This document shows positions 1-33,738 of a stretch of 33,738 nt of DNA, piece after piece. Position 1 is the first letter of the stretch; each line of letters opens with the position of its first letter. Origin of the DNA: Fidelibacterota bacterium (GTDB lineage Bacteria; Fidelibacterota; UBA8477; JABMPR01); contig JABMOT010000079.1 of NCBI GenBank assembly GCA_013202385.1, forward strand, positions 1 to 33,738. Direction: 5' to 3'. The notes below the pieces were generated by a model, which saw nothing but the letters and a program-made list of their open reading frames with translations, was not told the DNA's origin and did not search any database. The position numbers were made by a program, and so were the translations under genes.

Positions 1-43
1 CGGATTTTAGTTGTCCCTGTTTCTTTTTAGTCGGGGTAGACCC

Positions 44-75
44 AAAAAAAAGCGACCAGAGGTCGCTTTTTTTTT
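44..75. terminator. Bidirectional rho-independent terminator
   Basis: GCGACC (52-57) and GGTCGC (61-66) form a six-pair stem with loop AGA. An A-run lies on the left and nine T on the right, so the hairpin has a U-tract on both strands. It lies 17 bases beyond the stop of the minus-strand STAS gene and can also close a plus-strand gene left of the window. Confidence 0.85.
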
Positions 76-92
76 AAGCTCAATTTCCAGGG

Positions 93-428
93 TTAACCTT
101 TTAAAACAGCCTTTTCATCGTCAACAATAATAAAGACTTCATCCAGCTTGGATATTTTAATGAGTGATGCAATTTTCTGTTGAGGTTTGACCAGATAGCA
201 TTCACCACCTTTAATCGTGGCCTGCCTTTTCGCAAACAGCAGTCCACCCAGTCCAGTGCTGTCCACCATTCTGACATTTTCCATATTTATCATGATATTT
301 TTAAAGTCTGATTCAGCAATAGCCATAAAAATATCACGTTTGAAGGCCTTAACACCACGTATATCAAAAGTCGTATTCTGAACTCTCACGATAAGAGTAT
401 CTTCAACAACTTCAGTTTCGAATTTCAT
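93..428 (-). CDS. STAS-domain protein (anti-sigma factor antagonist-like)
   Basis: Single STAS domain of 111 residues, the usual length of SpoIIAA/RsbV-type anti-sigma factor antagonists. The diagnostic motif MVDSTGLGGLL is at residues 54-64. Ser57 is in the position phosphorylated by the cognate anti-sigma kinase in this family. There is no signal peptide or membrane segment, so it is cytosolic. The frame stays open to a TTG at 494, but the extra 22 residues do not look like STAS sequence. The ATG at 428, with a weak GGGA upstream, is preferred. No partner kinase or sigma factor gene lies in the window, so its target is unknown. It could act in a general stress response or a gliding/polarity switch. 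The family call is firm; the role is inferred. Confidence 0.85.
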   Translation of the reverse strand: MKFETEVVEDTLIVRVQNTTFDIRGVKAFKRDIFMAIAESDFKNIMINMENVRMVDSTGLGGLLFAKRQATIKGGECYLVKPQQKIASLIKISKLDEVFIIVDDEKAVLKG

Positions 429-591
429 TTTTTGGGATTCCCAGTTCACAAGCAAGCACGTAAGTGCCTTCGACTCCGTTCTTTGTCTCGGCAATTATGA
501 GACGATACCATTTTTCCTTAACATCGGAGCGAGAATATATTCGGTGCTGAGTACGAGGGCAAGGTCATTACAACAGAAAACTAAATAAATT

Positions 592-608
592 ACAATTGTT
601 AAAATTGT
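592..608. promoter_or_regulatory. 17-base inverted repeat between divergent genes
   Basis: ACAATT, five bases, AATTGT: a perfect 6-5-6 inverted repeat in the space between the STAS gene (minus) and the acyltransferase fusion (plus). Its place and symmetry suit an operator for either gene, but no regulator is known and such AT-rich palindromes arise by chance. Confidence 0.25.
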
Positions 609-627
609 GCCAACGAAGTTGAATTTC

Positions 628-636
628 TGTTAATAT
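628..636 (+). promoter_or_regulatory. Possible extended -10 element
   Basis: TG, one base, TAATAT fits an extended -10 element. Transcription would begin about seven bases on, at or next to the ATG at 643. No Shine-Dalgarno sequence precedes that ATG, so the mRNA may be leaderless. No good -35 is seen. This is inference from sequence only. Confidence 0.3.
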
Positions 637-642
637 GAAACC

Positions 643-2322
643 ATGGGTAGTCGATTGAGAGCGTTAAGGAATTTTCTGGGGTTGTTATTCAAACTATCAT
701 TCCTGCCCGCGATCCTCTTTATTTACCAGGATGCTTATTATTCTGGAACTATTACTCCCCTCTGCTCCTTTACCAGTACAACATTTATTATTCTGGGATT
801 GTCCGGAATCATTGTTTCTGACCTATTGCTGCTCCGCTTTGGGGATGGGAATGTACATTTTACGCTAAGCCCTTCCAGACTTGTTGATGTTGGATTTTAT
901 GCCAGAACAAGACATCCATATTTATGGTTCTTCTTTCTTTTTCAATATGGATATTTTTTATTTTATGCGGGTTTTTCCTGGATAGCATTGCTAAGTGCAT
1001 CAGGATTATCATTATTATATTTATTATATTTGATTTTTGTCCAGGAGGCTCAATTAAATCGTTCCCTTGGAGAACGCTATTCTGAGTATAAAAGAAGAGT
1101 CCCAATATGGTATTGGAAACTGAGCATAAAGGAAAACGAGAAGGCTCAATTTCGCCCCCAATTAGTATGGATATTTGGAATGCTGGTTGTCAGATTCTGG
1201 TATGGAATCAAGATTAAAGGCTCTGAGAGTATTCCTCATTCAAAACCATTTCTACTGGTCTCGAATCATGAAAGTTATATAGATCCACTTCTCTTTGCCA
1301 TTTTTGTGCCCTTTGAAATCAAGTTTGTTACTACAGCAGACGTTTTTACAACACCACTGATGCGATTTCTGCTCCGTGGGACAGGAAGTTTTCCAATGAG
1401 GCGGCATCGCCAGGATTTAAAAGCTATTCGTACGATGATGCGTATGATAAAGATTGGACAGGTCGTTTGCATTTTCCCTGAAGGTGGTAGATCCATAGAT
1501 GGCTCTCCACTTCCAATCTTAAAGGAAACACTCAAATTGATCCAGCGCTGTAAGGTACCCATTCTGCCGGTGCATCTAGATGGAGCCTATGAGATTTGGC
1601 CACGCTGGGCACCAAATAGGAGGCGAGGCAAAGTCACTGCCACGTTCAAGGAAGTGATACCTCTGGAGAAACAAGATGACCTGGGAATTTTGGAGAATCT
1701 TATCAGTGAAGCCATTTTTACCAAAAATAAAATTTTTCGACCTGTCCGGAGTCGTTCGATTTCTCAAGGTCTTGATAAGCTTCTCTGGGCATGCTATAAA
1801 TGCCGTACTCGTAATTCTATTGTTGTAAATTCTGGAAACACAATTCAGTGCAGCCAATGTGGAGCCAAATGGGAAATCGCCTCTGATTATACCATGAGTG
1901 AGTCGGGGAGTTCAGACTCAATTAATTCTATTCGCTGGATCAGAAATATTGAGGCTGACCTTTTAAGTTATCCAATCAGACTGGATCCACCTTTAGACGG
2001 AGAGCTCAATGAACTCACCCATTTAAGTTCCCCTATTACTCACTATAAAAGTGATGAAGGAACCCAATTGGATCATGAATTATCATTCATACTCACAGAT
2101 AAACGCTTTATTTTATATCAGGCTCAAAAGCCGATAGATTCGTGGCCCATAGCAGCTATCACTATTTTTACAATGGACTATTTTAATGCTGTCTCCATCG
2201 GCGTTGGTGGAGTGCGTCACAGCTTTACTCTGCCCAGGAATGAAATTCCTCTCAAATGGCAGGTCTATTTTGATGCAATTAAAAAGACATCGGGTAACTT
2301 GGTATTGGATTCTGCTGATTAA
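643..2322 (+). CDS. Fusion: ICMT/PEMT-like membrane domain + PlsC-type acyltransferase + zinc ribbon + PH-like domain
   Basis: The 559-residue protein shows four parts. Residues 1-160 are hydrophobic with several membrane segments and carry the isoprenylcysteine/phospholipid methyltransferase pattern: RHPY at 90-93, Glu135, and LGERYSEYKRRVP at 142-154. Residues 170-350 are a glycerophospholipid acyltransferase (PlsC) domain with NHESYID (208-214; His/Asp catalytic pair) and FPEGG (278-282). Residues 384-406 hold Cys384, Cys387, Cys403 and Cys406, a likely zinc ribbon. Residues 450-550 look like a PH/GRAM-type domain. Plain PlsC proteins have about 240 residues, so this is more than double. 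It probably acylates a lysophospholipid or similar lipid at the inner membrane; substrate and methyltransferase activity are unproven. It is first in line with the OPT gene (88-base gap). Confidence 0.8.
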   Translation: MGSRLRALRNFLGLLFKLSFLPAILFIYQDAYYSGTITPLCSFTSTTFIILGLSGIIVSDLLLLRFGDGNVHFTLSPSRLVDVGFYARTRHPYLWFFFLFQYGYFLFYAGFSWIALLSASGLSLLYLLYLIFVQEAQLNRSLGERYSEYKRRVPIWYWKLSIKENEKAQFRPQLVWIFGMLVVRFWYGIKIKGSESIPHSKPFLLVSNHESYIDPLLFAIFVPFEIKFVTTADVFTTPLMRFLLRGTGSFPMRRHRQDLKAIRTMMRMIKIGQVVCIFPEGGRSIDGSPLPILKETLKLIQRCKVPILPVHLDGAYEIWPRWAPNRRRGKVTATFKEVIPLEKQDDLGILENLISEAIFTKNKIFRPVRSRSISQGLDKLLWACYKCRTRNSIVVNSGNTIQCSQCGAKWEIASDYTMSESGSSDSINSIRWIRNIEADLLSYPIRLDPPLDGELNELTHLSSPITHYKSDEGTQLDHELSFILTDKRFILYQAQKPIDSWPIAAITIFTMDYFNAVSIGVGGVRHSFTLPRNEIPLKWQVYFDAIKKTSGNLVLDSAD

Positions 2323-2410
2323 TCTGATCTTTCCTCGAGCTCATTTAGCGCTTTCTCCCTTTTCAATCTCCCTTATCTTTGCCGTCACACCTAGATAAGA
2401 AAGGAATATC

Positions 2411-4294
2411 GTGAGTAAACCACTATCTGAAATTACTGTTAAAGCAGTTCTACTTGGAATAATTCTCTCAATGGTTCTGGCAGGAGCTAATGCCTACCTG
2501 GGGCTTTTTGCCGGGATGACTGCCTCAGCCTCCATCCCAGCTGCTGTAATCAGCATGGGTGTTTTGAGTCTATTTAAAAAGCACAATATCCTTGAAGACA
2601 ATCTAGTCCAAACCGCAGCCTCAGCGGGAGAGTCCCTGGCGGCTGGAGTTATTTTTACCATCCCGGCCCTGTTGCTTATGGGCTATTGGGATACCTTTAA
2701 CTATCTGGAAGTTGCCAAAATTGCCAGTGTTGGTGGGGTGATTGGAGTATTATTCACAATTCCCCTCAGACGGGCTTTGATAATAGAAGCAAAGCTTGCA
2801 TATCCGGAAGGCGTTGCCACTGCAGCCGTGTTGCGGGCAGGTCATGCCAAGAATCATGAAAGCGATGATGCAGTTGAGGGGGGGTTGAGATTATTAACAC
2901 TTGCCAGTCTAAGTGCTGCTCTCATGAAATTGGGTCAGCAGGGGTTTGCCCTGTGGCATTCAGCTATTGAAGGAGCAACACATTTGGGTCGGTCCGTGCT
3001 GGGATTTGGAATGGATCTATCACCTGCATTGATTTCCGTAGGCTATATTATTGGACGCAATATCAGTATCCTGGTGTTTTCAGGCGGTCTGATATCCTGG
3101 TTTATTGCCATTCCTATCTATACTGCTATCCATGGTTTTGAAGGTGATGCTTTAGAGGCTGCTAATACGATCTGGGATTCCGAGATCAGGTATATGGGTG
3201 TGGGCGCCATGGTCATCGGGGGAATGTGGTCTCTGATTAAGTTGTTCAAACCGCTAATGATCGGGATTAAGACCAGTTTGAAGGTATATAGTTCAGTTGA
3301 TAGTAGTGCCGAACTCCCCAGGGAAGAAAGAGATATTCCAATCAAGTACGTTGGGATCGCCTTGCTTGTCCTCATGATTCCGGTTTTTCTGATATACAAT
3401 GATATTTTGCCGACCATCCAACTTGCCTTCTTGATGACCATCATCATGATGGTTTTTGGTTTCTTCTTTTCTGCCGTGGCCGGATACATGGCTGGAGTCG
3501 TCGGGTCATCCAATAATCCCATCTCCGGTGTGACCGTAGCTACTGTTCTTTTCGCTTCTCTGTTACTGCTCGCCATTTTGGGCTCGGGATCATTGCAAGG
3601 TGCAGCTGCAGCGATTATGGTAGGTGCCGTTGTCTGCAATGCGGCAGCTATCGGAGGTGATAATCTCCAGGATCTTAAAACGGGCCATCTTATCGGTGCA
3701 ACACCCTGGAAACAGCAAGTCATGCAAATCATTGGTGTCCTAAGCGCCGCAATTGTGCTGGGACTGGTTCTCGATATTCTCCATACTGCTTATACAATTG
3801 GATCCCCCACCTTATCAGCGCCTCAAGCCACCCTCATGAAGGCTGTTGCTGAGGGTGTATTTCAAGGGAACCTGCCCTGGGATATGGTAATAATTGGAGC
3901 CGTTATAGGTTTAATTATTATTGCTTTAGACATTCGCCAGGAAAAAAGAGGTTCTGATTTCAGGATTCCAATTTTAGCCGTAGCTGTCGGCATCTATCTG
4001 CCCATTTCATTGACGACACCCATTTTTATTGGTGGTATGCTGGCTCATATGGGTGACAAAATGGGCGCCACAGAATCAACACGAAAAAAAGGACTGCTTC
4101 TGGCAGCCGGTTTAATTACCGGAGAGGCCATCATGGGTATTCTGGTAGCCCTCCCGATTTTCTTAACGGCAGACCGGGATTGGTGGCCGACGATGGGTGG
4201 ATTTGCCTGGTTGGGTCCCATCTTTGTTATTGCCATAGCCATTTGGTTCTTAGTAACGCTTAAAACAGATAGCACACAACCGATGGAGAATTAA
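2411..4294 (+). CDS. OPT-family oligopeptide (or metal-chelate) transporter
   Basis: 627 residues, almost wholly hydrophobic, with well over ten predicted membrane segments. The N-terminal region has the OPT pattern around VLAGANAYLGLFAGMTAS (residues 17-34), and a GGDNLQDLKTG motif lies near residues 416-426. OPT proteins are proton-coupled importers of oligopeptides or, in the YSL branch, of metal chelates; the sequence does not tell which. The start is GTG at 2411, supported by AAAGGAA about six bases upstream. The stop overlaps the ATG of the adenosine deaminase gene by one base, so the two are translationally coupled. A pairing of peptide uptake with purine salvage suggests nutrient scavenging (inference). 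Confidence 0.88.
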   Translation: MSKPLSEITVKAVLLGIILSMVLAGANAYLGLFAGMTASASIPAAVISMGVLSLFKKHNILEDNLVQTAASAGESLAAGVIFTIPALLLMGYWDTFNYLEVAKIASVGGVIGVLFTIPLRRALIIEAKLAYPEGVATAAVLRAGHAKNHESDDAVEGGLRLLTLASLSAALMKLGQQGFALWHSAIEGATHLGRSVLGFGMDLSPALISVGYIIGRNISILVFSGGLISWFIAIPIYTAIHGFEGDALEAANTIWDSEIRYMGVGAMVIGGMWSLIKLFKPLMIGIKTSLKVYSSVDSSAELPREERDIPIKYVGIALLVLMIPVFLIYNDILPTIQLAFLMTIIMMVFGFFFSAVAGYMAGVVGSSNNPISGVTVATVLFASLLLLAILGSGSLQGAAAAIMVGAVVCNAAAIGGDNLQDLKTGHLIGATPWKQQVMQIIGVLSAAIVLGLVLDILHTAYTIGSPTLSAPQATLMKAVAEGVFQGNLPWDMVIIGAVIGLIIIALDIRQEKRGSDFRIPILAVAVGIYLPISLTTPIFIGGMLAHMGDKMGATESTRKKGLLLAAGLITGEAIMGILVALPIFLTADRDWWPTMGGFAWLGPIFVIAIAIWFLVTLKTDSTQPMEN

Positions 4295-5349
4295 TGAAAC
4301 CCGTTCGCAGAGATTTTCTCATGGAGTTGCCCAAACCGGAGCTTCACTGTCATCTTGATGGTTCCTTGCGGATTGAAACCATGCTGGATCTAGCTCAAAA
4401 AGACAAGGTCGAGCTGCCTTCAAAAACTTCTGAGGGTTTGAAAAAAGCTGTCGTTGTCCAGGGTCGTGTTAAAAACCTGGAAGAGTACATCGAGAAATTC
4501 AAATTTACGCTGGCTGTCCTGCAAACACCTGAAGCCCTGGAACGCGCGGCATATGAATTGGCTGAGGACGCGGCTGCAGAGAATGTGAGACATCTAGAGG
4601 TCAGATACTCACCCATCCTGCACAGGGTCCATGGGATGACCTCCATGGAGTCCCTGGACGCTGTGATCAAAGGGCTCGGGCAGGCAAAGCATGATTTCAA
4701 TATCAGTGCCGGAGTAATAATTTGCGGAATCCGCAATTTTTCCATTGAATCTTCAATCGAATTAGCAGAGCTCGCAATCGCCTACAAATATCGCGGTGTT
4801 GTAGGATATGATCTGGCAGGAGCGGAGGAAAACTTCCCTGCAAAGGATCATCTGGCTGCCTTTTATCTCATTCGCAATAATAACGTCAATGTCACACTCC
4901 ATGCTGGCGAAGCCTATGGCCCCCCATCTATCCATCAGGCAATTCATTACTGTGGCGCGAATCGAATTGGCCACGGAACACGCTTGCGAGAAGACGGTGA
5001 TCTGATGAATTATGTCAACGATCACAGAATTTGTTTGGAGATCTGCCTCAGTTCAAATATACAGACAGGCTCTGTTGACAAACTTGAGAATCATCCGCTA
5101 AAATTCTACCATGACTACGGTTTACGTGTCACTTTAAATACAGACAATCGCCTTATCAGCGGTGTCACCCTGGTAGATGAATATATGCTGGCCCACAAAA
5201 CCTTCAATTTCAACATGCTTGATTTTAAGGATTTTATTATAAGTGGCTTTAAGAGTGCATTTTTAGAGCATCGCGAGAGAACAAAATTAATAAAAGAGGT
5301 GGCTCATCAAATTGATGACTATCTAGGTGTTGGTGCGCGTAAGTATTAG
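4294..5349 (+). CDS. add: Adenosine deaminase
   Basis: 351 residues, normal for the family. It deaminates adenosine (and probably deoxyadenosine) to inosine in purine salvage, in the cytosol. Zinc ligands and catalytic residues are visible: His18 and His20 in PELHCHLDGS, His203 and Glu206 in HAGEA, His227 in RIGHG, and Asp284 in NTDN. The classical NTDD is NTDN here; the zinc-binding first Asp is kept, and NTDN occurs in other bacterial members. The ATG overlaps the stop of the OPT transporter gene. A related aminodeoxyfutalosine deaminase role in menaquinone synthesis is an alternative that motifs alone cannot exclude. It converges on the feo operon with a 35-base gap and no clear terminator. 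Confidence 0.88.
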   Translation: MKPVRRDFLMELPKPELHCHLDGSLRIETMLDLAQKDKVELPSKTSEGLKKAVVVQGRVKNLEEYIEKFKFTLAVLQTPEALERAAYELAEDAAAENVRHLEVRYSPILHRVHGMTSMESLDAVIKGLGQAKHDFNISAGVIICGIRNFSIESSIELAELAIAYKYRGVVGYDLAGAEENFPAKDHLAAFYLIRNNNVNVTLHAGEAYGPPSIHQAIHYCGANRIGHGTRLREDGDLMNYVNDHRICLEICLSSNIQTGSVDKLENHPLKFYHDYGLRVTLNTDNRLISGVTLVDEYMLAHKTFNFNMLDFKDFIISGFKSAFLEHRERTKLIKEVAHQIDDYLGVGARKY

Positions 5350-5384
5350 AGAATAAGCGGATCAGCGATTCTATTTAGGATGGT

Positions 5385-5576
5385 TTATTTAAGTTTTCGA
5401 AGTAAACCCAGGGAAGGATTCTCTGGAATATCACTATGACAGGAAGAATTACAGCCTGCACAACTAATGGAATCTCCCTTTGGTTTTTGTCCTAATTTAT
5501 AGAAATAGTTTCCCGCCGCCCAGAGCGCTACCCCAACGACAATAGTTACCAGAATAATATCGATTAACTGAGCCAA
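5385..5576 (-). CDS. FeoB-associated Cys-rich membrane protein
   Basis: 63 residues: one N-terminal membrane segment (about 5-24), a short basic stretch, then CAGCNSSC (39-46). This is the pattern of the FeoB-associated Cys-rich family, thought to help FeoB by binding iron or by a FeoC-like role. The start codon is TTG; no ATG or GTG is available. GGAGGA at 5585-5590, with an eight-base spacer, makes the TTG convincing. Its first codons overlap the 3' end of feoB by 13 bases, so it is translated with feoB. It is the last gene of the fur-feoA-feoB operon. Confidence 0.85.
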   Translation of the reverse strand: MAQLIDIILVTIVVGVALWAAGNYFYKLGQKPKGDSISCAGCNSSCHSDIPENPSLGLLRKLK

Positions 5577-7837
5577 TTAAACATTCCTCCAAAATAGGTA
5601 ACACAGAACGCCAGCGTGTAAGCCAGGCCTAACGAATAACCGATAGAGAACAAGGTGTAGGCCCAGGTTCCGGTTTCCCGCTTAATTGCGGCTACGGTAG
5701 CAAGACAAGGTGTATATAACAGGGTAAACACGAGGAAACTTAACGCGACCAGAGGCGTCATCCCCGACGATCTCAAGCCGCTGATAACTCCATGGCTGCC
5801 CTCATCAACATTTTCACCGACACCAAATAGAACGCCATAAGTTGAAACAACAATCTCCTTGGCCACAAAGCCAGTTATCAAGGCTACACTTTCCCTCCAG
5901 CTGAAACCCAGGGGTCGAACGATGGGCTCAAATATTTTGCCCACCTGTCCAATCCACTTTTGCTCAGTGATATCGCCAATTTCTTGCTGCTTCAGCGAAA
6001 ATATTTCAGCTTGTTCGCTAGCATTAAGTTTGGCTTTAATATCCAAATATTGAGTGTTTAACATGTGGTAACCGGAGCTGGCCCGATAGCTTAACATTTC
6101 AGAATAATAGGTGCTGCTATCCGTGGCTATAGATGCCTCATATTTTAATGTCAAATCTTGAAGTTCCTGTGCATACTGAGTCGAAACGTTCGCACGCTCT
6201 GCATTGTAATCTCGATCAAGCGTCACTTCAGTTGGGAAATAGCCCAGTACCCAGATAATTATTGAGCCAACCAGGATAACGGTCCCCATCTTTTGAATAA
6301 AAATATACCCACGCTCCCAGGTATGCAGACTAAGTGATCTGAAGGTGGGACGTTGGTATGGTGGCAGTTCCAGCACGAAGGGTTTAGACATTCCCTTCAA
6401 TATTGTTTTGCTAAACAGTTTTCCACTGGCAATGGCAGCGACAACACCCAAAACGTACATGGAGAAGATTACGGTTGCAGCATTCTCAGGAAAAAAGGCG
6501 CCAGCGACTAACACGTATACTGGCAACCGGGCAGAGCAACTCATGAATGGATTAATGAGAACGGTAAGAATTCGATCACGGCGAGACTCCAAAATCCGGG
6601 TCCCCATAATTGCGGGAACATTGCACCCGAAGCCCATGATCATGGGAATAAATGCTTTTCCATGGAGACCGATGTTATGCATCACCCGATCCATGATAAA
6701 TGCTACCCGAGCCATATACCCAGTGTCTTCCAGCATTGCGATAATGAAGAACAATAAAAAAATATTGGGAAGGAATACTGCGATTGCCCCTACTCCACCG
6801 ATCACACCATCCACCAGCAAACTGGCTATCATGCTCTCAGGCAAAACACCAGAGACAAAATTCATGAGTGCGACCAGTACTGAATCAATCCATGCCATAG
6901 GTATCGAGCCAATATCATAGGTTATTTTGAACATGAGCCACATGAAGAATCCAAATATCGGGAGTCCCAACCAGCGGTTGGTGAGAATGCGATCAATCTG
7001 ACGACTGGAGTCCACAGCATCGCTCAGATTCTCAACCACGCACTCTCGAATAGCTCCCTGAATAAACCCATAACGTGCATGAGAAATAACGGCTCTTCCA
7101 GTGTCTTTGAACAAACGTTCAATTCGGGCAATAGAATCATTTGTCTGATCTAGTATTTCTTTCCCGCCATCGACTGCTCTGACCGCATGGTGAGTTTCTT
7201 CATCCGATTCTAAAAGCTTTACACTGGTCCAGCGTACCTGGCGCTCGGCCAGCGGGCTTTTCTCCAGGAGAGTATTTATTTTTTGAATTTCAGCTTCGAT
7301 GTCCCGGGGATAAATAATATCAATGGGTCGCGATTTTTGGGAAATCTCTGTAGCAACACGGAGAATTTTTTCGCGTAATAAATCTAAACCTTCACCTGTT
7401 CGACCAATAACAGGAACTACCGGTGCACCAAGTAGTGTGGATAGGGTTTCTGAATCAATTTCGAGACCCTTTTCCAGTGCCATATCCATCATATTGAGAA
7501 CAATAACTAGCGGCCGTCCCGATTCGATCAGTTGGGTGGTCAAAAATAGATTTCGTTCCATATTCGAGGCATCAATGATGTTGACAACGACATCTGGACC
7601 CTCATCGAGAAGATACTGCCGGGCGATAGTCTCTTCGGCCGAAAAAGCTGACAATGAGTAAGTACCAGGGAGATCAATTACATCAAATCTTTGATCGGCG
7701 AATGAATAATGACCTGATTTTCTCTCGACTGTGACTCCTGGCCAATTCCCAACGTGTTGTCTTGCACCGGTAAGGCCATTGAAAATAGTCGTTTTACCAC
7801 AATTTGGATTTCCTGCAATGGCAATATTAAAACTCAT
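5564..7837 (-). CDS. feoB: Ferrous iron transporter FeoB
   Basis: 757 residues from the ATG at 7837. An N-terminal GTPase domain carries GNPNCGKT (9-16), DLPG (55-58) and NMMD (115-118), followed by the FeoB spacer and a polytopic membrane part with GFGCNVPAIMGTR (402-414). It imports Fe(II) through the inner membrane. The frame extends upstream to 7882, but that overlaps feoA; the chosen ATG, with GGAG about 14 bases upstream, begins exactly at the family start and leaves one base after the feoA stop. About 90 residues (536-628) rich in Glu, Gln, Tyr and Ser are inserted between a membrane helix and the motif before GFVAKEIVVST. This lies on one face of the membrane and looks partly helical. 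Confidence 0.96.
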   Translation of the reverse strand: MSFNIAIAGNPNCGKTTIFNGLTGARQHVGNWPGVTVERKSGHYSFADQRFDVIDLPGTYSLSAFSAEETIARQYLLDEGPDVVVNIIDASNMERNLFLTTQLIESGRPLVIVLNMMDMALEKGLEIDSETLSTLLGAPVVPVIGRTGEGLDLLREKILRVATEISQKSRPIDIIYPRDIEAEIQKINTLLEKSPLAERQVRWTSVKLLESDEETHHAVRAVDGGKEILDQTNDSIARIERLFKDTGRAVISHARYGFIQGAIRECVVENLSDAVDSSRQIDRILTNRWLGLPIFGFFMWLMFKITYDIGSIPMAWIDSVLVALMNFVSGVLPESMIASLLVDGVIGGVGAIAVFLPNIFLLFFIIAMLEDTGYMARVAFIMDRVMHNIGLHGKAFIPMIMGFGCNVPAIMGTRILESRRDRILTVLINPFMSCSARLPVYVLVAGAFFPENAATVIFSMYVLGVVAAIASGKLFSKTILKGMSKPFVLELPPYQRPTFRSLSLHTWERGYIFIQKMGTVILVGSIIIWVLGYFPTEVTLDRDYNAERANVSTQYAQELQDLTLKYEASIATDSSTYYSEMLSYRASSGYHMLNTQYLDIKAKLNASEQAEIFSLKQQEIGDITEQKWIGQVGKIFEPIVRPLGFSWRESVALITGFVAKEIVVSTYGVLFGVGENVDEGSHGVISGLRSSGMTPLVALSFLVFTLLYTPCLATVAAIKRETGTWAYTLFSIGYSLGLAYTLAFCVTYFGGMFNWLS

Positions 7838-7838
7838 A

Positions 7839-8120
7839 TTAGCTAATGCGCTCCACTGAAATTTTTTGGGCATCCATACCACGGAGTGATAAATGATATC
7901 CTCTAATAATCAGTTCAAGCGGATCTCTGAGGGGAGCGTACTTATCGACACAGATTTCAGCATCTCTCGTGAGTCCCATTTCTATCAGACGCTGTCTAAA
8001 TTGTTCACTACCGCCAATTTCCTGAATACGACCTTTTTCACCAGGCTTGAGGTCGCTCAATCGGAGATCTCCCTCAATGGCCTTTGATAGTTGGTGCCGA
8101 GGTCTTTTAGAGTTAAACAT
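7839..8120 (-). CDS. feoA: Ferrous iron transport protein FeoA
   Basis: 93 residues with the SH3-like FeoA fold pattern: LSDLKPGEKGRIQEI near residues 21-35, RQRLIEMGL (42-50), and a C-terminal stretch on hydrophobic groups, HLSLRGMDAQKISVERI. FeoA is a small cytosolic partner needed for FeoB function. About 18 basic, polar residues precede the core domain. It lies 23 bases after fur and one base before feoB in the same operon. Confidence 0.92.
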   Translation of the reverse strand: MFNSKRPRHQLSKAIEGDLRLSDLKPGEKGRIQEIGGSEQFRQRLIEMGLTRDAEICVDKYAPLRDPLELIIRGYHLSLRGMDAQKISVERIS

Positions 8121-8143
8121 TTATTGTATTTCCAGTAAGAATT

Positions 8144-8614
8144 TCAATTTGAGTCAGATGCCAACTGAGCATGGGTTTGGATGTGTTGACAATTAGCGCA
8201 TGTGCCAAAGATATGCATGGTGTGTGTTGAGGGAAAAAAATTGTGCTCTTCACAGACAGCCAACTGCTGGGCTTCCATTTCCAGATTAAAAAACTCAATC
8301 ACTTTTCCACAGCATTCACAGATAAGATGATCGTGATGTTCATCCTCACCCTTACTCTGTTCGTAGCGCATTCGGCCATCACCAAAATCCAATTTGTTAA
8401 CCAATTTCTGATCAACAAGGGCTTCAAGACTGCGATAGACTGTTGCACGGCTGACATTTTTTTGACGTTTGCGCAGCTCCAAATAAATTTCTTCAGCATC
8501 AAAATGTTCTATGGCGCCATTCAGCAACTTCAATAGGGCAATCCTTTGTGAAGTGGCCTTTAGCTCATGCTCGCGGAGCACTTGTTTTAACGCTTGATTT
8601 TCTTTTGCAGACAT
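8144..8614 (-). CDS. fur: Fur-family metal-dependent transcriptional regulator
   Basis: 156 residues from the ATG at 8614, chosen because AGGAGG lies just upstream; the frame runs on to 8680, but through the putative operator region. The winged-helix recognition stretch is SRATVYRSLEAL (55-66). Metal sites are visible: the HHDHLIC segment (93-99), Cys99 and Cys102, Cys139 and Cys142 in CANC, and His residues near 124-134. The complete Cys4 zinc site and the lead position before feoA-feoB favour a ferric uptake regulator. PerR or Zur cannot be excluded by motif alone. It probably represses its own operon through the boxes at 8638-8711. Confidence 0.92.
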   Translation of the reverse strand: MSAKENQALKQVLREHELKATSQRIALLKLLNGAIEHFDAEEIYLELRKRQKNVSRATVYRSLEALVDQKLVNKLDFGDGRMRYEQSKGEDEHHDHLICECCGKVIEFFNLEMEAQQLAVCEEHNFFPSTHTMHIFGTCANCQHIQTHAQLASDSN

Positions 8615-8637
8615 AAACCTACCTCCTCTTCCGGAAA

Positions 8638-8711
8638 AATAAGAATGGTTCTCATTTGCGCAAGTGCAAATAAGTCTCATTTAGATTTAAAATTATAGAT
8701 TAGTCTTATTT
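8638..8711 (-). promoter_or_regulatory. fur-feo promoter with tandem Fur-box-like operators
   Basis: The perfect -10 hexamer TATAAT (minus strand, 8697-8692) lies 78 bases before the fur start; no strong -35 is seen. Three related sites surround it. Site 1, 8638-8656, is a 9-1-9 inverted repeat (AATAAGAAT-G-GTTCTCATT) with few mismatches. Site 2, 8668-8682, is AAATAAG-T-CTCATTT, a 7-1-7 repeat with one mismatch. Site 3, 8697-8711, is AGATTAG-T-CTTATTT. Site centres are about 28-29 bases apart. The block TCTYATTT recurs at 8650, 8675 and 8704. This is a repressor-array layout for Fur autoregulation of fur-feoA-feoB. Confidence 0.6.
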
Positions 8712-8794
8712 TTTCAGGATTGTTGGAGGAGGGTGATCGAGTGTGCTATCTAAATTATCCTTGCATGCAAACCAATGCTGGATATAAGAATTGT

Positions 8795-11035
8795 CTAATC
8801 TGTGACATCAAGATTGGCAAATTTGGCAATGAGTTTCTTCTTTACGTTTCCTTGGAACATTACGGTAACCTTCGCTTCCGGTCCCGCGCCCTCAACAATG
8901 AGAATTTTTCCTTTGCCAAAGATCTTATGCTCAACCTGCATACCTGCTTCATAATAGCCAGACTCCCTTTGATTTAGGGTGCCCATTGCTTTTCGCATAC
9001 GAGTCGTGTGCTTAGCAGGTGTTTTGGCAACTGGCTTTGTAGGTTTACTTCGGGTCAATATCACTCCTGGTTTCCGGCGATAGTCCTCATGGGCATAATC
9101 GCTAATGCTTCTCGTTGAATAATCAAGTAAATCTGCAGGTATCTCTTCAAGAAAACGCGAAGGTCGACTGTACATTGTCTCCCCATAGCGCTGTCTCATT
9201 TGGGCACCACTTAAATATGCACGCTCCATCGCGCGTGTCAAGCCTACATAAAAAAGTCTTCGCTCCTCTTCCAGAGCATCCGGTTCTTCAATTGAACGTT
9301 GCAAAGGGAAGAGTCCATCCTCCATTCCAGTCAGGAAAACTACTGGAAATTCCAATCCTTTGGCACTATGTAGAGTCATTAAAGTAACCTGCTGTTTATC
9401 CTGGTTAAATTTATCTATATCCGTAAGAAGAGCGATTTCCTCCATATACCCCGTGAGACTCGGCACTTCAGCCCTTTGAGAATATTCCGAAATTGCTGAT
9501 AACAATTCGTAGATGTTATCGATTCTAACTTCACTTTCGGCGGTTCCTTCAACCTTGTAAATATTGACAAACCCCATTTCATCCACAAATACGCGAGCCC
9601 ATTCCTCAAGATTTAATTCATTCAGCAAGCTGGAGTATTTACTTATGAGTTGGACAAAATCGATAACACGATGAAAAGCTCTTGAAGGCAAGCCATATTC
9701 CTGGGCTCTTGTAGCGGCACTGAAAAGTGAAATGCCCTGATTAGATGCGAACGCGACGATCGCTTCTTGACTGGTATTCCCTATTCCCCGAGTGGGCTTG
9801 TTAATTATTCGCATAAAACTAACATTATCAAGGGGGTTCACGATTAATCGGAAATAGCCGAGGATGTCTTTAACTTCGAGTCGATCGTAAAATTTTGTGC
9901 CACCAATTATTTGATAAGGTATCCCGTTACGACGCAAGACATCTTCCAGAGGTCGAGACTGGGCATTGGTCCGATATAATAGAGCAACATCCTGGAAGCC
10001 ATGCTTATTACCACGACAGACAGACTGAATCTCATCTACGATCAGTCTACCCTCATCCAATTCATTTCTGGCTTCGAGCACCTTTATTAACTCGCCTTTA
10101 TCAGACTCAGTGAACAATTCCTTTGGTGCCCGCTTTTCGTTAAGCGCGACCACTGCTGAAGCCGCTGACAGGATGGTTTTTGTCGAACGATAATTCTGCT
10201 CCAGCTTGAAAATCTGAGCTCCGGGAAAATTCTGCCTGAAATCTAAAATGTTCCCGATGTCAGCGCCACGCCAGCCATATATGGACTGGTCATCATCACC
10301 AACAACGCATAGATTTTTATGGATATGGCTCAGAGCTTCGACAAAAAGAAACTGTGCTTTATTGGTATCCTGATATTCATCCACCATAATGAATTTAAAT
10401 TGCTCTTGATATTTTTTCAGGATGTGGGGGTTTTTGTCAAAAAGTTCCAGTGGTTTGAGTAAAAGATCATCAAAATCCATGGCACTGCTATTCTTTAACT
10501 CAGCCTGATAAATGGCATATATTTTTGCCACCGTATCGTCAAAGGTGGACATGGCCAAATCGGCTGCTTCAGAGGGGAAAATCATCTGGGACTTGAACTG
10601 CTTAATGTTGTAGAATACTGAATTGGGTTTGATAACATCGGTGGATATGCTCAACTCCTTCAAAATTTTCTTGACCACCTTTTGGCCGTCCTCATCATCG
10701 TAAATACTGAAACTTTGTTCATAACCAATATAGAGAGCTTCCTGGCGCAATATCCTGGCGCAAATCGAGTGGAATGTGCCCATGTTGACATATGCGAGAT
10801 TTTCACCCAGAATTTTTTTTATACGATCACGCATTTCACCAGCTGCCTTGTTGGTAAAAGTTACTGACAATATCTCATGGGGTGCTGCTTTCCCACTGTA
10901 AATCAGATTGGCAATCCGATGGGTTAGGACCCGTGTTTTACCGCTACCAGCCCCAGCGAATATTAACACTGGACCTTCAAGAGCTTGTACTGCAGCCTGT
11001 TGTTGAGGGTTTAAGCCTGCTAGAATATTGGTCAT
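8795..11035 (-). CDS. pcrA: PcrA/UvrD-type superfamily 1A DNA helicase
   Basis: 746 residues with every SF1A motif in order: the Q motif near 8-16, Walker A AGAGSGKT (27-34), VDEYQD (218-223), GDDDQSIYGWRGA (246-258), QNYRS (280-284), TLHSAKGLEFPVVF (554-567) and ERRLFYVGLTRA (591-602). Residues 697-746 form the Tudor-like RNA-polymerase-binding tail typical of PcrA (VEHKIFGKGKI). It is a 3'-to-5' ATP-dependent helicase for repair, rolling-circle replication and removal of stalled transcription complexes. Its ATG overlaps the mltG stop by four bases (ATGA), so the two are coupled. It is followed by the fur promoter region, with no clear terminator. Confidence 0.94.
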   Translation of the reverse strand: MTNILAGLNPQQQAAVQALEGPVLIFAGAGSGKTRVLTHRIANLIYSGKAAPHEILSVTFTNKAAGEMRDRIKKILGENLAYVNMGTFHSICARILRQEALYIGYEQSFSIYDDEDGQKVVKKILKELSISTDVIKPNSVFYNIKQFKSQMIFPSEAADLAMSTFDDTVAKIYAIYQAELKNSSAMDFDDLLLKPLELFDKNPHILKKYQEQFKFIMVDEYQDTNKAQFLFVEALSHIHKNLCVVGDDDQSIYGWRGADIGNILDFRQNFPGAQIFKLEQNYRSTKTILSAASAVVALNEKRAPKELFTESDKGELIKVLEARNELDEGRLIVDEIQSVCRGNKHGFQDVALLYRTNAQSRPLEDVLRRNGIPYQIIGGTKFYDRLEVKDILGYFRLIVNPLDNVSFMRIINKPTRGIGNTSQEAIVAFASNQGISLFSAATRAQEYGLPSRAFHRVIDFVQLISKYSSLLNELNLEEWARVFVDEMGFVNIYKVEGTAESEVRIDNIYELLSAISEYSQRAEVPSLTGYMEEIALLTDIDKFNQDKQQVTLMTLHSAKGLEFPVVFLTGMEDGLFPLQRSIEEPDALEEERRLFYVGLTRAMERAYLSGAQMRQRYGETMYSRPSRFLEEIPADLLDYSTRSISDYAHEDYRRKPGVILTRSKPTKPVAKTPAKHTTRMRKAMGTLNQRESGYYEAGMQVEHKIFGKGKILIVEGAGPEAKVTVMFQGNVKKKLIAKFANLDVTD

Positions 11036-12060
11036 TGCGTGGAGCTCCGTCGTTGATAGCGATTCACCTTATTATTGTGCTCGCGGAGGGTTTTTGAAAA
11101 ATCATGGGCACCAGTACCATCATTTTTCCCAACAAAATACAGATATTCAGTTTCTTCCGGATCCAATGCCGCATTAATACTGGCCAATCCAGGATTGGCG
11201 ATAGGTCCGGGAGGCAAACCGCGATATAAATAGCTATTGTAAGGGTCTTTGATCGAAAAGTGTTTCCGCTGAATATTCCCGTTCCACTCTCCGCGACGCA
11301 CCAGCATATAGACGATGGTTGGGTCACATCCTAAGAGCATATTCTTTTTGATGCGATTATGATAAACAGAGGAAACCCGTCGGCGTTCATCTTCACGCGC
11401 AGTTTCTTTTTCCACTAGTGACGCAAGGGTGATGAGCTGTTGCAAGTTAAATCCCAAGCTTTTGGCTTGTTCTATCATTTCAGGATTGATACTATCTCTA
11501 AAATGTTTTACCAGTTTTCGAATGACCATTCTCTCGTCACTATTTTCAAGGAATCTGTAGGTCTCTGGAAATAGAGTGCCTTCCAGGTGGCTAAAACCAT
11601 CTCCGGCAATCGTCAAAAGGGTCGAATCTGTGAGTAGAGTAGCCATCTTGAGAGAGTCCAATTTCAAACGCTGGCTGAGTAATCCGATAATTTCGTCGGA
11701 TCGCAAACCCTCCGCTATTGTAATGTTTATTTCTACTGCTCTTGCATGTGCCAACGCTGCTATGACCTCGCTGTTGCTCAACCCGGTTGCAACAACATAG
11801 GAGCCAGGATAAATAGATCGCGTTCGCTGCAACAGACGGGCAGCCATCTTGAAAGCGGCTGGCGATGAGATAATACCTGCGTCATGCAATTGATTAGCTA
11901 TCAGGCTTAACGAAGACCCTTCGCGAATAATGATTTCCGACGCTTCTACATTTCCTTTTGCAGGTCTTGCATCAAAAATGATGTAAAGGGTTGTGATCCC
12001 CAATAATGTGAGGATGATCAGAAATGTGCGTAGAGATTGGAGGATATTTTGCAAGCTCAT
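11032..12060 (-). CDS. mltG: Endolytic murein transglycosylase MltG
   Basis: 342 residues with one N-terminal membrane anchor (about 11-28), a LysM-like segment, and the YceG catalytic domain. The catalytic Glu217 is in ASLVEKET, matching the conserved site of the family; YHNRI and RGLPPGPIANPG are also present. MltG cuts nascent glycan strands in the periplasm and so limits peptidoglycan chain length. The start ATG has AAGGAAA just upstream. It overlaps pcrA by four bases. The mltG-pcrA pairing has no obvious functional link and may reflect shared expression only. Confidence 0.94.
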   Translation of the reverse strand: MSLQNILQSLRTFLIILTLLGITTLYIIFDARPAKGNVEASEIIIREGSSLSLIANQLHDAGIISSPAAFKMAARLLQRTRSIYPGSYVVATGLSNSEVIAALAHARAVEINITIAEGLRSDEIIGLLSQRLKLDSLKMATLLTDSTLLTIAGDGFSHLEGTLFPETYRFLENSDERMVIRKLVKHFRDSINPEMIEQAKSLGFNLQQLITLASLVEKETAREDERRRVSSVYHNRIKKNMLLGCDPTIVYMLVRRGEWNGNIQRKHFSIKDPYNSYLYRGLPPGPIANPGLASINAALDPEETEYLYFVGKNDGTGAHDFSKTLREHNNKVNRYQRRSSTQ

Positions 12061-12144
12061 TTTCCTTCTTTGAGTCCATCAATATAGAAGGGGGCTTTTG
12101 GCATGTCAACGATGGTAAATATTTGACGATGAAATGATTTTTAT

Positions 12145-12173
12145 TTGCGCGCCTATTCTTCACCGACTATATT
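12145..12173 (+). promoter_or_regulatory. Candidate sigma-70-type promoter for the DUF3098-like gene and tRNA-Asp
   Basis: TTGCGC (12145-12150), a 17-base spacer and TATATT (12168-12173). The predicted start of transcription near 12180 is only a few bases before the ATG at 12183, which has no Shine-Dalgarno sequence. The transcript would therefore be almost leaderless for the protein and could continue into tRNA-Asp. Confidence 0.45.
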
Positions 12174-12182
12174 CGCCGCGCT

Positions 12183-12422
12183 ATGAGAAGTGAAGGAAAT
12201 AACGACATCAAACACTGGCTCTCTGAGTTACCATTTACGAGAACCAATTATATCCTTTTTATAGCTGGGTTATTTGTCATTGTACTTGGGTACATTCTGA
12301 TGGGAACTGGTGAGTTGAACAGTGTCCAATCCTTGTCAGTTTCGCCCATTGTATTACTGCTTGGTTATCTGGTGATTATCCCCATAGCCATTTTATACAA
12401 AAAAAAAGACAAAACCCTTTGA
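12183..12422 (+). CDS. Small two-helix membrane protein, DUF3098-like
   Basis: 79 residues with two membrane segments (about 24-40 and 53-71) and a lysine-rich end. The pattern (NYILFIAGLFVIVLGYILM, then SVSPIVLLLGYLVIIPIAI) matches the DUF3098 family, common in Bacteroidetes and relatives. The function is unknown; in those genomes the family often sits with cell-division or envelope genes. It ends seven bases before tRNA-Asp and probably shares its transcript. The ATG lacks a ribosome binding site, consistent with near-leaderless expression from the promoter at 12145-12173. Confidence 0.72.
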   Translation: MRSEGNNDIKHWLSELPFTRTNYILFIAGLFVIVLGYILMGTGELNSVQSLSVSPIVLLLGYLVIIPIAILYKKKDKTL

Positions 12423-12429
12423 TACTTTT

Positions 12430-12504
12430 GGGATCGTAGTTCAGTTTGGTTAGAACGCCGGCCTGTCAAGCCGGAGGTCGCCGGTTCGAGCCCGGTCGGT
12501 CCCG
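12430..12504 (+). tRNA. tRNA-Asp (anticodon GUC)
   Basis: A cloverleaf can be drawn. The acceptor stem is GGGATCG (12430-12436) with CGGTCCC (12497-12503), with one T-G pair. The anticodon stem is CCGGC/GCCGG around loop CTGTCAA, giving anticodon GTC. The T-arm has GGTTCGAGCCC. The discriminator is G at 12504, as expected for tRNA-Asp. CCA is not encoded; the next bases are CAG. A terminator follows directly. Confidence 0.96.
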
Positions 12505-12506
12505 CA

Positions 12507-12538
12507 GAAAGCTCCTAAGAAAACAGGAGCTTTTTTTT
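12507..12538 (+). terminator. Rho-independent terminator after tRNA-Asp
   Basis: AAAGCTCCT (12508-12516), an eight-base loop, AGGAGCTTT (12525-12533) and a run of T. It begins just after the tRNA 3' end and ends the DUF3098-like/tRNA transcript. Confidence 0.9.
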
Positions 12539-12935
12539 ATTCAAAAATAAGCTTGAATTAACCATTCGCCTGCGATCCAACTAGGGAAAGTGCTGCGCCG
12601 TCAGTCGTCCCGACACTCAGGTCGGAATGGGTCCAGCAACAAAATTCATCCAACTTTCCAAAAAATATCATGAGATCACTCTATATCCTCATTTCACCTT
12701 ACTGATTTATGTACCACCAGACATTAAATCTCTGGAAAATCTTTTACACAATAGTTCAAGCTTTCTGTTGATTTTATTGAAGAATGGGCAATATTCATAC
12801 AAACGATCGACATAATTATGACAAATAAAGGATTCAATTACACCTGAATGGGGTCAGAATACTAGAATCTGACAGAGGTGGTCGCGAAACAGCTTGGCTG
12901 CCCCTCCCCAAAAAAACCGTTCTCAAAAATAGCTA
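12539..12935 (+). other. 397-base intergenic stretch with hairpins; possible leader of the 609-aa lipoprotein gene
   Basis: I see no supported gene here. A 62-codon frame at 12627-12815 lacks a ribosome binding site and family features. CCGAC/GTCGG (12610-12625) is a short hairpin. At 12848-12906 lies GC-rich, foldable sequence: GTCAGAAT (12853-12860) faces AATCTGAC (12866-12873), CAGC faces GCTG (12890-12900), and GAGG (12875-12878) can pair with CCTC (12903-12906). This may be a structured 5' leader or a palindromic repeat remnant. It matches no riboswitch class that I recognise. Confidence 0.4.
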
Positions 12936-14765
12936 ATGAATTTGCGAAATATTCTGGTAACTAGTGCTCTGACTATCATCTTCCTCAACGGATGTGAGTA
13001 TACCCCAACCGGTACAAATCATCGCGAAATCATCATTGAAGAACCATCAATCTCCATCAATATTAATAATGCTGTTGAAGAAATCTATGTTTGGGGCACC
13101 AAACAAATGGACTATTCATTTTCACTTGAAAACCGCAGTTTGGAGCTGGTCGAGTTTTATCTCGGGGATGATTTAATATATACCTCGGGGCAGGCTCAGG
13201 GATCGTTCTTTTTTAATTCGAAGCAGTATCCATCCGCTACCTATCTATTCAGCATCTTCGGCTATGCCAATTCCGGCACAGGAAGTCTTGCTGATATTTT
13301 TGGCGCAGAAAAATTAATTTTTGAACTTGCGATCCCCTGCATAATTGACAATGAGCCGCCTGCACCCATTGAGTTTGTTGACATATCTGTAAGTAACAAC
13401 CAGCTGAGTCTCATGTGGAATAAGTATAATGGAGGACCCTTTATGCGCTATCGGTTGATGCGCGGAAAGAATGTCGGTACTTCATACATGTCTGAAACCG
13501 AAATAGCGACCCTGGGAAATCCCATGGATACTGTCTTTATTGATCCCTCCTATCTAGGGGGTGATGCCTATTATCGCATTATCCTGGTGACTGAAAACGG
13601 ACCCGGGATGGGCGACTTTTTTCACTTTCAGACAGCAAAACCTGGTTTCCTGGACACCCAGGACATTTACCTAAGTGCAATTGAACTCAGATGGAATGCT
13701 TGTACTTTTGAACAAAATTTTGGCAGATATACCCTGTATCGGGATGGGGATAAAATATTCGAGACCACAGACATGTTAGATACTGTCGTTATTGACAACT
13801 CGGCTCAATTTGGAGATGAGATCGAGTATATTCTGGAAACGAAACCTGAGGTGCTTGGGTCTCCGATTTTTTCAGTTTTGGATACCATTGAAAAATTTAT
13901 TGGCGTGCGAACTGAAAATTTGAGCAAACTGGTTTACAATGAATCACTCGGATCCTTCTATACATATAGTTATGGTGAATTACGACGTCTTGAGGCAGGC
14001 ACTTTTCAAACACTGGCGTCACTTCCAATAGAATCGGAAGCAGCGTACTTCTGCTTTGGAATATCACCAAATGGTGAAATTGCCTATCTACTTCGGTTTT
14101 GGCAGGATCAGGGATATTTACTCAAGGTTGATCCGCTGAGCCTAAGTGTTGAGGAAATTTTTACAACCAACTCCTTGCTGGGATACAATGGTCGAGGGAT
14201 GAATAATGGTATCTCTGTTTCCAACACAAATTCTATCGCTTTTCCTAGTTTTCGCGAAACAAACAATCAAAACTGGGGAGCAGGCGTGGTCTTACTCGAT
14301 ATGAATGACCCAGTCTGGTATGAGACCTTTAATCAAGGATATGCCACGATTGCAACAATCTCAGGAGATGGACAATACCTGATTGCGTATGAATCACTTT
14401 ATTCAATCGGAGACCACACCAGAACACTCATTGCCAACCTTGGTGGTCCGGGCATTTTTAGAGATGATGGGTCTCAATTAATTGTGATAAATGCCAATAA
14501 TATTTCTGTGTATCAGTCATCTGGCTTCTTGAATATCAGGGAAATAGCAACACCAGAACTTCTCCGTTATCCGATGATGGACCCCGCCACTGGGTATCTG
14601 GGTGGTCATTGTCGCGAGAATGAAAAATATCTCATTTATAATCTTGATTCCGGTGTCAGATTATTTGAGATTCCAGTACAATCCTTTGGAAGATATTCCC
14701 TATATCATTCAAATTTGTATTGCAACAATTTTTACTTGCCATTGCCAGACAGCGAAAATGACTGA
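12936..14765 (+). CDS. Putative lipoprotein with FnIII-like domains and a propeller-like C-terminal part
   Basis: 609 residues. A lipoprotein signal peptide ends at IFLNGC, with the lipidated Cys at 20. Residues 140-232 and 235-315 each look like an FnIII-type beta sandwich (LSLMWNKYNGG; IELRWNACTF...YTLYRDG). Residues 330-605 carry repeating short beta-strand blocks with SPNGE-, SGDGQ- and RDDGS-type turns, typical of a beta-propeller. It is therefore probably exposed at the cell envelope and binds protein or glycan; no catalytic motif is seen. I cannot name a family. The stop overlaps the next ATG (TGATG), so it is coupled to the barrel-like protein and may work with it at the outer membrane. 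Confidence 0.75.
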   Translation: MNLRNILVTSALTIIFLNGCEYTPTGTNHREIIIEEPSISININNAVEEIYVWGTKQMDYSFSLENRSLELVEFYLGDDLIYTSGQAQGSFFFNSKQYPSATYLFSIFGYANSGTGSLADIFGAEKLIFELAIPCIIDNEPPAPIEFVDISVSNNQLSLMWNKYNGGPFMRYRLMRGKNVGTSYMSETEIATLGNPMDTVFIDPSYLGGDAYYRIILVTENGPGMGDFFHFQTAKPGFLDTQDIYLSAIELRWNACTFEQNFGRYTLYRDGDKIFETTDMLDTVVIDNSAQFGDEIEYILETKPEVLGSPIFSVLDTIEKFIGVRTENLSKLVYNESLGSFYTYSYGELRRLEAGTFQTLASLPIESEAAYFCFGISPNGEIAYLLRFWQDQGYLLKVDPLSLSVEEIFTTNSLLGYNGRGMNNGISVSNTNSIAFPSFRETNNQNWGAGVVLLDMNDPVWYETFNQGYATIATISGDGQYLIAYESLYSIGDHTRTLIANLGGPGIFRDDGSQLIVINANNISVYQSSGFLNIREIATPELLRYPMMDPATGYLGGHCRENEKYLIYNLDSGVRLFEIPVQSFGRYSLYHSNLYCNNFYLPLPDSEND

Positions 14766-15481
14766 TGATGAAAATGAAATTCTATCACTTGATTTTTGTG
14801 TTTGGTTTGGTGCCAATATTATATGCAAATAATTTTTCCCAATTATCAATCCGAGCGTCAATCGGTCAGGGTAGCTATAAAATGACTGATCTCCACGATT
14901 TACTTGATGAAATCATTGGGGATTATGCCGCTGAAGGAATCGCACTTGAGGCAACCAGTGACTTCCCGGCCTATTACACTACCCAAATTCAACTGCTAAA
15001 ATATATCACGCCTAAATACCAGATCGGACTGGTATGGCAACACCGTTCCACAGGAGCGAGATTGCATTATAGTGATTATTCCGGGTCAATATTAATCGAT
15101 ATATTTGTAAACTCAGAAGCTGCTGGCTTCAAAAATATATGGACTGTTTCTAATCGGGGGAAATTGAAATTCGAATCCTACCTTCAACTTTCTGGGATAT
15201 TCTCTAATTTGCATTTTTCGAATGAAATAACCGTTTTTGATGAAGGTCTTAAAGACGAATTCACGTTAAAATCTATCGGTATTGGGATCGAACCTGGGAT
15301 TTCTACCACAGCTGTACTTTCTAGACTCTCGATTAGTCTAAACCTGGGCTTCCAACAATGTTTCTCGAGACCGCTGCATTTCACAAGCAACAAAGAGGCT
15401 ACACTTCGAGTGCACAACCGCGAAGCGACGGCTGACTGGTCCGGTCCAAGAACAGGTGTCAGTGTTGGTTTTTCCTTTTAA
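14765..15481 (+). CDS. Putative outer-membrane beta-barrel protein
   Basis: 238 residues. A signal peptide (about 1-21) is cut after ...VPILYA. The mature part alternates polar and hydrophobic residues in short strands (YYTTQIQLLKYI, YQIGLVWQHR, LSISLNLGFQQC) and ends in VGFSF. A C-terminal Phe is the usual barrel-assembly signal. Length fits a barrel of roughly eight strands. It starts on the last base of the lipoprotein stop codon, so the two are translated together. No family is recognised. A barrel partner for the upstream lipoprotein is the most economical idea. Confidence 0.65.
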   Translation: MMKMKFYHLIFVFGLVPILYANNFSQLSIRASIGQGSYKMTDLHDLLDEIIGDYAAEGIALEATSDFPAYYTTQIQLLKYITPKYQIGLVWQHRSTGARLHYSDYSGSILIDIFVNSEAAGFKNIWTVSNRGKLKFESYLQLSGIFSNLHFSNEITVFDEGLKDEFTLKSIGIGIEPGISTTAVLSRLSISLNLGFQQCFSRPLHFTSNKEATLRVHNREATADWSGPRTGVSVGFSF

Positions 15482-15633
15482 TGTCAGACCTCCTGGACGC
15501 CAAATTATATATCGGGAAAGACCTCCGGACTCGCCCGTCGGGATCGTTCCCAGATCAAGCTTCTAGGAAATTTATAAATGTACTTCAATTGGGAGCATAA
15601 ATACACCTGGCTTATTAATGCCACCCCTACACT

Positions 15634-15660
15634 TTGACTGATTGAAATCATCGCCATAAT
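15634..15660 (+). promoter_or_regulatory. Candidate promoter of the amidase-golvesin gene
   Basis: TTGACT (15634-15639) and CATAAT (15655-15660) are each one base from consensus. The spacer is 15 bases, slightly short. Transcription from about 15667 would begin after the upstream ATG at 15665. This supports the ATG at 15698, which has GGAG ten bases before it. Confidence 0.4.
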
Positions 15661-15697
15661 TTTTATGTTATCCATCGAATCATTGGAGTCTCACATC

Positions 15698-18600
15698 ATG
15701 TTCAAAATCAAGAATTATTTTCTGCTCGTGCCACTCGTATTCCTCGCATGTAGCTCAACAAAAATTGATAGTCGCTACGACTATTCAAAAATGGACAGAG
15801 CAACGCGCCACGCCTATCAGGCTGTTGAGGCTTCTCTGCAAAAAGGAATTCATAGTGGACTCCCGGTAAAGTTTTTTCGCAACTGCAAAATCGATACAAT
15901 CATCATTTCAACTAAGCTGCAGAAAATTGACATTTCCCTGAACCAGGCTTTCGGAAATATCCCCATCCGTGAGGAAAACTCTGCGGCTATCTATACCGAA
16001 TTCAAAAACTCGCTCGGTCGCAAATTTGCCAAATATTCCATCAACATATCCGTTGCAGGGAGACCCATTGAACAACTCATTCCCAATTTTTACCGAAGCA
16101 GCAAGCGCACATATGACCACTCACGAATGCCTCTCCCAAACACACGATCCTATCCGCTCATTCGAAATATGAGCAAACCCTGGCAGCCCAACCAGGGATT
16201 GTATAATCGAAATATTGCCTTATGGCACAGCCATGGGTGGTATTATGAGCAAAAATTGGATCGCTGGGAATGGCAAAGGGCGCGCGTTTTCCAAACCGTG
16301 GAAGATTTATTGCCCATGTCCTTTACACTCCAGTATCTGGTCCCCATGTTGGAAAATGCCGGGGCACAAGTCTTTATGCCCCGGGAACGAGATACCCAGA
16401 CCAATGAGATTGTCATCGACAATGATGCTCCTTTGACAAAAAATTCTTATCAAGAGTACGCCGACGCAACCAATGATTGGTATACACCGACAGATTCAGG
16501 CTTTGCCATTGGAAGTCCACCATACGAAGCTGGCGATAACCCCTTCAAGTCTGGCACTTATCGCTCTATCTACGCCGACACGCTTGCCACGGCCAAAATT
16601 CGCTGGCTACCCAAAGTCACAGAACCCGGCACTTACGGCATTTATATCTCATATGCTTCCTCTGATTCCAACGTTACAGACGCACATTATTCAGTGTACC
16701 ATGCCGGGGGTAAAACCGATTTTCTGGTCAATCAGCAGATGGGTGGAGGCACATGGATCTATCTCGGGGCTTTCGATTTTCGAAACTCACCCAATTTAGA
16801 TATTGAAAGGGTTGAACTCACAAACTTAAGCAGTGAAAGTGGGAAGCTCGTTAGCGCTGACGCTGTTCGCTTTGGGGGAGGTATTGGCAATGTGGCTCGC
16901 AATGGACAGGTTAGCGGTCGACCTCGATTCACTGAAGCCGCACGTTACTATCTGCAATACGCTGGAATGCCCGATACCCTTGTGTATAGTTTTAATAAGG
17001 AATCAAGCGATTATAAGGATGACTATCAATGCCGGGCTGAATGGGTAAACTACCTGAGGGGAGCGCCCTACGGACCCAATCGTGATCGCATGGCTGAGGG
17101 TTTAAAAATTCCCGTCGATCTTTCTTTCGCCTTTCACACTGATGCAGGGTTCACAAGGAATGATACCGTCATTGGCACACTTTCCATCTACAGCACAGAG
17201 GGATTTGATGATTCCTTAAATTTCCCTGACGGTATGTCTCGCCTGGCCAATCGTGATTTCGCAGATATTATCCAAACGCAACTCGTTGATGATATCCAAC
17301 GGAAATACGATCCAGCCTGGACCAGACGCATGTTATGGGACAGAGGCTATAGTGAAAGTTCGCGACCAAATGTACCCTCCGTTTTGTTGGAGCTATTGTC
17401 TCACCATAATTTTTTAGATATGAAGTTTGCCCTGGATCCACGATTTCGTTTTGACGCCAGCCGTTCCATATATAAGGGTATGGTGAAATTTTTGGCCAGC
17501 CAATGGCAAACTGATTATACCATCCAGCCACTTCCCGTCTCGCACTTTCAGGCAAGATTCAATGAGGCAGGACAAGTTTTCTTGAGTTGGGAACCGGTGA
17601 TTGACCTGCTCGAAGAGACAGCGATACCAACAAAATATATCCTCTATACGCGCATTGAAGATGAAGCTTTTGACAATGGGGTTCTTGTAGATTATTCCTA
17701 TTCAATCATCGATTCGATTGTCTCGGGTGTTATTTATAGTTTTAAGGTCACTGCGGTAAATGAGGGTGGTGAGAGCTTCCCCTCAGAGATTCTGTCCATA
17801 TGCAGGGTCCCAAATGGAAAGGACCCGGTCTTGATCGTAAACGGTTTCGATCGTATTTCAGCAGCAGCCACTCTCGAGACTTCTGAATATCTGGGCTTTG
17901 CCGATTTTTGGGATGAGGGGGTTCCTGATAAATACGATATCAATTACATAGGGACCCAATATGATTTTCTGGCTGACTCACCCTGGCTCGATGATGATGC
18001 TCCAGGTCACGGATCCAGCTATGGTGACTATGAAACCAGGATCATCGCCGGGAATACTTTCGATTTTGTATATGCGCATGGGCGCTCAATCAGGGCAGCC
18101 GGATATTCATTTGTTTCAACCAGCGATGAAGCTGTCATGGATGGAACGATTGATATTACTAATTATAAATATCTCGACTTAATTCTGGGAGAGGAGAAGG
18201 AAGTCTCAGGTCCAAAATCCTCTGTAAAGCGGGAATTCAGAGCATTTCCAAAAGCACTTCAATATGAAATCACAAAATTTTGCCAAACCGGTGGAAATCT
18301 ATTCATCTCTGGTGCATATGTGGGCAGCGACCTATTTGACAATTCTAATGATACACTGGATATAAAATTTGGCCAGGAAGTATTAAAGTATAATTTTCGA
18401 ACTGACCATGCTGTTAAAACAGGTGGCGTCTTTTCAATAGCATCAGATTTCTTTCCTGTCGATCAAACGTTCGAATTCAATACTAATTTCCGATCAGATT
18501 TATACAAGGTCGAGTCACCTGACGCAATCGAAGCTTTTGGATCCGGGTCAAAAACGATTCTCAGATACTTAGAAAATAATACCAGTGCAGCTGTGGCACA

Positions 18601-18727
18601 CACGGGCGAAGCAAATATTATCATTTTTGGCTTCCCCTTCGAAACCATTGTGACGGAGAAAAACAGAGATGAAATCATGCTAGCCATCCTCAATTTTTTC
18701 ACAGCAGACGATGGGGTTACAAGGTAA
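15698..18727 (+). CDS. Lipoprotein with an amidase_3-like zinc hydrolase domain split by a golvesin-like domain, plus FnIII and C-terminal domains
   Basis: 1009 residues from the ATG at 15698 (numbering from there). A signal peptide ends at VFLAC with the probable lipid Cys at 18. Zinc/catalytic residues of N-acetylmuramoyl-L-alanine amidase (Amidase_3) type can be matched: His179 in WHSHG, Glu191 in RWEWQRAR, His480 in FHTDAG and Glu565 in LLELLSH. Between the second and third lie about 145 residues (255-400) of golvesin-like sequence (GTYGIYISYASS, GGGTWIYLGAF, SADAVRFGGGIG). An FnIII domain (about 610-705) and a Rossmann/glutamine-amidotransferase-like C-terminal part (about 708-1009) follow. 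Bacteroidetes homologues are often called 'xanthan lyase', but the motifs point to peptidoglycan or peptide amide hydrolysis at the envelope. The exact substrate is unknown. Confidence 0.8.
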   Translation: MFKIKNYFLLVPLVFLACSSTKIDSRYDYSKMDRATRHAYQAVEASLQKGIHSGLPVKFFRNCKIDTIIISTKLQKIDISLNQAFGNIPIREENSAAIYTEFKNSLGRKFAKYSINISVAGRPIEQLIPNFYRSSKRTYDHSRMPLPNTRSYPLIRNMSKPWQPNQGLYNRNIALWHSHGWYYEQKLDRWEWQRARVFQTVEDLLPMSFTLQYLVPMLENAGAQVFMPRERDTQTNEIVIDNDAPLTKNSYQEYADATNDWYTPTDSGFAIGSPPYEAGDNPFKSGTYRSIYADTLATAKIRWLPKVTEPGTYGIYISYASSDSNVTDAHYSVYHAGGKTDFLVNQQMGGGTWIYLGAFDFRNSPNLDIERVELTNLSSESGKLVSADAVRFGGGIGNVARNGQVSGRPRFTEAARYYLQYAGMPDTLVYSFNKESSDYKDDYQCRAEWVNYLRGAPYGPNRDRMAEGLKIPVDLSFAFHTDAGFTRNDTVIGTLSIYSTEGFDDSLNFPDGMSRLANRDFADIIQTQLVDDIQRKYDPAWTRRMLWDRGYSESSRPNVPSVLLELLSHHNFLDMKFALDPRFRFDASRSIYKGMVKFLASQWQTDYTIQPLPVSHFQARFNEAGQVFLSWEPVIDLLEETAIPTKYILYTRIEDEAFDNGVLVDYSYSIIDSIVSGVIYSFKVTAVNEGGESFPSEILSICRVPNGKDPVLIVNGFDRISAAATLETSEYLGFADFWDEGVPDKYDINYIGTQYDFLADSPWLDDDAPGHGSSYGDYETRIIAGNTFDFVYAHGRSIRAAGYSFVSTSDEAVMDGTIDITNYKYLDLILGEEKEVSGPKSSVKREFRAFPKALQYEITKFCQTGGNLFISGAYVGSDLFDNSNDTLDIKFGQEVLKYNFRTDHAVKTGGVFSIASDFFPVDQTFEFNTNFRSDLYKVESPDAIEAFGSGSKTILRYLENNTSAAVAHTGEANIIIFGFPFETIVTEKNRDEIMLAILNFFTADDGVTR

Positions 18728-18730
18728 GAA

Positions 18731-19099
18731 GTGGGGTCACACCCTCTAAATTTGGCCCTCCGATTTCTGCTTGAGCTTTCAGCTCTATCTGCTGTGAGTT
18801 CATGGGGCTGGAAACACTCAGATAACTGGACTAGATATTTATTATCCGTGGGAATCCCTTTAATATTTGCCGTAATATGGGGCACTTTTGCTGTGCCAGA
18901 GGATCCCAGTCGTTCTGGAACTGCACCCATTATCGTGTCCGGGTCGATCCGACTGTGCCTGGAATTACTATTCTTCACTCTAGCTTCCCTGGCACTTTTT
19001 GATCTTGGATACTCAAATTTGTGGTGGATTCTGGGTGCTACGGTCATCCTGCACTACCTTCTATCTTACGATAGAATACTTTGGTTGTTGACCCGCTAA
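18731..19099 (+). CDS. YrdB-family (DUF2568) membrane protein
   Basis: 122 residues with four hydrophobic segments and the family pattern NLALRFLLELSALSA near the start, GTFAVPEDPSRSG (55-67) in the middle, and RLCLELLFF after it. The function is unknown. The start is GTG at 18731, three bases after the stop of the large amidase; the TTG at 18752 is an alternative. AAGG in the upstream stop region may serve as ribosome binding site. Position alone suggests co-transcription with the amidase, but a functional tie is unproven. Confidence 0.78.
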   Translation: MGSHPLNLALRFLLELSALSAVSSWGWKHSDNWTRYLLSVGIPLIFAVIWGTFAVPEDPSRSGTAPIIVSGSIRLCLELLFFTLASLALFDLGYSNLWWILGATVILHYLLSYDRILWLLTR

Positions 19100-19118
19100 A
19101 TCGGTATACAAAATCAAA

Positions 19119-19982
19119 ATGGATCTTGACTTAAGAACACAATACTGGGATGATCGCGAGGCACGTAATGCATTCAAGAAATTTATCCTGGATATCCATG
19201 GATTGGATTTTTCTGTTTGGGAATCTCAAGGATTTTGGGATGACCGATACACGCCATTCTCTTTGTTCAATGGATCTGAGGTCATTTCTAGCGTTTGCGT
19301 CTACTTATTGGATGCTATTATCCAGGGAGAATCAACCAGATTGGTTCAAATATCCGGTGTTGGCACCCATGAAAAATGGCGACGCAAGGGTTTAAGCAGA
19401 CAGCTTACCGATGAAGGGCTCAAATGGGCTCACAACAAACATGAAGGCGTATTTCTTTTTGCGGATGATGAGGCCATCCCCTATTACCAAAAATGTGGTT
19501 TCAAGCCAATCGAAGAGTATCTGGAGCATATAAAAATTCCTTCCGTTCTGGCGAAGCCAGGATGTATTCCTTTGGACCCCGATAACCAGGAAGACCTGGC
19601 CTTAATCTATTCTTACGCACAGAGCCGGACTCCCATCTCAAACATCTTCAGCATTATGAATGCCAAACTGCTCATGTTCCACGTCCTGTACACGATGAAA
19701 AATAATATCTATGAAATCCCTGATCTGAATTGTCTGATATTTTACAAAAGGGACAATAATTGTTTAAATATATTTGATATTGTGAGTGAAAGGATGCCAT
19801 CTTTCGAGCAGCTGCTTCCCTATATCGTACGGGATACGGATCAAACTGTTGAATTTCATTTCCATACAGACAAACTTGGTATTGAACAGATTGAAACAAA
19901 AGCGCTTGCAGGAAACAACACTTTTGTAAAAATGGGTTTCCCTCTTACTCGGCCTGTGTTTCCCTATACATCCAGAGCTTAA
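19119..19982 (+). CDS. GNAT-family N-acetyltransferase
   Basis: 287 residues. The acetyl-CoA-binding motif A is VGTHEKWRRKGLSRQL (about 81-96), in the R/Q-x-x-G-x pattern, and motif B is IPYYQKCGFKP near 122-132. The C-terminal 150 residues resemble a degenerate second GNAT-like or sterol-carrier-like half. The acceptor substrate is unknown. No start-deciding ribosome binding site is evident. It lies 19 bases after the YrdB-like gene and converges on pckA with an 18-base gap, without a visible terminator. Confidence 0.82.
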   Translation: MDLDLRTQYWDDREARNAFKKFILDIHGLDFSVWESQGFWDDRYTPFSLFNGSEVISSVCVYLLDAIIQGESTRLVQISGVGTHEKWRRKGLSRQLTDEGLKWAHNKHEGVFLFADDEAIPYYQKCGFKPIEEYLEHIKIPSVLAKPGCIPLDPDNQEDLALIYSYAQSRTPISNIFSIMNAKLLMFHVLYTMKNNIYEIPDLNCLIFYKRDNNCLNIFDIVSERMPSFEQLLPYIVRDTDQTVEFHFHTDKLGIEQIETKALAGNNTFVKMGFPLTRPVFPYTSRA

Positions 19983-20000
19983 ATTCTCAGGCTCTCTGCC

Positions 20001-21650
20001 CTAGTCGGAAGACAGTTTCGGACCCGCTGCAATGACTTGCGGTGTTACACCATCGTGAAACTGTTCGAAGTTCTCGACAAATTTACTGGCAAGATTTAGG
20101 AATCGGCGCTGATAATCAGCTTTATCAGCCCAGGTTGTAATTGGGTCGAGCAATTCAGCGGGGACATCGGGACAAGACTTGGGTATATCAAAGCCAAATA
20201 CTGGATCGGTTCTATATTCTACTTTGTCCAGTTCTCCTTTTAGAGCGGCATTTAACAGAGCCCGTGTATGCTGAATGCTAATGCGTTTTCCAATGCCAAA
20301 CGGACCACCAGTCCACCCAGTGTTGATTAACCAGCAACTGACATTGTGCTTGAGCATACGATCTTTTAACAACTGAGCATAAACATAGGGATGGTGGACC
20401 ATAAACGGCGCGCCAAAACAGGCGCTAAATGTGCTCACCGGGTCGGCACCCAAACCGATCTCAGTACCCCCAACCTTGGATGTATAACCAGAAATAAAGT
20501 GATACATGGCCTGGTCAGCATTTAATCTGCTTATTGGAGGTAGTACGCCAGACACATCACAGGTCAACATGAATATATTTTTGGGATGTCCGCCTTTGGC
20601 ATCTGGAATGGCATTGCTGATAAAATCCAGTGGATAAGAGGCTCGGGTATTTTCCGTGTACATGGCATCGTCCAGATCAAGGTGACGAAACCGGCTTTCA
20701 AAAACCACATTTTCCAGGATAGTCCCAAACATTTTTGTACAGGCATAAATCTGGGGTTCTGCCTCTGCATTCAAGTTTATTACCTTAGCATAACAACCAC
20801 CTTCAAAATTGAAAACACCATCCTCACTCCAGCCATGCTCGTCATCACCAATCAGACCACGATTCACATCTGCCGACAAAGTGGTTTTTCCAGTCCCAGA
20901 TAGACCAAAGAAAATAGCCACATCACCTGCAGCACCAATATTTGCAGAGCAGTGCATGGTGAGCACATTACGTTTGGGCAGCAGATAATTCATAATTGTG
21001 AAAAATGATTTTTTTATCTCGCCTCCGTAGAGCGACCCACCAATAATAGCCAGACGTTCGGCAAAGTTAAGAATGATGAACGTTTCACTATGGAGATCAT
21101 CATAATCGGGATCAGCTTTAAAATCCGGGGCAGATATCAGAGTGAATGCAGGCACATGAGCTTTTAGTTTTTCATCGTCTCGCTCTACCACAAACATGTT
21201 GCGAGCAAACAAGCTGTGCCAGGCTTTTTGAGTGATTACGCGTATTGGCATCTGATAATTTTCATCAGCACCAACATAGCAATCCTGAACAAATACATCC
21301 TTGCCCTGGAGATACCCTTTGAGGCGATTAGAAAGATTTGCGAATTTTTTGATCGTATAGGGCTTGTTGTGCTTCCCCCACCAAATATCATCCTGGGTTG
21401 AGGATTCTTTTACAACAAATTTGTCATTCGCAGCCCTTGCTGTGTGTTTTCCAGTATATACCAGGAGAGGACCATTATGAGCAATTTTGCCTTCTTCTCT
21501 ATCAAGGATTTCCTCGTAAAGTTCTGAGGTTGAGAGATTCCAGAATACATCATTTAAATATTTTAAGCCGTGGTTCTCTAGGCCGTGATCACTAGCGAGT
21601 GTTCCTGCATATTGAGATTTCTTAAGTTCTTCCCTGACTAGACGTTTCAT
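20001..21650 (-). CDS. pckA: Phosphoenolpyruvate carboxykinase (ATP)
   Basis: 549 residues, normal for the ATP-type enzyme. It converts oxaloacetate and ATP to phosphoenolpyruvate, CO2 and ADP, the first step of gluconeogenesis from organic acids. Visible sites are the P-loop GLSGTGKTTLSAD (249-261), IGDDEHGWSEDG (267-278), the lid-side sequence FNFEGGCYAK (280-289), and GGSLYGGEIKKS (204-215). The ATG at 21650 has only weak GGG upstream. It converges with the GNAT gene. Its presence with peptide and dicarboxylate importers suits growth on amino acids or C4 acids (inference). Confidence 0.96.
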   Translation of the reverse strand: MKRLVREELKKSQYAGTLASDHGLENHGLKYLNDVFWNLSTSELYEEILDREEGKIAHNGPLLVYTGKHTARAANDKFVVKESSTQDDIWWGKHNKPYTIKKFANLSNRLKGYLQGKDVFVQDCYVGADENYQMPIRVITQKAWHSLFARNMFVVERDDEKLKAHVPAFTLISAPDFKADPDYDDLHSETFIILNFAERLAIIGGSLYGGEIKKSFFTIMNYLLPKRNVLTMHCSANIGAAGDVAIFFGLSGTGKTTLSADVNRGLIGDDEHGWSEDGVFNFEGGCYAKVINLNAEAEPQIYACTKMFGTILENVVFESRFRHLDLDDAMYTENTRASYPLDFISNAIPDAKGGHPKNIFMLTCDVSGVLPPISRLNADQAMYHFISGYTSKVGGTEIGLGADPVSTFSACFGAPFMVHHPYVYAQLLKDRMLKHNVSCWLINTGWTGGPFGIGKRISIQHTRALLNAALKGELDKVEYRTDPVFGFDIPKSCPDVPAELLDPITTWADKADYQRRFLNLASKFVENFEQFHDGVTPQVIAAGPKLSSD

Positions 21651-21727
21651 GGCAACCCTATAATTTTATGATAATATTTGTCACGTCGAGAATAAACTGA
21701 TCTGGTAATCATACCAAGATTTGTTTC

Positions 21728-21757
21728 AAAAAAAACTCCACCATTTGGCGGAGTTTA
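21728..21757 (-). terminator. Rho-independent terminator of the Gly/Arg-rich lipoprotein gene
   Basis: Read on the minus strand: AAACTCCGCC, four-base loop, GGTGGAGTTT, then more T. The ten-pair stem contains one G-T pair. It lies 26 bases after the stop of the minus-strand lipoprotein gene and before the pckA promoter. Confidence 0.85.
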
Positions 21758-21782
21758 TTCAGGACAAATTCGTGCGATTGGT

Positions 21783-22577
21783 CTATTTCAATGGAAATTG
21801 AGCCTTCACCCACACTTCAAGGTTATCTTCACCAACGTGATTGGGACTCCCTGACCGATTTCCATCTTGAGATCGGCCTCCCCCCATCTGCCGCCCAGAC
21901 CTGCCACCCTGCATGGCTTCGTGTCCTCCACCAGCCATAGCTTCCGATCTATTGCCAGTTCTATCAGGTCGTTCTAAGATGGATTCAATCCCGATACCGA
22001 GCACTTTTCTTGGATCAAAATCCGAGCCTAAAAGCACAAGGGGTATTTGGTATTCAATAAAGATGGATCCATCCTTGGATTGGGCTGAAGCGAGTAAATC
22101 TGCTGGTCCGAGTCGTTCTCTGCCCTTTTCGTTGATAATGATGAGATCAAGGTCGCCATTAGGCAATCTGAGATTCTCAAACAACCGTTCCCGGCGATCC
22201 GCCACAGATCCTCTTTCAAAATTTGACCCTGAATCACGCTGTCGCCTATCAAGGGGGAGCGTTCTCTGATATTTGATTCCAAGGTGCTGACGTTTCCCGC
22301 CCTTCACATCCAGCCAAAGTGTAAGGCCTCTCACAGCGAGTTGACGTTGAAGATCCTTATCCATACTGGCCAGCGCCAGGTAGAGATAATTTTTATTGGA
22401 GCTCAATCCCAGAGCAAAAGATTCTCCTTTGGGTAATTGAAATCTTCCAGACCACTCAACCTGGTCGCCATCTATGCGGAAAGTCTTGTCTGCTGGTTGA
22501 ATGAGATATTTGCTGGTGCTGCAAGCACTCAGAGACAGCATAAGCATTATGAGTAGCAACAGTTTTCGGTGAGGCAT
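21783..22577 (-). CDS. Putative lipoprotein with a Gly/Arg/Ser-rich tail region
   Basis: 264 residues from the ATG at 22577. This start is chosen because AAGGA lies six bases upstream; the ATG at 22583 would overlap the ribosome binding site. The signal peptide ends at LSAC with the lipid Cys near 18-19. The middle part (IDGDQVEWSGRFQLP...NKNYLYLALASMDKDL...GLTLWLDVKGGK) resembles carbohydrate-binding family 9/DOMON-like beta-sandwich sequences. A segment of about 45 residues near the C-terminus is rich in Gly, Arg, Ser and Met (EAMAGGGHEAMQGGRSG). The function is unknown. It lies 78 bases behind the desulfurase gene and may be co-transcribed with it. Confidence 0.68.
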   Translation of the reverse strand: MPHRKLLLLIMLMLSLSACSTSKYLIQPADKTFRIDGDQVEWSGRFQLPKGESFALGLSSNKNYLYLALASMDKDLQRQLAVRGLTLWLDVKGGKRQHLGIKYQRTLPLDRRQRDSGSNFERGSVADRRERLFENLRLPNGDLDLIIINEKGRERLGPADLLASAQSKDGSIFIEYQIPLVLLGSDFDPRKVLGIGIESILERPDRTGNRSEAMAGGGHEAMQGGRSGRQMGGGRSQDGNRSGSPNHVGEDNLEVWVKAQFPLK

Positions 22578-22655
22578 AAGCATTCCTTCAAGTATGTAGA
22601 ATTCAACTGATTTTAGACAGCTCAGAGAAGATTTAGTTAAGTTCAACCCGTCTTA

Positions 22656-23804
22656 CTAATCCTCTATCAATGCTTTTACGCGTTCAATGAGAATGGTGGA
22701 AGCCAGGTGTACATCAGATTCTTCACAGAAACGTCCCAGAGAGATTCTTAGTGTGCCAAGTTGATAATTCAAGGGAATACCCATGGCTTCAAGTACTCCT
22801 GAACCTTTTCCATCGGTGCTATGACAGGCCGCCCCAGCTGATATCATTACATGATTAAGATCTGCCAGAATATCGAGAGCTTTGAGCTCACTAAAACTAA
22901 CGCTCAAGGTGTTTGGAAGGCGTGATGTACCCGACGCATTCACACGTATCTCGGGGAAAGCTTGTTTAAGACTTGCCTGAAGTCGGTTTCGTAAATTTTT
23001 AATGATGACCATTTCATCATCCAAATTTTGGTTGGCTATTTCAGCTGCCATTCCAAGGCCAACAATCCCAGCCACATTCTCCGTCCCGGCACGAAGACCC
23101 CCTTCATGGTTGGCTCCATGAACCAGGGGCTCTAAATCCAAATTCCCCTTTCTGAATAAGACGCCAACTCCTTTGGGAGCATAAATTTTATGTCCTGCCA
23201 AGCTAAGCAGATCGCACCCCAGGTCATTAACATGAACTGGGATTTTTGCCACTGATTGAGCTGCATCTGTATGAAATACTGCCCCCACTGCTCGGGCAAT
23301 TTCCGCCAATTCTCGAATGGGTTGAATACTACCGATCTCATTGTTGGCATGCATGACAGAAACCAGTATGGTTTTTGAGGTGATGATCTCCCTTAAATCA
23401 TCGGGACTAACTACTCCCTGCTCATTTACTGGCAAATATGAAATTCTGAAACCCTGATGTTGAAGATAGTTGACCACTTGCATGATCGCCGGATGCTCTA
23501 TGGCTGAAACGACGATGTGCTGGCCCCTTGAAGCCCTACGGGATGCAATACCCTTTAGGGCCATATTGTTTGATTCAGAGCCCCCTGATGTAAATATAAT
23601 TTCACCTGTATGACAACGTAACAATGCTGCAACCTGTTCACGAGCCAATTCAATAGCTTCACGATTATGTTTTCCCATGGCATGGTTGCTTGACGGGTTG
23701 CCAAAATGTGTTCCATGATAGGGTTCCATTGCCTCGAGCACACGAGGATCAAGGGGAGTCGTGGCATTATGGTCTAAGTAGATGTTGCCATTCGCTAATA
23801 GCAT
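22656..23804 (-). CDS. NifS-family cysteine desulfurase / selenocysteine-lyase-like enzyme
   Basis: 382 residues, a class V PLP aminotransferase fold. YLDHNATTPLDP (9-20), FTSGGSESNN (71-80), His104 in AIEHPA, and the PLP lysine Lys206 in SLAGHKIYAPKG are all present. The active-site Cys327 sits in SAGAACHSTDGKGSGVLEAMG. The ACHS context, in place of the usual SACxSG of IscS, resembles selenocysteine lyases such as SCLY. The enzyme would release sulfur (or selenium) from cysteine (or selenocysteine) as a persulfide. No iscU, selD or tRNA thiolase is adjacent. The start ATG has AAAGG eight bases upstream. The desulfurase family is firm; substrate choice is open. Confidence 0.85.
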   Translation of the reverse strand: MLLANGNIYLDHNATTPLDPRVLEAMEPYHGTHFGNPSSNHAMGKHNREAIELAREQVAALLRCHTGEIIFTSGGSESNNMALKGIASRRASRGQHIVVSAIEHPAIMQVVNYLQHQGFRISYLPVNEQGVVSPDDLREIITSKTILVSVMHANNEIGSIQPIRELAEIARAVGAVFHTDAAQSVAKIPVHVNDLGCDLLSLAGHKIYAPKGVGVLFRKGNLDLEPLVHGANHEGGLRAGTENVAGIVGLGMAAEIANQNLDDEMVIIKNLRNRLQASLKQAFPEIRVNASGTSRLPNTLSVSFSELKALDILADLNHVMISAGAACHSTDGKGSGVLEAMGIPLNYQLGTLRISLGRFCEESDVHLASTILIERVKALIED

Positions 23805-23954
23805 GGTTCACGCCTTTCCAAATATGTGAATGAACACCTAAAATCTAACACTGAATGTCAGCTCCGATACAATAATTATGATCCTCTTAACTTTCTAGAA
23901 ACGCTGATGTCTAAACTTACAGAATTTTAAACTGACCCACTGAAAGGAAATAGT

Positions 23955-24440
23955 ATGAAACAAGCAACACTGAAATGGTCCCTGATTTCATTTTTGATCC
24001 TAGTATTGGCAATCCCAGCATTTTCGCAACCGGATATGGGCTCCAGGAAGCACATGGCACAGTCCGAACAATTCTCAGAAAATTTAAAACTGACCCCCGA
24101 TCAGCAGACTCAAATGGAGGGTCTCCGCTATAGCCATGAAAAAGCGATGATAAATCTCCAGGCAACCTTAAAGACTGAGATGCTTGAGGTAAAACAGTTA
24201 AAGTTGGCTGATGAGCCCAACAGAAAAAAAATATTTGCCCAAATTGACAAGGTTGGAGCTGCTCGAATTGCCATTGAGAAAGCAAAAGCGGATCATCAGC
24301 TAGAGGTCCGAAAAATACTCAGTGAGGAACAGTATAAGGTTTTTCGCATGAAAATGCATCGCAAGCCAGAATTCGGTGAGCGAGGTCAGGGGAACCAATG
24401 TAAAGGTGAACGCCGTCACGATCGATCGCCTCGTAAATAA
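23955..24440 (+). CDS. Spy/CpxP-like periplasmic protein
   Basis: 161 residues. A signal peptide (1-24) is cut after IPAFS. The mature part is helical with LTxxQ-type repeats: LKLTPDQQTQM (44-54) and ILSEEQYKVFRM (122-133). This is the layout of Spy/CpxP/LTXXQ proteins, periplasmic holdases or stress sensors, some of which bind metal. The last 25 residues are very basic and polar. AAAGGAAA precedes the ATG. It is divergent from the desulfurase gene and has its own terminator. The exact role (chaperone or metal-responsive) is not decided by sequence. Confidence 0.78.
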   Translation: MKQATLKWSLISFLILVLAIPAFSQPDMGSRKHMAQSEQFSENLKLTPDQQTQMEGLRYSHEKAMINLQATLKTEMLEVKQLKLADEPNRKKIFAQIDKVGAARIAIEKAKADHQLEVRKILSEEQYKVFRMKMHRKPEFGERGQGNQCKGERRHDRSPRK

Positions 24441-24470
24441 ATCTTCTTCCTCCCTGTAGAAGTACATCGT

Positions 24471-24499
24471 AAACACCCCCGGAAATCGGGGGTGTTTTA
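24471..24499 (+). terminator. Rho-independent terminator of the Spy-like gene
   Basis: AACACCCCCG (24472-24481), loop GAAAT, CGGGGGTGTT (24487-24496), then TT. A ten-pair GC-rich stem lies 31 bases after the stop. It also stands between convergent genes and may serve the minus-strand phosphoesterase. Confidence 0.88.
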
Positions 24500-24519
24500 G
24501 TTCAAGTAATATTGAGTAA

Positions 24520-25764
24520 TTAGCTAAGACTTTTTTGTTTGGAGTGAAGCTCGACAAGGGTGATCTCTGAGGGGATTCCTAAACGTAGTGGTGGACCCCA
24601 ATAGCCGGTGCCTCGGTTAACATACACTTGCATTTCCCCGTGCTGATAAAGACCTGCTGGATATTTTTCAATTCTAGCCAATGCAAGGTTGAAGGGAATG
24701 AACTGCCCCCCGTGTGTATGTCCACTAAGCATGAGATCAATCTTCAGACCATTGGTTTGGTCTGCGCTCCCTGGTTGGTGTGCCAGCAATAGTGTGGGTA
24801 TGTTTCCTGGAATACCAGCGACCGCTTTTTGTGGATCGCTCTGGTGGGATTTTATTACGCGATGAGCCATTAAATCTGTGACGCCAGCAATGGCAAGCGA
24901 TTCACCGTCAATATTTAAGATGACATGCTCGTTCATAAGGGGAGTCATCCCAAGCTCTCTAACCTTTTCGACCCAGCGATCAGCTCCTGAATAGTATTCA
25001 TGATTCCCGGTGACAAAATATTTCCCGTGTTTGGCCTTCATTTCTCGTAGGGGCTCAACGTCATTCGTCAGATGGTCTACAGATCCATCGACCATATCGC
25101 CAGTAAAAAAGATAAGATCAGCATTCAATTCATTTACTAGATTCACAACGGTTCTCGCATAATCAGCCTTGATTGTAGGTCCAATATGCAAGTCAGAAAC
25201 TTGAACAATTCTCAAACCATTCAATGATTCGGGTAGCGTGTTTATTGTTATGGGCTGTTTGATTATATTGGGTCGTCTGGTAGCCTGGAATAATCCAAAT
25301 CCTCCCAACAGGCCTGTGAATCCAACGATAGCAATGTTCATCGACATGAGCAAAAATTGTCGCCTCTCCGGATCCATTTGAAAGGACTGACTTTCCTGGT
25401 CAGAAAAATAAGAAATTAATTTTATGGAGAGAGATCCGGTGATCCAGGACAGATCACGAACCAGAAAGGTAACAAAGGCCAGGGAAAAAATACCCATACC
25501 TGTAAATCCTACCCAAAGTAAAATATCATTAAAAGTGTTCTCAGACCCTCTGATTCTCAAAACCATACCACTTATGGGAGTAATCGCTAAAAATATAACG
25601 ATCCCCCAAAAAATGAGCAGACCAGGTCCTGATATATCGAAGGGTGCAATTACTCTGGCACCGACGTATCCATAAAGAATGGAGGTTACCAATAATACGA
25701 CAACAACAAACACCGCTATTCCTTTTCTTCCCCGCTGATGAACTAAATCTAATCTAGTATTCAA
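24520..25764 (-). CDS. Membrane-anchored metallophosphoesterase (YkuE-like)
   Basis: 414 residues: four N-terminal membrane segments (about 17-37, 45-70, 80-103, 137-160), then a calcineurin-like phosphoesterase domain. Metal ligands are DLH (191-193), GDMVDG (222-227), GNHEYY (253-258), His329 and GHTHGGQ (348-354). A short RRQFLL motif precedes membrane segment four. Such proteins act on phosphoesters at the membrane, for instance UDP-diacylglucosamine or lipid phosphates; the substrate here is unknown. The first codon is TTG at 25764 with no clear ribosome binding site. The GTG at 25713, with AAGGA six bases before it, is an attractive shorter start that keeps all the membrane segments. 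Confidence 0.88.
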   Translation of the reverse strand: MNTRLDLVHQRGRKGIAVFVVVVLLVTSILYGYVGARVIAPFDISGPGLLIFWGIVIFLAITPISGMVLRIRGSENTFNDILLWVGFTGMGIFSLAFVTFLVRDLSWITGSLSIKLISYFSDQESQSFQMDPERRQFLLMSMNIAIVGFTGLLGGFGLFQATRRPNIIKQPITINTLPESLNGLRIVQVSDLHIGPTIKADYARTVVNLVNELNADLIFFTGDMVDGSVDHLTNDVEPLREMKAKHGKYFVTGNHEYYSGADRWVEKVRELGMTPLMNEHVILNIDGESLAIAGVTDLMAHRVIKSHQSDPQKAVAGIPGNIPTLLLAHQPGSADQTNGLKIDLMLSGHTHGGQFIPFNLALARIEKYPAGLYQHGEMQVYVNRGTGYWGPPLRLGIPSEITLVELHSKQKSLS

Positions 25765-25885
25765 GCAATGTTTTTTTTAGCCACCTCGATTCAGTCAATT
25801 CATAATTTGAAAGGTGTATTCCAAGCCCATCCAGCTATATTGTGCTACGGTACAATTATCTGAATAACTCGAGAAGGAAAATTAT

Positions 25886-27148
25886 ATGTCGATTCTGCGT
25901 CAAGCATTCATGAAATTTTGGAAGCTCGAATTGTACTGGAAAGTTTTCATATCCATGGGAGCAGGTATTGTTTACGCTCTGGTTTTGGGTGAGAAAGCCA
26001 TGAATGTTGCCCCACTAGGTGACATGTTTATGCGTTTATTAAAAATGGTTATTGTGCCACTGATTTTTTTCTCAATCACATCAGGTGTTGCTGGAATTGG
26101 CGAGAATAAAAGCCTGGGGAGGCTCGGAGCAAAAACATTTGCTTACTATTTTTTGACCTCAATGTTGGCAATCATCATCGGTCTTACCCTTACAAATATT
26201 ATTCAACCTGGCGTGGGTGTTGATATTAATGCAGGTGGGCAGGGCTTTGATCCGTCCAGTCTCAGTCAACCAGGAAGTCTTGGGAACATATTAATTCGCA
26301 TGATCCCCACCAATCCAATTAAGGCTGCTGCTAATGGAGATGTCCTCGCAGTAATCTTTTTCTCCATCGTATTAGGAATGGCAATTACTGCCCTACCTGA
26401 AAAACAATACAAGCAGGTTCATGAATTTTTCGATAACCTATTTCAGGTTATGATGAAGCTGACCCAAGGCGTCATAATGTTTCTACCCCTCGGTGTTTTC
26501 GGATTGATCTCCCAAGCAGTTGCCAGCACAGGGTTTGAACTTTTCAGAGCTGTGGGCTGGTACCTAGTAACTATCGCCACTGGACTCACTCTTCATCTCT
26601 TTGTGGTGCTCCCATTAGTTTTCTGGTTACTAACAAGGATAAATCCATTAAGGCATTTCAAAGCAATCGCCTCCGCCATGGCGACAGCCTTTTCGACCAG
26701 CTCATCTGGGGCTACATTGCCAGTCACAATGGATTGTGTTGAAAATCGTGCCGGCGTCTCAAATAAAGTGACCAGCTTTGTTCTACCACTAGGAGCAACC
26801 ATCAATATGGATGGCACTGCCCTTTATGAATGTGCCGGGGTATTATTCATTTCCCAGGCACTCGGGTTTGATTTGTCCTTTACTCAACAATTAATTGTAG
26901 TCATAACTGCTTTTCTTGCTTCAGTAGGAGCTGCAGCGATTCCTTCAGCTGGACTTGTCATGATCTTTATCGTGTTGGATGCCGTGGGTTTGGGAAATCA
27001 CCCCCAAGCTGCTATCATTGTCGGAACAATGCTGGCAGTGGATCGCCCTCTGGACATGTTTCGCACAGTTGTTAATGTGACCAGTGATACCATGGGTGCA
27101 GTAATTATAGCCAAGTCTGAAGGCGAAAACGTCCTCTCTGAGATTTGA
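25886..27148 (+). CDS. Dicarboxylate/amino acid:cation symporter (DAACS family)
   Basis: 420 residues, an SLC1/GltP-type sodium- or proton-coupled importer. The hairpin-1 serine motif AFSTSSSGATLP, the cation site NMDGTALYE, hairpin 2 SVGAAAIPSAGLVM and the substrate site DMFRTVVNVTSD are all present. The Arg of DMFRT is the residue that binds acidic side chains in GltPh and EAATs, so glutamate, aspartate or a C4-dicarboxylate is the likely substrate. NVTSD has Ser where Gly is usual (NVTGD), while the Asp is kept. AAGGA precedes the ATG. It is divergent from the phosphoesterase and has a weak terminator. Confidence 0.93.
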   Translation: MSILRQAFMKFWKLELYWKVFISMGAGIVYALVLGEKAMNVAPLGDMFMRLLKMVIVPLIFFSITSGVAGIGENKSLGRLGAKTFAYYFLTSMLAIIIGLTLTNIIQPGVGVDINAGGQGFDPSSLSQPGSLGNILIRMIPTNPIKAAANGDVLAVIFFSIVLGMAITALPEKQYKQVHEFFDNLFQVMMKLTQGVIMFLPLGVFGLISQAVASTGFELFRAVGWYLVTIATGLTLHLFVVLPLVFWLLTRINPLRHFKAIASAMATAFSTSSSGATLPVTMDCVENRAGVSNKVTSFVLPLGATINMDGTALYECAGVLFISQALGFDLSFTQQLIVVITAFLASVGAAAIPSAGLVMIFIVLDAVGLGNHPQAAIIVGTMLAVDRPLDMFRTVVNVTSDTMGAVIIAKSEGENVLSEI

Positions 27149-27172
27149 CCTTTCTGATCGCGTAATTTTTTA

Positions 27173-27200
27173 AAATCGGTTTTTAACCGAACTTCTTTTT
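27173..27200 (+). terminator. Possible rho-independent terminator of the symporter gene
   Basis: TCGGTT (27176-27181), loop TTT, AACCGA (27185-27190), followed after four bases by TTTTT. The stem is short and the T-run slightly removed, so strength is uncertain. Confidence 0.45.
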
Positions 27201-27491
27201 GATCTAGGAGACGAGGTATTCCTGCGCTAACTTTGCTGCATCGACGAAATTATATTGGTCGATTTTGAATCTTTAACTGCAATGATGATGCGCATTTTTT
27301 GAACGAGAACTATCAATCGGGAACCCAATCTCCTTGCTGCTAAGGCAGGCCTTTTTCTCCCCGGAGAAATCAAGGAAGTCTGATCTTTAAGGGCGGTGCC
27401 CACCGTGAACAAACACGGTTCAAAAATGTCTCATTATTGCAGTTTTTTTATTCTCCAAAATACCCATTCGAACAACCCAATTTATTCTATG
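27201..27491. other. Rest of the 343-base intergenic stretch; several small hairpins, no gene seen
   Basis: No convincing reading frame. A 61-codon minus frame at 27227-27412 has no ribosome binding site or family likeness. Inverted repeats are TTTCTCC/GGAGAAA (27354-27369) and ACCGTG/CACGGT (27402-27419, six-base loop), with TCGAC/GTCGA near 27240-27265. The stretch may hold the 3' region of the minus-strand peptidase gene, a small RNA, or a decayed gene. I cannot decide which. Confidence 0.35.
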
Positions 27492-29426
27492 CTATGTTAG
27501 ATTGAATATTTCAATTGGCTTCAGCTTGTCAGTGATCTCTATATTGAAAATTCTGGAGTAAAAATACAACTCTGATTCAATTGCCTTTATTGTGGTTGAA
27601 GCCTGTCTAAAGCCATGAGATTCTCCCTCAAAGGGGAGATAGGCTACTGGAATTCCATTTTCCTTTAGTGCTGCGACCATGCTTTCTGCTTGATTCGGGG
27701 GAACCACAGGATCGTCCAGGCCCTGCATAAATATTACAGGACATTTCAATTTACTTGCATGAAACAGTGGAGATCGGTCATGATATTTTTGCAGTTCTGC
27801 CGGATAAGCGCCAACAAGATTATCCAGATAGCGGCTCTCAAATTTATGAGTATCTCTGGCAAGTAAGGTTAAATCTCCAACGCCGTAATAGCTGGCCCCA
27901 GCGGTGAACACATTAGTAAAAGTCAAGGCTGCCAAGGTTGTGAATCCTCCAGCACTCCCCCCTTTAATTATCAATCTATCACCATCAACATATCCTGCTT
28001 TTACGAGAAATTGTGCAGCGGCTGTGCAGTCCTGAACATCGCGAATCCCCCATGCACCATTCAGTCGTTCACGATATTTGCGTCCATAACCGGTACTGCC
28101 GCTATAATTCACATCGACTATGGCAAAACCTCTGGTTGTCCAAAATTGAATGGAGAGACTGAAGGCTGACGAGCTATATGCGGTTGGACCTCCATGACTT
28201 AAAACGATGAGTGGGGGTTTTTCCCCAGTTCCTGCATTGTATGTCGGGTTGCGCGGTGGATAATACCAGGCAAAGCTCATTTCATGGGGAGCAGTCTCAA
28301 AACTTATCAATTGCGGTTTAGAAATATAGGACTCTGGAAGATCGGTTTCAGCAGACCTCTGCAGTTCGTGAAGGATGCCAGTATCCTTTTCCATGCTTAG
28401 GATGCATCCAGGTCGGCCTGGCGAATTTCCGATGAAGGTGATGAGATTTCCTTCAGAATGAAGCTGGTCGATGTCTGTATAGGGTAGCTCAATGGCTTCA
28501 AGCTTTCCACTGCTCACATCCAGATGAGCCAAATGCGAGCCATTGCTATCCCGAAAGCTGGTAATTAACTTTTCTGAACTCAATACTGAATACATGCTCA
28601 TTCCAAACACCCACTGGGGTAAACCAAATTCTGCATTCAGATTGAGAACACATCGTGTTCCACCTGGAGAATATTCATAAATATTCCACCAATCTGATTT
28701 GTCAGATATATAGTAAATGTTACCATTTGGGTCCCATAGCGGTTGGAAAATCGATTCGTGCTGGCCACCAGCGATGGCCACTAGATTGAGCAGATTACCC
28801 GCTTCGTCCAGGTCACCCATCCATAATTGAGTCCCATCCCAGGGCATATTGGGATGATCCCAACTCAAGAATATCAATTGGGTTCCATTTGGACTTAACT
28901 GAGGATTTGAATAAAAATCGTGACCTTTAGCAATAATGCTTGATGCATGCATTTTGTCAAGACTAATTCTCAATAACATATTCTCTACATGGTCAGGATT
29001 GGAATGGTCCTCCCCTACAACAATGAGGTGTTTGCGCTGATCATCATAAACGGCGTCAGCATATCTGAAATCCTTGTCATTACTAATTTTTAAAGGGCTT
29101 CCGTCTTCAAGAATTTCATAGATCTGTTGATCTTTGTTTTCGATATAGAATAGCCTGGATGAGGCTGCCAGGAACGCACCCCCACCATATTCATGCGCCC
29201 GGGTTCTTACATCCGCATTAGGGGGACTCAGTTCATGTATTGCCTGGTTTAGAGACCAGGACATTAGCGCAGTTCGACCGTGCTCTTTTGGTCTACCCTC
29301 AGTCCAGATCACCCGATCAGCATCAATTTGAATTTGACCAAGCCTCAGACTACTTTGAACCAGGGATTCTCCTGATATAGGTGATTGCCAAGCACCAAAT
29401 GGTATGATTTGTTTCGTTGTCGCCAT
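27492..29426 (-). CDS. S9 (prolyl oligopeptidase) family peptidase
   Basis: 644 residues from the ATG at 29426; a GTG directly before it is less likely. An N-terminal beta-propeller part (to about 375) precedes an alpha/beta-hydrolase domain. The catalytic triad (numbering from ATG) is Ser491 in GGSAGGF, Asp572 in LDDPVVP and His604 in ESHGF. SHGGPTAYSS forms the oxyanion region. Enzymes of this group release dipeptides or cut short peptides. There is no signal peptide, so it is likely cytosolic. It follows the glycosyltransferase gene by only eight bases, hence the same operon. Peptide uptake by the OPT transporter would feed it, but the link is inference. Confidence 0.92.
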   Translation of the reverse strand: MATTKQIIPFGAWQSPISGESLVQSSLRLGQIQIDADRVIWTEGRPKEHGRTALMSWSLNQAIHELSPPNADVRTRAHEYGGGAFLAASSRLFYIENKDQQIYEILEDGSPLKISNDKDFRYADAVYDDQRKHLIVVGEDHSNPDHVENMLLRISLDKMHASSIIAKGHDFYSNPQLSPNGTQLIFLSWDHPNMPWDGTQLWMGDLDEAGNLLNLVAIAGGQHESIFQPLWDPNGNIYYISDKSDWWNIYEYSPGGTRCVLNLNAEFGLPQWVFGMSMYSVLSSEKLITSFRDSNGSHLAHLDVSSGKLEAIELPYTDIDQLHSEGNLITFIGNSPGRPGCILSMEKDTGILHELQRSAETDLPESYISKPQLISFETAPHEMSFAWYYPPRNPTYNAGTGEKPPLIVLSHGGPTAYSSSAFSLSIQFWTTRGFAIVDVNYSGSTGYGRKYRERLNGAWGIRDVQDCTAAAQFLVKAGYVDGDRLIIKGGSAGGFTTLAALTFTNVFTAGASYYGVGDLTLLARDTHKFESRYLDNLVGAYPAELQKYHDRSPLFHASKLKCPVIFMQGLDDPVVPPNQAESMVAALKENGIPVAYLPFEGESHGFRQASTTIKAIESELYFYSRIFNIEITDKLKPIEIFNLT

Positions 29427-29434
29427 CACCTCGC

Positions 29435-30919
29435 CTACTTGATGCCCTTATAGGTTATGCACTGATAGATATCAATCTTGCGAACGCTTTGGCCATAATT
29501 CTCAATTTCTATGGATCTCACCTTTTTAATGCTCTCAAAAAAAGGAATTATTTGTGTTGGCTTGAACCGGTATTCTCTCCGATTATCCACTATCAAAAGA
29601 CCCGTTTTGCCCAAAAGGTGTTCTTCTTTTTGCCAGATATCAAACTGTAGCGCAGGTTTTCCTATAATATCTTGAGCATAGGTTCTTGGCTGATCCTTAA
29701 GATAAAATTTCGAGAGCGAACTTGCCTTGTAATTGGTGCTAAAGACGAAGGGCTTTTCACCCCGTTGTTCCAAAGAATCCTTTACGGCGTCAAGTTCTAG
29801 GGCAGCCTGTTTCCACCCACTCCAGGTATTCCCTTCTCCCAGAGGAACATCAGGTAGGGCCACAACTGCGATCCCTATTGCCAGGAAGACTAGTGAAGAA
29901 ATAATACCCAGCTTCATTCTTCGAATTTTGTGAGGTGTTTGAAACACAACGTAAATTCCCAGAATAATTAGGGACCAATAGCTTGGAGCCAGCCAGTTCA
30001 TTTTTACCAGACTTCGGAAACTGATGGCAATGAAAAATAGTGCAGTGACAATTCCACTACTGAATAAAAGCAAAATCTTGTCTTCCAACCCTGAAAACAG
30101 CTTTCGTCCGAAGCGAATCAACGTTGCGAAGACCATCACAAAGAGATAGGGGGTTAGCATAAAAAATTGCGATCCAAACAACTCCCCGACGAAGCGTAAT
30201 TCCCAATGTCCCATGCCAGAGGTTCGCCTGCTTCCTTGAAACGCAAAGGAAACCCAGTCATGTTGGGCATTCCAGATAAGGACTGGGGCAAAGACCAGGA
30301 TTGAAACCCCAACAGCTAAGTACGGATGCGGGGTAAGCAACCATTTGCGTTGTTTCTTGGAGACCAGGGTAAACAGGAAAACTGAAGGAACCAACATAAT
30401 GCCCGAATATTTACCGAGCCAGGCCAGACCCATAAAGCAGCCTGCGAGATACCACCACTTCGGATTATCAGTCTGGATAAGTTTCCAAAGTGCATATATG
30501 CAAGCAGACCAGGCAAACAGAAGCGGAGTATCTGGAGAAATGACAAAGCCATAAAGCTCAAAAACGATGGTGGCGTTCAGGGCAAGCAAAGTCCAAAATG
30601 TCTGATCAGCTTTATCAAACATCTCCTGAACGAGACGCGCCCAGATAATATTCATACCCAGGAACCAGAGAACGGCGGCAAACTTTATTCCAAAAATGGT
30701 TTGACCAAATATTAGGGTGGTCAACCAGATGCTATAAGTAGCCAGAGGGGGGTGGTCGAAATAAGAGAGCGAGAGATCGCGACTCCAACTCCAATAATAT
30801 GCCTCTTGCGGTGTAAGCGGTAATATGAGAGCCAGCAGGATTCTAAAAAAGCTAAAGCCCAGTATCAGCTGCCAGACTTTTAGGGGAATATGAAGATACT
30901 CATCCTGTAATTTTTGCAT
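29435..30919 (-). CDS. GT39/ArnT-like polyisoprenyl-phosphate sugar glycosyltransferase
   Basis: 494 residues from the ATG at 30919, or 503 from the TTG at 30946; neither has a close ribosome binding site. About ten membrane segments. The motif LTPQEAYYWSW, followed by SYFDHPPLATY, is that of the PMT_2/ArnT glycosyltransferases, which move sugar from a lipid carrier outside the inner membrane. The usual Asp of the Asp-Glu pair is Gln here, but Glu is kept. A soluble C-terminal region (about 370-494) faces the periplasm. The acceptor (lipid A, a protein or a surface glycan) is unknown. It is upstream of, and probably co-transcribed with, the S9 peptidase. Confidence 0.87.
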   Translation of the reverse strand: MQKLQDEYLHIPLKVWQLILGFSFFRILLALILPLTPQEAYYWSWSRDLSLSYFDHPPLATYSIWLTTLIFGQTIFGIKFAAVLWFLGMNIIWARLVQEMFDKADQTFWTLLALNATIVFELYGFVISPDTPLLFAWSACIYALWKLIQTDNPKWWYLAGCFMGLAWLGKYSGIMLVPSVFLFTLVSKKQRKWLLTPHPYLAVGVSILVFAPVLIWNAQHDWVSFAFQGSRRTSGMGHWELRFVGELFGSQFFMLTPYLFVMVFATLIRFGRKLFSGLEDKILLLFSSGIVTALFFIAISFRSLVKMNWLAPSYWSLIILGIYVVFQTPHKIRRMKLGIISSLVFLAIGIAVVALPDVPLGEGNTWSGWKQAALELDAVKDSLEQRGEKPFVFSTNYKASSLSKFYLKDQPRTYAQDIIGKPALQFDIWQKEEHLLGKTGLLIVDNRREYRFKPTQIIPFFESIKKVRSIEIENYGQSVRKIDIYQCITYKGIK

Positions 30920-31069
30920 AAATGAAATGTCATCCTTCTTTATCAACCACTCATGAAATAACAGAGGGTAAAAGATAGGATTCCCAATCAGTGAAGTCGA
31001 TTGATAATCTGTTTAAGTTTTATCAGGAGTTGTTTATGAACTCATGGAGAAGCGGCTGAGTTTATAACG

Positions 31070-31366
31070 TCAATCTCGGCCGCTGTTGTACTTCAAGCGT
31101 TCTACGACAATGTTGCGGTCTGACTTGCCAGCAAATGCTTCCTGGGAAACAATGTCTTTTCGACCAGGATACCCTAATTTTGATAGGGTTGTCAATCGGT
31201 CTTCATCCTCATCGTTGGGGCAAAAAGCGCAGGAATCTCCTTCGCCATTCAGCATATGGGTTGCAGAACAAGAGCTGTGTACTTTATTTTCTCCTGTGAA
31301 AATCAGTGCTATACTCATTATGAGCATTGCGACTCCAATTATTCCGATAGTCAGTATAAGCAGCAT
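31070..31366 (-). CDS. Small NqrM-like membrane protein with a Cys cluster
   Basis: 98 residues from the ATG at 31366. One N-terminal membrane helix (about 2-24), then SCSATHMLNGEGDSCAFCP with three Cys in a C-x(12)-C-x2-C array, and an acidic then basic tail. Similar short proteins in Bacteroidetes are related to NqrM, which supplies iron or a cofactor to the Na+-pumping NADH:quinone reductase. No nqr genes lie here. The start lies two bases after the stop of the SUI1/YciH gene, and AAAGG is in the last codons of that gene. I regard it as NqrM-like; the role is unproven. Confidence 0.6.
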   Translation of the reverse strand: MLLILTIGIIGVAMLIMSIALIFTGENKVHSSCSATHMLNGEGDSCAFCPNDEDEDRLTTLSKLGYPGRKDIVSQEAFAGKSDRNIVVERLKYNSGRD

Positions 31367-31368
31367 GG

Positions 31369-31659
31369 TCAACCTTTCACTTCATAACCTTCAGCGTTCA
31401 AGTATACCCTGAATCGGTCACGATGTTCACCCTGAATTTCAATTTTATTATCTTTTGTCGTCCCGCCGGCACTTACGAGTGTTTTTAGCTGTTTCGCCAA
31501 TGACTTCAAATCTGGAACCCCCTCCATATCGTAAAGGATTGTCGTAGGCTTACCCTTGCGTTTTTCCATGCGGAGGCGAATGATTTTGCCTCCAGCCACA
31601 TGATTCGGAGCGGGTTTTTCATCAGCGGCATTGAAAGACCAGCCATCCCCCCCACTCAT
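31369..31659 (-). CDS. yciH: YciH/SUI1-family translation initiation factor-like protein
   Basis: 96 residues from the ATG at 31659, matching the usual length (about 105) of bacterial YciH. The eIF1/SUI1 core GKPTTILYDMEG, then LKSLAKQLKTLVSAGGTTKDNKIEIQGEHRDRFRVYL at the C-terminal end, is clear (GGTTKDNKIEIQG is the hallmark). YciH resembles eIF1 and influences start-site selection. The ATG at 31683 would also be in frame, but the added residues are basic and non-conserved. It is coupled to the NqrM-like gene. Confidence 0.9.
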   Translation of the reverse strand: MSGGDGWSFNAADEKPAPNHVAGGKIIRLRMEKRKGKPTTILYDMEGVPDLKSLAKQLKTLVSAGGTTKDNKIEIQGEHRDRFRVYLNAEGYEVKG

Positions 31660-31733
31660 TCGTCTTGATTGCACTCGTCGCATTGCTCTTAATCTATTAC
31701 CACATGTCTTAAAGTAAAGGTACACTTAAATGA

Positions 31734-31768
31734 AAAAGTCACCTCCAGCTGCATGAAGGTGACCCTTT
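31734..31768 (-). terminator. Rho-independent terminator of the cPGS-like gene
   Basis: On the minus strand: GTCACCT, a 12-base loop that includes CAGCTG, AGGTGAC, then TTTTT. Stem arms are at 31757-31763 and 31738-31744. It follows the cPGS-like stop by about 60 bases. Confidence 0.82.
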
Positions 31769-31769
31769 C

Positions 31770-31805
31770 GAAGATATCTTGTGAAAGTTGAAATATCTTC
31801 ACAAG
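31770..31805 (-). repeat. Interlocked inverted repeats in the cPGS 3' region
   Basis: Two inverted-repeat pairs overlap: GAAGATAT (31770-31777) with ATATCTTC (31793-31800), and CTTGTGAA (31778-31785) with TTCACAAG (31798-31805). The arms alternate A-B-A'-B', so both hairpins cannot form fully at once, although a pseudoknot could. The element lies between the cPGS-like stop and its terminator. Confidence 0.6.
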
Positions 31806-31820
31806 ATTTAGGATTTTATT

Positions 31821-33173
31821 TTACTGACTATTTTTGACAGCGGTTTCCATTTCCTTTAGAACTTCTTTGTTCAAAATGCTCGCAAGAGTGGGTGTCCCAA
31901 TTTCCTGTAACTTGTACGTGACTCGAACACTGGGTTTTTCAATATTAATGATACGGCGTAGGTCAATAGGTGTCCCGATAATCACCACATCACAGTCTAC
32001 GGCATTAATGGTAGCCTCCAGATCTTTCATCTGTTCCTCACCATACCCCATAGCAGGAAGAATCTGCCCAATATTTGGATATTTCTCAAAGGTTTCAGAA
32101 AGTTTGCCTACTGTCCAGGGTCTGGGATCAACCAGAATCTCTGCACCATATTTTTCAGCTGCCACGACACCAGCACCATATTGCATTTCACCATGGGTGA
32201 GTGTTGGACCATCTTCAACCACCAACACCTTTTTGCCCTGGATCAATGTTTCATCGTCCACAAAAACAGGTGAAGCAGCATCAATAACGATGGCTTCAGG
32301 GTTCACTATGCGGATGTTTTCCCGTACAGTCGTGATATCATCTATATCTGCAGTGTCAATTTTATTTATGACGACAACATCGGCCATCAGCAGGTTTGTT
32401 TCACCGGGGTAGTAGACCAACTCGTGTCCGGCTCTGTGAGGATCTACAACAGTGATCATGATATCAGGCAGGTAGAATGGCATGTCGTTATTTCCGCCAT
32501 CCCAGACAATGATATCAGCTTCTTGCTCAGCCTCTCTCAAAATGGCCTCGTAATCGACACCGGCATAAACAACTGTATTGTTCATGATGTGCGGTTCATA
32601 CTCTTCCATCTCCTCAATCGTACAATCATGTTTTTTTAGGTCTGCTAACTCAGCAAAACGCTGAACCTTTTGTTTCACAAGATCGCCATAGGGCATAGGA
32701 TGTCGAATGGCGACAACCTTTTTACCCATCGCTGTAAGATGATCACAGACAGCACGGGTAGTTTGACTCTTCCCACAACCCGTCCGAACAGCGCAGACAG
32801 CAATAACTGGTTTCGTAGAGGGAATCATGGTTGATTTTGCACCCATGAGGCGAAAGTCGGCACCAGCATAATTCACAATAGCTGCCTTCGACATGACATA
32901 TTCATAGGGTAAATCGCTATAAGCGAAAATCACTTCATCCACATCGAGGTCGTAAATCAGGTCTTCCAGCTCCTCTTCATCATGGATAGGAATGCCTTCT
33001 GGATAGAGACTCCCTGCCAATTCTGCAGGATATTTTCTGCCATCAATATCAGGAATCTGCGTCGCTGTAAATGCCACTACCTCATAATCGTCATTATCTC
33101 GAAAAAACACATTAAAATTATGGAAGTCGCGTCCTGCTGCCCCCATAATCAATACTTTCACGCGATCGCTCAT
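31821..33173 (-). CDS. Cyclic 2,3-diphosphoglycerate synthetase-like P-loop protein
   Basis: 450 residues. A Rossmann-like N-terminal part with VLIMGAAGRDFHNFN (7-21) is followed by a P-loop NTPase part: RTGCGKSQTTR (130-140; Lys135), WDGGNNDMPF, and VINKIDTADI near the centre (an NKxD-like guanine site). The layout is that of the cPGS family, named after the methanogen enzyme that makes cyclic 2,3-diphosphoglycerate. Bacterial homologues exist and their reaction is not settled, so a GTPase with an unknown product is possible. The ATG has GGAGAAACT upstream, a good ribosome binding site. It has its own promoter and terminator. Confidence 0.82.
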   Translation of the reverse strand: MSDRVKVLIMGAAGRDFHNFNVFFRDNDDYEVVAFTATQIPDIDGRKYPAELAGSLYPEGIPIHDEEELEDLIYDLDVDEVIFAYSDLPYEYVMSKAAIVNYAGADFRLMGAKSTMIPSTKPVIAVCAVRTGCGKSQTTRAVCDHLTAMGKKVVAIRHPMPYGDLVKQKVQRFAELADLKKHDCTIEEMEEYEPHIMNNTVVYAGVDYEAILREAEQEADIIVWDGGNNDMPFYLPDIMITVVDPHRAGHELVYYPGETNLLMADVVVINKIDTADIDDITTVRENIRIVNPEAIVIDAASPVFVDDETLIQGKKVLVVEDGPTLTHGEMQYGAGVVAAEKYGAEILVDPRPWTVGKLSETFEKYPNIGQILPAMGYGEEQMKDLEATINAVDCDVVIIGTPIDLRRIINIEKPSVRVTYKLQEIGTPTLASILNKEVLKEMETAVKNSQ

Positions 33174-33272
33174 AGTTTCTCCTTTAAGTTTTCACAGCTA
33201 ATTTCAGAATGATACCAACCCGGTCCTGTAATGCAAATTTCCAGCCAATGTTGGATGGTTTATTTGGCTAAT

Positions 33273-33278
33273 ATTATA
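33273..33278 (-). promoter_or_regulatory. Candidate -10 element for the cPGS-like gene
   Basis: A perfect TATAAT read on the minus strand. The -35 region 17 bases further up (TTATGC) is weak. It would give a leader of about 90 bases that begins with a possible hairpin, AGCCAA/TTGGCT (33264-33269 and 33243-33248). Confidence 0.4.
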
Positions 33279-33347
33279 AACATTTGAATAAAATAGCATA
33301 ATGATTGTTAGGAAATTCTGAACATCTACGTTTGAATATCAAATTGC

Positions 33348-33738
33348 CTAGTCGTTGTCTTTGCATCCTGGGACGTTTGAAAAAAGTGGTCCATCTTCTC
33401 TGTAAGAGATATTTGCCAACTCAGGATTGGATTCAAGTTCATAGAGAATATCCAATACTTCTGATTGCATATCCTCAAAGTACATATGCTGATAGAGTCG
33501 CTTCCTGTAAAGCGAGGCACCAGGAAATCCCTTGAGGTACCAGCTCAAATGCTTTTTGATATAGTTGGTACCGGCATATTCCCCTCTTTGCTGCACTTCC
33601 ATTTTTAGATGGTGATAACAGAGTTTGACTCTGTCAATCAAGAGTATGGGGTCGGGGAGTACTCCTGTTTCGAGATAGGCATTGATCTCAGCGAAGATCC
33701 AGGGATTCCCCAGGGCTCTGCGGCCAATCATGACTGCA
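33348..33738 (-). CDS. dusB: tRNA-dihydrouridine synthase DusB, 3' part (cut by window edge)
   Basis: Only the C-terminal part (about 130 residues) is present. VMIGRRALGNPWIF at the edge is the FMN-binding Gly-Arg-Gly-Asn-Pro motif of Dus proteins. YAGTNYIKKHLSWYLKGFPGA is the start of the helical tRNA-binding domain, and the DusB-type spacing fits. The enzyme reduces uridine to dihydrouridine in tRNA D-loops. The 5' end lies beyond base 33738. The gap to the cPGS-like gene holds that gene's promoter. Confidence 0.88.
   Translation of the reverse strand, partial: AVMIGRRALGNPWIFAEINAYLETGVLPDPILLIDRVKLCYHHLKMEVQQRGEYAGTNYIKKHLSWYLKGFPGASLYRKRLYQHMYFEDMQSEVLDILYELESNPELANISYREDGPLFSNVPGCKDND

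Follow-up and report, generated by a model that had tools for sequence, protein, structure and literature searches.

The window analysed here, the whole 33,738 nt stretch of contig JABMOT010000079.1 from a Fidelibacterota bacterium, carries a plus-strand gene (nt 15698 – 18727, 1009 codons plus stop) that raises the question of what its product does, as annotated relatives, including Parabacteroides and Bacteroides records, are labelled 'xanthan lyase'. An initial annotation of the sequence had considered this label unlikely, and proposed a large lipoprotein with an Amidase_3-like active site split by a golvesin-like domain. In the explanation favoured by the current study, the product is an Amidase_3-type N-acetylmuramoyl-L-alanine amidase of the envelope that acts in peptidoglycan turnover and recycling (probability about 0.78). 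Support for the split Amidase_3 domain is good, a role in peptidoglycan recycling is likely from gene context in Bacteroidota, and we infer the substrate, the role of the insert, and the pathway used in the window's own lineage.

The reading frame is open from an in-frame ATG at nt 15665, which would add 11 residues to a start at nt 15698. A GGAG is located 9 nt 5' of the latter ATG, from which residues are counted; the ORF and the four residues named in the initial annotation (H179, E191, H480 and E565) are then found where it had placed them. The protein has a signal-peptide-like start (nt 15698 – 15751) ending in FLAC18, a candidate lipobox that is weak at position -3. A simple pattern detected a lipobox-like motif in 24 of 57 relatives; in the others, either the Cys does not fit the pattern or the signal is of type I. 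While the window protein does have a lipoprotein-like start, as had been claimed, 'lipoprotein' is not a trait of the family, because many Bacteroidota members carry no recognisable lipobox.

Searches gave 118 confirmed relatives, from which 80 loci were kept. Matches of any kind, counting partial ones to the C-terminal part, occurred in 48 of 60 related genomes, and a sample of 148 Bacteroidota genomes yielded at least 13 near-full-length matches. The family is widespread, being present in Bacteroidota, Neomarinimicrobiota, Calditrichota and Ignavibacteria, and ordinary Amidase_3 enzymes are also encoded in most of the genomes. Near-full-length relatives (38–46% identity) also appear in six unannotated faecal 'Bacteriophage sp.' records (MT836367, MT836053, MT835805, MT835912, MT836381 and MT836533), which are probably bacterial DNA in virome assemblies. 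Leaving out L110 and L054 from 59 non-redundant sequences gave a 57-row alignment, and a further subset comprised 47 of those 57.

A check by structure prediction had been suggested in the initial annotation, and the full-length AlphaFold2 model obtained with the 57-row alignment as input was confident (pLDDT 92.6, pTM 0.93). The predicted fold is not unlike Amidase_3: residues 165–603, taken across the insert, superposed on the C. difficile amidase 4rn7 with a VIA-align Z of 19.6 (183 of 186 residues, 2.3 A), and values of 16.6 to 18.8 were found for CwlD (18.8), AmiA (17.9), Rv3717/Ami1, AmiC, AmiB and CwlV. VIA-align was run on the Foldseek candidates for the full model; fn3 proteins and others headed the 50 Foldseek matches listed, and the absence of any Amidase_3 entry among these was not counted as evidence. 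Profile searches gave a more limited picture. In the window protein, Pfam matched only the second half of Amidase_3 (PF01520; profile positions 65–172 at residues 470–595), at 19.4–20.4 bits, which is below the 27-bit cut-off, together with a weak fn3 match at residues 613–700. Among 47 relatives scanned at E <= 0.01, Golvesin_C was found in 47, fn3 in 44 and Amidase_3 in 34 (best Amidase_3 E, 1.8e-7), and the Amidase_3 cut-off was exceeded by 4 of 12 split-family members. At the level of sequence, the matches to these three domains exceed chance, because they recur across the 47 relatives. The Amidase_3 profile never matched the first half of the domain, even with the golvesin block excised (24.0 bits, again to the second half), and no significant match resulted when the first half alone was compared with ordinary amidases by HMM-HMM alignment (probability 1.7%). 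Since both comparisons failed there, the first half of the domain rests on structure.

The model begins with an alpha/beta domain (residues ~30–164; nt 15785 – 16189) that has no Pfam name and a pLDDT mostly above 90. A GerMN-like domain (PF10646), guessed from the strand pattern, was rejected, as Pfam gave no match and the family occurred in none of the 60 relative genomes. A 262-residue open frame in another genome (L175, G145:C6:42316-42639) weakly matches this N-terminal domain alone (63–168, E 7e-4) and is perhaps a stand-alone copy. The first part of the Amidase_3 domain (residues 165–235; nt 16190 – 16402), assigned by model and structural alignment, comprises strand 1 with His179, a beta hairpin (181–191), Glu202/Asp203 at helix 1, strand 2, and the motif RERD232; the second part (residues ~401–603; nt 16898 – 17506) is assigned by Pfam as well. 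A fibronectin type III domain, clear by profile (residues 613–700; nt 17534 – 17797), is followed by a flavodoxin-like domain (residues ~708–1003; nt 17819 – 18706) that aligns structurally with GATase1-like and GH42 trimerisation-like domains (VIA-align Z 14–15). The model thus supports a separate fold for the C-terminal 300 or so residues, with structural matches of its own, as had been proposed, and the reading as an envelope amidase bearing additional domains is likewise supported.

Inserted in the amidase domain is a golvesin/xanthan-lyase-type, carbohydrate-binding-like beta domain (residues 236–395; nt 16403 – 16882), identified by Pfam and by structural alignment. Golvesin_C (PF25275) matches residues 287–392 with an E of 3e-22 (79.5 bits, cut-off 31.6), and the insert superposes on the C-terminal golvesin-like domain of the Paenibacillus xanthan lyase 6f2p with Z 19.0 (133 residues, 1.8 A, 24% identity). 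In a fragment model of residues 198–612, the insert also resembled CBM35-type modules (Z ~10). The interruption of the Amidase_3 domain by a golvesin-like domain is thereby supported. The initial annotation had placed about 145 golvesin residues between the second and third active-site residues; the block does lie there, but the gap is longer than the block (255–320 residues from E202 to H480). From our own reading of sequence and secondary structure rather than a computed alignment, RERD232 is similar to the canonical TRxxD that follows strand 2, and DDYQCRAEWVN (441–451) to the canonical LxxRxxxAN helix; the golvesin domain would sit between the two, separating strand 2 from the helix that comes next.

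By structural register, His179 (nt 16232 – 16234) corresponds to His49 of CwlD and His11 of Rv3717, and Glu565 (nt 17390 – 17392) to Glu199 and Glu176, respectively; these pairings were read from the ends of the structural alignments, assuming that the short stretches between are gap-free. The two histidines are described as zinc-binding, and the two glutamates as water-binding, in the accounts of CwlD (PMC8496864) and Rv3717 (PMC3852659). His480 (nt 17135 – 17137), in FHTDAG, aligns with the second zinc-binding His motif both in the Pfam profile and by HMM-HMM alignment. Residues H179, E202, D203, H480, D482 and E565 are kept in all 100 distinct relatives (111 aligned; 9 of the 111 ORF rows, not spanning residues 70 to 990, were omitted from these counts). 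Conservation alone is weak evidence, because about 100 of the 1009 alignment columns are invariant, and eight added relatives had been chosen as ORFs with SHGW, a bias towards H179, although each of the eight loci yielded one. Locus L157 had appeared to be a relative without H480 and E565, but this was an antisense ORF chosen by length, and the correct frame keeps all of the residues.

Three members of the H-E-H-E set given in the initial annotation were thus retained, H179 and E565 by register and H480 by sequence. The fourth was Glu191 (nt 16268 – 16270) as the second zinc ligand, which would leave Glu202 with some other role. This assignment is quite unlikely, although E191 is kept in 99 of the 100 relatives and its distance of 12 from the His is near the 15–16 of ordinary members (AmiA 65 to 80, CwlD 49 to 65). 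In the model of residues 198–612 alone (pLDDT 92.6, pTM 0.90), residue 198 pairs with a position that precedes the zinc Glu by 11 to 15 residues in all five solved structures computed (the zinc Glu numbers of 8c2o, 4rn7 and 5emi being derived from alignments), while with E191 as ligand it would pair 7 residues after it. E191 is therefore probably not a zinc ligand. The full model places it in a hairpin ahead of the helix that bears the Glu in known members, and a similar hairpin is described for Rv3717, where it separates His11 from Glu46 (PMC3852659). Allowing for unpaired residues, the zinc Glu corresponds to model residue 202 to 207 in four of the five structures and to 209 in 4lq6, provided that truncation leaves the cut end where it is in the full-length protein and that it is this loop which holds the extra unpaired residues. 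The only acidic residues within 198–209 are the invariant Glu202 and Asp203 (nt 16301 – 16306), so that, on structural register, the second zinc ligand is probably E202, or else D203. The fold, the split, the conservation, the positions of H179 and E565 and the gene neighbourhood in part of the Bacteroidota are computed results, and zinc binding and catalysis are predictions.

The C-terminal module is shared with other proteins. Residues ~784–1002 recur in further proteins of the same genomes, and eight such stretches were read: three have an intact Amidase_3 domain (L134, L135 and L136, the first taken from the Amidase_3 search and not from a module match), one has GH18 beside NamZ (L132), one has LysM (L138), and the rest have no enzyme name. 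GH18 was found in five of ten Bacteroidota module proteins scanned, and a weak M23 peptidase match in one. The enzymes and domains borne by module proteins are thus GH18, Amidase_3, LysM and perhaps M23, several with type IX secretion tails. The combined fn3 and flavodoxin-like module (nt 17534 – 18706 in the window), which has no Pfam name, was seen in L132, L135, L136, L138, L165, L169 and L171–L174. In 15 of 18 genomes of the window's genus, a gene bearing the module is flanked on both sides by NamZ genes (hand count; the GH18 domain was read in L132 alone), and in 9 of 12 this contig carries SpoIID as well. A SpoIID-NamZ-GH18-NamZ cluster, in which the GH18 protein bears the module, is conserved in this genus (L132 and related contigs, G000:C119 and others).

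Flanking ORFs of the 80 loci and the window were clustered, and cluster representatives named by Pfam. Fifty loci are from Bacteroidota, 40 of them with at least 3.6 kb downstream, and in these 40 the split-amidase gene is followed on the same strand, in order, by glycosyltransferase and SpoIID genes in 17, by glycosyltransferase, SpoIID and MFS genes in 15, and by these plus NamZ in 9. The MFS neighbours are AmpG-like, and a nearby gene has a weak BadF-type kinase match in 9 loci. At least one of SpoIID, MFS, NamZ or kinase is present in 29 of the 50 Bacteroidota loci compared with none of the 30 others; 21 Bacteroidota loci likewise have no recycling gene beside the split-amidase gene. The Parabacteroides gene is followed by a glycosyltransferase and DUF4922 but not by SpoIID, and neither comes after the gene in Bacteroides finegoldii. 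Since NamZ and SpoIID form the context in both lineages, around the split amidase in one and around a module-bearing protein in the other, the architecture is tied to the same pathway via different genes. Just upstream of the window gene are two ORFs without Pfam names (nt 12936 – 14765 and 14765 – 15481; 2 of 81 loci), lipoprotein-like and outer-membrane-barrel-like by eye. An MltG (YceG) gene, encoding a peptidoglycan enzyme, is located about 3.6 kb upstream on the minus strand (nt 11032 – 12060; ORF cluster in 7 loci), and a tRNA-Asp gene at nt 12430 – 12505.

Gene order around a 'xanthane lyase' has also been described in Tannerella forsythia, where we take ybbC to be NamZ and lytB to be SpoIID, in agreement with the Pfam names of the neighbours here. 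The order reported is Tanf_08345 ('xanthane lyase'), gtf, gtf, lytB, ampG, ybbC, murT, murK, murQ, described as an operon with one transcript under GppX control (PMC5388701), and a MurK-like kinase is reported directly upstream of the recycling cluster (PMC10465942). Disaccharides alone were released in work with T. forsythia cell extracts and an ampG mutant, for which reason its authors inferred a strong periplasmic amidase activity, naming no gene in that account (PMC7670621). SpoIID enzymes are reported to digest denuded glycans, and an amidase enabled one of them to digest peptidoglycan (PMC6635528). The split-amidase family may be considered a candidate for the T. forsythia periplasmic amidase, with ordinary amidases as rivals; the split amidase need not be the recycling amidase, because ordinary Amidase_3 enzymes occur alongside it in most genomes. 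In the mechanism proposed, His179, His480 and Glu202 (or Asp203) would coordinate the zinc, while the water molecule that cleaves MurNAc from the stem peptide would be activated by Glu565. The inserted golvesin domain probably binds glycan, holding or orienting the strand, and the fn3 and C-terminal domains are probably a spacer and docking or binding parts found also in other hydrolases of the wall. Once stripped, the strand would be handed on to SpoIID-type and NamZ enzymes and to an importer resembling AmpG. If the protein is an amidase, it plausibly supplies a step that has been lacking from cell-wall recycling in Bacteroidota, between strand cutting by SpoIID-type enzymes, NamZ and import through AmpG, and the presence of a binding domain within, rather than appended to, the catalytic domain offers a testable coupling of strand recognition to cleavage. 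A bolder proposal, somewhat short of an even chance, is that the misnamed family is a dedicated periplasmic peptidoglycan-scavenging amidase of Bacteroidota and neighbouring phyla, including that of the MurNAc-dependent T. forsythia, and that its golvesin domain acts to thread or clamp glycan strands, allowing the stems to be removed ahead of SpoIID and NamZ.

Alternatively, the protein could be an active zinc amidase with this fold whose natural target is a different amide, on glycopeptides of the envelope or the diet, the glycan being selected by the golvesin domain. Golvesin-like domains of two Bacteroides proteins are reported to bind N-glycan motifs (PMC9166713), several Bacteroidota loci have glycan-use neighbours (SusD, TonB receptor, GH9), and in the full model a long hairpin and an extra segment alter the surroundings of the active site. 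The recurring SpoIID, NamZ, AmpG-like and murein-kinase-like neighbours oppose such a substrate, and to our knowledge Amidase_3 enzymes of known activity act on peptidoglycan, so that this reading is considered rather unlikely. That the fold is catalytically silent, the protein being a peptidoglycan-binding or scaffold component, accords with the evidence from the window protein being of fold only, and the peptidoglycan pathway has many regulators that act by binding to amidases or to strands. It is nonetheless very improbable, because catalytic positions invariant in 100 of 100 distinct relatives from several phyla would not be needed in a silent domain. There is almost no chance that the protein is a xanthan or other polysaccharide lyase. 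Relatives bear the label and the top PDB sequence match is the lyase 6f2p, but the likeness is confined to the C-terminal golvesin-like domain of the latter (chain residues 905–1039), the catalytic fold is that of Amidase_3, and Pfam detected no polysaccharide lyase domain, as expected of a xanthan lyase (polysaccharide lyase family 8), in the window protein at E <= 1 or in the 47 relatives at E <= 0.01. The doubt cast on the label by the initial annotation is upheld, and the name under which this widely conserved family is publicly annotated is misleading. Literature searches, limited in coverage, found no paper joining a golvesin domain and an amidase.

Among known systems, the Paenibacillus lyase shares with the window protein the domain matching the insert, while its lyase catalytic domain is absent from the latter. 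The Bacteroides lectins Cbeg4 and Cbeg5, compared by description only, likewise combine fn3 with a golvesin-type domain (CBM6-CBM35-CBM36_like_2) and are secreted but, unlike the window protein, are described there as having no enzymatic domain (PMC9166713). Tanf_08345 of T. forsythia matches the Bacteroidota relatives in label and gene order, and is on these grounds a putative orthologue. The closest parallels are the Amidase_3 enzymes (CwlD, Rv3717/Ami1, AmiA/B/C and CwlV), which share the fold over nearly the whole domain and have equivalents of the zinc His, the second His and the catalytic Glu; in Rv3717, as in the window protein, a hairpin lies between His and Glu. AmiA/B/C have a regulatory insert elsewhere. 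Compared with all of these enzymes, the window protein differs in the 160-residue golvesin domain inserted after strand 2 and ahead of the helix that comes next, in an HMM match confined to the second half of the domain, and in the large domains added at both its N- and C-termini.
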